DNA from: Sphingomonas sp.
Lineage (GTDB): Bacteria > Pseudomonadota > Alphaproteobacteria > Sphingomonadales > Sphingomonadaceae
Direction of reading: 5' to 3'
NCBI RefSeq assembly: GCF_024508665.1
Contig: NZ_JANINP010000006.1
Location: 1,230,001 to 1,294,000 of the forward strand
Length of the DNA: 64,000 bases
Numbering within the stretch: the stretch's first letter is position 1; each line of letters begins with the position of its first letter. The notes under the pieces were generated by a model. That model was not told the origin of the DNA. It did not search any database and worked only from the letters and a program-made list of their open reading frames with translations. The translations under genes were made by a program, and so were the position numbers. Shown piece after piece: positions 1-64,000 of this stretch.

Positions 1-1073
1 AGCATTATGGCGATCTGCGCGTTCTGGAACGTGCCTATCCGAGCATGAAGCGCTGGGTCCAGTATATCGATCGCCGCGTCGGGCCGGACCTCATCTGGGC
101 GCGCGACTTCCAGTTCGGCGATTGGCTCGACTATCTCTCCGTAACCCAGAACGAAGCGTTCGGAGCAACCCCGCCGCCTCTGGTCGCAACAGCCTATTAC
201 GCGCGTTCGACCAACATCCTCGCCAGGTCGGCGGTGTTGCTCGGGCGCGACGCGGATGCCGCTCATTATGCGGCGTCATTCGAGCGCATCCGTGAGGCGT
301 TCGTCGCGCGGTTCGTGGGCGAGGATGCGACTGTCCGGGGCAGCTCCGAGCGTGCGCCGTCCCAGGCAGGCTATGTCGTGGCGCTTGACTTCGATCTTCT
401 CCCCGAGGCCTTGCGGCCTCCTGCGGCGGCAAAGCTTGCCGCCGAGGTGCGCGCATCCGGCCATCTGACCACCGGCTTTCTCGGCACGCCGCGTCTGCTC
501 CCGGTGCTCAGTCGGTTCGGCTATAACGACGAGGCGTATGCGCTGCTCGAGCGGCGTGACGTGCCGTCATGGCTATATCCCGTTACCAAAGGGGCGACGA
601 CCATCTGGGAGCGCTGGGATGGGCTCTTGCCGGACGGCTCGCCCAAGCCAGACACCGACATGAACTCGTTCAACCACTATCTCTACGGCTCGGTCGGCGC
701 CTGGCTGTACGAAACGGTCGCGGGGTTGGGGCTCGATCCAGAACGGCCCGGTTACAAGCATATCCGCTTCGCGCCGCAGCCGGGCGGTAGCATTACGAGG
801 GCCAGCGCTCGTCATCTTGGTCCCTATGGACCGATTGCGATAGCATGGGAGCGGTACGACGAGCATTTCTCTTGTAGCGTCGACGTGCCTCCCAACAGCA
901 GTGCGACGCTGCGTTTTCCCTCGGCGGATCCAGCGCGCATCCGCGAGGGCGGCCGGCCGATCGCATCGTCACGAGACATCAGGGCGATCGTGCCGGGCGT
1001 CGATCACGTCCTGATCGAGTTCGGGTCGGGGAGCTTCGCATTCGACAATGAGCCGGGCAACGACCAGCAATGA
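1..1073 (+). CDS. Alpha-L-rhamnosidase (GH78), C-terminal part; 5' end outside window
   Basis: Releases terminal alpha-L-rhamnose from glycans or plant glycosides. The reading frame is open from base 3 upstream of the ATG listed at 45 (it reads HYGDLRVLERAYPSMK), so the gene starts before the window and the ATG is internal. Visible GH78 hallmarks are FQFGDWLDY, which belongs to the (alpha/alpha)6 catalytic barrel, GATTIWERWDG and NSFNHYLYGSVGAWLYE, followed by a small C-terminal beta domain with PGGSITRASA. About 356 residues of a protein usually near 900 are present. A GH43-like gene lies downstream on the same strand, suggesting a carbohydrate locus. No signal peptide can be judged. The family is confident; the exact substrate is not known. 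Confidence 0.9.
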   Translation, partial: HYGDLRVLERAYPSMKRWVQYIDRRVGPDLIWARDFQFGDWLDYLSVTQNEAFGATPPPLVATAYYARSTNILARSAVLLGRDADAAHYAASFERIREAFVARFVGEDATVRGSSERAPSQAGYVVALDFDLLPEALRPPAAAKLAAEVRASGHLTTGFLGTPRLLPVLSRFGYNDEAYALLERRDVPSWLYPVTKGATTIWERWDGLLPDGSPKPDTDMNSFNHYLYGSVGAWLYETVAGLGLDPERPGYKHIRFAPQPGGSITRASARHLGPYGPIAIAWERYDEHFSCSVDVPPNSSATLRFPSADPARIREGGRPIASSRDIRAIVPGVDHVLIEFGSGSFAFDNEPGNDQQ

Positions 1074-1235
1074 TGGCCGATGCGCTGCCCAATGCGCCAC
1101 GTTCGTCGCCGGGAGCGACGGCCGAGCGATACGCGTGACGAGGGCGGGTGGCCGCCTCGGTCAAATTTGAAAGGCGTGCCGCCATGCCTATCTTCACCTG
1201 TTCGGCCTTGCCTTGGCTTGCGTGTGTCGTATTTT

Positions 1236-1265
1236 TTGACGGCAATGATTGATGCGCAATCATTG
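1236..1265 (+). promoter_or_regulatory. Promoter/operator of the fitA locus
   Basis: A TTGACG hexamer at 1236 is followed about 16-17 bases later by AATCAT, a plausible -35/-10 pair. Overlapping it is a perfect inverted repeat, CAATGATTG-atgcg-CAATCATTG (1243-1265). This fits an operator for the ribbon-helix-helix antitoxin encoded just downstream. Its role as operator is inferred. Confidence 0.55.
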
Positions 1266-1287
1266 ATGGAGGCGCTTTTCGGCCCGC

Positions 1288-1524
1288 ATGACGATCCGCA
1301 ATCTCGATAACGCACTCAAGGTGCGGCTATGCGTGCGGGCGGCCGTTCATGGCCGCTCGATGGAAGACGAGGCGCGGGATATCCTGCGCTCGGCTCTCGT
1401 GACCGAGGAAAGGGCTCAGGGGCTGATCAGTTCGATCCGAGCGCGGCTCGGGGCCGTGGGCGGCGGAATCGACTTGGCCTTGCCGAAGCGAGAGGCAATG
1501 CGTGAGCCGATCGAGTTTGATTGA
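1288..1524 (+). CDS. fitA: FitA-like ribbon-helix-helix antitoxin
   Basis: A 78-residue antitoxin of the FitA family: an N-terminal ribbon-helix-helix DNA-binding segment (MTIRNLDNALKVRLCVRAA) followed by the typical HGRSMEDEARDILR helix and a C-terminal toxin-binding tail. FitA neutralises the PIN RNase FitB and together with it represses the operon. The ATG at 1288 is the only usable start, since the frame has a stop at 1264; a GGAGG lies about 15 bases upstream, somewhat far. The stop overlaps the start of the FitB reading frame by 4 bases. The antitoxin looks intact although its partner is broken, so it may survive as a regulator only. Confidence 0.85.
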   Translation: MTIRNLDNALKVRLCVRAAVHGRSMEDEARDILRSALVTEERAQGLISSIRARLGAVGGGIDLALPKREAMREPIEFD

Positions 1525-1925
1525 TGATCGTGCTCGACACCAATGCCCTGTCCGAATTGTTGCGCGTTCGGCCAGATTCGCGGGTAGCCTCTTGGGTCGA
1601 GGCACAACCTGCAGCATCGATGTTCACTACGGCCATCACCGGCGCAGAATTGCGGTTGGGCGTAGCGATATTGCCTGATGGCGCGACGCCAGGCGTTGGA
1701 GAAGGCTATTACCGGCCTTCTGCGGGAGTATCTTGCCGGCCGGGTTCTTGCATTCGACGACGACGCGCCCGATCACTATGCAAACATCGCCGCGGCCAGG
1801 CGCGAAAGCGGACAGTCGATCAGCCAGATCGCCGCGATCGCGCGTTTGCGTGGCGCCCGCCTCGCCACCCGGAAACGTTCGCGACTTCATCGGTTGCGGT
1901 CTTGAGATCGTCGGCCCTTGGCTTG
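1521..1925 (+). pseudogene. FitB/VapC-type PIN toxin, broken by two frameshifts and a small deletion
   Basis: The N-terminus MIVLDTNALSELLRVRP carries the first PIN aspartate and runs in one frame to about 1680. The similarity then continues in a second frame (RRQALEKAITGLL, AGRVLAFDDDAPDHYANIAAARR) and, after an extra A in a short A run near 1884, in a third frame (NVRDFIGCGLEIVGPW). In the middle, ISQ is joined directly to IAAIA; FitB relatives normally have about four more residues there, including an active-site aspartate of the DAQIAA motif. Two frame changes plus loss of that acid make a functional RNase unlikely. The end coordinate is approximate. Confidence 0.8.
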
Positions 1926-2242
1926 TTTTCCCCGCTTTGGCGCCACAGGTGGTCAAGAGCCCGTGCTTTGCCTCGACTGTCCGTGTCATCGGGATAATGC
2001 GGTTCTCGCTATCGGCTGATGATGTCGATCTCGAAAGGCGCCGCGGATAACAGGCTCGCGTGGTTGGCCAGAACCCGGCCCGGGCATGGTCCAAAACCCA
2101 ATGTCAGGATCGAGGCGGCGATCGGGGCACTGCCCGGCGCGCCGGGACCGCTCAGCTCGGTGCAGGATGGCTATGAACGTCGCTCGATAGTGCGACATTT
2201 GCCGACATGCGCCGTTCGATTCCATTTAAGGATCGAGCTCCC
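1926..2242. other. Intergenic stretch without a recognised gene
   Basis: About 315 bases between the FitB remnant and the next gene. Short ORFs on both strands show no family resemblance and look like high-GC shadows. No clear promoter or hairpin was recognised. Confidence 0.4.
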
Positions 2243-3214
2243 ATGACCGCCATGATTCCCCAACTGACGATGCCCTGGCCGCAGGCTCGCCAGATCGTCG
2301 ATCCGCAAGCCATTCCGAGGCGACCCGATGCGCATCCGGATCAACGGCTCGGGGTCAACGATTTTTGCCTGGTGCAGGATCGCCAATCGCGCTGGCACTG
2401 CATGGGTATACTGAGCGACGAGGGAAACCGGACCTTGTTCCATGCCGTGAGCGATACGCTCCAGGGAGATTATCGCTTTCTCGAACGCATCGGCTCCGGA
2501 GCAGCTGACGACGGGCCGGCAGACATGTGGGCGCCCTTCGTCACCTGGGCTGGACAGGACGAGGCTTTCCTCTTCTACGCGCATCTGCCGCGCCGGGAGG
2601 ACGGATCGGCGCCCGACGTCACCTTGCGCCGCTTGTCGAGTGACGGAAATCTTGCGCGTTGGGCCCCGCATCTTTTCGCAGGCGAGAAGGACAATATCGT
2701 CTTTCGCGAACCGCACGTCCGCGATCCGCAGGTCTTCTGGGACGACGCGTTGGCCTGCTATCTCCTCTATTATGTGATCGGTGACGGCTGGGTCGATCCC
2801 GAAGCCGGTAATGTCGTTCGCGTGCGGACCTCCACCGATCTACGGACGTGGAGCGCGCCGCGGACCGTGCTGGCCCCGCCGCCCGGCTATCGCGCCGCGG
2901 AATCGATCTTCGTCCAGGTTCGCGACGGGCTCTACTACATGTGGGTATGCGGGTTCGATTACGGGCGGATGTCGCTCTACGTCTCCGATAATCCGTTTTG
3001 TTTCGGTGATCCCGTTGACAACAGGATGGTCGAAACGACCGGTCACGCGCCCGAGATCGTAACGATCGACGGCGTGGATTGGATGGCGTGCGTCTCGATT
3101 TCGAGCCAGGCGGGCTTGCCGCCGGCGATGCACGATTTGCCAGGTGTCTGGATCCAGCCATTGGAGTGGCGGCCGATGTCCGACGATGAGACGCAGCGCG
3201 TTTATCGCGGTTGA
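2243..3214 (+). CDS. GH43/GH32-like five-bladed beta-propeller glycosidase
   Basis: A 323-residue protein resembling the GH43/GH32 (arabinanase/fructosidase) propeller fold. VRDPQVFWDD contains the RDP motif that carries a catalytic acid in these clans. AAESIFVQ resembles the general-acid ESP/EC blade, and repeated blade strands such as YLLYYVIGD and LYYMWVCGFD are visible. No signal peptide is seen, so it may be cytoplasmic. The ORF track begins at 2207, but the ATG at 2243 has an AGGA-containing stretch upstream and gives a more usual N-terminus (MTAMIPQLT). It lies downstream of the rhamnosidase and the FitAB locus on the same strand. Linkage specificity cannot be told from sequence alone. 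Confidence 0.65.
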   Translation: MTAMIPQLTMPWPQARQIVDPQAIPRRPDAHPDQRLGVNDFCLVQDRQSRWHCMGILSDEGNRTLFHAVSDTLQGDYRFLERIGSGAADDGPADMWAPFVTWAGQDEAFLFYAHLPRREDGSAPDVTLRRLSSDGNLARWAPHLFAGEKDNIVFREPHVRDPQVFWDDALACYLLYYVIGDGWVDPEAGNVVRVRTSTDLRTWSAPRTVLAPPPGYRAAESIFVQVRDGLYYMWVCGFDYGRMSLYVSDNPFCFGDPVDNRMVETTGHAPEIVTIDGVDWMACVSISSQAGLPPAMHDLPGVWIQPLEWRPMSDDETQRVYRG

Positions 3215-3326
3215 GCAATTGCCGGCCGGGGCTCGGTCTGGCGGCTTTGGCGCGTCGGTCAGGAGCGCTCGATCGAGCGCCAGGGCAACCATTATTTTGG
3301 CGTGCCGCCGCTACGCATGTGCCTTG

Positions 3327-3354
3327 TTGACTTATGATATCAATATTGATATCA
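3327..3354 (+). promoter_or_regulatory. Promoter with 20-bp palindromic operator ahead of higBA
   Basis: TTGACT (3327-3332) precedes a perfect 20-base palindrome, TGATATCAAT/ATTGATATCA (3335-3354), which would cover the spacer and -10 region. It lies 24 bases before the toxin ATG. Binding by the HigA-like repressor is inferred. Confidence 0.6.
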
Positions 3355-3378
3355 GCCTTGGAAAGGAGCCACATCAAG

Positions 3379-3747
3379 ATGGACAACAAGAAGGTCGAGT
3401 TTCTCGGGTCATCCTATAAGGATCTCCTGAGCATGCCCGAGGAGATAATTGATCAATTCGGTTATGAGCTCGGTCTCGTCCAGAATGACATGACGCCCGA
3501 CGGCGCCAAGCATCTTACCAGGACGTTCGAGAATGGCGTGTGGGAATTGCGGGATAGCTACGACGGTGATGCTTATCGGGCCGTCTACTACCTTAAGCAT
3601 GAGGAGGTCGTTTTCATCCTGCATTGCTTCAAGAAGAAGTCGACAAAGGGTGGAGAGATTCCCGCAGCCGACAAGACCACGATCGATGCACGGCTGGCGG
3701 CGGCCAAGCTCAGGATCGTGCAGATGAAAAAGGATCACGGAAAATGA
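3379..3747 (+). CDS. higB: HigB/Gp49-like RelE-superfamily toxin
   Basis: A 122-residue toxin of the phage Gp49-like (DUF891) branch of the RelE/HigB superfamily, mRNA interferases that act on translating ribosomes. Diagnostic segments are LGSSYKDLLSMPEEI near the N-terminus, GVWELRDSYDGDAYRAVYYLK in the beta sheet, and the LHCFKKKS motif with its basic patch. The ATG at 3379 is chosen because AAAGGAG stands about 10 bases upstream; the ORF-track start at 3334 lies inside the operator palindrome. Toxin-first order with a 4-base ATGA overlap to the antitoxin is typical of higBA. The reading frame is intact. Confidence 0.88.
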   Translation: MDNKKVEFLGSSYKDLLSMPEEIIDQFGYELGLVQNDMTPDGAKHLTRTFENGVWELRDSYDGDAYRAVYYLKHEEVVFILHCFKKKSTKGGEIPAADKTTIDARLAAAKLRIVQMKKDHGK

Positions 3748-4088
3748 CCACCAACATTGGATATACCGTACCTGCTGGCGAGAGCGTTCTCGATCATCTT
3801 GGTCGTAGCCCCTCCTTTGCCGCCAAGGCGAAACTCGCGGTCATCATTACCAAGACCATCCAGGAGCTTGGGTTGACCCAACGTCAAGTGCAGCAACGCA
3901 CCGGCATCCCCCAAGCCAGAATTTCGGAGATCTGTCGGGGAAAGCTGAAGGACATTTCCCGTGAACGTCTGGAGGATTGTCTACAGCAGCTTGGGCATGA
4001 CGTGATCATCACCGTCGCCACAGACCGTCACGACGGCGTCGGTGAACTTCGCGTAGAGCGATCCGATCGTATTCCGGAGCTTGCATAA
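3744..4088 (+). CDS. higA: HigA-like XRE antitoxin
   Basis: A 114-residue helix-turn-helix protein. The XRE domain spans roughly residues 40-95: LTQRQVQQRTGIPQARISEI is the HTH, followed by GKLKDISRERLEDCLQQLG. It should neutralise the upstream toxin and repress the operon through the palindrome at 3335. The true start is the ATG at 3744, which overlaps the toxin stop; the longer ORF in the track is a read-through of the toxin gene in another frame. No defect is visible. Confidence 0.88.
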   Translation: MTTNIGYTVPAGESVLDHLGRSPSFAAKAKLAVIITKTIQELGLTQRQVQQRTGIPQARISEICRGKLKDISRERLEDCLQQLGHDVIITVATDRHDGVGELRVERSDRIPELA

Positions 4089-4193
4089 GCGAAACCCCCG
4101 CCGAGTTCTTGGTGCGTCAGGATGATCGCCCTGGTACCGGCCGCGAAAACGTGGCCGCTCGGTGGCGCAGGCCAAACTCGATTGAGGCGGCTC

Positions 4194-4520
4194 TTATCCT
4201 GATGGGAAGGACAGCCCGGGCGGGATCGTTGACCATAGGTGCCGTTCCACATCCTGCCTGCCGTGCAGGACGCGCATGATCTCCAATCGGTCGCCGTAGT
4301 CACGGGAATAGATCATGTGCTAACCACTGGAAAGTTTCCAATATTCGGCCCGCTCATCGGCCACCATCCCTTGTCGCTGTCCAGCAGCCACCGCACGGGA
4401 GGCGTTGGGAATTTCATCGGTGTAACGGTCGGCCTGATCCGGTCCCCAATTGTCGGCGCTATAATCCCAGATACCTTCGACATCGGCTTGCGCCGCTGGC
4501 GAAAAGGCGAGGGTCTTCAC
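4194..4520 (-). pseudogene. ParE-type toxin interrupted by an amber codon
   Basis: Begins MKTLAFSPAAQADVEGIWDY with the usual ParE N-terminal helix pair. The frame ends at a TAG (4320-4322) after WKLSSG, but beyond it the same frame continues with HMIYSRDYGDRLEIMRVLHG and RQDVERHL, the conserved ParE C-terminus, to a TAA at 4194-4196. One nonsense change therefore splits an otherwise complete 108-residue toxin. Known ParE toxins need the C-terminal strand for activity, so this copy is probably inactive. Its start overlaps the ParD stop by 4 bases. Confidence 0.85.
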
Positions 4521-4755
4521 CTGCCTTCATACCCTGCCCGCTTGCGGGCCTTGAATGCCTCGAAATCAAAGGGGCGGGGTTCTCCGGATTGCTCCCCGGC
4601 GATCAGGGCATCGCGCAACGTCGTCACCTTCGCTTCGAGCTCTTCCAAAAGCCGCAGCCCGGCCCGCACGACATCGCTCGCCGAGCCATAGCGCCCTGCT
4701 CGCTGATGAAGCTGGTGAAGTGATCTCCGATCGTCACCGACGTGCTGCGGGGCAT
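4517..4755 (-). pseudogene. ParD-type antitoxin with internal frameshift
   Basis: The N-terminal ribbon-helix-helix reads [20 protein letters not shown] from an ATG at 4755. The expected continuation ([20 protein letters not shown], then [17 protein letters not shown]) is in another frame, so a small deletion near 4697 has shifted the gene. Each half is well conserved, which suggests recent decay. It precedes the nonsense-mutated parE gene on the same strand, so both halves of this module are broken. Confidence 0.82.
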
Positions 4756-4853
4756 TGCCACTTTCCATTTTTCGGTACGGCGCAGTGTATGCCAAAAAAG
4801 TATCACTTTGCAGTCGCCTTCCACTTTTCTGTACGTCCTAAAGATGTACCGAG

Positions 4854-4895
4854 TTGACGAGCTGAATGCGCTGGCGTACATTTTCAATGCGTACA
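4854..4895 (+). promoter_or_regulatory. Promoter of the tacA/tacT pair with direct repeats
   Basis: TTGACG (4854-4859), a 17-base spacer and TACATT (4877-4882) form a good sigma-70-like promoter. GCGTACA occurs twice (4874-4880 and 4889-4895), overlapping the -10 box and the expected transcription start. These repeats may be binding sites for the DUF1778 antitoxin. Confidence 0.6.
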
Positions 4896-4909
4896 AGAAG
4901 GAGCTTGCG

Positions 4910-5188
4910 ATGCCGCGTGCCACTGTGGAAGACAACAAGCGGATGAGCTTGCGGGTGACGCCGGAGGCGAAGTCGATGCTCGTCCGCGCCGCGGCGCTTC
5001 GCAGCGCGGACCTCACCTCGTTCGTGACGCAAGCTGCACTTCGCGAGGCGGAAACTGTATTGAGGGAAGCCGACAGGATAGAGGTTTCGCAGCGCGATCA
5101 TGCGCGTGTCCTCGCGTTGCTCGAGAATCCTCCGAAGCCGAATGCCAGACTCAAGGCCGCCATCACGGCACTGCCTGACACGCTGTGA
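4910..5188 (+). CDS. DUF1778 antitoxin (TacA-like)
   Basis: A 92-residue type II antitoxin. RMSLRVTPEAKSMLVRAAAL is the DUF1778 ribbon-helix-helix, followed by SADLTSFVTQAALREAETVL. The C-terminal tail (LALLENPPKPNARLKAAI) is the part that wraps the acetyltransferase toxin. The ATG at 4910 is preferred over the longer ORF start because AAGAAGGAG lies just upstream and the extra residues would come from the promoter. It overlaps the toxin gene by 4 bases. It should counteract tRNA acetylation by the partner and repress the promoter at 4854. Confidence 0.88.
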   Translation: MPRATVEDNKRMSLRVTPEAKSMLVRAAALRSADLTSFVTQAALREAETVLREADRIEVSQRDHARVLALLENPPKPNARLKAAITALPDTL

Positions 5189-5712
5189 CCATCCTGCCTT
5201 GGCGTGAAGAGCCGATCAGCAAGAAGCATGATCGGCAAGCGTTCGACTGTGGCGACCGGGATATGAACGCGTTTCTGCTACGCTATGCGCGCCAGAGTCA
5301 TGAACAAAATGCGTCGAAGACATTCTGCGCGATCGATGCTGCCGTTCCCGGCAAGGTGTTAGGATTCTATACAATCACACCGTCTTGCGTCGCGCATGAA
5401 GATGTTCCGGCGGGAATGGTCAAAGGACTCGCACAGCACGAGGTGCCTTGCTTCAAGCTGGCCCGTATCGCAACCCATCTCGATCTCGCCGGACAGGGGC
5501 TTGGCGGTCAGCTCCTTGTTGCCGCGGCACTGCGTTGTCTGCGTATCGCGGCAGAGGGCGGCGGCGTACTCCTCGTCATTGATGCCAAGAATGAGCGCGC
5601 GGCCAAATGGTACGCAAGCTATGGAGCGGAGCCGTTGCGCGACAAACCTTTGACCCTAGTCATGCCGTTGGCGACTTTCGCCGCCGACCTCAAGGCTAAG
5701 GGGATGCTCTGA
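5185..5712 (+). CDS. GNAT acetyltransferase toxin (TacT-like)
   Basis: A 175-residue GNAT-fold enzyme of the type known to acetylate aminoacyl-tRNA and block translation. FDCGDRDMNAFLLRYARQ is the characteristic N-terminus, LGFYTITPSCV a core strand, and the acetyl-CoA pyrophosphate loop is read as GQGLGGQLL. It ends with the conserved IDAKNERAAKWYASYG and a substrate strand. Translation starts at GTG 5185, overlapping the antitoxin stop (GTGA). The frame is intact and the pair is probably functional. Confidence 0.88.
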   Translation: MTILPWREEPISKKHDRQAFDCGDRDMNAFLLRYARQSHEQNASKTFCAIDAAVPGKVLGFYTITPSCVAHEDVPAGMVKGLAQHEVPCFKLARIATHLDLAGQGLGGQLLVAAALRCLRIAAEGGGVLLVIDAKNERAAKWYASYGAEPLRDKPLTLVMPLATFAADLKAKGML

Positions 5713-5777
5713 AAGCGTCACCAGCCCTGGCCGGCGCGATCGGTGGAGCCAGCTCTCTCGGTGCGTCTTGACGCCCT

Positions 5778-5984
5778 TCAATACAGAAACGTCGGCCCGG
5801 CCCGTAACGTCACGCTCTGCGCGCCGAGTGTCTGGTCGATAATGCGGATCGCGCCATCGGAGTCATTGGTCTTGAACACGCCTGTTACGATGTGCTCGCC
5901 GAGCTTGCGATCCACGATGTAGATCGAGGCGGAACGGGGCCGGTTGAGTTCGTGGACAACCATGCGGAGCGTGGCGCGTAAAAC
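5778..5984 (-). pseudogene. C-terminal remnant of a FecR-type anti-sigma factor
   Basis: The sequence VVHELNRPRSASIYIVDRKL, then GVFKTNDSDGAIRIIDQTLG and a final FLY, matches the periplasmic C-terminal domain of the complete FecR at 10776-11810 (VVAELNRYRGTPIYLMSN, AVFATDDPEGAVRIIDRTLG, FLY). The cytoplasmic, transmembrane and FecR core parts are missing, and the preceding residues do not look like FecR. This is the stump of another sigma/FecR cassette cut by a deletion or rearrangement. Confidence 0.8.
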
Positions 5985-6226
5985 GACCTCGTTGCCGTTA
6001 GTCGAGATGCAAGCCATGCCGAACCGGGAGTGGCTTGGTTTGGCCCACGCTCGCATGGCGAACGCGCATCCATGCCGCCCGAGGCCGGCCCAAGTTGGTA
6101 TCTCTGGTAAATCGGCGTCTCCGCCTCCTTCTCTCAGCGCCCGCGCGCCGGCCAGTGCGGGAATTCAGTCGCTCAGGCGTTCAAATTCCCGAAAGCCTGC
6201 GCGGGCAGGGATTCGGGGAGCGGCTT

Positions 6227-6736
6227 ATGAACGGCGTCGATGGCGCAGGGCTGTTGGACTGGACCGACATACGCCCGGGCCTTGTCCGCTTCCTGACCAG
6301 GCGCACCGGCTGTCCGGCGGCCGCCGAGGACCTGACCCAGGATCTCTGGCTTCGCCTGCAGCGCTCGAGCGACCGTGTCGCCAATCCGGTCGCCTATCTG
6401 TTCACCGCCGCGGCCAATGCGGCGTTTGACTGGCGCCAACGCGAACTGCGTTCCCATTTGTGCGACGCAATCGAAAGCCACGAGGCAGTCCGCGATGAGG
6501 CGCCGTCACCCGAGCGCATCGCCAGCAGTCGCCAGACGGCTGACCTGCTTACCTCGGCGATCGCCGAGCTGCCGCCCAAATGCCGGACCGCCTTCAGGCT
6601 CTGCCGGATGGAAGGCCTGACCATGCGCGAGGCCGGCAAGCGCATGGGCGTTTCCGAGCGAACGATCGAGAACCACCTCGCCAAGGCAACGGTGCATTGC
6701 CGCAACCGGCTGCTCGATGCGGGCGCCTGGCCCTGA
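6227..6736 (+). CDS. ECF sigma factor (FecI-like), cassette A
   Basis: A 169-residue extracytoplasmic-function sigma factor. Region 2 is LVRFLTRRTGCPAAAEDLTQ with DLWLRLQ; region 4 contains SAIAELPPKCRTAFRLCRM and the HTH MREAGKRMGVSERTIENHLA. The ATG at 6227 is chosen because GGGGAG stands about 7 bases upstream; the longer upstream ORF has no sigma-like sequence. It should direct RNA polymerase to the receptor gene downstream when released by the FecR protein encoded next. Confidence 0.9.
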   Translation: MNGVDGAGLLDWTDIRPGLVRFLTRRTGCPAAAEDLTQDLWLRLQRSSDRVANPVAYLFTAAANAAFDWRQRELRSHLCDAIESHEAVRDEAPSPERIASSRQTADLLTSAIAELPPKCRTAFRLCRMEGLTMREAGKRMGVSERTIENHLAKATVHCRNRLLDAGAWP

Positions 6737-6786
6737 GGGTGCGAGGGTGGCGGGGCAGCGGATATGACCGGCGATCGTTATCGTTT

Positions 6787-7716
6787 ATGACCCGGCCGGT
6801 GGACGATTCCCCGATGCCGGTCAGCGACGCGTTGCTCGAGCAGGCCACGCGTTGGCATGCGCGCCTCGCCGACGCGCCGGACGATGCGGGTCTGCTCCGC
6901 GCTGTCGAAGACTGGAAGGGTGAGCATCCCGATCATGTCGCGGCGTTCCTGGAAGCTGGCAAGCTCTGGGCCTTGCTGGGGCCGGTGCCCCGAACGCGCC
7001 GGCCGCCGTCGCGTCGCGCGATAGGGTTGGGAATGGCGGCGGCCGCCGTCTTAGCGGTATTCCTCGTGCCTGGCTTCGGCCATGCCCTCGAGAATTGGCG
7101 CAGCGACGTCGCGACGCCCGTGGGGCAGGTTCGTACGGTCGATCTGCCCGACGGTAGCCACGTCACCTTGAGCAGCGATACCGCACTTGCGTACGAGGCC
7201 GGGCCCGGAGGGCGCACGGTGCGTATCCTTCGCGGAGAAGCGTTTTTCGCGGTCGAGCATGACGAGGCTCGCCCGTTCCGGGTCGATGCCGGCAATGCCC
7301 AAGTGACCGTGCTCGGGACGCGCTTCGACGTCGACCTCGCCGGCGATCGGACGCGCGTCACGGTCGAAAGCGGCAAGGTGCGTCTGGACGGACCGAGCGG
7401 CCGGGCGTTCCTGTCCGCCGACGAGCAAGGTGTCGCCGATGCGGTGCAAACCGTCAGCAGATCGGTCAACGCCGCCGACGCCACCGCGTGGCGATCGGGA
7501 CGGGCGGTCTTCTTCGACGCACCCTTGACCGAAGTGGCCCGCGTGCTGTCGCGCTATCGTGCCGCCGGCATATACGTCCTGGGCGCGAAATTGCGCGCGC
7601 AACACGTAACCGCCTCGTTCCGGACCGATGACGACCAGGGCATGATCGCGGCGCTCCAGGTCGGTACCCGGGCGCATGTCACGACGCTCCCCGGCGGGAT
7701 CGTCTTGCTGTATTGA
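6787..7716 (+). CDS. FecR-type anti-sigma factor/sensor, cassette A
   Basis: A 309-residue single-pass inner-membrane regulator. The cytoplasmic N-terminus (ALLEQATRWHARL, then AVEDWKGEHPDHVAAFLEA) is the sigma-binding DUF4880-type domain. A transmembrane helix (LGMAAAAVLAVFLVPGF) lies near residue 80. The periplasmic FecR core has the usual VRTVDLPDGSHVTLSSDTAL and RILRGEAFFAVEHD motifs, and a C-terminal domain (LTEVARVLSRYRAAGIYVL) contacts the receptor STN domain. Start ATG 6787, 50 bases after the sigma gene; an ATG at 6814 is a possible alternative. It relays receptor occupancy to the sigma factor. Confidence 0.88.
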   Translation: MTRPVDDSPMPVSDALLEQATRWHARLADAPDDAGLLRAVEDWKGEHPDHVAAFLEAGKLWALLGPVPRTRRPPSRRAIGLGMAAAAVLAVFLVPGFGHALENWRSDVATPVGQVRTVDLPDGSHVTLSSDTALAYEAGPGGRTVRILRGEAFFAVEHDEARPFRVDAGNAQVTVLGTRFDVDLAGDRTRVTVESGKVRLDGPSGRAFLSADEQGVADAVQTVSRSVNAADATAWRSGRAVFFDAPLTEVARVLSRYRAAGIYVLGAKLRAQHVTASFRTDDDQGMIAALQVGTRAHVTTLPGGIVLLY

Positions 7717-7745
7717 CCTTGGCGGGCATTCGGCCATGCAGGGTC

Positions 7746-7757
7746 GGAAATATTTCC
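7746..7757 (+). promoter_or_regulatory. Palindromic GGAAAT box upstream of receptor A
   Basis: GGAAATATTTCC is a perfect 12-base palindrome in the 125-base gap between the FecR and receptor genes. Its first half equals the GGAAAT -35 element known for FecI-type promoters. Related A/T blocks lie at the same place before receptors D and E. Promoter function is inferred. Confidence 0.35.
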
Positions 7758-7841
7758 GGGCGGACTAGGGGACGAGCCGCCTGAATCGAGTCACCCCCAT
7801 GGCGGCCCAACGAATGGCCGTGCCATTTTGAGGGGGTTTTG

Positions 7842-10640
7842 ATGTACAAGACGAGCCGTGCCACGCAATTCAAGCTGGCCTTGCTCTCCATGAGTGCGCT
7901 CGGCGCGCTCGCATTGCCTGGCGCCGCCTGGGGCCAGGCTGCCGCTTCGGCGTCGCAATCGACCTACGACTTCAACATTCCAAGCCAGTCGCTCGCGCGC
8001 TCCCTGAGCGCGATCGCCGAACGCGCGAACATCCAGGTCATCTATCCTGACAAGCAGCCGAACGATATCGTCGCGCCAGCCGTCAAGGGCACGATGACCG
8101 TCGAGCAGGCGCTGGCAACGGCTCTGGCCGGCTCGCCTTATACGTTCAGCTTTCCTCGGCCGGGCGTGGTGACGCTGGTTGCCGCCGGTGGTGATGGTGC
8201 CTCCGGCGAGCGTGTCCTCGGAGCGGTGCGCGTCCAGGGATCTCAGGTTGCCGGCGGCAGCCTGGCGGGATCGACGCCGGTCAATGGGATCAACGGATCG
8301 CGTGACGTGACGGCGACCGAAGGAACGGGGAGCTATACGTCCAACGCTTTGACGGTGGGATCGAAAACCGCAGCGTCGATCAAGGACACGCCTATGTCGG
8401 TGTCGGTTCTCACGAGCCAGCGCTTGCAGGACCAGAACATCACCGACCTCAATTCGGCGATGCGTAACATGCCGGGCATCACCGTCTACAACCAAGGCTC
8501 TACCGACAATTTGGGCTTTTACTCGCGCGGCTTTCGGATCACGCAGTTCCAATTCGATGGCGGCGCGCCGATGAACATCAATCCGAGTGGCGCCGGCTAT
8601 AGGCCGGTCATCGACCTGTCGCTCTACGACCACATCGAGCTCGTTCGCGGAGCAACGGGAACCTTCAATGCCTATGGTGACCCCGGAGGCGTGGTCAATC
8701 TGGTGCACAAGAAGCCGCTCGATCACCAGCAATTCACCCTCGATATGCAAATCGGCAGCTGGGATTGGCATCGGATCAGTGCGGATTTGACCGGTCCGCT
8801 CGCCTTTGGCGGCAAGCTGCGTGGTCGATTGATAGCAACGCACCAGGACAATAATTTTTTCTACAAGGTAGCCAACTCAAACCGTAACGTGGTGTCTGGA
8901 GGCCTCGAATATGACCTCACGTCTTCGACGTTGATTAGTGTTGGGTTAAATTATCAGAAGAACAACGAGCTACCATTTATCGGCGGGTTAATGCGATATA
9001 GCACCGGAGAGCCGCTCGGCCTGCCGCGCTCAACCTGTTTGTGCTTCAACTTCGCCAAGACAGATACCGAAAATAAGGAATTGTTCGGCCAGATCGAGCA
9101 GCGAATCGGCGCAAAATGGACAGCAAGGCTCAAGGCAACTCGAATCAAACAGGACGCTATCTCGATTTATCCGACAGTTACCGGGGAGCTCAATCCGAAT
9201 ACGCGCGACGATCCGAATGCTCTAACCGGCATCTATGCTGGCACAGATCAGTATTATTATTTACATGATCGGCAGACCATGCTCGAGGCGACATTGGATG
9301 GTTCATTCCGCATGTTCGGACGAGGCCAGAAGATAGTAGTTGGCGCGAACTATTCCATGGAAAACCCTGCGGGATCCGCCAAGGGCATCGGCTACGATAT
9401 TTACACCGGCGATTTCATTCCCTTTCCAGGAAAGCAGCCGTACGCCGGATCAGATGTTGATGTGTTTCATTTCGACCCAAATGAGTGGTTGGAGCCTACA
9501 TTCCCAGCAGGATTTTCTGGCAAAACAATCTATGGCGATTATCGCTATCTGAATGTCTATGCGAATTTAGAGCTAACACCGATAAAGAGACTACATGTTT
9601 CAACCGGTGTGCGCTATTCTGCTTATCGGCAACGCGGGCTCAAGCAATTTGTCTGCGATTTATATTCAGTGCAAGACTCGTCTGGCCCCTGCTTTGGCAA
9701 GCAAATCGGTGAGCTGACGTTCTTCAAATACGGTGAGTCGATTGGATCCCAATATAAGGGTCACTCCTTTTCCTGGCCGCCATCGGTGCAATGGCATTAT
9801 GATATCACCGACAACCTGAGTGGTTCTGCGATCTACACCGACATCTATATCGACCAGTCGAGCAAGCTCGACAAATCAGGCGCACCTATGCCGCCGGTCA
9901 CGGGCAAGAATTTCGAGGGTTCTCTTCGATGGGCTTCGCCAAGCGCCAAGCTCAATGCGGGCTTATCGGTATATTATACCAAGCAAATCGGATATGCCGC
10001 TGACGATCCAATTTGCCAGGGCGACCAGCGCGATCGCCGTTGCACCAATGGGTCGACACGGAACTCCGGGCAGTTGAACGACCAGAAGAGCTGTTGTTAT
10101 ATTTTCAATCCTAATCAGCAAAACATTAGCTATGGCGCTGATTTCGAGATTTCGGGCGAAATCAGTCGTGGATGGCAACTTTCGACAAGCTATAACTATA
10201 ATTACACTTATGTTAAGAACAGCCAGCTACCTGACGGCCGGCCCGCGCCGCTCCTGTCTTTCGCACCGCGGCATCGGTTCCAGCTATGGACGAGCTACAA
10301 TTTTTCCGAGACCTCACGGTTTAATGGCCTGTATTTTGGCTTCGGAGTTCAGGCGCAAAGCGAAACCTTTCAAACCGGTAGCTATTGCGCATCATATGTT
10401 GTCGATCCCAGCAACGGCTATTCCAATTGCACCGCGTGGGTGGATTATGCATTCACGGATCCGGGCCGGGTCGTCCTTAGCGGGGCGGTGGGGTATAAAG
10501 TCAATAATGTGCTGCGGCTCGACCTGCAGATGGAGAACCTGCTCGACAAGACCTACTATGAGCAAGTTGGAGGTACGACCGGGGGTAACTGGTATGGTAG
10601 TCCTCGCAGTTTCAAGCTGAGCTTGCACGGTAAATGGTAG
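7842..10640 (+). CDS. TonB-dependent receptor with STN signalling domain, cassette A
   Basis: A 932-residue outer-membrane transporter of the FecA/siderophore-receptor type. A signal peptide ending ...GAAWGQ is followed by an STN domain (about residues 40-105; YDFNIPSQSLARSLSAIAER) that talks to FecR. The plug (about 150-290) includes the segment shared by all five receptors here (TPVNGINGSRDVTATEGTG), then a 22-strand barrel ending GSPRSFKLSLHGKW. Five cysteine pairs sit in predicted loops (STCLCF, CDLYSVQDSSGPC, CQGDQRDRRC, SCCYIF, CASYVVDPSNGYSNC). AGGGGG precedes the ATG at 7842; the track's TTG is 3 bases earlier. The ligand is unknown; nearby glycosidases suggest an oligosaccharide, a chelate is the alternative. 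Confidence 0.9.
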   Translation: MYKTSRATQFKLALLSMSALGALALPGAAWGQAAASASQSTYDFNIPSQSLARSLSAIAERANIQVIYPDKQPNDIVAPAVKGTMTVEQALATALAGSPYTFSFPRPGVVTLVAAGGDGASGERVLGAVRVQGSQVAGGSLAGSTPVNGINGSRDVTATEGTGSYTSNALTVGSKTAASIKDTPMSVSVLTSQRLQDQNITDLNSAMRNMPGITVYNQGSTDNLGFYSRGFRITQFQFDGGAPMNINPSGAGYRPVIDLSLYDHIELVRGATGTFNAYGDPGGVVNLVHKKPLDHQQFTLDMQIGSWDWHRISADLTGPLAFGGKLRGRLIATHQDNNFFYKVANSNRNVVSGGLEYDLTSSTLISVGLNYQKNNELPFIGGLMRYSTGEPLGLPRSTCLCFNFAKTDTENKELFGQIEQRIGAKWTARLKATRIKQDAISIYPTVTGELNPNTRDDPNALTGIYAGTDQYYYLHDRQTMLEATLDGSFRMFGRGQKIVVGANYSMENPAGSAKGIGYDIYTGDFIPFPGKQPYAGSDVDVFHFDPNEWLEPTFPAGFSGKTIYGDYRYLNVYANLELTPIKRLHVSTGVRYSAYRQRGLKQFVCDLYSVQDSSGPCFGKQIGELTFFKYGESIGSQYKGHSFSWPPSVQWHYDITDNLSGSAIYTDIYIDQSSKLDKSGAPMPPVTGKNFEGSLRWASPSAKLNAGLSVYYTKQIGYAADDPICQGDQRDRRCTNGSTRNSGQLNDQKSCCYIFNPNQQNISYGADFEISGEISRGWQLSTSYNYNYTYVKNSQLPDGRPAPLLSFAPRHRFQLWTSYNFSETSRFNGLYFGFGVQAQSETFQTGSYCASYVVDPSNGYSNCTAWVDYAFTDPGRVVLSGAVGYKVNNVLRLDLQMENLLDKTYYEQVGGTTGGNWYGSPRSFKLSLHGKW

Positions 10641-10676
10641 TCAGCTTCCCTCGCGCCAATTCTTAGACGCGGTCAG

Positions 10677-10710
10677 GAGTCCCGGCGTTGAGGCGCCGGG
10701 GCTCTTTCTC
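10677..10710 (+). terminator. Rho-independent terminator after receptor A
   Basis: GAGTCCCGGCG and CGCCGGGGCTC form an 11-bp stem (one G-U pair) followed by TTTCTC. It lies 37 bases after the receptor stop, between convergent genes. Confidence 0.75.
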
Positions 10711-10775
10711 ATGTGTGATCCTCGTCTATGGACGACTCTTGCATTCTTCCAAATGCCCAGCGCCTCTCACTCTGT

Positions 10776-11810
10776 TCAGTAAAGAAATGTATGGCCCGTC
10801 GGCAGCGTTACGCTTCGCGCGCCCAATGTCCGGTCTATGATGCGCACTGCCCCTTCGGGATCGTCGGTCGCGAAGACGGCGGTGACGATGCGATCGCCAA
10901 GCGTGTTGCTCATCAGGTAGATCGGAGTGCCACGATAGCGATTGAGCTCGGCGACCACTTGGCGGAGCGGGGTTCGGCGAAACACGATCCGGTGCTGCCG
11001 CCAGCTGTCGTTGATCAGCGCGTCCGCGGGCAATTGCTGTAGCTTGCCATTGGCCACCACCGCTTCCTGGCCGGCGCCAAGCACCACCGCGGCGGCAGGC
11101 TTGCCCGCTGGCGTAACGCGGACATGCCCTTCGGTCACCGAAACGACCGACTGCGCGTCGTTGAGGCGGATGTTGAACTTGGTGCCGAGCACCCGAACCG
11201 TGGCATCGCCCGCCCGGATCGTGAACGGCCGGTTCGAGTCATGGGCGATCTCGAAATAGGCCTCCCCATCGACCAGGCGCGCGCTCCTGCCCATCCGGTT
11301 GATCGTGAAGTCGAACGCCGTTCGGCTGTTGAGCGTTACCAGCGAGCCGTCCGCCAATCGGATCTTGCGCATCGCGCCCGCGCCCGTGACCTCGTCGACG
11401 CCCAAATAACGGATCCACTGCATGGTCGGGGGGGCGAGCGCCAGCAACAGGCTGGCTGCGATCGCATAGCCGATCCAGCGCCGGGACCGGGTCTGGCCGG
11501 GCAGGTTCCAGCGGCGATGATAGTGACTGGACGCTTCCTGCGCCGGGCCGGCCGACGCTGCGAACATCGCCTCGGCCTCCGCGAAGGCGAACTCGTGCGC
11601 CGGGTGCTGCCGTTTCCATTCCTCGAATGCGGGGTTCGTATCCTTCTCGGCCTCGCGCAGGCGCATCAGCCAACCGATCGCGGCTTCATAATGCGCCGGC
11701 GTCGGTTCGAACCGCTCGGGCCCCATCAGCCAATCCACGTCGGGCGAGGCATCGCCCGGCCCTAGGGGGAGGGGGCCAGCTCCCTGTCGATCGTCACCGT
11801 TCATGGCCAT
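10776..11810 (-). CDS. FecR-type anti-sigma factor, minus-strand pair B
   Basis: A 344-residue membrane sensor. The cytoplasmic domain contains YEAAIGWLMRLREAEKDTNP and WKRQHPAHEFAFAEAEAMFA. A transmembrane segment (AIAASLLLALAPPTM) is followed by the FecR core (RKIRLADGSLVTLNSRTAFD, ARLVDGEAYFEIAHD, RVLGTKFNIR) and a C-terminal domain ending GHTFLY. Its start overlaps the end of the sigma gene by 10 bases, indicating translational coupling. Unlike the plus-strand cassettes, no receptor gene follows it: the next gene, receptor A, is convergent. Confidence 0.88.
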   Translation of the reverse strand: MAMNGDDRQGAGPLPLGPGDASPDVDWLMGPERFEPTPAHYEAAIGWLMRLREAEKDTNPAFEEWKRQHPAHEFAFAEAEAMFAASAGPAQEASSHYHRRWNLPGQTRSRRWIGYAIAASLLLALAPPTMQWIRYLGVDEVTGAGAMRKIRLADGSLVTLNSRTAFDFTINRMGRSARLVDGEAYFEIAHDSNRPFTIRAGDATVRVLGTKFNIRLNDAQSVVSVTEGHVRVTPAGKPAAAVVLGAGQEAVVANGKLQQLPADALINDSWRQHRIVFRRTPLRQVVAELNRYRGTPIYLMSNTLGDRIVTAVFATDDPEGAVRIIDRTLGARSVTLPTGHTFLY

Positions 11811-12427
11811 AAGCCAGCTTCGCCCATCCGGTCGCGCAGAAACAAGAGGGCAGCGGCGATCTGCTTCTTGGCGGTCGAACTGCTCACACCCATCCGTTTG
11901 GCGGTTTCACCGAGCGACAATCCTTCGCCACGATAGAGGAGGAAGGCCGTACGGCGCCGTGGCGGCAATTCATCGATCAGCTCGCGCAAGTAAGCGAGAC
12001 TCTGCCGCGACTGGACGAGGCGGTCATGATCGGGGGTGTCGTCATGCGCGTCGTGCTCGTCGCCGCCGGCGATCATGTAGCGCGCCTGGAAGCGATGCTG
12101 GCGCAGCCAATTGAGCGCGAGATTGACGACGATACGCTGGAGCCAGGCATCTGGGTTGTCGAAATCGCCTTCGTCCGCGCTCTTGGCGATGCGCAGCCAG
12201 ACTTCCTGCGTCAGGTCGTCGGCGGCTTCCTGACTGCCGGTCCGCCGCCAGAAGAACGCCCGGATGCGGGCGCGGCGCCGGTCATAGGCTTCGGCCAGGG
12301 TTCGGGATGAGGGAGCTGTATCGGAGGGGCATTCCCGCGGAATCGGCGCCCGCGCGACATTGCTGCGCGCAGGCGCACCAGGGAACAGGATGAGGTTTTT
12401 GGCCGGCTCTCCCATCTCGTAAGCCAA
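11801..12427 (-). CDS. ECF sigma factor, minus-strand pair B
   Basis: A 208-residue FecI-like sigma factor. After a low-complexity N-terminal extension of about 45 residues, region 2 reads RIRAFFWRRTGSQEAADDLT then QEVWLRIAKSA, and region 4 has LIDELPPRRRTAFLLYRGEG with the HTH LGETAKRMGVSSSTAKKQIA. It is coupled to the downstream FecR gene. The extension is unusual in the set, and a later start cannot be excluded. Confidence 0.88.
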   Translation of the reverse strand: MAYEMGEPAKNLILFPGAPARSNVARAPIPRECPSDTAPSSRTLAEAYDRRRARIRAFFWRRTGSQEAADDLTQEVWLRIAKSADEGDFDNPDAWLQRIVVNLALNWLRQHRFQARYMIAGGDEHDAHDDTPDHDRLVQSRQSLAYLRELIDELPPRRRTAFLLYRGEGLSLGETAKRMGVSSSTAKKQIAAALLFLRDRMGEAGLWP

Positions 12428-12510
12428 GAACGCGTTCCGATTGGATCGACCGCAATGGGGTGAGGCATTGCCGCCGGGGAGGCTGGGTTCGATCGAGGGG
12501 CAAGAGGGGA

Positions 12511-12537
12511 GGGAGCCGCGGACAGGCCGCGGCTCCC
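12511..12537 (-). terminator. Hairpin after receptor B
   Basis: GGGAGCCGCGG and CCGCGGCTCCC form a perfect 11-bp stem with a 5-base loop, 31 bases beyond the receptor stop on the minus strand. The T-tract is poor, so termination is likely but not certain. It separates the receptor gene from the sigma gene of pair B. Confidence 0.6.
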
Positions 12538-12568
12538 GACGTCAGCACTCATAAAGATGGCGAATGGC

Positions 12569-15352
12569 CTACCACTTCCCATGCAGCGACAGCTTGAAGC
12601 TGCGCGGGCTGCCGTAAAAGTTGCCGCCGCCGATGCCGCCGACGGTTTCGTAATAGGTCTTGTCGAGGAGATTCTCCATCTGAAGGTCGAGGCGCAGCGT
12701 GTCGTTGACCTTGTAGCCGATCGAACCGCTCAGGATGACACGGCCTGGATCGGTGAAGTTGACCGGCACCGACGCGTTATCGGCGCACCTCTGGGCGCCT
12801 GGGATATCTGAATTCGGGTCTGGAACGTAGGCAGTGCAATAGCTGTCGGTGACGAAAGTCTTGCTCTGCGCCTGCGCGCCGAAGCCCAGATAAAGCCCCT
12901 TGAAGCGCGAACCCTCGTCGAAAGTATAACTGGTCCAGAACTGGAAGCGATGCCTAGGGGCGAAGGCCGTCAATGGCTGCCGCTGCCCGTCGAACAGCTT
13001 GCCGCCCTTCACGTAATTGTAATTGAAATTGTAGCTCGCCGATAGCTGCCAGCCCTTTCGAATTTCGCCTTGCACTTCAAGATCGGTTCCATAGCTGATG
13101 TTCGCCCGCGTCGGATCGAAAACGAAGCAGCACGACGTAGGGTGATCGAGCTCCCCCGGTGTTGTGGTCGTCGAGCTGTCTGTGCACCTAGGGTCTCTCG
13201 TTGAGCCGGAGCAGGCGGGATCAACATATAGATAGCCATTTTGCTTCGTATAGTAGCCGGATAAAGTGGCATTCAACTTCCGACTGGACGGTTGCCATTT
13301 AATCATCCCTTCGAAATTACCCCCCGTAATGGGTGGGGTCGGATTCCCATGGATGTCTAGTTGGCTCGACTGATTGATATATATGTCGGTATAAATTGCT
13401 GAAACGGTAACATTGTCGGACAGATCGTAACGCCACTGAACGGAAGGGGGCCACGAGAAATTTCCACCGCCAATCTGAGTGCCGACCCGGGACACGACAA
13501 GATCGCCCGTCTTTTTAGTACCGCACCCATTTCTATTCAGCGTCACAAAAATCGCATAACACACAGAAGATCCCAGACCTCTGTTACGGTATTCAGAATA
13601 GCGTATGCTCGTAGATAAATGTAGGTGCTTGATTGGGGTTAGTTCAAGGCTAACGTAGGTATTAAGATATCGATTGTCTCCGTAAAGTATTTTGCTACTA
13701 TACCCGCCAGGAATTATGGGATCTCCCCATTCATTGGCGTTAAAATGAAATGCGTCAAATTCTGCACTATTTCTGCGAGTGAACTGAAGCGGCTGTAAGG
13801 TGTACAGATCGGCGTAGAGTCCATTGGTTGTTCCGGCAGGATTCTCCATGGAGTAATTTCCTCCGATAACGATTTTTTGATCTTGTCCAAATAGCCTGAA
13901 TTTTCCGTCGATAGTTGCCTCGAATAGCGTTTGCCGTTCATGTCCGTAGTAAAATGACGACGGATACGCACCAGCGCCTAGCAGTGTATAGGGGTTTACG
14001 GAACCTGTTACGCCTGGACGTATCGTAACTTGAGTTTGGGTAATGCGCGTGCCCTTAAGTTTTAGAGTCCATTGATTCCCTAATCGCTGTTCGATTTGAC
14101 CAAACCATTCCTTGTTTTCTGTATCGGCCTTCGCGAAGTAAAAACAGAAGCAGGTCGAACGTGGTAAGCCAAGCGGTTCGCCATTCTCATAGCGCATCAG
14201 CCCGTTTGAGAATGGCAAATCGTGGCTATCCTGATAGTTGAAGCCCGCGCTAACAAGCGTCGTCGACGTTAGGTCATATTCGAGCGTTCCGGACAGTACA
14301 TTGCGATTGGCCTTGGCAATTTTGTAGAAGAAATTGTTGTCCTGATGCGTCGCGATGAACCGTCCACGCAACTTGCCGTCAAAGGCAAGCGGGCCGGTAA
14401 GGTCGACGCTGATTCGGTGCCAGTCCCAACTCCCGATCTGCATGTCGAGCAGGAATTGCTGGTGATCGAGCGGCTTCTTGCGCACCAGGTTGATCACGCC
14501 CCCCGGGTCGCCGTAGGCGTTAAACGTACCAGACGCACCACGTACCAGTTCGATATGATCGAACAGCGAAAGGTCGATGATCGGCGTGTAATTGGTGGAA
14601 TATCCGCCGGCCAGCATCGGCGCGCCACCGTCAAACTGAATCTGAGTGATTTGAAACCCACGGGAAAAGAATCTCAGCTCATCGGCGGAGTTGCCGGTTG
14701 TGATCGTTACGCCCGGCAAGTTGCGCATCGCACCGTTGAGATCGGTGATATTCTGATCCTGCATCTGTTGATTGGTCAGCACCGATACCGACATCGGCGT
14801 GTCCTTGATGCTCGCCGCGGTCTTCGAGCCGACCGTCAGCGCATTCGAGGTATAGCTGCCAGTGCCTTCGGTCGCGGTCACGTCTCGCGAGCCATTGATG
14901 CCGTTCACCGGTGACGAGCCTGGAAGCTCGCTTGCGCCACCCTGCGCCCCTTGCACGCGTACGGCGCCGAGGACGCGTTCACCACCTCTGCTGGCATCGG
15001 CTGGCAGTTTGACGAGTGTGACGACGCTGGCCGCGGTGAAACGATAGGTGAAGCCGGTTCCCGCCGTCAGTCGCGCGAGGGCTTCGTCGATCGTCATTCG
15101 GCCCTTCAACGCGGGAACGTTCACGGCAAGGGGCTCATTGTCGGTGTAGACGACCTGAAGACCCGTGGCCGACGACAATGCGGTCAGTGACGTCGCCAGC
15201 GATTGCGCGGGAATGTCGAGATCATAGGTGCGATCGGGAGCGGATTGCGCGAGCGCCGGGGTCGCTACGATCAAGCCGGGCGTCAGCGCGGTAAGGGCGA
15301 GCGCCGCAATTCGGATGGCGCGGCGCGACTGGCCGCGGGTCGAGGTTATCAT
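12569..15352 (-). CDS. TonB-dependent receptor with STN domain, cassette B/C (minus strand)
   Basis: A 927-residue outer-membrane receptor. The signal peptide (...LIVATPALAQ) is followed by an STN domain (YDLDIPAQSLATSLTALSSA), a linker with GGERVLGAVRVQG, the plug with the NGINGSRDVTATEGTG block, and a barrel ending GSPRSFKLSLHGKW. Cysteine pairs match the other receptors: STCFCF, CYAIFVTLNRNGC, CSGSTRDPRC, SCCFVF and CTAY...RC. It starts 104 bases after the FecR gene at 15456 on the same strand, so it is most naturally the receptor of the sigma-FecR pair 17086-15456. Codons in the middle (about 13.3-14.2 kb) are AT-richer than the rest. Ligand unknown. Confidence 0.9.
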   Translation of the reverse strand: MITSTRGQSRRAIRIAALALTALTPGLIVATPALAQSAPDRTYDLDIPAQSLATSLTALSSATGLQVVYTDNEPLAVNVPALKGRMTIDEALARLTAGTGFTYRFTAASVVTLVKLPADASRGGERVLGAVRVQGAQGGASELPGSSPVNGINGSRDVTATEGTGSYTSNALTVGSKTAASIKDTPMSVSVLTNQQMQDQNITDLNGAMRNLPGVTITTGNSADELRFFSRGFQITQIQFDGGAPMLAGGYSTNYTPIIDLSLFDHIELVRGASGTFNAYGDPGGVINLVRKKPLDHQQFLLDMQIGSWDWHRISVDLTGPLAFDGKLRGRFIATHQDNNFFYKIAKANRNVLSGTLEYDLTSTTLVSAGFNYQDSHDLPFSNGLMRYENGEPLGLPRSTCFCFYFAKADTENKEWFGQIEQRLGNQWTLKLKGTRITQTQVTIRPGVTGSVNPYTLLGAGAYPSSFYYGHERQTLFEATIDGKFRLFGQDQKIVIGGNYSMENPAGTTNGLYADLYTLQPLQFTRRNSAEFDAFHFNANEWGDPIIPGGYSSKILYGDNRYLNTYVSLELTPIKHLHLSTSIRYSEYRNRGLGSSVCYAIFVTLNRNGCGTKKTGDLVVSRVGTQIGGGNFSWPPSVQWRYDLSDNVTVSAIYTDIYINQSSQLDIHGNPTPPITGGNFEGMIKWQPSSRKLNATLSGYYTKQNGYLYVDPACSGSTRDPRCTDSSTTTTPGELDHPTSCCFVFDPTRANISYGTDLEVQGEIRKGWQLSASYNFNYNYVKGGKLFDGQRQPLTAFAPRHRFQFWTSYTFDEGSRFKGLYLGFGAQAQSKTFVTDSYCTAYVPDPNSDIPGAQRCADNASVPVNFTDPGRVILSGSIGYKVNDTLRLDLQMENLLDKTYYETVGGIGGGNFYGSPRSFKLSLHGKW

Positions 15353-15455
15353 TGTAATCCCCCCAAGATGGTCGATTGGTATGGGAGCCGCCGGTTCGCG
15401 GTTGCTCCGATACGATCGACGTTCGAGAGGGGCAGGGGGCCTATCGGGTCACCTG

Positions 15456-16499
15456 TCAGTCATAGATGATCGTGATACCGCCGGGTAGATCGAGAACGCG
15501 GGCGCCGATGGTCCTCGCCACATTGGTCAGGGCAAGATCCGGCGTCCTCGTACTGAATGTGCCGGAGATCGTGCGGGCGCCCAATCCGGAGCTCAGCACC
15601 AGCACATTGCCCGAACGGTAACGCGCGATCTCGGCGATCACATCGCGGACCGGCTTGCGGTAGAAGATCATGCGGCCGCGGCGCCACGCCAGGGCTTCGT
15701 TCTGATCATAGACAGGCTGGCGTTGCGATGACGTTCCTTCCGAAAAGGCTTGCTGGCCGTCGGTCAGCAGAATTTGGGCCGCAGGGTTGGAGATCGGGCC
15801 GAAACTTACCCGCCCATGTGCGACCGTTACCGTCGTGCGCGCTCCATCCATTCGCACGTTGAAGTGCGTGCCTAGGACGCGGATGCGTGAATCACCCGCT
15901 GTGATGACGAAAGGACGCGAGGGGTCCCGGGCCACGTCGAAAAAAGCCTCGCCCTTCAACAAGCGGACTTCCCGCTTGCCGGATGCGAAACTCGTGCTGA
16001 TCGCCGATCCCGTGTTGAGTGCGATCCGCGAGCCATCGACGAGACTGACCTGCTCCATGTCGCCGGGCCGCGTCATGGCGTCCGCTTGCATGCGCAGCGC
16101 GAGATCAGGGCCCCAGGCGAGGCCAAGACCAAGTACGGCGGCGGTCGCCGCTACCGTGTCGATCCGGCGGCGCACCCTTTGACGGCGAAGCGCGGTTTCC
16201 TGTCGCTCGCGAGTCGCGGTCATTTGCGCGGTCGGGGCGACCGCCTCGCGCAAGGAGCGCATTTCGGCATAGGCATATTCGTGTGCGGGACGTTCGGCGA
16301 GCCAGGCATCGAACGCCGCGCGCTTCTCCAGCGCGTGCGGTCCGGAGAGGTGTTCGATCCATTCCGCCGCGCGCTCAAGCGTGTCGAAATCGGGTTCCTC
16401 GAATTCAGGGACGATCGCTGCCGTCATGCCATCTCGACGCGCGGATTCTTCACCAGGCCCATCGTCATTTGCCCCATTTCGGATGTTATCGTCGATCAC
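15456..16499 (-). CDS. FecR-type anti-sigma factor, minus-strand pair C
   Basis: A 347-residue inner-membrane sensor. An N-terminal extension of about 35 residues precedes the cytoplasmic domain (LERAAEWIEHLSGPHALEKR, WLAERPAHEYAYAEMRSLRE). One transmembrane stretch (TVAATAAVLGLGLAWG) is followed by the FecR core (EQVSLVDGSRIALNTGSAIS, RLLKGEAFFDVARD, RVLGTHFNVR) and a receptor-facing domain ending LPGGITIIYD. It overlaps the sigma gene by 4 bases and is followed on the same strand by a receptor gene. It should hold its sigma factor inactive until the receptor signals. Confidence 0.88.
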   Translation of the reverse strand: MIDDNIRNGANDDGPGEESARRDGMTAAIVPEFEEPDFDTLERAAEWIEHLSGPHALEKRAAFDAWLAERPAHEYAYAEMRSLREAVAPTAQMTATRERQETALRRQRVRRRIDTVAATAAVLGLGLAWGPDLALRMQADAMTRPGDMEQVSLVDGSRIALNTGSAISTSFASGKREVRLLKGEAFFDVARDPSRPFVITAGDSRIRVLGTHFNVRMDGARTTVTVAHGRVSFGPISNPAAQILLTDGQQAFSEGTSSQRQPVYDQNEALAWRRGRMIFYRKPVRDVIAEIARYRSGNVLVLSSGLGARTISGTFSTRTPDLALTNVARTIGARVLDLPGGITIIYD

Positions 16500-17086
16500 G
16501 GCCAGAGTCCTGCTTGTACCAGGCGCTCGCGAATATGCGCCATCGCCGATGCGAGCTGATGTTTGACGGTCTTCTCAGCGATCCCCAGGCGCTTGCCAGC
16601 TTCCTTGGCGGTCAGCCCTTCGCCGCGGCACAGCAGGAAGACCTTGCGGCGTCCTTCCGGCAACTCGTCGACCACAATCCGCAGATAATCGATAGCGCGC
16701 CGGGCGTTGTAGATACGTTCGGCGTCGGGCGCCGGGGTCGCGACGGCCGTCGCGTCGGCTTCGGCATCGTAGAAGGTCGAGCGGAAGCGGTTGCGGCGTA
16801 GCCAGTCGAGCGCAAGATTGCCGGTGACGCGCTGCAGGAACGCATCGGGATTGTCGATCGAGCGGTCGTCGGCGGCATGGGCAACGCGCAGCCACACATC
16901 CTGAAGCAGATCCTGCGCCGCCTGGTCGCATCCGGTGCGGCGCTTCAGGAAGGACGCAAGTGCGGGACTGAGGCGTATATACGCCTCATAAAGCGGTCCG
17001 CCGGGGTCGCCGCTCGCCAACGCGCGCGCCGCCCGCGCCCGCGCGATAGGGACCAGCCTTTCAGGATCGTCTGCCTGACCCACCAC
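16496..17086 (-). CDS. ECF sigma factor, minus-strand pair C
   Basis: A 196-residue FecI-like sigma factor. Region 2: ALASFLKRRTGCDQAAQDLL then QDVWLRVAHAA and NPDAFLQRVTGNLALDWLRR. Region 4: VVDELPEGRRKVFLLCRGEG with the HTH AKEAGKRLGIAEKTVKHQLA. It is followed by its FecR (4-base overlap) and then by the receptor at 15352. A hairpin at 17235-17260 separates it from the receptor gene upstream, so it heads its own transcription unit. Confidence 0.88.
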   Translation of the reverse strand: MVGQADDPERLVPIARARAARALASGDPGGPLYEAYIRLSPALASFLKRRTGCDQAAQDLLQDVWLRVAHAADDRSIDNPDAFLQRVTGNLALDWLRRNRFRSTFYDAEADATAVATPAPDAERIYNARRAIDYLRIVVDELPEGRRKVFLLCRGEGLTAKEAGKRLGIAEKTVKHQLASAMAHIRERLVQAGLWP

Positions 17087-17234
17087 GTGTTCAACCCCGG
17101 TTCGGGGCCATTCTACACGAAAATGCCAGTCGGCCCCTTTCTTCGACGCGCGGGGAGGGGAAAGGGCCTATCGGGAGAGGAGATTTTTCTCGAACGCGGC
17201 TGGCTATCCGAAGAGGCAATCGCAATTGGAGAAG

Positions 17235-17260
17235 CTGCCCGGGGATTGTTACCCGGGCAG
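17235..17260 (-). terminator. Hairpin after receptor C
   Basis: CTGCCCGGG and CCCGGGCAG form a perfect 9-bp stem, 19 bases past the receptor stop on the minus strand. No strong T-run follows, so it may act as a terminator or as an mRNA 3' end stabiliser. Confidence 0.55.
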
Positions 17261-17278
17261 TTCCCCATGCGGCGCTGC

Positions 17279-20047
17279 TTACAGCTTGACGCGCATGCTC
17301 AGTTTGAAGCTGCGCGGCGAGCCGTAAAAATTGCCCCCCCCTATACCGCCGACCGTCTCGTAATATGTCTTGTCGAGCAGATTCTCCATCTGCAGGTCAA
17401 ACTGCAGCTGGCTGTTGATTTTGTAGCCGATCGCGCCGCTTAGGACGACATGACCTGGATCGGTGAACGAGACTGCTTGCCGTGCTACGCAGCGGGGAAG
17501 TCCGGTTACCGGATGGGGCGCAAAGGTGGTGCAGTAGCTGTCAACCCTGAAGGTCTTGGTTTGCGCTTGCGCACCGAAGCTGACGCTCAACCCCTTGAAG
17601 CGCGAATTTTCGCCGGCCGTGTAGCTAGTCCACAATTGCAGCCGGTGTCGTGGCGCGAAAGCGGTGAGCGGCTGGGCGCTCCCGTCGAAAATCTTGGCAT
17701 TCTTTACGTAATTATAGTTAAAGTTGTAGCTCGCAGAAAGCTGCCAACCCCTTCGGATTTCGCCGGAAATTTCAATATCCGTGCCATAGCTGATATTCTC
17801 GCGCGTTGGATCGAAGATGTAGCAGCAGCTCTTCAATACCGCTACTTGGCCTGGGTTTGATGTCGAAGTGCTCGTGCAGCGCGCATCGGGAATGTCGCCG
17901 GAGCAAATCGGATCGCCGGCGGCATAACCTAGCTGCTTGGTGTAATAGACCGACAGTCCCGCATTAAGCTTGCGGCTTGGCGACGTCCATTTGAGCTCGC
18001 CCTCGAAATTTTTGCCGGTAATCGGTGGCATGGGATTGCCATTTCGATCGAGGCTATTTGATTGGTCAATATAGATATCGTTATATACGGCCGATCCGGT
18101 TAAATTATTTGTGATGTCGTAGCTCCATGAAATGGAAGGTGGCCATGAGAAATCTGATCCCTTAACTACGATATTTGATCTTGTTGGGAGCTGGTCGCCA
18201 ACGGAATGATTAAAGCAAACGCTATTATTGTCAATTATGTCCCACAAATAGCAAGTTCTATTAATGAGATCTCTATTTCTATATCCAGAATATCTAAGGC
18301 CAGTATTGATATGTAAATGCTTTATAATATTTAGAGATAAATTTAAGTACGAATTCAAGTACCTATAGTCACCGTAAATGACTTTGGATGAATATCCAGG
18401 TGGAAATGGCGGCTCAATAAACTGGCTAGAATTGAATGTTAATATGTTGACAGTGGGATACAAATCCATTCCGGGAAAGGTCGAGGTGGCTCCAGTGTAT
18501 GGGTCGCTGGTCTGTCCGGCCAGCGTGCCGGCCGGATCGCTCATTGAGTAATTGGCGCCGAAGACTATTTTTTGATCTCGGCCAAATAGCCGAAAGCTTC
18601 CGTCTAGCGTCACTTCGAGCATTGTCGCCCGAATGTGATTAAACAGGTAGCCGCCGGTGTCAGCGCGTGACCCGAGAAGAGTATATGGGTTAACTGATCC
18701 GAATATGCTTGGGCCTATGGATGCTTGCCGCTGTTGAATGCGGGTGCCCTTGATCTTTAGCGTCCATTTGTCACCGATCCGCTGATCGATCTGGCCAAAG
18801 AATTCCCTATTTTCGGCGTTGTTCTTGGCATAATCGAAGCAGAAGCAGGTCGAGCGTGGCAGCCCGAGGGAGCGCCCGTCCTGATAACGAACGAAGCCGT
18901 TGACGAATGGAAGGTCGTGGCTGTCCTGGTAGTTGAAACCGATGCTGACCAGCGTCGAGGGCGTCAGATCATATTCCAGCGACGCGGAGAGAACGTTGCG
19001 ATTGGCTTTCGCGATCTTGTAGAAGAAGTTGTTGTCCTGATGTGTAGCGATGAAGCGACCGCGCAATTTCCCGCCGAAAGCGAGCGGGCCGGTGACATCG
19101 ACACTGACCCGGTGCCAGTCCCAGCTGCCGATCTGCATGTCGAGCAGGAATTGCTGGTGATCGAGCGGCTTCTTGCGGACCAGGTTGATGATGCCGCCGG
19201 GATCGCCGAAGCCAGTGAACGTACCAGCCGCTCCACGCACCAGTTCGATGTGATCGTAAAGCGATAGGTCGATGACTCGGTTGTATGCGGTCCCGGCAGT
19301 ATTCATCGGAGCGCCGCCATCGAACTGGAATTGGGTGATCTCGAAGCCGCGCGAATAGAATTTCAGCTCGTCCGCGCTGCTGCCCTGCGTCACCGTGACG
19401 CCGGGGAGGTTGCGCATCGCGAGATTGAGGTCGGTGATGTTCTGGTCCTGGAGCCGCTGGCTGGTCAGCACCGATACCGACATCGGCGTGTCCTTGATGC
19501 TGGCGGCCGTCTTCGAGCCGACCGTCAGTGCATTCGACGTATAGCTGCCTGTGCCCTCGGTTGCGGTCACATCCCGCGACCCGTTGATGCCATTGACCGG
19601 TGACGAGCCCGGAAGCGCGCTCGATCCACCTTGCGAGCCTTGCACTCGGACAGCGCCCAGCACGCGCTCACCGTCGGGGCTGCCAGCCGGCGTTGCCGCG
19701 ATGATCGTGATGACGCCGGGCTGCGTGTAGCGGAAGGTGTAGCCGGTGCCGCTGAGCAGCCGCGCGAGCGCCTCGTCGACGCTCATGCGTCCTGACAAGG
19801 CCGGTGCCTGGACGCTGGGTGGCAGTTCGTCGCTATAGAGAACCTGGATGTTGGCCGTGCTGGCTACCGCGACGATCGATTGCGAAAGCGGTTGGGCCGG
19901 AACCTGGAAGTCATGGCCGGTGTCGGCAGTCGATTTTTCCTGGGCGGCCGCGTTCGTGCTCGCGCACGCTACGGCGATCGCGCTCAAGGCGGTCAGGGCC
20001 ATCAGGCTCGATTTCAACCGCGTCCCGAATTGCGTTCGATAGTACAT
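17279..20047 (-). CDS. TonB-dependent receptor with STN domain, receptor C (no own sigma/FecR upstream)
   Basis: A 922-residue receptor with a signal peptide (...ACASTNAAAQ), an STN domain (HDFQVPAQPLSQSIVAVAST), the common plug block and a barrel. The C-terminus is SPRSFKLSMRVKL instead of the LSLHGKW of its four relatives, so it lacks the terminal aromatic residue that outer-membrane barrels usually present to the BAM machinery. All five cysteine pairs are kept (STCFCF, CYLWDIIDNNSVC, CSGDIPDARC, SCCYIF, CTTFAPHPVTGLPRC). Upstream is the divergent GH2 gene, not a sigma-FecR pair, so it is the unpaired receptor of the set. About 18.1-18.5 kb is clearly AT-richer than its surroundings. Confidence 0.9.
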   Translation of the reverse strand: MYYRTQFGTRLKSSLMALTALSAIAVACASTNAAAQEKSTADTGHDFQVPAQPLSQSIVAVASTANIQVLYSDELPPSVQAPALSGRMSVDEALARLLSGTGYTFRYTQPGVITIIAATPAGSPDGERVLGAVRVQGSQGGSSALPGSSPVNGINGSRDVTATEGTGSYTSNALTVGSKTAASIKDTPMSVSVLTSQRLQDQNITDLNLAMRNLPGVTVTQGSSADELKFYSRGFEITQFQFDGGAPMNTAGTAYNRVIDLSLYDHIELVRGAAGTFTGFGDPGGIINLVRKKPLDHQQFLLDMQIGSWDWHRVSVDVTGPLAFGGKLRGRFIATHQDNNFFYKIAKANRNVLSASLEYDLTPSTLVSIGFNYQDSHDLPFVNGFVRYQDGRSLGLPRSTCFCFDYAKNNAENREFFGQIDQRIGDKWTLKIKGTRIQQRQASIGPSIFGSVNPYTLLGSRADTGGYLFNHIRATMLEVTLDGSFRLFGRDQKIVFGANYSMSDPAGTLAGQTSDPYTGATSTFPGMDLYPTVNILTFNSSQFIEPPFPPGYSSKVIYGDYRYLNSYLNLSLNIIKHLHINTGLRYSGYRNRDLINRTCYLWDIIDNNSVCFNHSVGDQLPTRSNIVVKGSDFSWPPSISWSYDITNNLTGSAVYNDIYIDQSNSLDRNGNPMPPITGKNFEGELKWTSPSRKLNAGLSVYYTKQLGYAAGDPICSGDIPDARCTSTSTSNPGQVAVLKSCCYIFDPTRENISYGTDIEISGEIRRGWQLSASYNFNYNYVKNAKIFDGSAQPLTAFAPRHRLQLWTSYTAGENSRFKGLSVSFGAQAQTKTFRVDSYCTTFAPHPVTGLPRCVARQAVSFTDPGHVVLSGAIGYKINSQLQFDLQMENLLDKTYYETVGGIGGGNFYGSPRSFKLSMRVKL

Positions 20048-20074
20048 TTTCCCCCCTCATTCTTGGCGAAGGCA

Positions 20075-20096
20075 GGGTGCACTTGAGTGTGCACCC
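20075..20096. promoter_or_regulatory. Perfect inverted repeat between receptor C and GH2
   Basis: GGGTGCAC-ttgagt-GTGCACCC, an 8-bp perfect inverted repeat 28 bases before the receptor start on the minus strand. It could be a repressor operator or a 5'-UTR hairpin. A second one, CGGCCCGCC...GGCGGGCCG (20252-20285), lies in the GH2 leader. Confidence 0.45.
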
Positions 20097-20347
20097 GATA
20101 CCTTCCACCCGCGAGGTCCCCGAACGGACCATCGGCCGAACCAAAAAAACTTTGCAAGCCTGTTGGCGGATCGGGTGGAGCGCGATGCTTTGCGGTGTGC
20201 GTCGGCGACGCGCGTTTCTTCCCGGCAGCCTCGCTTGGGCGAAGGCTGGGTCGGCCCGCCGTCTCTCCACTCCTTTGGCGGGCCGATCGTCTCTCGCAAT
20301 CAGGTGGCCCGCTTCGTGCCCGGCGCCTCTCCAGCTAGGAGCTTGGA

Positions 20348-22117
20348 ATGAAGACACGTTGGTCGGACGAGGCGTTGGTCGACGTGCCTCTTCCCGAATA
20401 TCCCCGCCCCCAATTGCGGCGCGAGGCCTGGACCAACCTGAATGGCGCCTGGGACTATGCGATCCAGCCGCGCGCGGCTGCGGCTCCTTCTGAATTCGAG
20501 GGCAAGATCCTCGTACCCTTCGCCGTCGAATCCGCTTTGTCCGGCGTCGAGCGCCGCGTCGGGCCCGATCAGCGGCTCTGGTACCGCCGGACCTTCGCGG
20601 CGCCTGACCTGGAAGAAGGCGGTCGTCTCTGGCTCCATTTTGGCGCGGTCGATTGGGAAGCCGAGGTCTGGCTCAACGGCAAGCCGCTCGGCATCCATCG
20701 CGGCGGCTATGACCCGTTCCGCTTCGACATCACCACCTCACTCGTCGAAGGCGAGCAGGAACTGGTCGTGGCCGTCTGGGATCCCAATGACGCCGGCGCC
20801 CAGCCGCGCGGCAAGCAGATCAACGACCCGCATGGCATCTGGTACACGCCGGTCACCGGCATATGGCAGACCGTTTGGCTCGAAGCCGTGCCCGCCAGCT
20901 ATATCGAGAAGCTGCGGATCCAGCCCGACTATGATGCCGGAAGCTTCAACGTCTCGGTGTATCTCAACTGGACGCGCGCCGATGCCGCGTTGAAGATCCG
21001 CGTGCTGGCCGATGGCGAAGAGGTCGCCCAAACCGTCATCGACCGCTTCGATTGCATGACCGATTATTGCAGCCCGGTCGAAATCGCCATTCCCCATCCT
21101 CGTGCCTGGTCGCCCGCCGACCCGTTCCTCTACGATTTCGAACTTATCTATTCGGCCCCCGGCATCGAGGATCGCGTCACCAGCTATGCCGGCCTTCGCA
21201 AGGTCGAGGTGCGGCGCGCGACCGACGGGCGCGACCGCATCTGGCTCAACAACAAGCCGATCTTCCTCTACGGCCCGCTCGACCAGGGGTGGTGGCCCGA
21301 TGGCCTCTATACCGCGCCCACCGATGAGGCTTTGCGCTGGGATATCGAGACGACCAAGGCGATGGGGTTCAACATGACCCGCAAGCACGTCAAGGTCGAG
21401 CCGGCGCGCTGGTATCATCATTGCGACAGGATCGGTCTCATCGTCTGGCAGGACATGCCGTCCGCCATCAAGACTGGTGAACCCGGGCATCTGCCGCAAC
21501 GGCTTCAGCCGCTCGACGGCGTCTTCAATCCCGAGGACGCGGCGCAATGGCGTGCCGAGCTGTTTGCCATGATCGATGCGCTGGAACATTTCCCCTGCAT
21601 CACGTCCTGGATTCCCTTCAACGAATGCTGGGGGCAGCATAACACCAATGCGACGCTGGCCGCGGTCAAGCAGCGCGATCCGTCGCGCCTCGCCAACGGA
21701 CCCAGCGGCTGGAACGATCTCGGTTATGGCGAGACGTTCGATCAGCATATCTATCCCGGACCCGGCATGTGGGACCCGCAGCCGGGGCGGGCCTCCGTGC
21801 TCGGCGAATTCGGTGGCCTCGGCGCCCGGCTCGAGGATCACAAATGGCAGGAGACCGGCAATTGGAGCTATCGTGACAGCGCCAATCTCGAGGAACTCGC
21901 TGTCCATTATCACTCGATGATGCTGCAACTCGCCCAGCTGATCCCCGACGGCCTCTCGGCCGCCGTCTATACCCAGTTCACCGATGTCGAAGGCGAAGTG
22001 AACGGGCTCGTCAGCTACGATCGCGATGTCGTCAAAATTCCCGCTGAGCGGCTTGCGGCAATGCACGCGCCGTTGACGACGGCGCTTGGTGCCAGGGCAG
22101 CGCGCGTTTCGGGATAA
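20348..22117 (+). CDS. Glycoside hydrolase family 2 (beta-galactosidase/beta-glucuronidase-like)
   Basis: A 589-residue GH2 enzyme: a sugar-binding jelly-roll (LRREAWTNLNGAWDYAIQPR, LWYRRTFAAPD, AEVWLNGKPLGIHRGGYDPF), an immunoglobulin-like middle domain (from about residue 190) and a C-terminal TIM barrel. The acid/base glutamate lies in SWIPFNECWGQ, and the nucleophile is probably the glutamate of VLGEFGG. No signal peptide is seen, so it likely works in the cytoplasm on imported oligosaccharides. AGGAG precedes the ATG. It is divergent from receptor C across a 300-base regulatory space. It is shorter than E. coli LacZ and closer in size to glucuronidases; substrate unknown. Confidence 0.88.
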   Translation: MKTRWSDEALVDVPLPEYPRPQLRREAWTNLNGAWDYAIQPRAAAAPSEFEGKILVPFAVESALSGVERRVGPDQRLWYRRTFAAPDLEEGGRLWLHFGAVDWEAEVWLNGKPLGIHRGGYDPFRFDITTSLVEGEQELVVAVWDPNDAGAQPRGKQINDPHGIWYTPVTGIWQTVWLEAVPASYIEKLRIQPDYDAGSFNVSVYLNWTRADAALKIRVLADGEEVAQTVIDRFDCMTDYCSPVEIAIPHPRAWSPADPFLYDFELIYSAPGIEDRVTSYAGLRKVEVRRATDGRDRIWLNNKPIFLYGPLDQGWWPDGLYTAPTDEALRWDIETTKAMGFNMTRKHVKVEPARWYHHCDRIGLIVWQDMPSAIKTGEPGHLPQRLQPLDGVFNPEDAAQWRAELFAMIDALEHFPCITSWIPFNECWGQHNTNATLAAVKQRDPSRLANGPSGWNDLGYGETFDQHIYPGPGMWDPQPGRASVLGEFGGLGARLEDHKWQETGNWSYRDSANLEELAVHYHSMMLQLAQLIPDGLSAAVYTQFTDVEGEVNGLVSYDRDVVKIPAERLAAMHAPLTTALGARAARVSG

Positions 22118-22171
22118 TATTCTCGACAATGCGCAAAGGCAGCTGCGGGGCCTTGCGCCAGTTCGAGACAG

Positions 22172-22235
22172 AAAGGCCGTTATCCGACTCGTAACGGCCT
22201 TTCCCGCCCGGCCGGACGGATGTCTGGCCGGGCGG
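22172..22235. repeat. Two-hairpin element, copy 1
   Basis: Hairpin 1 is AAAGGCCGTTA/TAACGGCCTTT (22172-22202). Hairpin 2 follows at once: CCGCCCGGCC/GGCCGGGCGG (22204-22235). It lies 54 bases after the GH2 stop and can act as its terminator. The same two-part design recurs at 22571 and 23876. Confidence 0.65.
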
Positions 22236-22570
22236 TTACCCGCTACTGAACCGTCCATCATTCTGTACCGCGGTGACTTCGAGCCGCACCCTCCTTATGA
22301 TCTGTTGGCGGTTTGTTTATCGAAGGTCGTCTTCTGTCGACCGACACGCCGCGGAATGCTCGCAATCCGAAATGTCGCACCGCTGCTCTGACGCTGCAAA
22401 GAAGGGGCGTGCCATCCCGTTTGGCGAGCCCGCCGTGACCACCTCGACGAGACTGCCGTGTTGCCGGCCGGCGTTCTGGAGATTGTGATTGCGGCTTCGA
22501 TCCCGCCCGGTCGTTCAGGTCCGAGGTCACTTGGTATCGCCATCCGCGCGCTTACGCGTGGCGCTGGATG

Positions 22571-22646
22571 AAAGGCCGTCCACTTGGCCGTGACGGTCTT
22601 TCCCGCCCGGCGGGTCTCTGGGAGGAGAAGGCAACCCGCCGGGCGG
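22571..22646. repeat. Two-hairpin element, copy 2
   Basis: Hairpin 1 is AAAGGCCGT/ACGGTCTTT (22571-22601). Hairpin 2 is CCCGCCCGGCGGGT/ACCCGCCGGGCGG (22602-22646), with GGGAGGAGA in its loop. On the minus strand it follows the GH172 stop and ends with a short T-run, so it can terminate that gene. Confidence 0.65.
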
Positions 22647-22759
22647 ACTTGGCACGGACCCGCTCCAAAGGAACGGATGTATAGGCGCCCTCGAGCTGGC
22701 CATTTCTTGGCCCAAGAACCTGCTGGCTGCCCTGATCGGTCACCGGGCCGATAGCATCC

Positions 22760-23791
22760 TCAGCCGATCAAGTCCGCCACGCGCTCCTTGACGCCGACCG
22801 GTTTCCATAAAGGCTGAAGGGCGCCGCGTTCATACCAGAAAGCGGCTGCCGACCAGTCGTCGGCGCGCTCGTAAAGCATGCCGCTGTCGATCCCGATCTG
22901 CTGGATTGTTACCCGGATCGATTCTGCACAGACGATCGGGTCCGCCAGATGCCAGCGATAGAGCGAGACGCGTCCGGTATCCTCGTCATGCTCCTGCTCG
23001 CGAAAGTTGAGGCCGTGATGGAGAAAGGCCTGGTCCTGAACTCCATAAGCGCAGCCGACATAATCCTCGGCACCCGTCCCGCAGATGGTCGGGAAGGCTT
23101 GGTCGCCGTCGATATAGACCTTGACCTCGCCTTCGCCCCACCAGCGGGGTTCGCTGGGGCCTATCCCGAGGATCGCGCCGAGATAGCGGATCGCGCCGGT
23201 CCGCCGGGGCAGGATCTCGAAGTCGGTCCCGATCCGGGTCGGGCTTTCGCGCCTGAAACCCGCATGCAGTCGTCCGAGATCGGCGGGATGGTCGTCGCCC
23301 AGTGTATAGTCGATCTGATAGAAGAGCGCGAAGCGCCAGTCGGTCTCGTTGACGAGCTCGACCCGTGCATGACGCAGGAAGGGCATGGGGAGCCAGCAAT
23401 TCATGCCATAAGCGGATGTGACGCTGTGCATGGCGGATTGGAACGCTTGGCAGCGGCCTTGGGCGAAGCCGAAGAATTCGCCCAAGGGAAGCTCGACCGA
23501 GGGAAAGGCGCTGTCTTCCCAATAGATCCGGATCATCACGCCACGGGCCAGGCCGGGATGCAATCTGGTCGTCATCCACCAATGCCTCAAGCTCCCGGGA
23601 CCGGTGATATCGGCAAGGGTTACGGCTGATTGCGGCTCGACGAAACGCCAGGCCGATCCCTTGCGCCCCGGCCCGAGCGGCGACGCCGCCTGGCCGCCCA
23701 TCCCGGGCGTACCGGTCGGATTTTCGAACGATATCGCGCGCGACACGAGCTTGGGGTTCCAGAGATAGGGCTCAAGACTATCGCCGTGCAT
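22760..23791 (-). CDS. GH172-family (DUF2961) glycosidase
   Basis: A 343-residue DUF2961 protein. The family is now GH172 and includes difructose-anhydride-forming enzymes and arabinofuranosidases of related fold. Family marks are SRAISFENPTGTPGMGGQA near the N-terminus, RHWWMTTRLHPG, RWWGEGEVKVYIDGD and FPTICGTGAEDYVG; the glutamate in GTGAEDY is the best candidate active-site acid. No signal peptide is present. It converges with the GH2 gene, and both lie among TonB receptors, so it probably takes part in breakdown of imported oligosaccharides. The exact substrate (fructan, arabinan or other) cannot be decided. Confidence 0.82.
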   Translation of the reverse strand: MHGDSLEPYLWNPKLVSRAISFENPTGTPGMGGQAASPLGPGRKGSAWRFVEPQSAVTLADITGPGSLRHWWMTTRLHPGLARGVMIRIYWEDSAFPSVELPLGEFFGFAQGRCQAFQSAMHSVTSAYGMNCWLPMPFLRHARVELVNETDWRFALFYQIDYTLGDDHPADLGRLHAGFRRESPTRIGTDFEILPRRTGAIRYLGAILGIGPSEPRWWGEGEVKVYIDGDQAFPTICGTGAEDYVGCAYGVQDQAFLHHGLNFREQEHDEDTGRVSLYRWHLADPIVCAESIRVTIQQIGIDSGMLYERADDWSAAAFWYERGALQPLWKPVGVKERVADLIG

Positions 23792-23875
23792 GAAGTCGCT
23801 TCCGATTGCTTGGTTGGGCGCGTCGGATGACGCGGGTCGATGAAAAAACGGGCTGGCTGTGCCGGGCCCGCAACG

Positions 23876-23962
23876 AAAAGGCCGCCACGCTGATGCGTGA
23901 CGGCCTTCCCCCGTCCGAGAGGGCGGGCTTGGGAGGAGGACAGCTCCGTCGCGCCCGGACGG
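23876..23962. repeat. Two-hairpin element, copy 3
   Basis: Hairpin 1 is AAGGCCGCCACGC/GCGTGACGGCCTT (23878-23907). Hairpin 2 is CCGTCCGAGAGGGCG/CGCCCGGACGG (23911-23962), with GGGAGGAGGA in its loop as in copy 2. Read on the minus strand it begins 7 bases after the hfaD stop and ends GGCCTTTTCG, a good terminator. Confidence 0.65.
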
Positions 23963-23968
23963 CTCGCG

Positions 23969-26900
23969 TCAGCGGGAGGCAGCGATCGCGCTGCTCGCCT
24001 GGTTGCCCACCGCCGTTGCTGCGAGCTGATTGCCGGTGATCGCGACGGTGCTCGCTTGCAGGGCTCCCGTCGCCATCCGGTAGCCGCCCGAGATTTGCGC
24101 GCTCACCGAACCGGTATTGACCTGACGGCTGGCAAGGCCGAGCACGTCGCTTGTCGCCGCAATGCTGTTGGTCGCGCTGTTGCCATAAGCAGTGGCCGAC
24201 TTGACCGCAGCTTTTTCGGTAAGGACTGAATTCGTCACGATGCCGTTGAGCGGGGCGGCAAGTCCCGTGACCGACGCCGCGATGGCGGCGCCATTATACT
24301 GCGCACTCGCCAGCGCGACATCGCCTGTGACCGTATCGTTCGCGATTCCGCCCGGTACGGTGGCAGCGGTCCCTGCATCGATGCTGTTCTCCGCCGTGTT
24401 GCCGCGCGCCAAGGCCGTCGTGCCATTGCCTTCCATATCGATCATTGAACCCGTCACCTCTGTCGCGGTCGCAGGGTTTGGAGCCGAAGCCGAAGCGGTC
24501 ACCGTCGCAAGATTGGATTGGCTGTTGGCCAGCGCCAGGCTGGCGCGCGTGATGGCCGATCCTGCCTCCAGCGTGTTGAGCGCGCGATTGCCGGCGGCTT
24601 CGGCGGCCTCGCGATTGTCACTGATGGTCAGCATCGAGCCCGCGATCCGGCCATCGCTGCCGGCAGCGCCGAGGCTCGAGCCGCTATCGGCCTCGACTCG
24701 CCCTTCGGCGAATTGCTGGTTGGCAAGGGCTGCATCCGCCTGCGCGAGTGGAGCGACCAAGGGAGCTGCCGAAGCGCTCGCGGATGCGGCAGTGGCCGGT
24801 TGCGCGCCGACGCCGGTCAGGATGTTGGTGGCGTCGTTCATGACCGCGAGCGCGCGATTGTCGTTGCCGGTGATGGTAATATTGGCATCCGCGGCATTGG
24901 CCGGGAGCACGGTCGCCGCCTCCGAAGATGCCGCGACCAAGGCATTGCCATATTGGAAGGACGACAGTGCAGCGCCGCTGGTGCCGCCGGCATCGAGCGC
25001 GTTCGCGGTCATGTTGCCGAGCGCCTGGGCGCCCTGGTTGTTGCCGGTTATGGCCAGCGTGGATTGGGCGGTGTCCGGTGCGTCGATGCCGCTTCGCGTC
25101 GCGACATCGGCCGACACCGCCGTCCTGATCACGCCTGACGGGTCGGGTTCCCCCAATGTCTGGTGGTTGCCGATCACGAGATCGCCTTCGGCGCCATAAG
25201 AGTCGCCGGTCGGGCCTGCCAATGCGGGATGTGAGGCGCCTAGCATCGGAATGGCATCCGCCGATGGGGCCGGGTTGCCTTTTGCGGCCAGCGCGTTGGT
25301 GGCCATATTGCCGGTCACATAGCCTGCCACCACATTATCGCCGATCGTAAGCACCGATCCGGTCACGGTATCCCCCGCCGTCACTCGTTCGCCGGCGGGC
25401 AGGCCTGGCGCGCCGAGTGCTATTGTCACATAGCCGTTGCCCGACTGAAGATTGGCCAGCGCAGCGCTGGGCGCCGTGCCTGCCGAGGTCAGGGTCAGCG
25501 CATTGTCGGTGTCGTTGCCCACGCCGCTTGCGACCGTGCTGTTGCCGGTCAAGGTCGCAACCCCGTCCGAAAGACCTTGGCCGAGCGAGATTTGTTCGCC
25601 GGCAGCGGCGATCGAGGCAGCGATGGTGCTGCCATCAAAGCTTTGAGCAGCCTGGATCACCGCCTGGCCATCGGCATACGCGTTCTCGTCCGCCGAGACG
25701 AGGGCGGACGCTGGACGTGCGCTGCCCGACCCCGTTGCCGTCTCGAGGTCGAGCCGGCTTTCGGCCCTGTTCGCCGCCGCGGTAGCGGCAACGCTGTTGT
25801 CGGCAAGCGAAAGGCGCGAATCCGTCGCCGCGCCCCCTATGTCGATCCCGACGCCTCCCAGCGTGTCGGCCCGGATCTGGGCGCCGCCCGCATGCTGGAC
25901 CTGGGTCAAGGCGGCCCCGGGCCCGTCGCCTTCGAGCGCCGCAGCGGTCAGATCGAGCGCTGCGGCTGCGCGGTTGCCCGTGGCCGCCGCCGTCAAGCTG
26001 TTGGTATTTGCCACGATGTCGCTTGTTGTCGCGCTGCTGGACGAAATTCCGAAAGTGGGACCCGCGACCTGACCATCCTCGGTCATGTTGCCGGTTCGCG
26101 CCTTGATGAGACCGGTTGCCTGCTGGACGCCGAGCATGGCGAAACCTGCAGTGCTCGAAGCCGATCCGTCCGCCGTTCCTACCATGCTGGCTGTTACGCC
26201 GCTCGTGGCAGAAGGCGCCAGGACTGCACCTTGGACAGATAGCGTCAGGGTCGCATCATTGCCCAAGGCCTCGCCGGCAATGGCGTTATCGGCGAGCGAG
26301 ACCGATGAGTCCGTCAGGGCACCGGTGCCGATCGTCATGTCCTCGAAGATCCGTGCCGCGGTCACCGCAACGTTGGAAAGCGGGGCCGCGGACTGGGTCG
26401 AGACCATGCCGGCGCTCGCGGATGATGCGGCACCCGAAAGATCGAGCGAGGCGCTCGCCGCATTGGCGATCGCCGATGCCGTCGTGTCGTTGGACTGAAG
26501 GGCGAGGCTGCTGGCCGTCACGTCGCTTGCAGCAATTGCGATGGGCGTATCGAACGCGTCCGCGGCAAGGCTTCCGGCCATTCGTTGGGCGTTGGCGACG
26601 AGCATATCCGCTTTTGCGTCAACGGAAGCGGGTGTCGCGGCGAGGCCGGCCGGGCCGAGCGCAGCGTCGCTGGTGCCGCCGGTCTCCAGCGATTGCCCCG
26701 CGTCATTGCCGCCTATGGCGGCCTTGATGTCGTTTCGTGCGACCGTGACGGTCGATCCCGTTACCTCTCCATGGTCGCTCGCGACGGGCGCGCCGTCGAT
26801 GTCGGCAAGCGAGAGCGCGGTCGACAGCCTCTGGTCGTTGCGGAGCATCTGTTGGCCGCTCGTCAACGTCGTGGTCTGCCCATGAGCCGGTGTCACCGCG

Positions 26901-26977
26901 AGGATGCCGGCCAGGGTGAACCCCGCCTGGGCCGAAAGCCGGCGGCGCATCTTCGAGAAGGGGCGTGTGTAATTCAT
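23969..26977 (-). CDS. hfaD: HfaD-like holdfast anchor protein (large repetitive surface protein)
   Basis: A 1002-residue secreted protein. The signal peptide (FTLAGILAVTPAHGQ) is followed by an Ala/Gly/Ser/Thr/Asn-rich body of irregular repeats of about 55-65 residues, each with a pattern like VTGSxLTIxDNxxxA and GNxAxNxLxA. This suggests a beta-solenoid or curlin-like surface fibre. In Caulobacter, HfaD with HfaA and HfaB fixes the polysaccharide holdfast to the cell. Gene order hfaA-hfaB-hfaD, a 4-base overlap with hfaB, and the CsgG-like neighbour support the assignment. Size and composition fit, though the repeats cannot be aligned by eye to Caulobacter HfaD. Confidence 0.78.
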   Translation of the reverse strand: MNYTRPFSKMRRRLSAQAGFTLAGILAVTPAHGQTTTLTSGQQMLRNDQRLSTALSLADIDGAPVASDHGEVTGSTVTVARNDIKAAIGGNDAGQSLETGGTSDAALGPAGLAATPASVDAKADMLVANAQRMAGSLAADAFDTPIAIAASDVTASSLALQSNDTTASAIANAASASLDLSGAASSASAGMVSTQSAAPLSNVAVTAARIFEDMTIGTGALTDSSVSLADNAIAGEALGNDATLTLSVQGAVLAPSATSGVTASMVGTADGSASSTAGFAMLGVQQATGLIKARTGNMTEDGQVAGPTFGISSSSATTSDIVANTNSLTAAATGNRAAAALDLTAAALEGDGPGAALTQVQHAGGAQIRADTLGGVGIDIGGAATDSRLSLADNSVAATAAANRAESRLDLETATGSGSARPASALVSADENAYADGQAVIQAAQSFDGSTIAASIAAAGEQISLGQGLSDGVATLTGNSTVASGVGNDTDNALTLTSAGTAPSAALANLQSGNGYVTIALGAPGLPAGERVTAGDTVTGSVLTIGDNVVAGYVTGNMATNALAAKGNPAPSADAIPMLGASHPALAGPTGDSYGAEGDLVIGNHQTLGEPDPSGVIRTAVSADVATRSGIDAPDTAQSTLAITGNNQGAQALGNMTANALDAGGTSGAALSSFQYGNALVAASSEAATVLPANAADANITITGNDNRALAVMNDATNILTGVGAQPATAASASASAAPLVAPLAQADAALANQQFAEGRVEADSGSSLGAAGSDGRIAGSMLTISDNREAAEAAGNRALNTLEAGSAITRASLALANSQSNLATVTASASAPNPATATEVTGSMIDMEGNGTTALARGNTAENSIDAGTAATVPGGIANDTVTGDVALASAQYNGAAIAASVTGLAAPLNGIVTNSVLTEKAAVKSATAYGNSATNSIAATSDVLGLASRQVNTGSVSAQISGGYRMATGALQASTVAITGNQLAATAVGNQASSAIAASR

Positions 26978-27969
26978 CGGATTTCTCCAGTCGTGAGGGG
27001 AGGATGAGGAGTGCCATTCGAACCCGCCAGCAGGAGGTTTGACGGTTCCGGCCGACGGGCAGGCTTATTGGAGGCCGGGGCAGGGGCCCTGTCCCACCAG
27101 TCCTGCCGCGCAAGGCAAGGCGCGGGGTCGCTCTGGGTCGCGGCCGCCACCAGCTGGAGCGTCGCTTCCTCGAGCGCGGTGCGAATGCCGAGCTGGAGCG
27201 GTTCCTGGCCCTTGGCCCCGAGATTGATGTCGAAATGCGTCGAGCCGAAGAAGCGGAACAGGTCGAACCCGACTTCATAGCCGGTGAATTGCTTGGTCAG
27301 GCTCACCGTCTTCACGACGAGCAGCGAGCGCGTGTCGACGATCCTGAGGTCGATCGCGACCGACTGGGTATAGGTGCGTGCCTTGGGACCGATCTGTCCG
27401 GCCCGCGCCTCGGCACCCTTGGAACGAATGTCGTAATTGAGCTCGGTGATGCCGCCGACGATGAAATAGTCAGAGGCTGCGATACTGCCGCCATAATAAG
27501 GCAGCCAGGCAACCGGCGCCGCGCCTGGACCGGGTGTGTGCCTGGCCCCGTCGCCCAATTGGCGATGGTCCATATAGGCGAGTTCGCGCTCGGCGACCGC
27601 GGGATCGAACCGCTCGGCGATCCGGATGCCGGGCGCAAGCTTGCCGAGCGCCGAGCTCACCATCAAGGCGCCGCCCTGGGTGATCGCAGCACCCTCGTCG
27701 ATCGCATATTTGCCGGTATAGTCGCGCACGTCGCCCACCGCGATGACCGGCGGCCTTACCGAGCGGGCGGCAAGCCGGCTCGCCAGGCAATCGAGTGCCG
27801 GATCCATCGGTGTGCGATTGTCGCGCGCAGGTCGCCCGATCGGGGTCGGCGCCTCGCCGGGCGCCAGCCGTACCTCGTGAAGGCCCGAGCAACCCGGGGC
27901 GATCGCGCAGACGATGAGTGCACCGACGGCGCGCGCAACGCGCGCCCTCGGCATCGAGCGGGGCGCCAT
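26974..27969 (-). CDS. hfaB: HfaB-like holdfast secretion/anchor protein (CsgG family)
   Basis: A 331-residue outer-membrane lipoprotein related to the CsgG curli pore. The lipoprotein signal ends ALIVCAIAPGCSG. The CsgG-like core includes VIAVGDVRDYTGKYAIDEGA, ITQGGALMVSSALGKL, YFIVGGITELNYDIRSKG, and the end of the core (VDTRSLLVVKTVSLTKQFTG). It should export or anchor HfaA and HfaD. The start is the ATG at 27969, whose A overlaps the hfaA stop; the TTG at 27972 in the track lies inside it. It is tightly coupled to hfaA and hfaD. Confidence 0.85.
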   Translation of the reverse strand: MAPRSMPRARVARAVGALIVCAIAPGCSGLHEVRLAPGEAPTPIGRPARDNRTPMDPALDCLASRLAARSVRPPVIAVGDVRDYTGKYAIDEGAAITQGGALMVSSALGKLAPGIRIAERFDPAVAERELAYMDHRQLGDGARHTPGPGAAPVAWLPYYGGSIAASDYFIVGGITELNYDIRSKGAEARAGQIGPKARTYTQSVAIDLRIVDTRSLLVVKTVSLTKQFTGYEVGFDLFRFFGSTHFDINLGAKGQEPLQLGIRTALEEATLQLVAAATQSDPAPCLARQDWWDRAPAPASNKPARRPEPSNLLLAGSNGTPHPPLTTGEIR

Positions 27970-28538
27970 CAATTGAGCACCCCAAAGGCGCAGGCGCTGG
28001 CATTCTCGACCCGCGATTGCTGGTCGCCTTCATTGGCTTGCTCGGAATTGAGCGCTTGCCAGGCGGTGCCCGTCACCGACGTCCTGGTCGATCCGGCAAG
28101 CGTGGACGAGACGGCGCCCAAATTGTGCTGGGCGCTTCCCATCGAACTCCCGGTCGTGCCGCCGTCGATAGTGGCCGCGTTCGCATTGCCCGTCGCGGTC
28201 GCTGTGGCGCCGGTCGTGCTCGGCGAATTGGCGAGCGCTGTCTGGCTTCCCTGATTGCCGGTCGCCGTCGCGCTCAGCGAGCAGACATATTGGCGATCGA
28301 TATTGGTCGTGTAGCTGGGCGTCGCATAGGCGCCGCCGCGCTTGCGCTCGATGAGGTCACTGAGCGCCGCCTTGGCGGCAAGCTCGCTCGCGGTCGCGAA
28401 CTGCCAGGCCCTGTTCTCGTTGAGATTGTTCGCCGATGCGGTGCGCGGAAGCGTCGCGACCGCAAGCGCGACGATGATCGTGAAGGCGAGGGGGCGGGAT
28501 CGGACATAGCCGGTCGCCGGCATGAGATAAGAGCGCAT
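27969..28538 (-). CDS. hfaA: HfaA-like holdfast anchoring protein
   Basis: A 189-residue exported protein. The signal sequence (LAFTIIVALAVATLPRTASA) is followed by a mature part rich in Ala, Thr, Asn and Ser with curlin-like stretches (LSATATGNQGSQTALANS, ATATGNANAATIDGG). Two cysteines (VCSLS and ACAFG) may pair. HfaA is the small fibre subunit of the holdfast anchor. It is the first gene of the hfaABD operon, with a GAAGGG box upstream; a second ATG at 28523 is possible. The divergent gene is the luxI-like synthase, and the shared upstream region is about 260 bases. Confidence 0.78.
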   Translation of the reverse strand: MRSYLMPATGYVRSRPLAFTIIVALAVATLPRTASANNLNENRAWQFATASELAAKAALSDLIERKRGGAYATPSYTTNIDRQYVCSLSATATGNQGSQTALANSPSTTGATATATGNANAATIDGGTTGSSMGSAQHNLGAVSSTLAGSTRTSVTGTAWQALNSEQANEGDQQSRVENASACAFGVLN

Positions 28539-28797
28539 GATCGTACAAAAGCCCTTCTAGCTGCGAGACCGGTCTTGGCCTCGACCGGCTGCGGCTTCTG
28601 CTCGAGCTTGGTGGATCGCGGCACTGGCCCTTGATCGACGGACGCCGCCATGCGCCGCCTTTCCGCCGTGCTGCTGCTGCTGGCTTGCGCGCGGCAGGGC
28701 CGCACCGGCCCGGTCAATACCTCCAATCGGTCGAATGGCGGGCGAGCCGCCCAAGTGCTCCTTTGCGCGCATCCATTATCGATGCGGGGAACAGGAA

Positions 28798-29502
28798 TTG
28801 ATCAGGGTCTTGCCCTTCGAGGATCGCGCGCGTGCGCCGCGCACTTTCGACACGATGTTCGAGGATCGCAAGCGGCTGTTCGTCGACTTGCTCGGTTGGG
28901 ACGTGCCGGTCGTCGACGGCCGCCTCGAACTCGATGCCTTCGACACGGACGGTGCGCTTTATGTGATGGCGCTCGATGCCGACGGGCGCCACCAGGGATC
29001 GCTGCGCCTTTTGCCGAGCGACCGGCCGCATCTCCTCGGCACTGTCTTCGCGCACCTGTGTCCGCTCGGCGTGCCGCAAGGATCCGGCATTTATGAGATC
29101 ACCCGGCTGTGCCTGCCTTCGCGCCTCGGCGCCCGCTGCCGGCTGGCGGTTCGCAATGCCCTCATCTCGGCGATGGTCGACCACGCCCTTCGTGCCGGCG
29201 TCACGCGATTGACCGGCCTGGTGGAAGAATCGTTTCGCAAGCATGTTCTGACCATGGGCTGGCTTGCCGAACCCCTGGGCCCGGCGATCGCCTCGGACGG
29301 TCAGCTGCTCGGCGCCTTCCAGCTCCACCTCGATGACGACACGCCCACACGGCTCGGTTGGACAGGTATCTATCGTGAGGGCGAGGGGCCGCATTTCGCC
29401 CCTCTGCCTGACGGTTCGGGCATGATCGGGCTGCTTCCCGAAGAGGGCGACGATGGGCCCGAACACTCGGGGGGCCAGGGCGCCGACGAGGATGCGAGGT
29501 GA
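28798..29502 (+). CDS. LuxI-family acyl-homoserine lactone synthase (TraI-like)
   Basis: Makes an N-acyl-homoserine lactone from S-adenosylmethionine and an acyl carrier. Conserved LuxI residues are in place: MFEDRKRLFVDLLGW (Arg, Phe, Trp), ELDAFDTD (Asp pair), GSLRLLPS (Arg), and EITRLCL (Glu, Arg). The track starts at ATG 28735, but the TTG at 28798 has GGGGA at a proper distance and gives LIRVLPFE, the standard LuxI N-terminus; I prefer TTG, with 28735 as alternative. The roughly 50-residue tail is acidic and unusual. It overlaps the DUF6499/DUF2285 gene by 4 bases. No luxR gene is in the window. Confidence 0.85.
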   Translation: MIRVLPFEDRARAPRTFDTMFEDRKRLFVDLLGWDVPVVDGRLELDAFDTDGALYVMALDADGRHQGSLRLLPSDRPHLLGTVFAHLCPLGVPQGSGIYEITRLCLPSRLGARCRLAVRNALISAMVDHALRAGVTRLTGLVEESFRKHVLTMGWLAEPLGPAIASDGQLLGAFQLHLDDDTPTRLGWTGIYREGEGPHFAPLPDGSGMIGLLPEEGDDGPEHSGGQGADEDAR

Positions 29503-30273
29503 GCGCGCCTGCTTTCGACTGGCGCGATCCCCGGCCCTATCGTGCGCTGCTCGCCTGCGGTCGCCCCGGGCTCGCCTGGGAAGTCCTGCGCCGCGATCCG
29601 GCCTATCGCGATGCGGTACTCGGGTTGGCGCGACCGGGTTCGCGTACCGAATTGCGGCTGGTCCGGGCAGCAGCACCCGACTTCGTCGCGCGCTGGGGGC
29701 TTCATTTTCGCCGAGGACCCACTTTGTCCCGCCTGGGGCGCACTGCCGCTCTGGTCGGCAGCTGCCGATCCGGCGGTGCTCCAGGCGACAACCACGCGCC
29801 CGACCGGGAATACGGCGCTCTCGGCAGAACTTCTCCGGCACCACGATTGGCGGATCGCACGCGGAACGAACGACCATCTGGTGCTCGATGTCGGAAGCTT
29901 CGCGCTGCGGATCGATATTGCTGGCGGCAATGTTTTGGCCGCACCGCGGGATCTCTCTTTCCACCTGGGGCCGGCCAGAGGCTGGCGCGATCGGCTGCCG
30001 AGAATCCGCTCGATCCTGTCGGCTGCCGAGGCGGGGCGCGCCATTCTCCCGCCGCCACCCGAGCCAGGGCTTTGGCGCGCCATCATGGCGCTGCGCACGC
30101 TCGATGCACTGGCTGCGGGTGCGAGCCTCCAGACGATCGCCCGCGACCTGCTCGAAATCGACGATTGGCCAGGCCCCGGCGAGTCCGCCAAGTCGCGCGC
30201 CAGGCGACTGGTGTCGCGCGCCGGGCGCTTGCGCGACGGCGGAAGCTTGGCGGTTCTTGCCGGACGGCTGTGA
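29499..30273 (+). CDS. FseA-like DUF6499/DUF2285 regulator, two frames joined by a putative +1 shift
   Basis: Starts at GTG 29499 overlapping the luxI-like stop. The first 70 codons encode a DUF6499-type domain (FDWRDPRPYRALLACGRPGL, AWEVLRRDPAYRDAV) ending RWGLHF. The DUF2285 domain continues one base on: AEDPLCPAWGALPLW, LRHHDWRIARG, IMALRTLDALAAGASLQTIA and WPGPGESAKSRARRLV, to the stop at 30273. Joined product: about 257 residues, the normal size of single-frame DUF2285 regulators. In ICEMlSymR7A, traI1 is followed by two such ORFs fused by programmed +1 frameshifting into the excision activator FseA. No start codon lies near the junction for a separate second gene. Alternatives are a frameshift mutation or a sequencing error. 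Confidence 0.75.
29703..29711 (+). other. Putative +1 ribosomal frameshift site CAT-TTT-CGC
   Basis: The last in-frame codons of the DUF6499 part are CAT TTT CGC. A +1 slip of tRNA-Phe from TTT to the overlapping TTC gives HF followed by GCC GAG GAC (AED), restoring the DUF2285 frame. TTT-CGN is also the +1 slip site of influenza PA-X. The function is inferred. Confidence 0.55.
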
Positions 30274-30378
30274 CGAAGCGGGGCGTCCGGGAGCGGAGTT
30301 GGGAAATTATGCTGACGAGAACTATTTCAAGGACAGAATTATAGAAAAATGAACCAATAATAACGCCAATTTGGCTTA

Positions 30379-30410
30379 ATATTTGAAATTTTCGCCGAGC
30401 GAAAAATATT
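30379..30410. terminator. AT-rich hairpin between the fseA-like gene and the urcA-like gene
   Basis: TTTTCGC-cga-GCGAAAA forms a 7-bp stem extended by AATATT on both sides. It lies in an AT-rich 210-base gap and could be a weak terminator or part of the UrcA promoter region. Confidence 0.4.
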
Positions 30411-30483
30411 AACTATTGGGATTGCGGGAAAAGAAAAGTTGGATCGTTTCTGGCATGACTTAATTTATCGGGGATTATTTGAA

Positions 30484-30837
30484 ATGCGTTACCTGATCGG
30501 GTTCGTTATTGCTTCCTGCGCCCTTGCGGCGTCGGGGCCTGCCGTGGCCAATGCGGCCGACGATGTTCTCACTCGCTCCACGACGGTCAAGGTGAGCGAT
30601 CTCGACCTGACCAAGCCTGAAGGCGTGGCGATGCTCGATGGGCGGATCAAGATTGCCGTGCACAAGGTCTGCATGGAAGTCGATTCGAGCCTGCACGCGC
30701 GGGCGCTGTCGTCCCGTTGCATGCGTGAGGCCAAAGTCATGGCATTCCGGCAGCGGGATCTCGCCATTGCCCGCGCCGAAAATGGCGCGGGCGCGACCAA
30801 GCTTGCCTCGGCGAACGGCAGCGCAGCGTCGCGCTGA
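30484..30837 (+). CDS. UrcA family protein
   Basis: A 117-residue exported protein with signal peptide (MRYLIGFVIASCALAASGPAVANA). The mature part has the UrcA pattern: TTVKVSDLDLTKPEGVAMLDGRI followed by KIAVHKVC and a second cysteine (SRCMREA). The family is common in Sphingomonadales and Caulobacterales and its biochemical role is unknown. The ATG at 30484 is preferred to 30439 because it starts directly at the signal peptide and GGGGA lies just upstream. The leader is AT-rich and separate from the fseA-like gene. Confidence 0.8.
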   Translation: MRYLIGFVIASCALAASGPAVANAADDVLTRSTTVKVSDLDLTKPEGVAMLDGRIKIAVHKVCMEVDSSLHARALSSRCMREAKVMAFRQRDLAIARAENGAGATKLASANGSAASR

Positions 30838-30947
30838 CGATAAGCGGACAAGCAGCCGGCCGGACAGCATCAAACCGGCCGCTTGCCGTTTTTCCCTGGC
30901 GTCCGCACCGGCTGGGTGCGGGCGCCAATTTTTGCCGATTGCGTCGT

Positions 30948-31127
30948 TCACAAACCCAGCTTGCCGTTCATTTCGTCAGCCGCTCTATTCGCTGCGTCTT
31001 CGCTCTCGAAGTGATCGGCCAGGATATCGCGGCGCCAAACGCTGCCATTCCTATGGTGATGCACGATAAACCAGTCGTTCATCGCTTTGTTGGACCTGAC
31101 TTCAAATCGTTCGCGTTCCTCGGTCAT
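30948..31127 (-). CDS. Small hypothetical protein, third gene of a minus-strand trio
   Basis: A 59-residue protein, not recognised with certainty. The sequence NDWFIVHHHRNGSVWRRDIL, then FESEDAANRAADEMNG, has the strand-strand-helix pattern of short stress or phage proteins (DUF2188-like layout), with no catalytic motif. Start at 31127 is supported by AAGGA about 8 bases upstream; the 31154 start in the track would overlap the neighbour. It lies 24 bases after the small membrane protein gene. Confidence 0.5.
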   Translation of the reverse strand: MTEERERFEVRSNKAMNDWFIVHHHRNGSVWRRDILADHFESEDAANRAADEMNGKLGL

Positions 31128-31150
31128 CGCAAATCCTTGGCCAGCCAGCG

Positions 31151-31438
31151 TCATCCGTTCGTCAGAACAGCAATCAAGGTCGATGCCGCTCCAGCAACCA
31201 CAGACAATGCTGTCCAGACAGCGGCGCGCCGGTTCAAGGCGCTCGACTGTTGCATGGTTTGGTACGTGGCGATGATCAGGTGTTGAGACGCGCGCGTCGG
31301 ATCGATCGGCTCGATCTGCCCGTCATGCTCCCAAATGGGAGCGACATTCACCTTGCTCGCCCGGTACCACAGAATGGCGGCTCGCATGCCGGCCACGAAC
31401 GACACGATAGCGACCCATAAAGCGGGGCTATCCGCCAT
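31151..31438 (-). CDS. Small membrane protein, second gene of the trio
   Basis: A 95-residue protein with two predicted membrane segments: LWVAIVSFVAGMRAAILWY near the N-terminus and WTALSVVAGAASTLIAVL at the C-terminus. The stretch between them holds WEHDGQIEPIDPTRASQHL. No family recognised. It overlaps the upstream gene by 11 bases, so the three genes (31637 to 30948) look co-translated. Confidence 0.5.
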   Translation of the reverse strand: MADSPALWVAIVSFVAGMRAAILWYRASKVNVAPIWEHDGQIEPIDPTRASQHLIIATYQTMQQSSALNRRAAVWTALSVVAGAASTLIAVLTNG

Positions 31439-31637
31439 GTGCACCACTCATATCCAGAACGCGCTTGTGCTCCACCAGGCCCCCTTCGAAGCGTTCCGGG
31501 CTCTTGTCCGTCTCTGCTTCGCGAAGAACTTCCTCGAACTTGTCGAGCTGCGATTTGGCATAAGTCATCTTCGTCGTCATCCAACATCCGGCGTTGCGCG
31601 CAGCGGCCCTTATCAGTTTTTCCTGTGTCCATGACAT
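31428..31637 (-). CDS. Small hypothetical protein, first gene of the trio
   Basis: A 69-residue, charged, mostly helical protein beginning MSWTQEKLIRAAARNAG, with KSQLDKFEEVLREAETDKSP. A GGGAG box lies about 8 bases before the ATG at 31637, better than the longer start in the track. No function can be assigned. Confidence 0.45.
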   Translation of the reverse strand: MSWTQEKLIRAAARNAGCWMTTKMTYAKSQLDKFEEVLREAETDKSPERFEGGLVEHKRVLDMSGAHGG

Positions 31638-31782
31638 CCATCTCCCTCGTGCCGCTTGGCCAGTTTCGAGCAGTTCGACTTGGTGGTTCGACAGAGTTGC
31701 GGCCATCGGCCGCCGCGCCCGTTTCCCGTGCGTCGAAATGCGGTGCCGGACGCGGCCTCGCCCAGCGAACGAGGACCCGACC

Positions 31783-32634
31783 ATGGCAACAAGCACCGCG
31801 GCCATCTCCCAGGTCATCGCCTTCGGCGACAGCCTGAGCGATATCGGCCAGGGCTATGTCGACGGTAACGGCCCAACCGCCATCGCGTGCATGGCCGACC
31901 GGCTCGGCATCGACCTCTTGCCCGGCCGCATGGCATCGAGCGATTGTCGGGCCAGCCGCTGTTATGCCGTGAGCGGCGCGGGGTCCGGAAGCGGCGAGGG
32001 CACGGCCATCAAGTCAGCGCTGTTCGGGCGGGGACTTCTCGCGCAGATCGGCGATTTCGAGGAGGCCTTGCGTTCGGCAACCCTTGCGATCGACGCTGGC
32101 ACGCTGTTCTTCATCGCGATCGGGCTCAATGATCGCCAGTTATCCTCCGAGCAGATCATCGCTCATTTCGAGATCGCGCTTGCCCGGCTTCATGCCTGTG
32201 GCGCTCGCCGCTTCGCCATTGCCCGCCTGCCGGAGATCAGCGCCGGCTATGTCGACGTGGCGCGGCGCATGAATGCGTTGCTGCCGCAGATCGTCGCAAA
32301 CGCGGTCGCCGCTTATCCCGACGCCCGCATCCATCTGAGCGACTTCGGCAGCTATTTCGACGAAATCCGGCGCAATTCCATCGAATTGGGGATCGACAAC
32401 GCAGACGAACCCTGCGCGCCGGGGCGCGCCTTGTTCGGCGAAAACCCCGAGCGAAACGGAGATCCCGCGCGCTATTTCTATTATCATCCCGACCATCCTT
32501 CCGCGGCTGTCCACGCGATTGTCGGTACGGTGCTCGCAGTCGAGATGCGTGAGGCGTTCGATGTGCCTTCGCAGCCGATCGAAGCCGGTAAAGGGTGGAT
32601 GCGCCCGCCTGCCCCTCGCTCGGCCCACGGCTGA
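31783..32634 (+). CDS. SGNH/GDSL-family hydrolase
   Basis: A 283-residue serine esterase/lipase-type enzyme. All SGNH blocks are visible: FGDSLSDIG (nucleophile Ser), a glycine-rich block II (SGAGSGSGEG), GLNDRQ (block III, Asn) and YYHPDHPSAAVHA (block V, Asp and His). The ATG at 31783 follows a GAGG box; the track ORF start at 31594 adds a sequence without features. No clear signal peptide is present, so its location is uncertain. It may deacylate glycans or lipids. The ABC exporter downstream is convergent. Confidence 0.8.
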   Translation: MATSTAAISQVIAFGDSLSDIGQGYVDGNGPTAIACMADRLGIDLLPGRMASSDCRASRCYAVSGAGSGSGEGTAIKSALFGRGLLAQIGDFEEALRSATLAIDAGTLFFIAIGLNDRQLSSEQIIAHFEIALARLHACGARRFAIARLPEISAGYVDVARRMNALLPQIVANAVAAYPDARIHLSDFGSYFDEIRRNSIELGIDNADEPCAPGRALFGENPERNGDPARYFYYHPDHPSAAVHAIVGTVLAVEMREAFDVPSQPIEAGKGWMRPPAPRSAHG

Positions 32635-32756
32635 GGGTCGAGCCGCATCGGCAAACGGTTCGAGAAGAAAGCTGGTTTGCCCGGGGCGAGGGGGGACGTC
32701 CTAGCGGCGCTCGTCCAGTAACCCCCTCGGCAGGATATGTGGTGCGCCCCGGTCGC

Positions 32757-34544
32757 TTAGGCAGCCTTTCCGCGCCGCTCTTGCTGATGGTCGGACAGCG
32801 CTCGATAGCGTCCTCCCGGAATGGCCATCAGTTCTTCGTGCGTTCCATCCTCGACGATGCGGCCGCGATCGAACACCAGGATCCGGTCGAGCGCGCGTAT
32901 GGTCGACAATCGGTGTGCGATCACGATCGCCGTGCGTCCCTGCATCAGGCGTTCGGTCGCCTTCTGGATGAGAAGCTCGGACTCGGAATCGAGGCTCGAC
33001 GTCGCCTCGTCGAGGATCAGGATCGGCGCATTGGCGAGGAACGCCCGGGCGAGCGCGATACGCTGGCGCTCGCCGCCCGACAATTTGATCCCGCGTTCGC
33101 CGACAAGCGTGCCATAGCCAAGCGGCAGGCGCGTGATGAAGTCGTGGGCATTGGCAAGCGTCGCCGCCAGCTCGACCTCCGCCCGCGTCGCGCCGGGCCG
33201 GCTATAGGCGATATTCTCGGCCACGCTGCGGTGGAACAGGATAGGCTCCTGGGCAACGACGGCGATCTGCTTCCTCAGGCTCGCCTGCGATACGTCGCGA
33301 ATGTCCTCGCCATCGATCGTGATCCGCCCCTGGGTCACATCATAGAGACGCTGCACCAGCTTCACGAAGGTCGTCTTGCCCGAGCCCGAGCTGCCGACGA
33401 GCGCGATCCGCTGTCCCGCCGGGATCGTGACGTCGAGCTTGTCGTAAAGCGGCGTCCGGTGTCCGCCATAGTGAAACCCGACCCGCTCGAACCGGATCTC
33501 GCCCGACGTGATCGCGATCGGCCGCGCATCGTGCGCGTCGACGATACCAAGCGGCTCGTCGTTCAGTCGCACCATTTCCTCCATATCGTTGAGCGAGCGT
33601 TGCAGCTGGTTGATGTGAAAGCCGATGTCGCGAAGATAGCCCTGGATGACGAGATAGGTGGTAAGCACGTAGAGGACATCGCCTGTCGTGGCCTTGCCGC
33701 TTGCCCAGAGCCAGATGGCCGCGCCCGTCACCAGCGACCGTACCACCCAGAGCAGCGCCAGCTGCGCGATGTTGCCGAGCGCGCTATAGCCCCAGGTCCG
33801 GCGGATACGACGCTTCCATTTGACCACCAGACGCTCGACACGACGGTCCTCGCGCTCTTCGCCGGCAAAGCCCTTGACCACGCTGATCGCGCTGATCGCA
33901 TCGGCGATCGCACCACCCATCGCGGTGTCCCAGCGGTTTGAGCGCCGTGCCGCGGGAACGACGATCTTCGCCGAAATATAGACCGCAAGCACGATGTAGA
34001 GCGCAGCACCAATCGTCATGGCGATGCCGAGGACCGGCCAGTGCGCGGTCAGAAGCACGATCGTGCCTCCCAGGACGAGCATCGCCGGCAGCACGCCGAG
34101 CAGGGCAGAAGCGGCGAGCGCATCCAACGCCCACATGCCGCGCGTGATCTTGCGGACGACCGAGCCCGCGAAATTATTGGCATGCCAGTCGGTCGAGAAG
34201 CGCTGCAGGCGATAGAAGGAATCGCGCACCACATCCTGCATCACGCGGATGGTGAGTTCATTGATGCAAATGAGCGCCGGACGGCCGAGGAGGAACGGAG
34301 CCACGGTCAACGCGGTAATGGCGCCGAACGCGGTGAGCGCGGCATGCTTGCCCGCCGTGCCGAGCTGCAAGGCGTCCGTGAGCTTGCCGACGAAAAGGGG
34401 CACGAGGACCTCGGCGGCCGTGCTCGCCAGCACCATCGCGATCGAGATGATGAGCCAATGCTTGTAGCGGCCCCAGCGGGTGAACGTGAAGCCCAGCCCG
34501 AGCCGCATCGCGTCGCGCCTGTTGAGCGATCGATCTTCCTTCAT
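32757..34544 (-). CDS. ABC exporter, fused permease and ATPase (ABCB/MsbA-like)
   Basis: A 595-residue half-transporter. The membrane domain (about residues 1-310) contains six predicted helices, e.g. WLIISIAMVLASTAAEVLVP and IAMTIGAALYIVLAVYIS. The nucleotide-binding domain has Walker A (GSSGSGKTT), the Q-loop (VAQEP), the signature LSGGERQRIAL, Walker B ILILDEATSSLD and the H-loop IAHRLST. It should work as a homodimer exporting lipid, peptide or drug. The start ATG 34544 is set at MKEDRSLNRR, where family similarity begins; the track start at 34673 adds about 43 residues of doubtful sequence. Substrate unknown. Confidence 0.88.
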   Translation of the reverse strand: MKEDRSLNRRDAMRLGLGFTFTRWGRYKHWLIISIAMVLASTAAEVLVPLFVGKLTDALQLGTAGKHAALTAFGAITALTVAPFLLGRPALICINELTIRVMQDVVRDSFYRLQRFSTDWHANNFAGSVVRKITRGMWALDALAASALLGVLPAMLVLGGTIVLLTAHWPVLGIAMTIGAALYIVLAVYISAKIVVPAARRSNRWDTAMGGAIADAISAISVVKGFAGEEREDRRVERLVVKWKRRIRRTWGYSALGNIAQLALLWVVRSLVTGAAIWLWASGKATTGDVLYVLTTYLVIQGYLRDIGFHINQLQRSLNDMEEMVRLNDEPLGIVDAHDARPIAITSGEIRFERVGFHYGGHRTPLYDKLDVTIPAGQRIALVGSSGSGKTTFVKLVQRLYDVTQGRITIDGEDIRDVSQASLRKQIAVVAQEPILFHRSVAENIAYSRPGATRAEVELAATLANAHDFITRLPLGYGTLVGERGIKLSGGERQRIALARAFLANAPILILDEATSSLDSESELLIQKATERLMQGRTAIVIAHRLSTIRALDRILVFDRGRIVEDGTHEELMAIPGGRYRALSDHQQERRGKAA

Positions 34545-34811
34545 GGTAACGCGTGCCGCACCGCGCTTGCGCGCGATGTCTCCCCTGTTCGATGGTATGA
34601 ATTGCGCTGGACCTCGAGGTTGCTCGCTTGTCCGCTGCTCTTGTGAAACGTCCGGATCGATGCTGCACCGCAACGAAGGCCGGAAAACTTCCAGGTGCGC
34701 CGCGTAGGGATTGATAATCGGGCGCCGTCAGGAGGGCGCGGCGAATACTCCCTCAACCGTCAAACGGGGGCCGCCTGCGGTGGTGCAGGCTCTTGCGCGT
34801 TCTCTTTTAAA

Positions 34812-35390
34812 ATGCCTCGCTGTTGGGAGCCCGAAGTGGGTTGGACGGTCGCTGAAGAGATATCGGCAAAAGGCGCGCGAGCCGACGGCGTGGAATACCG
34901 CTCGTCGCTGCTGCGCTTCCTGACCAGCCGCGTCGGCTGCCGGGCAACCGCGGAAGACCTCACCCAAGAAGCGTTCCTGCGTTTCGCGCGCACAGAGACC
35001 GTGCGCAATCCCAAGGCGTTTCTGTTCCAGACCGCGGTCAATCTCGTGCGGACCGCGGCGCGTTCGGAAAGCAGGCGAGCGAGGCTGTCCGATTACGCCC
35101 ACCTCGTCATGCCCGACGATATCGACATGCTGACGCCGGAACGGGCGCTTCTCGCGTCCGACGAATTGGCGCGCATCCGGATGGCGATCGAGAGCCTGCC
35201 GCCGGTGTGCGCGCAGGTCTTTCATCTCCATCGCAACGAGGGCCTGACCCAGCGCGAGATAGCGGCACGCCTCGAGATCTCGACAACGGCGGTCGAGAAA
35301 TCGATGCGGCGCGCGCTCTCACGGCTGGCCGCCGCGGCCAATGGTGCGGTCGAGCAACGTCATTCTGGTCAAGCGGCGCCAGAAGAGTAA
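34812..35390 (+). CDS. ECF sigma factor, cassette D
   Basis: A FecI-like sigma factor, about 192 residues from ATG 34812. Region 2: SSLLRFLTSRVGCRATAEDL then TQEAFLRFART. Region 4: AIESLPPVCAQVFHLHRNEG with HTH QREIAARLEISTTAVEKSMR. The true start is uncertain: the ORF is open from 34695, and GTG 34836 is also possible. It is followed after 13 bases by its FecR gene and then by receptor D, the standard cassette order. Confidence 0.85.
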   Translation: MPRCWEPEVGWTVAEEISAKGARADGVEYRSSLLRFLTSRVGCRATAEDLTQEAFLRFARTETVRNPKAFLFQTAVNLVRTAARSESRRARLSDYAHLVMPDDIDMLTPERALLASDELARIRMAIESLPPVCAQVFHLHRNEGLTQREIAARLEISTTAVEKSMRRALSRLAAAANGAVEQRHSGQAAPEE

Positions 35391-35403
35391 GTCTCGGCTC
35401 GTC

Positions 35404-36345
35404 ATGAGCGATCTGCCGTCAACCGATGCCGAAGACGTGGAGGAAGCCGCGCGCGGCTGGTATCTTCGCCTGGTCGGCGGAGATGCCCGTCGTGGCGAAT
35501 TGGCGGCACTCGAAAAGTGGCTCGCTGAACGCCCGGACCATCGCGCGGCCTTTGCGCGTGCGCGCGCTATCTACACCTCAGCGGTCGCCGACCCGCTCGC
35601 GGTCGCGCGCAAGGTCGAGCGCCGGTCGCGTGATCGGCGCCGCTATGCCATGGCGGGTGCGGCGTGCGCGGGCGCCTTGGCACTGGCCGTCCTTCCCAAT
35701 CTGCCTTGGTTGACGGCGGATCAGGCAACCGCGACCGGCGAGATCAGGCGCCTGGCCTTGCCCGATGGCACAATCGCCTATCTCGATACCGGCAGTGCGC
35801 TCGACATGAGTTTTCAGGCCGATGGACGTACCATCGAGCTGAGACGCGGCCGCGCCTGGTTCAAGGTCGCGCATGAAAGCCGGCCATTTCGCGTCCGTGC
35901 CGCTGGCGCGGATATCTCCGATGTCGGTACGGCATTTTCGGTCGAATTGCGGGACAAGGGCGGCGTCGAGGTCAGCGTCGAGGACGGCCTGGTCGATGTC
36001 CGCATCGACGGTGTGACCCGGCGCCTCGCCCGGGGTTCGCAAGGGACGTTCGTGCCCGGCGCGCCGGTACGCATGGCCAACGTCGACCATGACGTCTTCA
36101 GGTGGCGCGAGGGACGGCTGTCGTTCGACAATCGTCCACTGGGCGACGTGCTCGCGGAGATCGGTCGCTATCGTCACGGATATATCTACGTGACCGATCG
36201 CGAGGTTGCCGCCCGGCGCGTGTCGGCAATGCTGTCGGTCGACGCCTTGGACAGCGGTCTGGCGGCGTTGGCCGAAAGCCAGCATCTGCGCATTCGCCAT
36301 GTCACGCCATGGCTGCTCGTGGTCTCAGCCGGCGAGGCGCAATAG
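35404..36345 (+). CDS. FecR-type anti-sigma factor, cassette D
   Basis: A 313-residue membrane sensor. The N-terminal cytoplasmic part (AARGWYLRLVGGDARRGELA, WLAERPDHRAAFARARAIY) binds the sigma factor. A transmembrane stretch (GAACAGALALAVLPNLPWL) and the FecR core (RRLALPDGTIAYLDTGSALD, ELRRGRAWFKVAHE) follow, then a C-terminal domain (PLGDVLAEIGRYRHGYIYV). ATG 35404 is the natural start 13 bases after the sigma stop; the track start 35341 would overlap the sigma gene. Confidence 0.87.
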   Translation: MSDLPSTDAEDVEEAARGWYLRLVGGDARRGELAALEKWLAERPDHRAAFARARAIYTSAVADPLAVARKVERRSRDRRRYAMAGAACAGALALAVLPNLPWLTADQATATGEIRRLALPDGTIAYLDTGSALDMSFQADGRTIELRRGRAWFKVAHESRPFRVRAAGADISDVGTAFSVELRDKGGVEVSVEDGLVDVRIDGVTRRLARGSQGTFVPGAPVRMANVDHDVFRWREGRLSFDNRPLGDVLAEIGRYRHGYIYVTDREVAARRVSAMLSVDALDSGLAALAESQHLRIRHVTPWLLVVSAGEAQ

Positions 36346-36501
36346 CTGCTATTGGCGACGCGACGGCGCGCCATCGAAATTTTTTTGTAGTGCCGGGTTA
36401 GGTAGGCGGCACGTCCTGAGTCTCACCCCCAGCGCATGGTGATGCGGCGAGAAGCTGCACGCGGTTGCGTTTTGGTTCATATGATCTTGGGGGGAATATA
36501 G

Positions 36502-39270
36502 ATGCACCCGCATTCGGCGCTCAAAAGGGCTGTTTCGCATACGGCATTGAAGATCGCTCTTGCCGCGATCGCCGGCGGCATGGTCGCCGTGCCCAATCTG
36601 GCCCAGGCGCAAGCCGTAGCTGCTACCGAAACATTCCAGATCCCGGCTGGCAGCCTTGCCGCCGCGTTACGCGCCTTCTCCGACCAGACCGGACTCCAGA
36701 TGGTCTACGGTGCCGGTATCGTCGAAGGGAAGGCGAGCGGTGGCGCGTCCGGCACCATGTCGCGGAGCGAGGCGCTTGCGCGTATTCTTTCCGGGACGGG
36801 CCTCACGTTCCGGTTCAATGATGCAAAGACGGTGATCATCGAGGCGGCTGCTTCGGGAGATGACGGGGAGCGTGTATTGGGCGCAGTGCGGGTGCAGGGT
36901 TCACAAGATGCGGGCAGCGCCTTGCCAGGGGCGACGCCGGTCAACGGGATCAACGGGTCCCGAGATGTGACGGCGACCGAAGGGACGGGTAGCTATACGT
37001 CCAACGCCTTGACGGTGGGTTCGAAGACGGCGGCGAGCATCAAGGACACGCCGATGTCGGTGTCGGTGCTGACCAGCCAGCGGCTGCAGGACCAGAATAT
37101 TACCGACCTCAATACCGCGATGCGCAATCTGCCGGGGGTGACAATCCAATATAATGGCAACCCAAACGATCTGGCCTTTTATTCGCGCGGGTTCCGGATC
37201 ACGCAATTCCAATTCGATGGCGGTGCGCCGCTCAACGTGAACCCCGGCGGTGTTGTTGGCTACCGCCCCATCATCGACCTGTCCCTCTACGATCATGTCG
37301 AACTGGTGCGCGGTGCCGCGGGGACGTTCAACGCCTATGGCAATCCCGGCGGTGTGGTCAATCTGGTCCGCAAGAAGCCGCTCGATCATACGCAGATGCT
37401 CCTCGACATGCAGATCGGCAGCTGGGATTGGCATCGGATCACGGCTGACGTCACCGGTCCGCTTGGCTTTGGTGGCAGATTACGTGGGCGGTTTATCGCG
37501 ACGCATCAGGACAACAATTTTTTCTACAAGATTGCGAAGTCGACGCGCGACGTGTTGTCGGCCTCGCTCGAATATGATCTCACGCCCACCACCTTGGTCA
37601 GTATCGGCTTCAATTATCAGAACGAGCGCGATCTGCCGTTCAACGGTGGCCTGATGCGGTATGAGAATGGCGATCCGCTTGGTCTGCCGCGTTCGACGTG
37701 CCTGTGCTTCAATTTTGCTAAATCCAATAGTGAGAACAAGGAATTTTTCGGACAGATAGAACAGGAGATCGGCGACGACTGGACGATCAAGATCAAAGGA
37801 ACGCGTATTAGGCAGGAAGGGGTAACTCTCACGCCATCATTTGGTGGCACCGTCAACCCTACGACATTGACAGGTGCCTACGCTGTAAACTCTGGCTATG
37901 GGTATGTGCACGATCGACAAACGATGGCAGAGGCCACGTTAGATGGCGGCTTTTCCGTATTTGGTCTGAAGCAGCGTATAATACTGGGTGCCAATTATTC
38001 TATGGAGGATCCTACAGGATCCGGTACCGGCATCCAATACGATATCTATACTGGGCAAAATATACCTTTTCCCGGATTGGGTTACTATGATGACTTCCCA
38101 GATATATTTCATTTTGATTCTAACAGATATCTTGAGGCGGTGTATCCGCCGGGGCGTCAAAATTTATATCTATATGCCGATTTCAGATATCTGAACGCCT
38201 ACGCAAACCTCGATTTAGAGCCGGTAAGGGGGCTGCACGTTACGACGAGCCTGCGATATTCGTCGTACAGACAGCGCTCTCTTCAGCAGAATGTTTGCAC
38301 GTACCGGACCGTTATTCGACCAAACGACGCCTGCTTTGGCAAGCAAATAGGAGATTTGGCGTTCACCGGCTTTGGTCTGATCCGCGGTCAGCTGAACAAG
38401 GGCAGTAGTTTTTCTTGGCCTCCTTCCATTCAGTGGCGCTACGATGTTACGAAGTATATTTCCGTGTCCGCTATTTACACGGATATCTATATAGACCAAT
38501 CAAACAATATCGATAAGAACGAGGTGTCTCTTCCTCCGATAACTGGCGGAAATTTTGAGGGAGAGTTAAAGTGGGCGTCCCCTAACCAAAAGACGAACGC
38601 TTCGCTTTCGATCTTTTACACGAGACAGCTTGGATACGCTGGCACCGATCCGATCTGTGAAGGCGCAACGCCGGACGTCAAGTGCACAAATCGATCGACC
38701 AATGACGTGGGGAAGCTCAACCTGCAAAGGGCGTGTTGCTTCATATGGAATCCTGACCAAGAGAATATCAGCTACGGCTTCGATACTGAATTTGCCGGGC
38801 AAGTGGCGCGGGGTTGGCAACTGTCGGCGAGCTACAATTTCAACTACAATTTCATCCGAAATCAGAAACAGTTTGATGGATCTCGTACCCCTCTGACATC
38901 CTTTGCGCCAAGGCATCGCTTTCAGTTGTGGACCAGCTATATCGTACCTGATTCCTCGATCATTTCTGGAGCTAATTTTTCATTGGGTATCCAGGCGCAG
39001 TCGAAAACATATGTTGCGGGACTTTATTGCAAGACCTTCAACGATACTGGGGATCGCTGCTTAGAAAATGTCGATTACGCGTACGTGGGTCCAGCGCGGG
39101 TGATCTTGAGCGGTGGGATCGGATACAAATCGAAGAGCGGCTTGAGCTTCGATTTGCAGGTCGAAAATATCCTCGATAAAAATTATTATGAGCAGTTTTC
39201 TAGTACGACTGGTGGAAATTGGTATGGAGCTCCACGAAGCTTCAAGCTGACGCTCCACGGAAAATGGTGA
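36502..39270 (+). CDS. TonB-dependent receptor with STN domain, cassette D
   Basis: A 922-residue receptor. The signal peptide ends ...VPNLAQAQ. The STN domain (ETFQIPAGSLAAALRAFSDQ, TGLQMVYGAGIVEGKA) is followed by the shared linker/plug block (GERVLGAVRVQG, NGINGSRDVTATEGTG) and a barrel ending APRSFKLTLHGKW. Cysteine pairs are STCLCF, CTYRTVIRPNDAC, CEGATPDVKC, ACCFIW and CKTFNDTGDRC. GGGGGG precedes the ATG. Codons between about 37.85 and 38.6 kb use many A/T-ending triplets, unlike the plug. It is the receptor partner of the sigma-FecR pair just upstream. Ligand unknown. Confidence 0.9.
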   Translation: MHPHSALKRAVSHTALKIALAAIAGGMVAVPNLAQAQAVAATETFQIPAGSLAAALRAFSDQTGLQMVYGAGIVEGKASGGASGTMSRSEALARILSGTGLTFRFNDAKTVIIEAAASGDDGERVLGAVRVQGSQDAGSALPGATPVNGINGSRDVTATEGTGSYTSNALTVGSKTAASIKDTPMSVSVLTSQRLQDQNITDLNTAMRNLPGVTIQYNGNPNDLAFYSRGFRITQFQFDGGAPLNVNPGGVVGYRPIIDLSLYDHVELVRGAAGTFNAYGNPGGVVNLVRKKPLDHTQMLLDMQIGSWDWHRITADVTGPLGFGGRLRGRFIATHQDNNFFYKIAKSTRDVLSASLEYDLTPTTLVSIGFNYQNERDLPFNGGLMRYENGDPLGLPRSTCLCFNFAKSNSENKEFFGQIEQEIGDDWTIKIKGTRIRQEGVTLTPSFGGTVNPTTLTGAYAVNSGYGYVHDRQTMAEATLDGGFSVFGLKQRIILGANYSMEDPTGSGTGIQYDIYTGQNIPFPGLGYYDDFPDIFHFDSNRYLEAVYPPGRQNLYLYADFRYLNAYANLDLEPVRGLHVTTSLRYSSYRQRSLQQNVCTYRTVIRPNDACFGKQIGDLAFTGFGLIRGQLNKGSSFSWPPSIQWRYDVTKYISVSAIYTDIYIDQSNNIDKNEVSLPPITGGNFEGELKWASPNQKTNASLSIFYTRQLGYAGTDPICEGATPDVKCTNRSTNDVGKLNLQRACCFIWNPDQENISYGFDTEFAGQVARGWQLSASYNFNYNFIRNQKQFDGSRTPLTSFAPRHRFQLWTSYIVPDSSIISGANFSLGIQAQSKTYVAGLYCKTFNDTGDRCLENVDYAYVGPARVILSGGIGYKSKSGLSFDLQVENILDKNYYEQFSSTTGGNWYGAPRSFKLTLHGKW

Positions 39271-39281
39271 CCGTTGCGCCT

Positions 39282-39304
39282 GGGCCGGACCTTGCGTCCG
39301 GCCC
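39282..39304 (+). terminator. Hairpin after receptor D
   Basis: GGGCCGGAC and GTCCGGCCC form a perfect 9-bp stem with a 5-base loop, 11 bases after the receptor stop. The downstream T-content is low. Confidence 0.6.
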
Positions 39305-39534
39305 CGCTTAGCTAGCTAGCGCCGTATGGCCGTGAGGGGACCGTCGATCGATCATGCCAACGCCTGGAATCCTCGCTTTGACAGGCGGAGTTCGGCTATG
39401 TTGTGACCTCGCAATATCCTTCCGGTTGTCCTCTATTTCGTCTAAATATCGGATGAGACATGGGACGTGAGTAAATCTGGGCATAATGCTAAGGAACACG
39501 GAGGGCCCGGCGCGCGCAGACGCGCCTAACCGAA

Positions 39535-39717
39535 ATGCTGGAGATCATCAGCCGCATTCGCGACTGGGCCGGCGGCGAGGCGCAGGTGATGGCCTGGTAT
39601 CGTTCGCAGCCGATTCCGGCGCTCGATGGCCGTACGTCCGAGGTCCTCGTCAAGTCCGGACAGGTCGACGCTATGCGCGACTATCTCGATCACCTGGCAC
39701 TTGGCGGCTTCGCTTGA
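39535..39717 (+). pseudogene. MbcA/ParS/Xre-type antitoxin, N-terminally truncated
   Basis: Sixty residues (MLEIISRIRDWAGGEAQVMA, WYRSQPIPALDGRTSEVLVK, MRDYLDHLALGGFA) match the C-terminal toxin-binding domain (DUF2384) of Xre/MbcA antitoxins that pair with RES toxins. Full-length relatives have about 70 more residues with an HTH. Here the frame upstream reaches a stop at 39490 after a few basic residues, so the N-terminal domain is lost. Its stop overlaps the RES start, the normal operon layout. Confidence 0.72.
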
Positions 39718-40230
39718 GATATATGGGCCGTTGCTATCGCGGTCACAATCCCGTCTGTTCCTTTTCGCCGATCTCCGGCGAGGGCTCGGCAATCACGGGC
39801 GGGCGGTTCAACCGCAACGGCGAGGCGACGCTCTATCTGTCGCTCGACATATGACCCCGATCGCAGAATGTACTCAAGGGCTCAGCAATCGGCTGAGCCG
39901 CTGACCATGTGCGAATATGACGTCGATTGCGATCCAATCGCGGATCTTCGAGACGATGCCGGTCGGGCGCACCATGGAATGGTTATGGGCGAGCTCGACT
40001 GTGCTTGGCTCACCGCCCTGCGAGAAGGGCGGGATCCGCCATCCTGGCTTGTTGCCGATCGCCTGCGAGGTGAGGGTAGTGCAGGCATTCTGGTGCCGAG
40101 CTTTGCGCCACAGGCTACCGCTCACGGCTTTAACCTCGTGTTGTGGCGTTGGGGTCCCGATCTGCCCCACCGGGTCATTGCTTACGATCCCGCCGGGCGC
40201 TTGCCGAAGAATCAGCTGTCTTGGTCTTAA
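39714..40230 (+). pseudogene. RES-domain NAD-degrading toxin, broken by frameshifts
   Basis: RES toxins deplete NAD+. The start (TTG 39714, overlapping the antitoxin stop) gives LRYMGRCYRGHNP, then SFSPISGEGSAITGGRFNRN and LYLSLD in one frame. MTPIAECTQGLSNRL is in a second frame, and EPLTMCEYDVDCDPIADLRD with WLTALREGRDPPSWLVADRL and AYDPAGRLPKNQLSW in a third. Conserved RES residues are otherwise present. Two frame changes near 39850 and 39890 make the protein non-functional unless they are sequencing errors. Confidence 0.78.
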
Positions 40231-40518
40231 CCGCGATACGCGTTGATGCTGGGAGTGGGGCCGATGACGATCGAGGAAGTCTCCCGACGCACAGGCGTGT
40301 CCTTGGGGCTGATCGTCCAGCGGCTACGCAGTCTGCCGGGTTCAACCGAACAGGCCGGCAGAGCATCGGCTCGCTCTGATCCAACGTTATGCCGTTGCGG
40401 TTTCTATCGTCGGTGTTCGTTGATCGAGGGGAGGTGAAGGTTGGCAAGGAACGCCGGTTGCGCGGCCGACCTATATTGACCAGCCGCATGTCGCCTCGGA
40501 CAGGCGGGTCGGCTTATC
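40231..40518. other. Gap before cassette E with a doubtful short HTH-like ORF
   Basis: About 290 bases. A plus-strand ORF (40264-40437) begins MTIEEVSRRTGVSLGLIVQR, which resembles a helix-turn-helix, but it ends without a recognisable domain. It may be a remnant of a regulator or a chance ORF. Confidence 0.3.
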
Positions 40519-41031
40519 GTGCAACAGGGTTTGAACCTCGAAGGCAAGAACGCACGGATGGCGCTGGCGTGCGGCTATTCGGGCGAGTTGTTGCGCTTCT
40601 TGCGGCATCGTGTCGGATCCCCCGACGATGCGAGCGACCTGCATCAGGAGACGTTCGTGCGGCTCGCAGGCGGGGATGCCACGCCTATTCGTGACTTTCG
40701 CGCCTATGTGTTTCGGGTCGCGCGTAACCTTTCGGCTGACTTTCTCCGCGCCGAACGCCGCCGGCGCGACCGCTTCGTTGCGGAAATCCCCGAGAATCTC
40801 GCGGCAGACCAGGTCAGCCCCGAGCGCGCCTTGCTCGACAAGGCGGAACTCAACCATCTCCTTGGTGCCCTGTCGACGCTGCCCGAGCGCCAGCGCGTGG
40901 CCTTGTTGCTCTACCGCCTCGAAGGACTGTCGCTGAAGGAAATCGGGGTGCGGCTCGGTGTGTCGGAAAGCATGGCCTGCCGCTATGTCGCCGCAGCCTT
41001 GGGGCATTGCGCCGGAGTGCTGGAGCGTTAG
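40519..41031 (+). CDS. ECF sigma factor, cassette E
   Basis: A FecI-like sigma factor of up to 170 residues. Region 2: GELLRFLRHRVGSPDDASDL, HQETFVRLAGG, RAYVFRVARNLSADFLRAER. Region 4: ALSTLPERQRVALLLYRLEG and the HTH LKEIGVRLGVSESMACRYVA. The track start is GTG 40519; ATG 40558 (MALACGYSGELL) is an equally good candidate. FecR follows after 81 bases, with the receptor beyond. Confidence 0.86.
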   Translation: MQQGLNLEGKNARMALACGYSGELLRFLRHRVGSPDDASDLHQETFVRLAGGDATPIRDFRAYVFRVARNLSADFLRAERRRRDRFVAEIPENLAADQVSPERALLDKAELNHLLGALSTLPERQRVALLLYRLEGLSLKEIGVRLGVSESMACRYVAAALGHCAGVLER

Positions 41032-41112
41032 CGTCTCGGATCATGGCCTGGGTATAGACCGCCAGGTAAATGGAACGGCAAGCGCGCCTGGTCGTGTCGA
41101 AAGCGGAAATCG

Positions 41113-42060
41113 ATGACGGACATCCTGCTCGAGCAAGCGAATGAATGGCTCGTCCGCCTGCACGACAATCCCGTGGCCGAGGATTGGGTGGAGCATGCCG
41201 CCTGGCTCGAACGCAGCCCGGAGCATCGCCAGGCCTGGGATCGGGCCGAGCGCAACTGGTCGCTCTTGGGGGCGCTTGGGGCGGATGCGGACGGGGCCAA
41301 TGCCAGGGTGAAATCCTATGTCCGCCGCCGGCGGGCGGTCCGCACGGCCAGCGTGACCGCGGTGCTGGCCGCATTGCTGGCCGGCAACTGGGCGTATCGT
41401 GTCGTCTCGCCTGCGGATCTTCTGGCCGACGCGAGCACGCGGCCGGGGACGGTCCGCGCCTTGAACCTCGAGGACGGTAGCCGCGTCACGATGAACGGGG
41501 CGACGCGGCTCGACTGGAAGTTGCTCGCCGACCGGCGTGAGGTGGCGCTGGGGAGCGGCGAGGCCTTTTTTGAAGTGGCCCATGACACCGCCCGGCCCTT
41601 TTATGTCAGGGCAGGCGACGCGCAAATCCGCGTCACGGGCACGCGTTTCTCGGTGCGGCGCACCGGCAACCGGGTCTGGCTCGAGCTTGAACAGGGCAGG
41701 GTCCAGGCTTCGTCGGTGTCGGCGACCTCCGGGCAGGGCATACTGGAAGTCTTGCCCGGTGAAAGTGTGATCTGGGACGATACCGGCAAGATGTCGAGTG
41801 CACCTGTCAGGGTCGAGGAAATCGCCTCCTGGCGCCGGAATTTGGTGACATTCCGCTCCAAGCCTCTCGGCGACGTACTGGATGAGCTGAACCTTTCCTG
41901 GGGCGCGCATATCATCGTACGGGGCGAGGCGGCGAAGCAACGAGTGACCGGCGTATTCCGGCCATCGGACGAGGCGCGCGCGCTTCGGGACCTCGAACAA
42001 TCCTTGCCGATCCACATCACTCGGATCGGGCCGTTGATCATCGTTACCAAGCGCGAGTGA
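41113..42060 (+). CDS. FecR-type anti-sigma factor, cassette E
   Basis: A 315-residue sensor with cytoplasmic sigma-binding domain (LLEQANEWLVRLHDNPVAED, WLERSPEHRQAWDRAERNW), transmembrane helix (TASVTAVLAALLAGNWAYRV), FecR core (RALNLEDGSRVTMNGATRLD, GSGEAFFEVAHD, RVTGTRFSVR) and C-terminal receptor-contact domain (PLGDVLDELNLSWGAHIIV). It is the most divergent FecR in the set. The receptor gene begins 93 bases after its stop, and the A/T block GAAAATTTTT overlaps that stop. Confidence 0.88.
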   Translation: MTDILLEQANEWLVRLHDNPVAEDWVEHAAWLERSPEHRQAWDRAERNWSLLGALGADADGANARVKSYVRRRRAVRTASVTAVLAALLAGNWAYRVVSPADLLADASTRPGTVRALNLEDGSRVTMNGATRLDWKLLADRREVALGSGEAFFEVAHDTARPFYVRAGDAQIRVTGTRFSVRRTGNRVWLELEQGRVQASSVSATSGQGILEVLPGESVIWDDTGKMSSAPVRVEEIASWRRNLVTFRSKPLGDVLDELNLSWGAHIIVRGEAAKQRVTGVFRPSDEARALRDLEQSLPIHITRIGPLIIVTKRE

Positions 42061-42153
42061 AAATTTTTCGGGCCGTCGGTTCAGAATTGCATTCCCCCAT
42101 CGTCTCCAATTGTGCCAGCCCCATGACGGGCGGCCTCAGAATTGGGGGAATCC

Positions 42154-44949
42154 ATGCAAGTCCTTTCCTGTCGAACGAAGCGTGCCGCCCGCCTGTTGTC
42201 GATCGCGTCGGTCGGTGCGATGGCGGTCTGCTATTGCGCGCCTGCCGCGGCGCAGACCGCCGCTGCCACTTATTCGTTCGATATCCCTGCCCAGTCGCTC
42301 GAAAATGCCCTTCTGCAGTTCAACAAGGCGACGGGCCTGCAATTGGTCTATTCGGCCGCGCTGACGCAGGGGCTTTCCAGTCCCGGCGTGCACGGAACCA
42401 TGTCCGCGGATGAGGCTCTCGTGCGGATACTGTCGGGCACCGGGCTGACTTTCCGGAGGCTGGGGTCGGGATCGATTACGATCGAAGCGGTCTCCAGCGA
42501 TAGCGGCGAACGTGTATTGGGCGCGGTGCGCGTGCAGGGCTCGCAGGATGCGGGCAGCACCTTGCCTGGCTCTTCGCCTGTCAATGGCATCAACGGGTCG
42601 CGGGACGTGACGGCCACCGAAGGCACGGGCAGCTATACCTCGAATGCGCTGACGGCGGGTTCCAAGACGGCCGCCAGTATCAAGGATACGTCCATGGCGG
42701 TGTCGGTCCTGACAAGTCAGCGACTGCAGGATCAGAATATCACCGATCTGAACACGGCGATGCGCAACCTGCCGGGCGTTACCGTTTACAACCAGGGAAG
42801 CACGACCGATCTTGGCTTCTATTCCCGCGGATTCCGGATAACGCAGTTCCAGTTCGACGGCGGGGCGCCGATGAATATTAACCCCGGAGGCGCTGGCTAC
42901 AAGCCGGTGATCGATCTCTCGTTGTACGACCACATCGAATTGGTGCGCGGGGCGACGGGTACGTTCAACGCCTATGGTGATCCGGGCGGGGTGGTCAACC
43001 TCGTGCGCAAGAAGCCGCTGGACCATACCCAGTTCCTGCTCGACATGCAGATCGGCAGCTGGGACTGGCACCGGATCAGCGTCGATGTAACAGGACCGCT
43101 CGCTTTCGACGGCAAACTGCGTGGCCGGTTCATCGCAACGCACCAGGACAACGAGTTTTTCTACCGGATTGCCAACGCCAACAAGAACCTGCTGTCCGGC
43201 ACGCTCGAATATGACGTGACGCCGACCACACTTCTCAGCGTGGGCTTCAACTATCAAAAGAGCCACGAACTTCCCTTCACGAACGGCTTAATGCGCTACC
43301 AGAATGGCGATCCGCTTGGTGTGCCGCGTTCAACCTGCCTCTGCTTCAATTTTGCGAAGTCCGATACCGAGAACAACGAATTCTTCGGGCAGATCGAGCA
43401 GAAGCTTGGGCAGCGTTGGATCGCAAAGCTCAAGTTCACCAAAGTCAAGCAGGACGCAACGACTTACACTCCCTCCTTGGGCGGGTCGCTTAATCCAGAT
43501 TATGCAGTTGATCCCGCCAATGCAATAGGAGTTGTTGCTGATCCCGCTGCACCATATTATTTGCACGACCGCCAGACAATGGTAGAAGCAACATTGGAGG
43601 GATCATTCCGTTTTTTGGGGCATGATCAAAAGATAGTATTTGGCGCTAACCATACGATGGAAGATCCCGCGGGCACTGGGGTTCGGCTTGGTTTTGACCC
43701 TGTTACACGGCAGCGTGTCAATTTTACCGGAAATGCTCCGGCCGGCAACAATGTAAATCCGCTTTTTTTTAACACAAATGATTGGGGTGAACCGAATTTC
43801 GATTCCTTGCCAAAAAAATATCAGATTCTAACAGTTGAAGGAAGTTACAAGTACAATAATATTTACGCAAATATTGAATTGACTCCCTTTAAAAGGTTGC
43901 ACCTTACCACCGGGCTGCGTTACTCCCAATATGAAAAGAAGACCTTGCAGAAGCGGATTTGTGACTCATTTTATTCCATGTTCGGCCTGTGTGGCACAGA
44001 TCAAATCGGACAAGAGGTTTATTTAACTAACTTCGGCCCCGCGATTGGCAATCTTTACAAGGGGCACGCCTTTTCCTGGCCACCATCGGTTCAGTGGCGA
44101 TATGACATCACCGACAGACTGACAGGGTCGGCGGTGTACACCGATATCTATGTCGATCAGTCGCAGTATGTCGATAAATCCGGCAATCCCATGCCGCCAA
44201 TTACGGGCAAGAACTTCGAAAGCTCTCTCAAGTGGCTTTCGCCAAATTCGAAGCTCAATGCCAACCTCTCGGTGTACTACATCAAGAAAGTCGGCGCTGA
44301 CCTAACCGACCCGATCTGTCAGGGAGATAGCCCGGACCCGATTTGCACCAATCAGTCGACCCAGACAACGGGCGTACTTAATCTTCAAAAATACTGCTGC
44401 TATGTTTTCAGTCCCGATCAGCAGAACATGAGCTATGGCGCTGACTTTGAAATCTCCGGAGAAATCCGCAAGGGATGGCAGATTTCATTCAGCTATAATT
44501 TCAACTACACCAAATACAAAAATGCAACAGATTTTGACGGTCGGCCCATCCCACTGCTTTCCTTCGCACCACGGCACCGGATGAATCTGTGGACAAGCTA
44601 TAATTTCGAGGATGGTTCGCGTTTCAAGGGCCTATATCTGGCATTCGGGGCGCAGGCTCAATCCGAGACCTACCAGGTCGGGAATTATTGTAAGGAGTTC
44701 ATTTTAGACCCCAATAGCGATCAACATACTTGCGCGCCGGACGCTAACATTCCTTACGCCTTCACCGACCCCGGCCATGTGGTTTTCAGCGGTGCCGTGG
44801 GCTACAAGCTCAACGATACGCTGCGGCTCGATGTCCAGTTGGAGAACCTGCTCGACAAGACCTACTACGATCAGGTGGGCAGCATTTATGGCGGAAACTG
44901 GTATGGCGCACCGCGCAGCTTCAAGCTGTCGTTACACGGCAAATGGTAG
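42154..44949 (+). CDS. TonB-dependent receptor with STN domain, cassette E
   Basis: A 931-residue receptor. The signal peptide is CYCAPAAAQ-like at its end; the STN domain (YSFDIPAQSLENALLQFNKA, TGLQLVYSAALTQGL) precedes the shared block NGINGSRDVTATEGTG, here with TAGSKTAASIKDTSMAV (two changes from the others), then the barrel ending APRSFKLSLHGKW. Cysteine pairs: STCLCF, CDSFYSMFGLC, CQGDSPDPIC, YCCYVF and CKEF...TC. The ATG at 42154 has GGGGGA upstream; the track TTG at 42142 lies in the ribosome-binding region. AT-rich codons occur around 43.5-43.9 kb. It is the partner of the sigma-FecR pair upstream; ligand unknown. Confidence 0.9.
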   Translation: MQVLSCRTKRAARLLSIASVGAMAVCYCAPAAAQTAAATYSFDIPAQSLENALLQFNKATGLQLVYSAALTQGLSSPGVHGTMSADEALVRILSGTGLTFRRLGSGSITIEAVSSDSGERVLGAVRVQGSQDAGSTLPGSSPVNGINGSRDVTATEGTGSYTSNALTAGSKTAASIKDTSMAVSVLTSQRLQDQNITDLNTAMRNLPGVTVYNQGSTTDLGFYSRGFRITQFQFDGGAPMNINPGGAGYKPVIDLSLYDHIELVRGATGTFNAYGDPGGVVNLVRKKPLDHTQFLLDMQIGSWDWHRISVDVTGPLAFDGKLRGRFIATHQDNEFFYRIANANKNLLSGTLEYDVTPTTLLSVGFNYQKSHELPFTNGLMRYQNGDPLGVPRSTCLCFNFAKSDTENNEFFGQIEQKLGQRWIAKLKFTKVKQDATTYTPSLGGSLNPDYAVDPANAIGVVADPAAPYYLHDRQTMVEATLEGSFRFLGHDQKIVFGANHTMEDPAGTGVRLGFDPVTRQRVNFTGNAPAGNNVNPLFFNTNDWGEPNFDSLPKKYQILTVEGSYKYNNIYANIELTPFKRLHLTTGLRYSQYEKKTLQKRICDSFYSMFGLCGTDQIGQEVYLTNFGPAIGNLYKGHAFSWPPSVQWRYDITDRLTGSAVYTDIYVDQSQYVDKSGNPMPPITGKNFESSLKWLSPNSKLNANLSVYYIKKVGADLTDPICQGDSPDPICTNQSTQTTGVLNLQKYCCYVFSPDQQNMSYGADFEISGEIRKGWQISFSYNFNYTKYKNATDFDGRPIPLLSFAPRHRMNLWTSYNFEDGSRFKGLYLAFGAQAQSETYQVGNYCKEFILDPNSDQHTCAPDANIPYAFTDPGHVVFSGAVGYKLNDTLRLDVQLENLLDKTYYDQVGSIYGGNWYGAPRSFKLSLHGKW

Positions 44950-44982
44950 TCTGACGTTTCCGTCGGATTAACCTGCCGCATG

Positions 44983-45013
44983 AAGAGCCGCGAGCCAAGG
45001 GCTCGCGGCTCTT
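44983..45013 (+). terminator. Terminator after receptor E
   Basis: AAGAGCCGCGAGC and GCTCGCGGCTCTT form a perfect 13-bp stem with a 5-base loop, 34 bases after the receptor stop. Confidence 0.75.
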
Positions 45014-45372
45014 GCAGTTGAGCCGCCGCGAAATCGCTGTGGATCAAACGTGTGCCACGCAGGATTAGTCTGACGCGAGTCTTCACATCCAAATTTATAT
45101 ATTATCGGTGACCTGTTCTCCCGACTGTTGCCGTTCAACTTATGCCGCCCCTGAATCCGCAAAACCACCACTCTAGGAATCCCATTCATGGTTCACGGCG
45201 TATTTCAACGTCGGTCCTGAAACGGCCTCCACACGGGACCCAAAACCGAATGCTTTGGCCGTGTCGACACGGCGTGCGGCATTATCGGTCGGTGCCGCTC
45301 AACTCGCGCCTGGTCAGCTGGAGGAAGGTTCGGTCGCGCCATCGTGCCAGACGTCGAGTGTCAATCTGACGG
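45014..45372. other. Intergenic region without recognised gene
   Basis: About 360 bases between receptor E and the convergent XRE regulator. Short ORFs on both strands show no family resemblance. Confidence 0.4.
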
Positions 45373-45939
45373 TCACGCGATGAAACCGATCTTGATGCCC
45401 GCAGCTTGGCAGACGGCAAGGACGCGACCGATCTCGAGCGTCGGCTTGCCTTTCTCGAGTTCGATGAGGAAGCGGCGTCCGACCCCAGCGAGATCGGCGA
45501 AACGCTGTTGCGTCATGCCCATCGCGCGGCGTGCCCCGCGTACCTGGCGGCCGATATCGGCCGCCGAGCCGATCACCTTGGCCGAGCTGCTTTTCTCAGC
45601 CGGCTTGGTCACCGCTCGCTCGCGGTTGACCGGTTTGAGATCGCGGGGCGCTGCGCCGATCTGGTCGAGAACATCGCGCGCCGGTGAGCGATAGGCCGGG
45701 TTGAGTTCCGGCATGCTCAATTGCCGCTTGGTCTCGGCTGCCAGCCCCGCGGTAGCCGATGAGTTTTCAGTCAAGTTGGTCAAGCCCCGGGAGCTTGCGG
45801 CATTCGCGCGTGCCGCCGGTGCGTCGCCGACTATCGCACTAGGCGCGGTGAGACCGAGCGCCTTTTGAGCCTGGACGAGCGGATCCCTGGCCATGGCATC
45901 TGCCAGACGATCAAGAGGGGACTGAGGAGCGCGTGTCAC
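45373..45939 (-). CDS. XRE-family regulator with HipB-type C-terminal HTH (orphan)
   Basis: A 188-residue protein. Its C-terminal 60 residues are a HipB/y4mF-type HTH (IGRQVRGARRAMGMTQQRFA, DLAGVGRRFLIELEKGKPTL, EIGRVLAVCQAAGI). The first about 120 residues are low in complexity and unlike known domains, unusual for HipB, which is about 90 residues. No hipA gene is adjacent. The start is GTG 45939; ATG 45894 is an alternative. Three near-identical palindromes lie directly upstream (45947-46062), so it probably represses itself. Confidence 0.72.
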   Translation of the reverse strand: MTRAPQSPLDRLADAMARDPLVQAQKALGLTAPSAIVGDAPAARANAASSRGLTNLTENSSATAGLAAETKRQLSMPELNPAYRSPARDVLDQIGAAPRDLKPVNRERAVTKPAEKSSSAKVIGSAADIGRQVRGARRAMGMTQQRFADLAGVGRRFLIELEKGKPTLEIGRVLAVCQAAGIKIGFIA

Positions 45940-45946
45940 TTAAGTT

Positions 45947-46062
45947 GTTCCCGTTCGGGCACTTTTAGAAGTGGCCGCCAGTAAAGAAATCAAGAATGTT
46001 CCTGATCGGGATCATTGCAGGGATAAACCAGCAATAGAGTTGAGTAGTCCCCGTTCGGGAAC
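45947..46062. promoter_or_regulatory. Three palindromic operators upstream of the XRE gene
   Basis: GTTCCCGTTCGGGCAC (45947), GTTCCTGATCGGGATC (45998) and GTCCCCGTTCGGGAAC (46047) share the consensus GTTCCCGNTCGGGAAC. They are spaced 51 and 49 bases apart, about five helical turns, so bound dimers would face the same side of the DNA. Confidence 0.65.
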
Positions 46063-46205
46063 ATCGAATTGGAGGCGCTCGGCAACCGCCATTGGTCAGC
46101 AACCGTCCGTTCGCCCCTGCTTGGTCATCGACAATGACTGGCTGAGACTTGGCGGTGCTTGGGAATTCTCTTTCGCCTGACTCATCGGTCACCGGCCTCT
46201 TGGCA

Positions 46206-47318
46206 CTATGCCGGGTCCGCTTTGACTAGCGAATAGCTCGTGCTGCGCCCGCCGGCCTCGTCTCGTACGAGCACGCCTTTCTTGACTAGATCAACTATGT
46301 CTCGCGAGGCCGTATCCTGGGAAGCCTTGGTGAGCTTGGCCCATTTGCTGCTGGTCAGTTTTCCCTCAAACCCGTTCAGCACGCGATTGAGGACTTTGCG
46401 TTGCCGGTCGTTCATCACGACTTGGGCGTGCTTTTCCCAGAAGTGCGCTTTCTCGAGCACGCCGCCGAGCAATTGGTCGGCCTGAGCGATGGCGCGAGCG
46501 AGGCAGTCAAGGAACCAGTCGAGCCATGTGGTGATGTCGAGATCGCTCTTCTGGGTGCGTTCCAGCATGTGATAATAATCGGCGCGCTCAGTCCGGATTT
46601 GTGCGGACATGCTATAGAAGCGCTGCGCGCTATTCTCCGACCGCGCGAGTGCCATGTCGGTGATGGCACGCGCGATGCGCCCATTTCCATCCTCGAACGG
46701 ATGGATTGTGACGAACCATAAGTGCGCGATGCCCGCCTTGAGCACTTGGTCGATCCCCTGGTCTGCTTCGAACCAGGCAAGAAATGAGGCCATTTCCGCC
46801 GGGATCAGACCTGCAGCAGGCGCCTCGAAATGGATTTTTTCCCGGCCAAAGGGGCCCGAGACGACTTGCATCGGGCCGCCTGCGTCCTCGCGCCATGTTC
46901 CGACGACAATCTTGTTGAGGCCGCTGCGTCCTGTTGGAAACAGCGCTGCATGCCAGCTGAGCAATCGTTCCTCGGTCAAAGGCTCGGCATAACGCTGGGT
47001 TGCGTCAAGCATCATGTCGACGACGCCCTCTACGTCGCGATCGGCCGGGACCAGGCCCACCACGTCCATTCCCAGCCGCCGGGCAATGGACGATCGGACT
47101 TGGTCAAGATTGAGATGCTCGCCTTCGATTTCGGAGGATTTGAGCACGTCCGCAGTCAGTGTTTCCAGGACGGCTTCGCTGCGCAACTGGAAGCCGAGCG
47201 ATTCCATTCGGCCGAGTAGACGACCCTGGCTATGACGCACCCCGGCCAGGCGCGCGGCAAGCATGTTGAGGTTCCACCGCAGGTCGGGCCAGGCACCTAG
47301 TTCATGGATATAGGTCAT
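46206..47318 (-). CDS. Fic family protein (DUF4172-Fic, N-terminal inhibitory motif)
   Basis: A 370-residue Fic protein, normally an AMP-transferase. The N-terminal DUF4172 part (MTYIHELGAWPDLRWNLNML) is followed by the inhibitory helix with KSSEIEGEHL, fitting (S/T)xxxE(G/N), so the enzyme is self-inhibited. The catalytic motif is HPFEDGNGRIAR. A winged-helix-like C-terminus (LTKASQDTASRDIVDLVKKG then VLVRDEAGGRSTSY) may bind DNA. The ATG at 47318 is preferred to 47327 because of the N-terminus seen in relatives. The start codon lies inside the first operator repeat, pointing to tight autoregulation. Confidence 0.88.
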   Translation of the reverse strand: MTYIHELGAWPDLRWNLNMLAARLAGVRHSQGRLLGRMESLGFQLRSEAVLETLTADVLKSSEIEGEHLNLDQVRSSIARRLGMDVVGLVPADRDVEGVVDMMLDATQRYAEPLTEERLLSWHAALFPTGRSGLNKIVVGTWREDAGGPMQVVSGPFGREKIHFEAPAAGLIPAEMASFLAWFEADQGIDQVLKAGIAHLWFVTIHPFEDGNGRIARAITDMALARSENSAQRFYSMSAQIRTERADYYHMLERTQKSDLDITTWLDWFLDCLARAIAQADQLLGGVLEKAHFWEKHAQVVMNDRQRKVLNRVLNGFEGKLTSSKWAKLTKASQDTASRDIVDLVKKGVLVRDEAGGRSTSYSLVKADPA

Positions 47319-47416
47319 TCTCCGCATCCTTTGCGGAGAATATAGTCAATATTCTCCGCATGAAAAGCGATATTCACCGCAAAATCTGCGGCGATAATTC
47401 CTTATATTCTCCGCAT
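47317..47416. promoter_or_regulatory. Array of ATTCTCCGCA boxes upstream of fic
   Basis: Perfect inverted pair ATTCTCCGCA/TGCGGAGAAT (47317-47341) over the start codon. A single ATTCTCCGCAT lies at 47351 and another at 47406. Between them is an imperfect pair, ATTCACCGCA/TGCGGCGATAAT (47372 onward). In all, six half-sites occur in 100 bases. Binding by the Fic winged helix is inferred. Confidence 0.65.
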
Positions 47417-47544
47417 GACACGATCGGGCCTCGCTTGTCGCGCGCCGGGGCATCGGCGAAGCCGGCTGGCGGCGCAGGCTATCATGTTGGGACCAGAGAT
47501 CACGGCCCGAGCTGCACGGCTTGAGGGGGGGCGAGCTTTCCGCA

Positions 47545-47862
47545 ACCAGGAACAGAGCGGGTGAGTAGTCCGCGCTCGGCGAGATTAGCCGTCAATTGCA
47601 TGATGCCCAACGTCCATCGCAATGCTACGGCCGAGCTGGTCACGCGACTTCCCAACGTGCCGAGCTTGAGTCTTGCGATCCGGGCGAAGTGGCGTTCCTT
47701 GGGGGTGAAGCCTTTGCCAGGCGCGTTCCTATCCTTAGTGGGCACGAACAACCTGCCCAGGAAATGCTGCGACGCCATCGGGATAATCGAGCTCGCTCAT
47801 TGTCTGGCGGACCGGTCTTGGGGCGACCGGCTGATCGCATGCATCGAACCCGTCCGCTCGCC
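47545..47862 (-). pseudogene. C-terminal remnant of a fumarylacetoacetate-hydrolase-family gene
   Basis: Pieces in two or more frames read SMHAISRSPQ, QTMSELDYPDG, then FVPTKDRNAPGKGFTPKERH and LTANLAERGLLT. They match the C-terminal third of the intact gene at 51622-52782 (SMRAISRSP, QTMSEHDYPDG, FAPTQDRDAPGMGFTHKEGD, LMANLAERGLLA). DNA similarity looks moderate, so this is an old paralogue stump, not a recent copy. Confidence 0.72.
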
Positions 47863-48139
47863 CAATAATCTTTTATCTACGATGTCTTGCTGGGGTTCGG
47901 CGGCGCTCGGGCGTCTTTCGGTCGGAAGTGAGAGCCGAAGTGACATGACGGACATATCACCGCGGCCGAGCTACTGGCTATTCTCGCGCAGCCAAATCGG
48001 AAAAAAGCAAATCGCATCGCATAGTCGGGAAACCGAATTTTTCAGCTCGCGATCATCGATTCCGGGCTTACATCGTCATTTGAATTCGGGCCCTGAAACG
48101 CCACTCAGATCGAACGCAAAAAATGCCGATTGCGAAAAA

Positions 48140-48150
48140 GGAAATTTTCC
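48140..48150. promoter_or_regulatory. Palindrome upstream of the putative ART-type TA pair
   Basis: GGAAATTTTCC, a perfect 11-base palindrome in an AT-rich stretch about 100 bases before the small first gene; GGGCATTTTAAACGCCC follows at 48163. Possible operator or promoter region; inferred. Confidence 0.35.
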
Positions 48151-48246
48151 GCGAAAAAATGAGGGCATTTTAAACGCCCGTTCAGGCGCATCCCGATAGT
48201 GCGATCGTGCGTTGGAAAAATGCTACGGCAAAAGGAGGCCGGAAAA

Positions 48247-48426
48247 ATGACGCTCGCGCAGCGCAACGCAGAAATCCTCAAGCTCCTTGAGGAACAGACG
48301 AAGCGCAATTCCGCTTCGCCGGCCGCCGCGCGCGCGTCGCTGATCGCCGAAGGCATCTATACCAAGAAGGGCAAGCTGCGCGTCGAATATGGCGGCAAGT
48401 CGAAGAAGGGCGCCGTCGCGGCTTGA
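48247..48426 (+). CDS. Small basic protein, candidate antitoxin of the 48.2-49.0 kb pair
   Basis: A 59-residue protein: MTLAQRNAEILKLLEEQTKR (helix), then SPAAARASLIAEGIYTKKGK and LRVEYGGKSKK. An excellent AAGGAGG lies 9 bases before the ATG at 48247, so the longer track ORF from 48199 is not needed. Its stop overlaps the TTG start of the next gene by 4 bases. The sequence is not a member of an antitoxin family I can name. Size, order, strong ribosome-binding site and coupling to an ART-like gene suggest antitoxin or accessory function. Confidence 0.65.
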   Translation: MTLAQRNAEILKLLEEQTKRNSASPAAARASLIAEGIYTKKGKLRVEYGGKSKKGAVAA

Positions 48427-49028
48427 GCCGTCTCGCCACGTCGTTCGTCCTCGCTTATCATGGCTGCGACGCTCGCGTCGCCGACAAAGCGGTTTCTGGC
48501 GACATCGATATCCTCAAAAGCGAAAAGGCCTATGACTGGCTCGGACCGGGTGCCTATTTTTGGGAATCCGATCCCCAGCGCGCGCTGGAATGGGCGAAGG
48601 AAAAAGCCGCGCGCGGCGATTACCGCAAGCCGGCGGTGATCGGGGCGGTGGTCGATCTCGGGCATTGTCTCGATCTCGTTGCCCGCGAAAATCTCGAACT
48701 GGTGCGAGGCGCGTTCAAGGCCTTCAAGGCCGAGCAGAAAGCATCCGGCCTCCAGCTCCCCGAAAATAAGAGCATCAAGGGGAAACGAGACGACGACCGC
48801 ATCCTGCGTTTTCTCGACTGCGCCGTGATCCGCCACCTGCATTCGGCTATTGAACGCGTGGAAGAGGATAAGCGTATCGTCCAACCGTTCGATACGGTGC
48901 GCGGCATGTTCACCGAAGGACGGCGCCTTTATCCGGGCTGCGGATATCGGGAGAAGACACACGTCCAGATCGCGGTTCGTAACCAGGCCTGTATCAAGGG
49001 CATCTTCTATCCGCGCAATTCGATGTGA
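48423..49028 (+). CDS. Protein with ADP-ribosyltransferase-like fold, candidate toxin
   Basis: A 201-residue protein starting at TTG 48423. SFVLAYHGCDARVADKAVSG and YDWLGPGAYFWESDPQRALE resemble the first two blocks of ART-fold enzymes (H of YHG; Y of AYFWE; helix with RALEWA), similar in style to DUF3990. The third block may be THVQIAVRNQACIKGIFYPR, where a Gln could take the place of the catalytic Glu. Middle residues are helical and charged. If correct it would modify a protein or nucleic acid using NAD+. The fold is inferred from short motifs only, and the target is unknown. Confidence 0.6.
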   Translation: MSRLATSFVLAYHGCDARVADKAVSGDIDILKSEKAYDWLGPGAYFWESDPQRALEWAKEKAARGDYRKPAVIGAVVDLGHCLDLVARENLELVRGAFKAFKAEQKASGLQLPENKSIKGKRDDDRILRFLDCAVIRHLHSAIERVEEDKRIVQPFDTVRGMFTEGRRLYPGCGYREKTHVQIAVRNQACIKGIFYPRNSM

Positions 49029-49206
49029 GCCTTGCCTCGGTTGCGAGGCGTGAGGTGAAATCGCAGGCGCGCGATCCGTTGTCCTTATCTCAGGGCATAT
49101 CTGCGAGGGACCCTGGCGAGTCGATTCTAACTCTGCCGACCTGATTGCCGCACCAAGCGACGCAAAATTGCGGAACTATGTAGCAAATGCACCGACGCGC
49201 AGATGG

Positions 49207-50307
49207 TTATCCGTCTGCGCGCTGGTCGTTGCCATCGTTCGTTGGGTGCTCCTCGTGAACAAGATTGGCACGATACGTCTGGGTGCACAGGCGATCTTCT
49301 TCCCAACGCCGCTCGCTTTTGCTGAGGGACGGGGTCCGCGTTCCATCATCGGCATAGCTCTGCAAGAACCACGATCGCCAACTAAACTGCACGATATCAT
49401 CTCTGTTGATCGTCCTATAAGTTACGGCAGCAAGCAAAATAGGATGACAGAATTCAGGGTGTTGCGGCGCGCTCCACCAAGAAAGCTCTTTAGCGTTGAA
49501 CGTTTCGTCGAAGGTCTCGATTTCTATATCAGCGGGCAGCAGTACGTTTGTAGGCTGCATGGGTGCCTCGTTCCGCCATTCCTCGATGATTTTGTTTACC
49601 CGCGCGCGAATCTCCTCGTAGGGTTCGTCTTGCTTCCAGAATAGGACACGGTAATGCAACTCGAAATGGGTCGCTGGAGTTTGGCCAATGTTCTCAGCGG
49701 AGAACTCGATGTTGAAGCGCAGGGATCCCTCACGAGGCTGAGTAACCAGGATTGGTTTGACCGTCAGCCTAACCCAAGCGCGTTGTGCGGCGCTAAATTG
49801 GGCAGCTTGCGCGGTCGCAGCCTGTGCATTGCGCTCAGCTATCCCGAGCGCTCGAGCCTGATCAGCATCGGCTTTTCGGGCTTCGCGACGCGATCGGCGT
49901 TCAAACAGCAGGTTCAGGCGATTTCCGCGACGCGCCTCGCCGAGCGCGCCATTCGTCTGCCAGATAGTGACGATAAGTCCGCCAACGGTAATCAGGCTAA
50001 GGACGGTCCCGACGATCGCTGCTATCGTTGCAAGTCTGGCTTCGTCCGCCGCTTTCTCCGCGGCGATGGCGGCGCGCCATTGGGCGCACAGGTCGGCAGT
50101 ATCGTGGTTCTGTGCGGAATAGCAGCCGTCGGAATATCGATCGCGATACGGCCGATAAGGGGGCGACTCTGAGGGTGCGGGTCGTGGCGCTGAGACAGTA
50201 TTCTGAGTGCCGCTGGGGCTACCGGGCTGCTCGGCTGGTCGTTGAGCACCGCATAGCGCTAGCCATCCGACAACCGCAAAGACGATGCTCCGATAGCCTC
50301 TAGGCAT
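49207..50307 (-). CDS. Hypothetical membrane protein with coiled-coil and C-terminal beta domain
   Basis: A 366-residue protein of unknown function. The N-terminal hydrophobic segment (SIVFAVVGWLALCGAQRP) may be a signal or lipoprotein-like leader. A Pro/Ser linker follows, a second membrane helix (IAAIVGTVLSLITVGGLIVT), then an Ala/Arg/Glu-rich coiled coil (ADADQARALGIAERNAQAAT) and a C-terminal region of beta strands (WVRLTVKPILVTQPREGSLR). The layout is common in membrane proteins beside accessory or defence genes. The ATG at 50307 is chosen because the upstream 126 residues of the track ORF look like non-coding sequence. Confidence 0.6.
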   Translation of the reverse strand: MPRGYRSIVFAVVGWLALCGAQRPAEQPGSPSGTQNTVSAPRPAPSESPPYRPYRDRYSDGCYSAQNHDTADLCAQWRAAIAAEKAADEARLATIAAIVGTVLSLITVGGLIVTIWQTNGALGEARRGNRLNLLFERRSRREARKADADQARALGIAERNAQAATAQAAQFSAAQRAWVRLTVKPILVTQPREGSLRFNIEFSAENIGQTPATHFELHYRVLFWKQDEPYEEIRARVNKIIEEWRNEAPMQPTNVLLPADIEIETFDETFNAKELSWWSAPQHPEFCHPILLAAVTYRTINRDDIVQFSWRSWFLQSYADDGTRTPSLSKSERRWEEDRLCTQTYRANLVHEEHPTNDGNDQRADG

Positions 50308-50645
50308 TGGATCAAGAATACCGCTGTCAATTTGCCCCGGCTGGCCTTGTTGCGCACGTTGGGTTCGGAGTCCATCATGCCAATGTTCGCGAGCTTTGCG
50401 ACCAAGTCGGCATTGGCCATCCCATCGCGGGCCAGCTTGGGCCTTGAGGAGCCGTTTGACCTCGACCCGAGCTAATTGGGGTACCCGCGCGGCGTCAATT
50501 CCGCCAATCCGGACGCAAGCGGTTGCATCCGGGGCCGTGGAGGGCTTACACCCTACGCGTGAGAGCATGCTCCTGCGTCCGGCCACACCCCTCCGCTGGC
50601 CGGACGCGGTTGCAGTAACGCACAATACGTCTGGGAGGGGCGCGA
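50308..50645. other. Divergent intergenic region, no gene recognised
   Basis: About 340 bases between two divergent small accessory genes. No conserved ORF, promoter or hairpin stands out. Confidence 0.4.
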
Positions 50646-50966
50646 ATGATCGGCTTGGCAATGTTGCTGGTGGCAACGGCGCCACAGCAAGAACCGGCGA
50701 TGATGTACGGTTTTCCGTCGGCGCAATCCTGTGGAGATTGGATCGCCGAGCGGCGTGGCAGCGGTCAAGCGCTGCAAGCGTGGGTTCTCGGGTTCATGAC
50801 CGGGTTCAACTTCTATGGCCCGGCTGGCTCTGGTGCCAACGATGATATGAGCGCCCAATCGATCATTTCTTATGTCGATGGGTATTGCGACAAGAACCGG
50901 CTAGATTCTGTCCTTCAGGCGACGGTGGCGCTCGTTAAAGACGTGCGTAAGCGCCGCGGACGCTAG
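50646..50966 (+). CDS. Small exported protein (Rap1a/Tai-like layout)
   Basis: A 106-residue protein with a short hydrophobic N-terminus (MIGLAMLLVATAPQQ). The mature part has SCGDWIAERRGSGQALQAWV, GFMTGFNFY, and YVDGYCDKNRLDSVLQATVA. The two cysteines and the WVxGFxxGxN...YC pattern recall small periplasmic proteins such as Rap1a/Tai immunity proteins. GGGAGG precedes the ATG. Function unknown; the family link is tentative. Confidence 0.55.
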   Translation: MIGLAMLLVATAPQQEPAMMYGFPSAQSCGDWIAERRGSGQALQAWVLGFMTGFNFYGPAGSGANDDMSAQSIISYVDGYCDKNRLDSVLQATVALVKDVRKRRGR

Positions 50967-51159
50967 CGCACGATCTCCCAAGGCTGCCAGTATCTGCAAG
51001 GAAATCTGACAGTTTGCATCATGACCTGATACTCTGAAAAGGATCGGCGGGTTTGCAGTCCCGTCCGGTTGGCATCGAACGACGGGCCCTTTCGCGCGGA
51101 TCAAACTACGCGAATTGAGGGCACTTCCGATGAAGAAGCCGGCTACGGCGGCCCGAATC

Positions 51160-51447
51160 CTATAGCTCTTGCGCCCGGTCCGCTTGAGCTTCCAATTCCG
51201 CCACTGAAAATTCTCGAAGTGTCTGAAGAGACACTTCGAGAATGTCTATAGCCGAACTCCGTGCAGTTTCCTGCAATTCGATCATTGTTGCGTCGGGGCG
51301 CTTTGGGACGACCATGTTTAGAACGGCTCGCAAGATTGGACCGCAATCGCCTTCTCGGAATCCGAGAGATAAACTAGCCCATTGCTGGGTAGGGTCATTC
51401 GTGGGTGCGCCAATCCCGGACAACTGCGCTTCGTATAGAGTTAACAT
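51160..51447 (-). CDS. Small hypothetical protein
   Basis: A 95-residue acidic protein beginning MLTLYEAQLSGIGAPTNDP, with a helical C-terminus (SAIDILEVSLQTLREFSVAE). The ATG at 51447 has GGAGCGGGA upstream, better than the track start at 51489. A strong 14-bp inverted repeat lies inside its coding region. No family was recognised; it may be non-coding. Confidence 0.4.
   Translation of the reverse strand: MLTLYEAQLSGIGAPTNDPTQQWASLSLGFREGDCGPILRAVLNMVVPKRPDATMIELQETARSSAIDILEVSLQTLREFSVAELEAQADRAQEL
51211..51242. repeat. Perfect 14-bp inverted repeat
   Basis: TTCTCGAAGTGTCT-gaag-AGACACTTCGAGAA. On the minus strand the loop is CTTC, a very stable tetraloop. It could be a terminator without T-run, a protein-binding site, or a structure in the mRNA of the ORF at 51160-51447. 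Confidence 0.6.
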
Positions 51448-51621
51448 TCCCGCTCCCGCCTCATCTAAACAGGCGCAAGGCATACCCAAACGTCTTTCGC
51501 CATCCTAGGCTGGCAAGTTACCTTACGATCTCATTGCAGCAAAGCCGGGCTTCCTCGATAGACCGGACTAGCACCGTGGCGCGCTTGGGCGAGCGTGATA
51601 CCCGCCAGCTATGGGCGATCG

Positions 51622-52782
51622 TCAAATCGCACTGAGAGGAGATGGGGCTGGCGAGGCGAGTAATCCTCGCTCCGCTAGGTTCGCCATCAATTGAGTGATG
51701 CCGAACCGCCATCGGGGGGCTTTCGCAGAACTCGTCACGCGATTTTCGAGCATGCCGAGCCTGGCGCTCGAAATCCGCACGCAATCGCCTTCCTTGTGGG
51801 TGAATCCCATGCCCGGCGCGTCGCGGTCTTGGGTGGGCGCGAACATCGTACCGAGGAACAGGGCAAAGCCGTCGGGATAATCATGCTCGCTCATTGTCTG
51901 GCGAACGAGCTCCCGTGGCGATCGGCTGATCGCACGCATCGAGCCCGTCTCCTCGAGGTAAAAACCGTCCTCGCCGCGAATGGTGAGCGAAAGCTCGGCA
52001 TCCAATAGGTCGTCGAGCGAGAAGTGCTCGTCGAACAGCCTGATGAAGGGGCCGATCGCGCAAGAGGCGTTATTGTCCTTGCCCTTGCCGAGGAGGAGCG
52101 CCGAGCGGCCCTCGAAATCCCGCAGATTCACGTCATTGCCCAAGGTCGCGCCGATGATCGCGCCGGCGGAGTTGCAGACGAGCACGATCTCGGGCTCGGG
52201 ATTGTTCCAATGGGAGTCCGAGCGCACGCCGATCTCCGCGCTATGCCCGACCGAGGCAAGCACCGGCGCCTTGGTGAAGATCTCGGCATCGGGCCCGATC
52301 GCGACTTCGAGATATTGCGACCACAAGCCTTCGGCGATCAGCACATCCTTCAGCCAAAAGGCCGTGTCGCTTCCGGGCACGACAGTACCGAGCTCGCCCC
52401 CGAGTTTGGCGCCGATCCTCGTTTCGATCGTATGGCGCAGTTCAGTCGCCTTGCTCGCGTCGCCGCGCGCACGCTCCTCGATGACACGTTCGATCATCGA
52501 CGCGGCGAAAGTGACGCCCGCCGCCTTGATGCACTGAAGGTCGATCGGTGAGAGAAGCGGTTGGCTCGCGAAATCGAACTCCGAGACCGGGCCGAGCGAG
52601 CGTCCTCTACCCTGGCCAGGATTGACGGGCTCGAGGAGTGCGGAAACCGTCGGTGCGATCCCCGAACAATCGAATACATTTTCTCCGATCACGGCGATCG
52701 GACTAGGACCGGCCTCGGTCAGAATGCGCCCAATCAAGGCGGCACGACCAAGGTCGGTTGGCAGATGATCCATGATGTTCAT
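51622..52782 (-). CDS. Fumarylacetoacetate hydrolase family protein
   Basis: A 386-residue FAH-superfamily enzyme, of the group that hydrolyses or dehydrates 2-keto-3-deoxy or 2,4-diketo-3-deoxy sugar acids. Metal-site and fold motifs: HWNNPEPEIVLVCNSAGAII (the E-x-E metal ligands), GATLGNDVNLRDFEGRSALL, GKGKDNNASCAIGPFI. The N-terminal 90 residues form the usual cap. It is divergent from the enolase/SDR genes; with them it would complete a non-phosphorylative route (dehydratase, dehydrogenase, hydrolase) to pyruvate plus lactate or glycolate. Substrate assignment is inference. A decayed paralogue lies at 47.5 kb. Confidence 0.82.
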   Translation of the reverse strand: MNIMDHLPTDLGRAALIGRILTEAGPSPIAVIGENVFDCSGIAPTVSALLEPVNPGQGRGRSLGPVSEFDFASQPLLSPIDLQCIKAAGVTFAASMIERVIEERARGDASKATELRHTIETRIGAKLGGELGTVVPGSDTAFWLKDVLIAEGLWSQYLEVAIGPDAEIFTKAPVLASVGHSAEIGVRSDSHWNNPEPEIVLVCNSAGAIIGATLGNDVNLRDFEGRSALLLGKGKDNNASCAIGPFIRLFDEHFSLDDLLDAELSLTIRGEDGFYLEETGSMRAISRSPRELVRQTMSEHDYPDGFALFLGTMFAPTQDRDAPGMGFTHKEGDCVRISSARLGMLENRVTSSAKAPRWRFGITQLMANLAERGLLASPAPSPLSAI

Positions 52783-53292
52783 GTGCTGTCGTTCGGCTCC
52801 CTGGTGCCTGGCCCCCCGGAAGGGGAAGCCCCTGCCGTTCAGTGGAGGAAACGTGTCGCGCTGGCGTCGCCCTCAAGCGGCGCGCTGGTCGGGTAAGGGG
52901 CATTAGAAACCGACGGCCGTCAGTCGCGCACCGCACAGACAGGATCGGGCGTCCCAGGCAATCGACCAGCATCTTCGCATGACGAACGTCCAGCAGTTCA
53001 GGGGCAAGCGGAGCCAAGTATCGCCCGCCTGTCACGATGATGCGGTCGAGCGGAATTCCGCTCATATAGGCCGTTATGAGCGGAATTCCGCATCACGCGG
53101 CTGGCAAGGAAAATTCTCAAAATCGACCAAAGTACGGTTACCAGGCCCGGCAAACGTTCCTGCCCCAAAGAACAAATCGCAGGAGGGGCGCGTGCCGATC
53201 ATTTCATCCGAGCTTCAAACAGGCCGCCTTGCCGATGGCGGCGGAAGCGTGCTGCATGCCGGCCGCAAGGACGTACCGCGAGCACTGGCGTC
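52783..53292. other. Divergent regulatory region between FAH gene and dehydratase
   Basis: About 510 bases without a recognised gene. It holds the operator-like palindromes at 53048-53093. Short ORFs here show no family resemblance. Confidence 0.45.
53048..53093. promoter_or_regulatory. Tandem GAGCGGAATTCCGC operator-like repeats
   Basis: GAGCGGAATTCCGCTC (53048-53063) is a perfect 16-base palindrome. The same core, GAGCGGAATTCCGC, recurs at 53078, 30 bases (about three helical turns) away. This fits a dimeric sugar-acid regulator controlling the genes on either side; no regulator gene is adjacent. Confidence 0.6.
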
Positions 53293-54507
53293 GTGACGCG
53301 CATCACCGCGATCGAGACGCTGCGTCTCGCCGAACATCCCAACGTCTTGTGGGTGCATGTCGAAAGCGACGACGGCGCCAAGGGCTTGGGCGAGACCTAT
53401 TTCATGCCCAGGGCTGTCGAGGCCTATATCCATGAATGGGCAGCGCCGCGGCTGATCGGTCAGAAGCTGGATTCGATCGAGCGGCTGGTGCGGACCCTGC
53501 GGCCCTATCTCGGCAACCGGTCCGCCGGCGTCGAAATGCGCGGCAACAGTGCGATCGACATCGCCTTGTGGGACTTGATGTCGCGCCTCGACGGCAAGCC
53601 GCTGGTCGACATGCTGGGCGGCCGGATGCGCGATACCCTGCGCATCTACAATACCTGCGCGGGCCCCGCTTACATGCGCGGTGCCACCGGCCAGCGCAGC
53701 GCCAATTGGGGTCTTGGGGCGGGAGGCGATTATGATGACCTCAACGCCTTTTTGACCCGTGCCGGCGATCTTGCCGAAAGCCTGCTCGACGAAGGCATCA
53801 CCGCCATGAAGATCTGGCCGTTCGACCAGGCGGCCGAGGCGCATGACGGGTTCGACATCGCGCCAGACGAATTGCGGGCCGCGCTCGAGCCGTTCGAGGC
53901 GATCCGTGCCCGTGTCGGCGACCGGATCGATATCATGGTCGAGTTCCATTCGCTCTGGACGCTGCCCCCTGCGCTCAAGATCGCGCGCGCGCTCGCCCCT
54001 TTTGCGACCTATTGGCACGAGGATCCCGTCCGGACCGACAATCTTTCGGACCTGCGCCGCTATGCCGAGGCGAGCCCGGCCCCCGTCTGCGCGTCCGAGA
54101 CGTTGGCCGGTGTCGCGGGATTCCGCGATCTGCTCGAGACCGGCGCCGCCGGGATCGTCATGCCCGACCTTTCCTGGTGCGGCGGGCTCGGCGAAGCGCG
54201 CAAGATCGCTATCCTGGCCGATGCCTGGCGACTGCCGATCGCGCCCCATGATTGTACGGGACCCGTCGTCCTTGCCGCCTCGACCCATCTCGGCCTCGCC
54301 AGCCCCAATGCGCTCATCCAGGAGACCGTCAGGGCCTATTATCGCGGCTGGTATCGCGACGTGGTCACCGCCGTTCCTCCAATCGCCGATGGCAGGATCG
54401 GCGTCCCCGACGGACCCGGCCTCGGCCTCGAGCTCGATCCCGATCTGGCCCGCAAATTCACGCTCACGCGCCAGCGCACCGACAAGGAGGGCCACCAATG
54501 CCTGTGA
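53293..54507 (+). CDS. Mandelate racemase/muconate lactonizing enzyme family dehydratase (enolase superfamily)
   Basis: A 404-residue acid-sugar dehydratase candidate. The N-terminal capping domain (TAIETLRLAEHPNVLWVHVE, EMRGNSAIDIALWDLMSRLD) precedes the barrel. AMKIWPFD carries the catalytic Lys; metal ligands lie in IMVEFHSLW, WHEDPV and CASETLAG, and the His of APHDCTGPV is the second base. The second Lys of the usual KxK is replaced by Trp (KIW), which sets it apart from classical mandelate racemases. Start GTG 53293. It overlaps the SDR gene by 10 bases. It likely dehydrates an aldonate to a 2-keto-3-deoxy acid; the sugar is unknown. Confidence 0.85.
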   Translation: MTRITAIETLRLAEHPNVLWVHVESDDGAKGLGETYFMPRAVEAYIHEWAAPRLIGQKLDSIERLVRTLRPYLGNRSAGVEMRGNSAIDIALWDLMSRLDGKPLVDMLGGRMRDTLRIYNTCAGPAYMRGATGQRSANWGLGAGGDYDDLNAFLTRAGDLAESLLDEGITAMKIWPFDQAAEAHDGFDIAPDELRAALEPFEAIRARVGDRIDIMVEFHSLWTLPPALKIARALAPFATYWHEDPVRTDNLSDLRRYAEASPAPVCASETLAGVAGFRDLLETGAAGIVMPDLSWCGGLGEARKIAILADAWRLPIAPHDCTGPVVLAASTHLGLASPNALIQETVRAYYRGWYRDVVTAVPPIADGRIGVPDGPGLGLELDPDLARKFTLTRQRTDKEGHQCL

Positions 54508-55259
54508 CGATCGATCTTGGCGGGCGCGTCGTCCTCCTGACCGGCGCCCTCGGATCGCTGGGCAGGGCCCAGGCCAGGCGCCTCGCCGAAGCGGGCGCAT
54601 CGCTCATCCTTCACGACCATCCCTCGAAGGCGGATCCGTCCTTCGCCAGGGAGCTTGCCGACCGATACGATACGCCATGCGCGTTCGTCGCTTTCGACCT
54701 CGGGGATCTCGCGCGCTCGAAGGACGAGGCCGCGGCGCTTTCCGACGCGCACGGCGGCATCGACATCCTCATCAACAATGCGGCGCTGATCGAGAACCGG
54801 CTGTTCGCCGAAACCACCATCGAGCAATATGAAGAGCAATTGCGCGTCAATGCCGCGGCCGCGTTCGCCTTGGCACAAGGCGTTGCTCCGGGCATGCGTA
54901 CCAAGGGGGGCGGGCGCATCATCAATTTCTGCTCGATCACGCTTAACGGACGCTGGACGGGCTACGCTCCGTACGTGATGTCCAAGGCTGCCCTGCACGG
55001 TCTGACCAAGGCGCTCGCGCGCGAGCTTGGTCCCGACAACATCCGGGTGAACGCGATCGCACCGGGCGCGGTCGTCTCGGATGCAGAAGCCCGCGTGTTC
55101 GGAGACCGCGCCGAGGAATATGCCTCCTGGGTACTCGACAATCAGTGCCTCAAGCGGCGCATCGAGCCGCACCATATCGCCGATGCCATCCTGTTCCTCG
55201 CGTCCGACCTTTCCGAAATGGTGAGCGGCACGATGCTCGACGTGACTGCTGGCTGGTGA
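54498..55259 (+). CDS. Short-chain dehydrogenase/reductase
   Basis: A 253-residue classical SDR. The cofactor motif is TGALGSLG, followed by NNAA, the catalytic Ser in NFCSITLNG, YVMSK (Tyr, Lys) and the PG motif in AIAPGAVV. AAGGAGG precedes the ATG at 54498, which lies inside the end of the dehydratase gene, so the two are coupled. A role as 2-keto-3-deoxy sugar acid dehydrogenase would fit the neighbours, though sugar or aldonate dehydrogenase activity is equally possible. Confidence 0.86.
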   Translation: MPVTIDLGGRVVLLTGALGSLGRAQARRLAEAGASLILHDHPSKADPSFARELADRYDTPCAFVAFDLGDLARSKDEAAALSDAHGGIDILINNAALIENRLFAETTIEQYEEQLRVNAAAAFALAQGVAPGMRTKGGGRIINFCSITLNGRWTGYAPYVMSKAALHGLTKALARELGPDNIRVNAIAPGAVVSDAEARVFGDRAEEYASWVLDNQCLKRRIEPHHIADAILFLASDLSEMVSGTMLDVTAGW

Positions 55260-55534
55260 CGGCACACGAGCTTTAGTGCCGTCCTGGCGGGGTGTGTTCG
55301 ATCGGGTACAAGTTGATCTTTTCTCGCTCGTCTTATGGGTAAGGCAGCGGAGACCGGCTGGCTGCGGTCGTGCGCGCCAGGGCGCGCGTGATCAAATTTC
55401 GCAATTCTCGAAGCAGCGTGATGGATTTTCGCAGTCGGTGAAGGATTTTCACACGATGCGATGCGTGTCTGATGGCGTGGGCAGAGCGTGCTGGCGATGC
55501 GGGCGACGTTGGCTTCTCTCCGGCATCGGCTCGC
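55260..55534. other. Convergent intergenic region
   Basis: About 275 bases between the SDR stop and the stop of the PIN-like gene. No gene or convincing terminator was recognised. Confidence 0.35.
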
Positions 55535-56398
55535 CTATCCGCGTCCGCAGCGGACATAGCCGCCGAGCGCGGCGATAAGGCTGCGGCCGATCCGGTAGCT
55601 TGCCGCAAGATCGCCTTCGGCGGTCATCAGTCCGTCGAAATAGCTGGCGAGGCTTGCGATCTTGAGATCGAATACTTGCCGCAACTGCTTGTCGGGATTG
55701 CTGATCCAGCGGCCGTCATGGTCCTTGGCGACGACATAATAGCCAACGATCATCGCCCCGTAACGAAAGGCGAGGCGATTGACGATGTCGTTCCTGTCTG
55801 CCGTTGCGACCAATGGCGCAAGGCCGGCCGCTTGGGTCAGCTCCTGGGCTAGGTCGAACGCCATCGCGCAGGTCTTGCGCTGCAACGGACCCGACATCGG
55901 ACGCCGGTTCGACACCATGCCGCGCAACTCGCGGCGCTCGCCCGCGGTCAGGATGTCGTCGGCTTGCTTCAACCGCACGATGAGATTGGCGGCCGATCGC
56001 GCTAGCGCGTCGCGCAATTCCCTGGCCTGGACCTCGAGCGGCGCGACGTGATCCACGATCTCGCTGGTCGGCGCGACCTCGATCACCGTGCGGCAATAGG
56101 CCCCGAACTGACGTGTCTCGTCCGGGCTGACCAGCCGGTTGACGAGACCCTTGCCGCGCCCGGTGAGTGCGATCAGCTGGTCGGTGCTGCGCAGGATGAC
56201 GACCTGCCGGCTATATTGGCAGCAGATCCGCAACGCTTGCTGGATGGTCCTGAGCGCATCGCGCCGGTGGAGTTCGATCATCGTCGGATGCGCGATGACC
56301 GCGATGTTGGTCTTTCGCGCCCCGAGCCATCGCGCCAATTCGGGCTTTTCCAGGTAATTGGTGTCGATCACCCGGCGATCGAGATCGCGTTGGCTCAT
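55535..56398 (-). CDS. PIN-like domain protein, possible nuclease
   Basis: A 287-residue protein. RRVIDTNYLEKPELARWLGA, then IAVIAHPTMIELHRR, resembles the first two acidic motifs of PIN-domain nucleases (DTNxL and an E after a hydrophobic strand). Later acids, as in LVATADRNDIVNRLAFRYG, may complete the site. The rest is helical, with no family name I can give. It follows the PLD-type nuclease gene by 45 bases on the same strand. A two-nuclease pair suggests DNA or RNA defence, but this is inference. Confidence 0.55.
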   Translation of the reverse strand: MSQRDLDRRVIDTNYLEKPELARWLGARKTNIAVIAHPTMIELHRRDALRTIQQALRICCQYSRQVVILRSTDQLIALTGRGKGLVNRLVSPDETRQFGAYCRTVIEVAPTSEIVDHVAPLEVQARELRDALARSAANLIVRLKQADDILTAGERRELRGMVSNRRPMSGPLQRKTCAMAFDLAQELTQAAGLAPLVATADRNDIVNRLAFRYGAMIVGYYVVAKDHDGRWISNPDKQLRQVFDLKIASLASYFDGLMTAEGDLAASYRIGRSLIAALGGYVRCGRG

Positions 56399-56443
56399 GC
56401 GCGGCCGCTTTCGCCGATCGAGGCGGCGAGCGCCGGCCTTCCT

Positions 56444-57652
56444 TCAGGGGTTGTAGAATATCGCATCGAGCATGGCCGCGCGGCATTCCCATAACGGGCC
56501 GTCGCCGGTGTCGGGCTTGTCGACATTATACCAGTCGGCGGCGCGGATCGCCCCGACGACAAGGTCCCAATAGTTGTCGAGATCGAGTGCCCGCTTGGCG
56601 AACCCCAATTGCTTGGAGGCGGCCGCGATATTGGGCCCGCATACGCACAGGAATATGTCCGGGCGCTTCATCGCGAGCAGCCTCGACGCCGTCGCGACCC
56701 CGCCCGTCCGCTGCGAATGATCGAATGCCTTGCGGAACAATCGTACGAACCGGTCGTAATGCGCGCGCTCGACCTCGCCGCGTTGCGGGATGCTGTCGAG
56801 CGCACGCGCAAGCGAGCGGTCGTTCACCACTATCCGGTTCTTGAAATCGCCGGCGCCGCGCATCGACCCGAACCATCCCCAGTCGCGGTCGAGCTCGGAA
56901 TCGGTCTTGTCCTTCCTGCCGATGATCCCGGCGATCGCCTTGCGCCGCGCGACCGCAAGATCGTGGAACGACCTGACGCCGGCGAGCCAGGACTGGGCGA
57001 TCGCGAGAAGATCGAGGCTGGCCTCGATATCGTGATGCTCCGAATTGCGGATAGCGTCGGCGTAATCCTTCCATGCCATGGCCGCGAGCGGGAGCGACAG
57101 CGCCTTGATCGTGCCGGCCGGCACATCCGCCAGCGGGTCGCGCGGCAGGCGGGGTTTGGCAGCCGCACGCCGGTGGGCCAGCCTATATCGTGCGGCGAGG
57201 GCAGGGGTGACCGCCTCGCCCAAGGCGGCGCTGCGCTCTGCAAAGGCAAGCGCGTCGGCAAGCGGGCCCTCGTCCGCTTTTCCGGATATAAGGACTGCTG
57301 CCTCATGATTGCTGCCAAGGCCGCCACGCGTGAAGTTCGCGCTCCCGACAAGGGCCGCAGCGCGTTTGCCGGTGCGAAAGCCATAGACTTTGGGGTGATA
57401 GGTGCCGCCCGGAAACGCCGTCACGACACTCGCGCCCTTGATGCCGGTGAGCGCGTCGACCAGGTCCGGATCGGTCTGGGCGAAGGCGAGACCGAACGTC
57501 ACGGCACGAAATTTGGCGCGGTTTGCGAGGAGCAACGGGGTCAGATCGTTGGCCGTGCCCCAGGCAACGGCCCAATGATATTCGTCATGCTCCGCCATCA
57601 GCCGGGCGAGCGTCCGCTCGACCGCCTTTCCGTCCACAAACTCGATTTCCAT
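56444..57652 (-). CDS. Phospholipase-D-type nuclease family protein
   Basis: A 402-residue protein with one HKD-like site: YHPKVYGFRTGKRAAALVGS followed by ANFTRGG, the H-x-K...G-S-x-N arrangement of PLD-fold nucleases such as BfiI/NgoFVII-type enzymes, which dimerise to form one active site. The N-terminal domain (EYHWAVAWGTANDLTPLLLA) is PLD-like. The C-terminal about 240 residues (from LAIAQSWLAGVRSF) are of unknown fold with LAMKRPDIFLCVCG. No methyltransferase or helicase lies in the window, so it is not a standard restriction system. Together with the PIN-like gene downstream it forms a two-gene unit. Confidence 0.7.
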   Translation of the reverse strand: MEIEFVDGKAVERTLARLMAEHDEYHWAVAWGTANDLTPLLLANRAKFRAVTFGLAFAQTDPDLVDALTGIKGASVVTAFPGGTYHPKVYGFRTGKRAAALVGSANFTRGGLGSNHEAAVLISGKADEGPLADALAFAERSAALGEAVTPALAARYRLAHRRAAAKPRLPRDPLADVPAGTIKALSLPLAAMAWKDYADAIRNSEHHDIEASLDLLAIAQSWLAGVRSFHDLAVARRKAIAGIIGRKDKTDSELDRDWGWFGSMRGAGDFKNRIVVNDRSLARALDSIPQRGEVERAHYDRFVRLFRKAFDHSQRTGGVATASRLLAMKRPDIFLCVCGPNIAAASKQLGFAKRALDLDNYWDLVVGAIRAADWYNVDKPDTGDGPLWECRAAMLDAIFYNP

Positions 57653-57813
57653 CCGCTCCTGCTCCCCCTTGCATCACTCCCGCCCTATCCCTCTAGACGG
57701 GCGCTCGTGGTTCGCGCGAACTATCTGGTCCGAAACGGATGGAAGCCGGGACCTGTCGCCCGCCGCGTGCGAGCCGCATTCCATTGCCTGCCAGGATGCG
57801 GGCACCGGCCGGC

Positions 57814-58722
57814 TTAGATGCCGGGCAAATCGATGGACGTCTTTTCCGCTTGCTGGCGCAGAAGATCGCAAAATGCCTCGTCCGGGACCGGCTCGGCGAC
57901 CAGCGTGCAGATCGCGACTTCGCTCATGAGCTCGAATGCGAGCGGCCGTATCGCCAGCGAGCGCCGGTATCGGGCGGCGATCGCCTGGTCGACGATCGTG
58001 ATCGCCTTGCAGCCCGAAAGCATCATTTCGCAGGCCGCCAATTGCGTGCGCACCGTCGCCAGGACGCGCAACGGAACGGGCCGCGCTTGCGCCAAGGCAT
58101 TCTGCAATTTCAGCCGATAGGGGCTGTCCGGCGGCAGCGCGATGACGTCATGATCCGCAAGATCGGCGGTCTCGATCGCCGGCCTTTGTGCCAATAAATG
58201 ATCATGGGGCATGACCGCCACCATCGGCGTCGAGCGGAGCGATCGCCAGGCGATCGCCGCATCCGCATGGATCGGGACCGCGATGCCGAGATCGAACCGC
58301 CGGCGGCGCACGCCGTCGATAATGGCGGACGTGTTCAAGACGTCGAACTCGATCCCGGTATTCGGGTTCGCCGCAAGGTAGCGCCCGAGCGCGGGCGCCA
58401 CGATGGTTTCGGCGAAAGCCGGCATCGCTGCCACGCGCAATTGGCCAAAGCGCATGTCGCGCAACATGATCGCTCGTTCGCGGACGGCCGCCATGCCGAG
58501 ATAGACGCGCTCGATCTCGTCATAGAGCAATTGCGCCCGACGCGTCGGACGCACGCCGCGACCCACGCGCTCGAATAATGGAAACCCTATCTCGATCTCG
58601 AGATCGGCGACGAGATGGCTGATCGCCGGCTGGGTGACGCATAATTGCCGTGCCGCAGCCGACATGGATCGCAGCGCAACGGTCGCCCGGAAAGCCTCGA
58701 TCTGCCGATCGTTCAATCGCAT
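57814..58722 (-). CDS. LysR-family transcriptional regulator
   Basis: A 302-residue LysR protein: N-terminal winged HTH (LNDRQIEAFRATVALRSMSA, AARQLCVTQPAISHLVADLE) and a two-lobed effector domain (VAAMPAFAETIVAPALGRYL, VAVMPHDHLLAQRPAI). It is divergently arranged with the exporter/lyase/transporter operon, with an 82-base gap that must hold the shared promoters. It is expected to activate that operon in response to its substrate or a product. It resembles the regulators placed beside cysteate/sulfonate genes, but specificity cannot be read. Confidence 0.86.
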   Translation of the reverse strand: MRLNDRQIEAFRATVALRSMSAAARQLCVTQPAISHLVADLEIEIGFPLFERVGRGVRPTRRAQLLYDEIERVYLGMAAVRERAIMLRDMRFGQLRVAAMPAFAETIVAPALGRYLAANPNTGIEFDVLNTSAIIDGVRRRRFDLGIAVPIHADAAIAWRSLRSTPMVAVMPHDHLLAQRPAIETADLADHDVIALPPDSPYRLKLQNALAQARPVPLRVLATVRTQLAACEMMLSGCKAITIVDQAIAARYRRSLAIRPLAFELMSEVAICTLVAEPVPDEAFCDLLRQQAEKTSIDLPGI

Positions 58723-58804
58723 AAGCGCTATATGCGAACTTCTTATAATAACATGTCAAGGAATAAATTGTCCTTAGATATTGGTCGGCGCTACCCATGA
58801 GTTC

Positions 58805-59581
58805 ATGGCTGCGCCGCTCTTCCTGCCGCTCCTTGCGATCGCTTTCGCCGGCGCCTTTGCGCAGTCCTCGACCGGCGTCGGGTTCGGCGTGGTTGCAGGC
58901 CCCTTTCTGGTCAGGGCGCATGGCTATGAACGCGCCATCGCCGAAACCGTCCTGTTCAGCCTGCTCGTGGCCCTTATCTCGGCCGCGCGGCAATTCGCGC
59001 ACCGCGACACCCGGGCGACGCGTTCGCTGCTGCTGACCTTGCCGGTGGGCGTGCTGCTCGGCGGCATTGCCCTTCGACTGGTCCCGCAGCGGCTCATCAC
59101 CCTGATCTTCGGACTGATATTGTCCGCGCTTGGCTGCCTCCTGCTGGTGCGTTCGGTGGCTGGCACGCCGCGCGCGGCACTGGACGAGCGTTGTGAGGCG
59201 CGTGGCGCCGGTACCCGGCGGCTCGCGATCGGCGGTGTCGCGGCCGGGGCGGCGGCCTTGCTCTTTGCCGCACCCGGCCCTGCCGCTGCCTGGGGGCTGG
59301 CGGGCAAGGGGCTGCCGGCGGATGCCGTGCGAGGCACGCTTGCCGCCTATTTTGTCGCCGCATACGGCCTCATCCTCGTCACCCTTGCGGCGACCGGCGC
59401 GATGGCGGGGCTGGACTGGATCTTCATCGGCGCGGCCGCTGGCGCGAGCGGCCTCGGCGCGGTCGGCGGTCTCATCACCGGCAAGCGATTTTCCGCCGGC
59501 CTCCTCGATGCCGCGATCGCCCTGGTCGTCGCTGCCTCCGGGCTCATGATGCTCAGTCCCTTGTTGCGGGAGGTCCTATGA
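58805..59581 (+). CDS. TauE/SafE-family anion exporter (probable sulfite exporter)
   Basis: A 258-residue membrane protein with about eight helices (LFLPLLAIAFAGAFAQSSTG, GFGVVAGPFLVRAHGYERAI, LLTLPVGVLLGGIALRL, LITLIFGLILSALGCLLLV). The GVGFGVVAGP motif is typical of TauE/SafE proteins, which export sulfite or sulfoacetate. It overlaps the PLP lyase gene by 4 bases, matching cuyZ-cuyA of cysteate-degrading bacteria. The ATG at 58805 begins at the first helix; the TTG at 58781 in the track is a weaker alternative. Confidence 0.8.
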   Translation: MAAPLFLPLLAIAFAGAFAQSSTGVGFGVVAGPFLVRAHGYERAIAETVLFSLLVALISAARQFAHRDTRATRSLLLTLPVGVLLGGIALRLVPQRLITLIFGLILSALGCLLLVRSVAGTPRAALDERCEARGAGTRRLAIGGVAAGAAALLFAAPGPAAAWGLAGKGLPADAVRGTLAAYFVAAYGLILVTLAATGAMAGLDWIFIGAAAGASGLGAVGGLITGKRFSAGLLDAAIALVVAASGLMMLSPLLREVL

Positions 59582-60672
59582 CATCCGCGACACTCGAGGC
59601 GCGGCTCGCCGCCCTCCCGCGCGTCCGGTTCCTGCCCTGGGCGACGCCGATCGAACCGCAGCCGGGCCTGAGCCGCCTTCTCGGCATCGATCTCTTGATC
59701 AAGCGCGACGATCTCACCGGCCTCGCCTTTGGCGGCAACAAGGTCAGGCAACTCGAATTCTATTTCGGCAAGGCCATCGCCGAGGGCGCCGATACCGCGC
59801 TCATCACCGGCGCCGTCCAGTCCAATTATGTTCGCGTCGCCGCGGCCTGCGCGGCGCGGCTCGGCATGCATTGCCATATCCAGCTCGAGGAACGCGTAAG
59901 CGGCGTCGACCAGACCTACCGCTCCTCGGGCAATGTCCTGTTGAGCCGGTTGCTGGGAGCTGTCCTCCATAGCTACCCGGCGGGCGAAGACGAGGAAGGC
60001 GCGGATCGCCGGCTTGGCGAGATCGCGGCGGAACTCGAGCGGGAAGGGCGCCGCCCGTTCGTCATCCCGCTCGGCGCCGGGCAGCCGCCGACCGGCGCGC
60101 TCGGCTATGTCTGCTGCGCACTGGAACTGCTCGGCCAGGCGCGCGACTTCGATCGCGTCGTCATCGCCTCTGGCAGTGGCCACAGCCATGCCGGCCTGTT
60201 GTTCGGGTTGCGCTTCCTAGGATGGCGCGGTCCCGTCCATGGGATGTGCGTGAGGCGCGGCGCGGCGCTCCAGCAGGAGCGCATCCTTCGCCATTGCAGC
60301 CAGCTGAGCGTGATCGTCGGTGACGGCGCGACCATCGGGCCCGAGGACGTTCTCCTCCATGACGACGTCCTGTCGCCCGGTTACGGTGTCGTGAACCCCG
60401 AGGTCGAACGCGCCATCCGTGCCTGCGCGTCGCTCGACGGCCTCCTGGTCGACCCGGTCTATACCGGACGCGCGATGGCGGGGCTGATGCATTGCGTCGC
60501 CGATGGCACGATCACGTCCGGCGACCGTGTCCTCTTCGTCCATACAGGGGGTCTCCCGGCCTTGTTCGGCTATGCCCGGGACCTCGGGCCGCTGCTTACG
60601 CCAAGGGATGGCGCCTTCCTCAGCGCCGGACGGTCGGGTCCGCCTCTTCCGATGGGTGCCGCGTCACGATGA
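59578..60672 (+). CDS. PLP-dependent sulfur amino acid lyase (cysteate sulfo-lyase / D-cysteine desulfhydrase / ACC deaminase family)
   Basis: A 364-residue fold-type II PLP enzyme. The PLP lysine is in FGGNKVRQLEF; GSGHSHAGL forms the phosphate loop; LLVDPVYTGRAMAGL and HTGGLPALFGY complete the site. The conserved SNH of D-cysteine desulfhydrase and cysteate lyase is SNY here, a change next to the catalytic base that may alter specificity. The product would be pyruvate, ammonia and either sulfide (DcyD) or sulfite (CuyA). The coupled exporter upstream favours sulfite. The SBP gene overlaps its end by 4 bases. Confidence 0.8.
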   Translation: MTSATLEARLAALPRVRFLPWATPIEPQPGLSRLLGIDLLIKRDDLTGLAFGGNKVRQLEFYFGKAIAEGADTALITGAVQSNYVRVAAACAARLGMHCHIQLEERVSGVDQTYRSSGNVLLSRLLGAVLHSYPAGEDEEGADRRLGEIAAELEREGRRPFVIPLGAGQPPTGALGYVCCALELLGQARDFDRVVIASGSGHSHAGLLFGLRFLGWRGPVHGMCVRRGAALQQERILRHCSQLSVIVGDGATIGPEDVLLHDDVLSPGYGVVNPEVERAIRACASLDGLLVDPVYTGRAMAGLMHCVADGTITSGDRVLFVHTGGLPALFGYARDLGPLLTPRDGAFLSAGRSGPPLPMGAASR

Positions 60673-61577
60673 GGCCGCTCCTTCTCGTCCTTCTCTTGTG
60701 CTCGGGTTGTGCGAGCGCGGATGCGGGCGAGACGGCGATCGCCCGCATCCGGCGCACCGGCGTCGTGACCATCGGGTATCGCGAAGCCGCCATTCCCTTT
60801 TCCTTTCGCGACCGCGATGGCCAACCGGCCGGTTATTCGGTCGATCTGTGCCGGCGCGTCGTCGATCGGCTGCGCCACGCGCTCGCCATGCCGGCAATCG
60901 GCATCCGCTACACGCCGGTCACGCCGGCAACGCGGATTCCGCTGGTCGCCAATGGCGGCATCGATCTTGAATGCGGAACCACGACCAACACGCCACAACG
61001 CGCCCGGCAAGTGGCGTTCGCCTATACGCATTTCATCGCCGGCATGACATTCGTCGCGCGTGCCGATGCCGGCCTCGCCTCGCTTGGCGACCTGCGCGGC
61101 AAGATTGTCGCAAGCAACGCGGGCTCGACCAGCATCGAGCGGCTTTACGCGCTCAACCGGACGGCGGGGCTCGGGCTCACCATCCTGACCGCACGGGATG
61201 TCGGCCAGGGCTTTCTCCTCATGACCACCGGACGCGCGGCGGCTTTCTTCAACGATGATGTCGTGCTGGACGCGCTGGTCGCCAATGCGCAGGATGGTCA
61301 TACCTATCGCATCTCGGCCCAATCGCTGTCGGTCGAGCCCTATGCGATCATGCTCCCCAAGGGCGATCCCCAATTCCAGCGCCTGGTCGACGACGCGTTG
61401 CAGCGGGAATTTGCCAGCGGCGCTGCCGCAGCCCTCTATCACCACTGGTTCGAGCGGTTAGTCGGGCCGCGCCGGATCAATCTCGCCATGCCGATGAGCG
61501 CGGCACTGCGCCGCGCCTTTGCCAATCCGGCGGCCGTGTCGCGGCGGTCTGACATGCCTGTCGAACAGCGGCCATAG
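60669..61577 (+). CDS. gltI: Glutamate/aspartate-type amino acid ABC transporter, binding protein (GltI-like)
   Basis: A 302-residue periplasmic binding protein. The leader (MRPLLLVLLLCSGCASADAG) may be a lipoprotein signal, but its box (CSGC) is not standard. The mature protein shows the GltI pattern: VVTIGYREAAIPFSFRD, GIDLECGTTTNTPQRARQVA, IVASNAGSTSIERL, RAAAFFNDDVVLDAL, SVEPYAIMLPKGDPQF and a C-terminal NLAMPMSAALRRAF. GltI binds L-glutamate and L-aspartate; cysteate is a sulfonate analogue of aspartate, so the pocket could suit it. ATG 60669 overlaps the lyase stop. Confidence 0.85.
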   Translation: MRPLLLVLLLCSGCASADAGETAIARIRRTGVVTIGYREAAIPFSFRDRDGQPAGYSVDLCRRVVDRLRHALAMPAIGIRYTPVTPATRIPLVANGGIDLECGTTTNTPQRARQVAFAYTHFIAGMTFVARADAGLASLGDLRGKIVASNAGSTSIERLYALNRTAGLGLTILTARDVGQGFLLMTTGRAAAFFNDDVVLDALVANAQDGHTYRISAQSLSVEPYAIMLPKGDPQFQRLVDDALQREFASGAAAALYHHWFERLVGPRRINLAMPMSAALRRAFANPAAVSRRSDMPVEQRP

Positions 61578-61580
61578 GCG

Positions 61581-62318
61581 ATGCGATACCAATGGAACTG
61601 GTCGGTCTTCCTCGAAGCCTCTCCCGAAGGCACGCAGACCTATGCCGGCCTCTTGATGTCCGGCCTTGCCTGGACGGTGCTGACAGCGCTCGTCGCCTGG
61701 GCGATCGCCTTCGTCCTGGGGTCGGCGATCGGCGTCGCCCGCTCGCTGCCCCGGCGCCCGATATTGGCGTCGGCGGCTGCCGCCTATGTGGAATTGTTCC
61801 GCAACGTCCCGCTCCTTCTCCAATTGTTCCTCTGGTATTTCGTCCTGCCCGAGCTCTTGCCCGAACCGTTGGCCGGATGGGTCAAGCACCTGCCCTATGG
61901 TTCCTTCTGGACGACGGCTCTGGGCCTCGGTCTCTACATGGCCTCGCGCCTAGCCGAACAGGTACGCGCCGGTCTCGCCGCGGTGGGCGCAGGGCAGTTC
62001 GCGGCAGCGCGCGCGCTCGGGCTTGGCACCGCGCAGATCTACTGGCGCGTCGCCATGCCGCAAGCGTACCGGATCATCTTGCCCACGCTCACGTCCGAGT
62101 TCCTGAACACGATCAAGAACAGTTCGGTGGGGCTCGGCATCGGTCTGCTCGAACTGACCGCGCGCGCCCAATCGATCCAGGAATATTCCTCGCAAGTGTT
62201 CGAGGCCTTTGCCGCGGCCACCATCCTCTATCTCTTGCTCAACGCCCTTGTCACCGCCGCCGGGCGCGCGCTGGAGAAGAGGATCGCCATCCCGGGGATG
62301 GAGGCGGTGCTGCGATGA
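61581..62318 (+). CDS. gltJ: Amino acid ABC transporter permease (GltJ-like)
   Basis: A 245-residue His/Glu/Gln-type permease with five or six helices. YQWNWSVFLEASPEGTQTYA is the GltJ-like N-terminus; YVELFRNVPLLLQLFLWYF is the conserved entry segment, and the EAA loop appears as QFAAARALGLGTAQIYWRVA. It begins 3 bases after the SBP stop and overlaps the second permease by 4 bases. The two permeases form a heterodimer in the inner membrane. Confidence 0.86.
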   Translation: MRYQWNWSVFLEASPEGTQTYAGLLMSGLAWTVLTALVAWAIAFVLGSAIGVARSLPRRPILASAAAAYVELFRNVPLLLQLFLWYFVLPELLPEPLAGWVKHLPYGSFWTTALGLGLYMASRLAEQVRAGLAAVGAGQFAAARALGLGTAQIYWRVAMPQAYRIILPTLTSEFLNTIKNSSVGLGIGLLELTARAQSIQEYSSQVFEAFAAATILYLLLNALVTAAGRALEKRIAIPGMEAVLR

Positions 62319-63010
62319 CGCTCGATTTCTCGATCATCGGGGTCTCCTTTCCCTATCTGTTCCTCGACGGGATGCGGCTTACCCTCGAGCTGACGATCGT
62401 CGGCGCCTCGGGCGGGCTGGTGCTCGGCACGCTGGTCGCGCTGCTGCGCGGCTCGCGCCGTCGCCTGGTCCGGTTGGGAGCGACGCTCTACGTCGACGTC
62501 CTTCGGGCACTGCCCCTCATCCTGATCATCTTCTGGTTCTATTTTCTCGCGCCCTTCGTCGCGGCCGCCCTGATGGGCGGCGGCACGCCGCCCGCCATCG
62601 GCGCGTTCACGTCCGCCATCCTCGCCCTAATCCTCTTCGAAGGCGCTTATTTCTGCGAGATCGTGCGGGCCGGCATCCAGGCCGTCCCCAGCGGCCAGGT
62701 CCGGGCCGCGCTCGCGCTTGGGCTGTCGCCGGCAAGAACGATGCTGCTCATCGTCCTTCCCCAGGCCTTTCGCCACGTCGTCCCGATCCTCCTGACCCAG
62801 GTGATCGTGCTGTTCCAGGACACGTCGCTCGTCTCGGTCATTTCCCTCACCGATTTTCTCGGTGCGGCCTCCAATGTCGCCGAGCGTGACGGACATATCG
62901 TCGAACTCTATCTGACGGCAGCGCTCACCTATTTCACGATCTGCCTGTCGCTCTCCCTCGTCGTCAGGCGCCAGCAGCGGCGCCTGGCCGTTCGCGCCCG
63001 CATAGGATGA
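62315..63010 (+). CDS. gltK: Amino acid ABC transporter permease (GltK-like)
   Basis: A 231-residue permease: [20 protein letters not shown] (first helix), [19 protein letters not shown], and the EAA loop [38 protein letters not shown] signature is typical of the GltK branch. ATG 62315 overlaps the first permease stop (ATGA); its own stop overlaps the ATPase start. Confidence 0.86.
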
Positions 63011-63798
63011 CGCCGATGTCCCGACCGTCCCTGACCTATCCGGGCAAGACAGCCGCCTCGGCAGAACGGCCGATGATAGAATTGGCCGGCGTCGACAAAT
63101 GGTTCGGTACGTTCCAGGTGCTCAAGGGGTGTTCGGCAACCGTGGCGCGCGGCGAGGTCGTCGTCCTGTGCGGCCCTTCGGGCTCCGGCAAATCGACCCT
63201 CATCAAATGTATCAACGCGCTCGAGCCGGTGAGCGGAGGGAACATCACACTGGACGGAGAGCCGGCGACCGGCGCAGGCGACCTGCCCCGGTTGCGCGCG
63301 CGCGTCGGCATGGTCTTTCAGCAATTCGAACTCTTCTCCCACCTGCGGATCATCGACAATCTCTGCCTCGCCCAGCAGAAAGTGTTGAAGCGCAGCCGCG
63401 CGGAAGCGGAAGCGCGGTCGGACGACCTCCTCCAAAGGTTCGGTCTCCTCGATCATCGCCGCAAATATCCCGCCCAGCTTTCCGGAGGGCAGCAGCAGCG
63501 CGTCGCCATCGCCAGGGCGCTCGCCATGGATCCCGTCGCCATGCTGTTCGATGAGCCCACCTCCGCGCTCGATCCCGAAATGGTCGGTGAGGTGCTCGAT
63601 GTCATGGTCGGCCTCGCCACGAGCGGCATGACGATGATGGTCGTGACTCACGAAATGGGGTTCGCTCGCAAGGTCGCCGACAGGATCCTCTTCATGGACC
63701 GGGGCGAGATCGTCGAGGAGGCAACCGCGCAGGACTTCTTCGAACGGCCCAAAAGCCTCCGGGCGGCGGAATTCATCAAGAGCATCGGGGCGGGATGA
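63007..63798 (+). CDS. gltL: Amino acid ABC transporter ATP-binding protein (GltL/GlnQ-like)
   Basis: A 263-residue ATPase: [19 protein letters not shown] core start, Walker [11 protein letters not shown]-loop VFQQFELF, signature [13 protein letters not shown], Walker [13 protein letters not shown] and H-loop VTHEMGF. Relatives begin near MIEL (ATG 63076). The frame is open from ATG 63007, which overlaps the permease stop, so there may be a 23-residue extension. It powers import by the two permeases. Confidence 0.88.
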
Positions 63799-64000
63799 TG
63801 GGCGGGCCCTGGCAGGACGATGCGGCTTTCGCGTTTGGCGATCTCGTGGCCGCGGGCGCCATCGCCGAGCAATGGCGGCGGAGCGGCACGTTCCTTCTTG
63901 CGGGGCTGTGCGGCCCCCAGGGGTCGGGCAAATCCACGACCGCCGCGCGGCTGGTGGAGCGTCTTGGCGGACACGGCCTGCGTGCGATCGTATGCGCACT
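63795..64000 (+). CDS. P-loop kinase, N-terminal part (glycerate-3-kinase-like); runs off window
   Basis: Only 68 codons are present. [20 protein letters not shown] contains a Walker A motif, followed by [15 protein letters not shown]. The layout matches D-glycerate 3-kinase/GLYK-type kinases and related uridine-kinase-like proteins. The start at ATG 63795 overlaps the ATPase stop, so it belongs to the operon. The substrate cannot be decided without the rest. Confidence 0.55.

Follow-up and report, generated by a model that had tools for sequence, protein, structure and literature searches.

A predicted oxidative pentose locus of Sphingomonas sp. that pairs an enolase-superfamily dehydratase and an SDR with a divergent XylX paralogue

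The window analysed here is a 64,000-nucleotide stretch of DNA from Sphingomonas sp. It contains the three open reading frames called in an earlier note on this DNA (Table 1), and matches to Pfam profiles confirm the superfamilies named there, which are FAH, enolase-type and SDR. The FAH gene is divergent from the enolase-SDR pair, in which the ATG of the SDR gene at 54498 overlaps the enolase stop codon and is preceded by AAGGAGG; the two genes of the pair look translationally coupled. No lactonase, importer or semialdehyde dehydrogenase gene was found beside the three genes, and none of the three proteins reaches a curated NCBIfam cut-off.

Table 1 Features of the window, in order of position.
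Feature	Position	Strand	Remarks
GH78 alpha-L-rhamnosidase, cut short	45-1073		Catalytic domain matches from profile position 127 on only
Second xylX copy, surviving as a decayed fragment	47560-47860	-	Codons 277-380, one internal stop
Third palindrome, near-copy	48302-48315		1 mismatch; ~440 bp 5' of the xylX relic
XylX-type protein (COG3970, FAH fold), predicted 2-keto-3-deoxypentonate dehydratase	51622-52782	-	386 aa; paralogue of the genome's Weimberg XylX
Palindrome GAGCGGAATTCCGCTC (53048-53063) and near-copy (53078-53093)	53048-53093		Between the divergent genes; candidate shared operator
MR/MLE enolase-superfamily protein, predicted sugar-acid dehydratase	53293-54507	+	404 aa; GTG start; Pfam and PDB matches
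SDR dehydrogenase, probably aldose 1-dehydrogenase	54498-55259	+	PF13561, 180 bits

The FAH-fold protein scores 34 bits against PF01557 (cut-off 23.9) and has no NCBIfam match. It aligns across residues 3-375 with PDB 9kkt (455.6 bits), for which we found no paper, and more weakly with the archaeal KdaD 2q18 (78.8 bits); the genome's own XylX, at C6:591.8 kb, is 66% identical to it. KDP dehydratases are marked by a specific Glu, and diketo-acid hydrolases by a His/Glu pair (PMC6336799). In the window protein, E167 aligns with the glutamate of the KdaD sequence PEIFFKA and the metal ligands E196 and E198 align with KdaD PEPE, all of them conserved, while the His-x-x-Glu hydrolase motif (H..E) is absent. 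With full-length XylX similarity, the catalytic Glu and the PEPE metal ligands all present, the protein is, by family and residues, a XylX/COG3970 2-keto-3-deoxypentonate dehydratase. It retains 117 of the 118 columns that are invariant in 36 relatives, which rules out a pseudogene or a decaying copy.

A better candidate for a diketo-acid hydrolase lies elsewhere in the genome. The FAH protein at C7:782 kb carries the His-x-x-Glu motif (NFADHAAE) and scores 471 bits as a 2,4-didehydro-3-deoxy-L-rhamnonate hydrolase, slightly below the cut-off of 500. It is adjoined by an SDR, a lactonase candidate, an enolase and a complete GH78, in a cluster that also holds an FMN-dependent dehydrogenase. Judged by its gene content, this C7 cluster, not the window locus, is the L-rhamnose diketo-hydrolase cluster of the genome. 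The earlier note had likened the three genes to the diketo-hydrolase routes that yield pyruvate and L-lactate. Neither that assignment nor those products are supported, given the XylX-type residues, the missing NCBIfam match and the separate hydrolase cluster. The GH78 rhamnosidase to which the note had pointed is indeed in the window, but it lies ~50 kb from the three genes with many others in between, and is therefore too distant to be evidence for a rhamnose route.

The predicted sugar-acid dehydratase has the two domains of the mandelate racemase subgroup (PF13378, 207 bits; PF02746, 49 bits), three acidic metal ligands and a His-Asp dyad. Residues K173, E217, H219, E243, E269, D292 and H319 align with E. 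coli DgoD, giving a galactonate-dehydratase-like active-site set; identity to DgoD is 30% and the DgoD model in NCBIfam scores 181.5 bits against a cut-off of 311. Scores also fall short for the archaeal D-arabinonate dehydratase model (122 bits, cut-off 650) and the L-rhamnonate dehydratase model (110 bits, cut-off 393). The nearest solved relatives are PDB 2pod (584 bits), 4dx3/4dxk (548 for 4dx3) and 3dip (337); in the PDB copy searched their names give the superfamily only, and we found no paper on 2POD. At the second barrel strand, KIW (K173-I-W175) stands in place of KxK, as the earlier note had observed. It is no peculiarity of the window enzyme, however, but a mark of the family, because KIW recurs in 2pod, 4dx3, 3dip and every aligned relative except E. 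coli DgoD (KLN).

The SDR is a classical member of its superfamily, with T15-G16 and G22 of the glycine-rich nucleotide motif and S146, Y159 and K163 of the Ser-Tyr-x-x-x-Lys set all invariant. It is 53-58% identical to rhizobial SDRs that adjoin an aldose 1-epimerase, and is itself probably an aldose 1-dehydrogenase. Against the NCBIfam model for D-xylose 1-dehydrogenase (XylB, SDR) it scores 166.8 bits, below the cut-off of 400. Within its own genome, the SDR of the Weimberg-type cluster (35%) resembles it more than does that of the rhamnose cluster (25%).

Relatives of the dehydratase adjoin XylX in several lineages. XylX lies at most 8 kb from a dehydratase relative in 11 genome loci, in all of which that relative is at least 54% identical to the window enzyme, and also stands beside one in Peteryoungia. 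On plasmid pT173d of Ensifer canadensis the genes run lactonase, FadR, dehydratase, sugar ABC importer, SDR, aldose 1-epimerase and XylX; in a Rhodobacterales locus (L053) XylX is followed by an ORF that reads as ALDH. The SDR of Mesorhizobium and Sinorhizobium is likewise grouped with a lactonase, a sugar ABC importer and an epimerase. A PDB search with a sugar ABC binding protein gave no match at 1e-20. In a betaproteobacterial clade, the dehydratase is instead accompanied by a TRAP importer and an IlvD-type dehydratase, mostly without XylX, and by ORFs resembling 2-keto-3-deoxygalactonokinase and gluconokinase. This context raises the possibility that members of the family may act on hexonates. 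TRAP binding proteins adjoining dehydratase relatives resemble PDB 7bbr, which we take to be the protein CxaP. The ligands of CxaP are D-xylonate, D-fuconate, D-galactonate and D-gluconate (PMC12076931).

The window dehydratase clusters with the alphaproteobacterial clade linked to XylX and SDR (support 100/97). At E 1e-100 it has no orthologue in 400 other genomes of its family (one of 401 with its own), which points to probable horizontal acquisition of the dehydratase-SDR pair. One other genome of the class has the SDR at E 1e-65, and it has the dehydratase as well. The window XylX groups with the XylX proteins of its genus and outside the dehydratase-linked group, in a tree with long branches that include its own; arrival of XylX together with the dehydratase finds no support in that tree. 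Because XylX is of the genus type and divergently oriented, its linkage to the dehydratase would have been assembled separately here and could be due to chance.

Between the divergent genes, two palindromes 30 bp apart together form a perfect 17-nt inverted repeat. Allowing one mismatch, the 4.64 Mb genome contains just three sites of the palindrome, which fall within a single span of 4.8 kb. The third is upstream of the xylX relic, whose DNA is 74% identical to positions 51655-51955 (302 bases). The tandem palindrome may be an operator shared by the divergent genes. Neither the XylX upstream regions of 29 related genomes nor the surroundings of the relatives' dehydratase genes hold a copy with up to one mismatch.

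Two ideas of the earlier note hold up, namely that the sugar-acid route is non-phosphorylative and that the three genes may be linked. We consider it probable that each of the three genes supplies a step in a non-phosphorylative, oxidative pentose branch (Weimberg-type, Route II). The families, active-site residues, arrangement of the genes and conserved neighbours are what the analysis shows; from these we infer the reactions, order, sugar and regulation. In this branch, the SDR would oxidise the aldose at C1 to a lactone, and a lactonase encoded elsewhere in the genome would open it to the aldonate, predicted to be a 2R pentonate. The enolase-superfamily enzyme would remove water across C2-C3, acting through the His319-Asp292 dyad (base) and His219 (acid), to give a 2-keto-3-deoxypentonate. 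The XylX paralogue would remove a second water to form 2-oxoglutarate semialdehyde. The last step, to 2-oxoglutarate, would fall to an aldehyde dehydrogenase encoded at another place in the genome, with a candidate gene at C7:735 kb. The dehydratase-SDR pair, a probable horizontal acquisition, would have been set opposite a resident-type XylX, possibly under the shared tandem-palindrome operator. The oxidative branch is favoured by the XylX identity of the FAH-fold protein, by the occurrence of XylX beside the dehydratase in several lineages, by the place of the window dehydratase in the XylX/SDR-linked clade, by the association of the SDR with epimerase and lactonase, by its presence together with the dehydratase in the one other genome of the class, by the 7bbr-like TRAP binding proteins, and by the greater similarity of the window SDR to the genome's Weimberg-type SDR than to its rhamnose-cluster SDR.

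It is unlikely that the dehydratase and SDR instead act on a hexonate or a 6-deoxyhexonate (D-galactonate, D-fuconate or D-gluconate), with XylX beside them by chance as part of the D-xylose route. The betaproteobacterial neighbourhoods, the galactonate-dehydratase-like active site and the genus-type XylX speak for such substrates; the repeated proximity of XylX to the dehydratase, once in the same gene run as the SDR, and the place of the window enzyme within the XylX-linked clade speak against them. We hold it improbable that the SDR oxidises 2-keto-3-deoxypentonate at C4 (pentose Route III), with a separate hydrolase releasing pyruvate and glycolate and XylX competing for the intermediate: Routes II and III do occur together in Herbaspirillum huttiense (PMC6336799), but no hydrolase gene is nearby, and SDR orthologues adjoin mutarotase and lactonase genes, as fits C1 oxidation. 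Least credible is a route from L-rhamnonate or L-fuconate through the SDR as C4-dehydrogenase and an FAH hydrolase to pyruvate and L-lactate, which has the same three superfamilies and the GH78 in its favour and which we reject as very unlikely on the missing hydrolase motif, the family scores (including that of the L-rhamnonate dehydratase model), the separate rhamnose cluster with its dissimilar SDR, and the absence of any relative of the C7 hydrolase from the neighbourhoods of the dehydratase relatives (85 loci).

An FAH-fold protein beside an enolase-type dehydratase may be a hydrolase or a XylX-type dehydratase, and a single motif separates the two, whose end products differ; a plausible misannotation is corrected here. 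For a family of dehydratases with solved structures and no function in the PDB names searched, the analysis also offers a role that can be put to the test. In 2022, a review knew of no enolase-family structure for an aldopentonate dehydratase (PMC9795676). More tentatively, the group of 2pod, 4dx3/4dxk and the more distant 3dip could comprise bacterial 2R-aldonate dehydratases, with an alphaproteobacterial branch that feeds XylX in a bacterial route of Weimberg type, the enolase-type enzyme replacing IlvD/EDD and XylX recruited separately more than once.

One close counterpart of the locus is the rhizobial dehydratase cluster, including that of Ensifer canadensis pT173d, for which we found no characterisation in the literature. 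All three protein families recur there at 53-59% identity, and unlike the locus described here it unites them in a single cluster that also supplies an importer, an epimerase and a lactonase. The L-rhamnose/L-fucose diketo-hydrolase route also combines an enolase-type dehydratase, an SDR and an FAH-fold protein, but the window FAH-fold protein has the residues and the family of a dehydratase. In the Sulfolobus D-arabinose pathway, an enolase-type D-arabinonate dehydratase and then the FAH-fold KdaD lead to 2-oxoglutarate semialdehyde, the same order as we propose here. The proteins are not orthologous, as the arabinonate dehydratase and KdaD scores indicate; the dehydrogenase there is medium-chain rather than an SDR, and D-arabinonate, being 2S, is not expected to be the window substrate. 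From the Weimberg pathway (Caulobacter-type xylXABCD), the locus differs in having no adjacent lactonase or semialdehyde dehydrogenase and in an aldonate dehydratase of the enolase superfamily rather than IlvD/EDD, while sharing with it the XylX-type dehydratase, the SDR sugar dehydrogenase and, as predicted, the semialdehyde product.

All three open reading frames that the earlier note had read as a rhamnose- or fucose-type diketo-hydrolase route were found in place, with the FAH-fold gene divergent from the enolase-SDR pair, an arrangement absent from that note, and with the SDR start overlapping the stop of the enolase-superfamily gene. The FAH-fold protein matches PDB 9kkt, an FAH family entry that we take from its sequence to be Caulobacter XylX, over nearly its full length (455.6 bits), and the archaeal 2-keto-3-deoxy-D-arabinonate dehydratase KdaD with 78.8 bits. 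KDP dehydratases of the FAH fold carry a specific glutamate, and diketo-acid hydrolases a His/Glu pair (Watanabe and colleagues, PMC6336799). In alignment to KdaD, E167 of the window protein corresponds to the dehydratase glutamate and the metal ligands are also kept, while a search of the protein for the motif [NTS][YFW]xxHxxE found no match. The protein is thus assigned as a dehydratase by family and residues, and the hydrolase role once proposed for it is not supported. No lactonase, importer or semialdehyde dehydrogenase adjoins the trio.

Features of the window and of the second oxidative pentose-type cluster (L165, C7:726-737 kb; C6 and C7 positions are in kb elsewhere in the same genome)
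Feature	Position	Strand	Remarks
Five large ORFs	7839-44949		DNA mutually similar; the one checked has TonB-receptor plug and STN domains; ORF pairs adjoining several look like sigma factor/anti-sigma genes
Fic-domain protein	46206-47327		with DUF4172
xylX relic	47560-47860		degraded remnant of the C-terminal part of a second xylX; 74% DNA identity to window xylX
Third palindrome copy	48302-48315		one mismatch; near xylX relic
FAH-fold protein	51622-52782	minus	FAH fold
Dehydratase	53293-54507	plus	MR/MLE enolase superfamily, by superfamily assignment
SDR	54498-55259	plus	ATG start, preceded by AAGGAGG
Two genes just 3' of SDR	55535-57652	minus	for one, the PLD/NgoFVII-like match is weak and under the cut-off; the other has no Pfam match
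LysR, TauE/SafE exporter, pyridoxal enzyme, amino-acid-type ABC importer	57814-63798		may be an operon for the breakdown of cysteate-type sulfonates; the pyridoxal enzyme is close to D-cysteate sulfo-lyase CuyA (324 bits, cut-off 450)
IlvD/EDD-type dehydratase	C7:731 kb		L165
AraD1 protein	near C7:731 kb		L165; GguC model, 497 bits, cut-off 340
Aldehyde dehydrogenase	near C7:731 kb IlvD/EDD-type gene		L165

The closest solved relatives of the window dehydratase, 2pod (584 bits), 4dx3 (548) and 3dip (337), carry superfamily names only. Its KIW, previously taken as a peculiarity, is common to these three and to every close relative aligned, and KxK is missing in E. coli galactonate dehydratase (DgoD) too, which has KLN at this position. 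Residues K173, E217, H219, E243, E269, D292 and H319 align with the DgoD set. Enzymes of the enolase superfamily use the second lysine of KxK as the base on 2S substrates, and the His-Asp dyad on 2R substrates. Because of these base roles and the active-site residues present, a substrate of 2R configuration is predicted, for which D-xylonate and L-arabinonate are examples; L-fuconate and D-arabinonate are not expected to be used. In Peteryoungia, a dehydratase relative is adjoined by a TRAP binding protein whose best PDB match (269 bits) is 7bbr, presumably the CxaP protein. According to PMC12076931, the ligands of CxaP are D-xylonic, D-fuconic, D-galactonic and D-gluconic acids, and 7bbr is listed elsewhere as a sugar-acid-binding homologue with 2-keto-3-deoxy-D-gluconate inside (PMC11668362); this likeness agrees with the 2R-acid prediction.

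The XylX beside the window dehydratase could be a chance neighbour. We compared 80 genome loci and several plasmid loci around dehydratase relatives. XylX lies within 8 kb in 11 of the 80 genome loci, all with dehydratases at least 54% identical to the window's, and near none of the more distant ones among these loci; as a genome has one or two XylX genes, we would expect, as a rough estimate, well under one such neighbour by chance. Because the 11 loci come from about five lineages, they do not count as independent cases. Mesorhizobium, Rhodobacter, Sinorhizobium and Shinella carry the dehydratase together with a lactonase, FadR, a sugar ABC importer and an SDR relative (51-61%), after which an aldose 1-epimerase often comes; the lactonase and epimerase would suit an SDR acting at C1. 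In Ensifer canadensis the last gene of the same run is of XylX type (54% to that of the window), the best evidence for the three families forming one pathway. XylX-type dehydration of a hexonate-derived acid would yield no semialdehyde, and a dehydratase acting on hexonates, if that is what the enzyme is, would therefore break the XylX link here.

The dehydratase-SDR pair and the window XylX seem to have different histories, because dehydratase and XylX fall in differing tree groups. The dehydratase belongs to an alphaproteobacterial group holding most SDR-linked and XylX-linked members (support 100/97), and XylX groups with its own genus's XylX, apart from dehydratase-linked XylX, in a tree for which the program warns of long branches, the window row included. 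A search of 400 other genomes of the family (E 1e-100) gave no orthologue of the dehydratase. Among 372 genomes of the class, only one other has the SDR at E 1e-65, and that genome carries the dehydratase as well. Among plasmid sequences, the nearest XylX matches point to a sphingomonad as the host organism.

Between the divergent genes, a perfect 17-nt inverted repeat is formed by a 16-bp palindrome that occurs twice at a spacing of 30 bp. If one mismatch at most is allowed, the 14-bp core of the palindrome has only three sites in the genome, this pair and the copy near the xylX relic, all within 4.8 kb, a notable clustering; with two mismatches allowed, it is no commoner than a reversed control. 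No longer similarity was found around the third copy beyond the palindrome itself, nor was the palindrome conserved at the related loci examined. The pair is a candidate shared operator.

Genes matching the rhamnose-type route lie instead at C7:774-793 kb, where a FAH-fold protein carries NFADHAAE and scores 471 bits to the 2,4-didehydro-3-deoxy-L-rhamnonate hydrolase model (cut-off 500). Its neighbours are an SDR, a candidate lactonase of the amidohydrolase type, a gene of the enolase family, a complete GH78 and an FMN-dependent dehydrogenase. The route of the earlier note is therefore encoded outside the window trio; the GH78 sequence it cited is present at 45-1073 but some 50 kb from the trio. 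None of the compared dehydratase loci contains relatives of the C7 hydrolase. The nearest protein to the window XylX in its own genome (66% identity) is encoded at C6:591.8 kb. After this XylX-type gene come an SDR, an SMP-30 lactonase and a sugar transporter, an arrangement of the Weimberg type.
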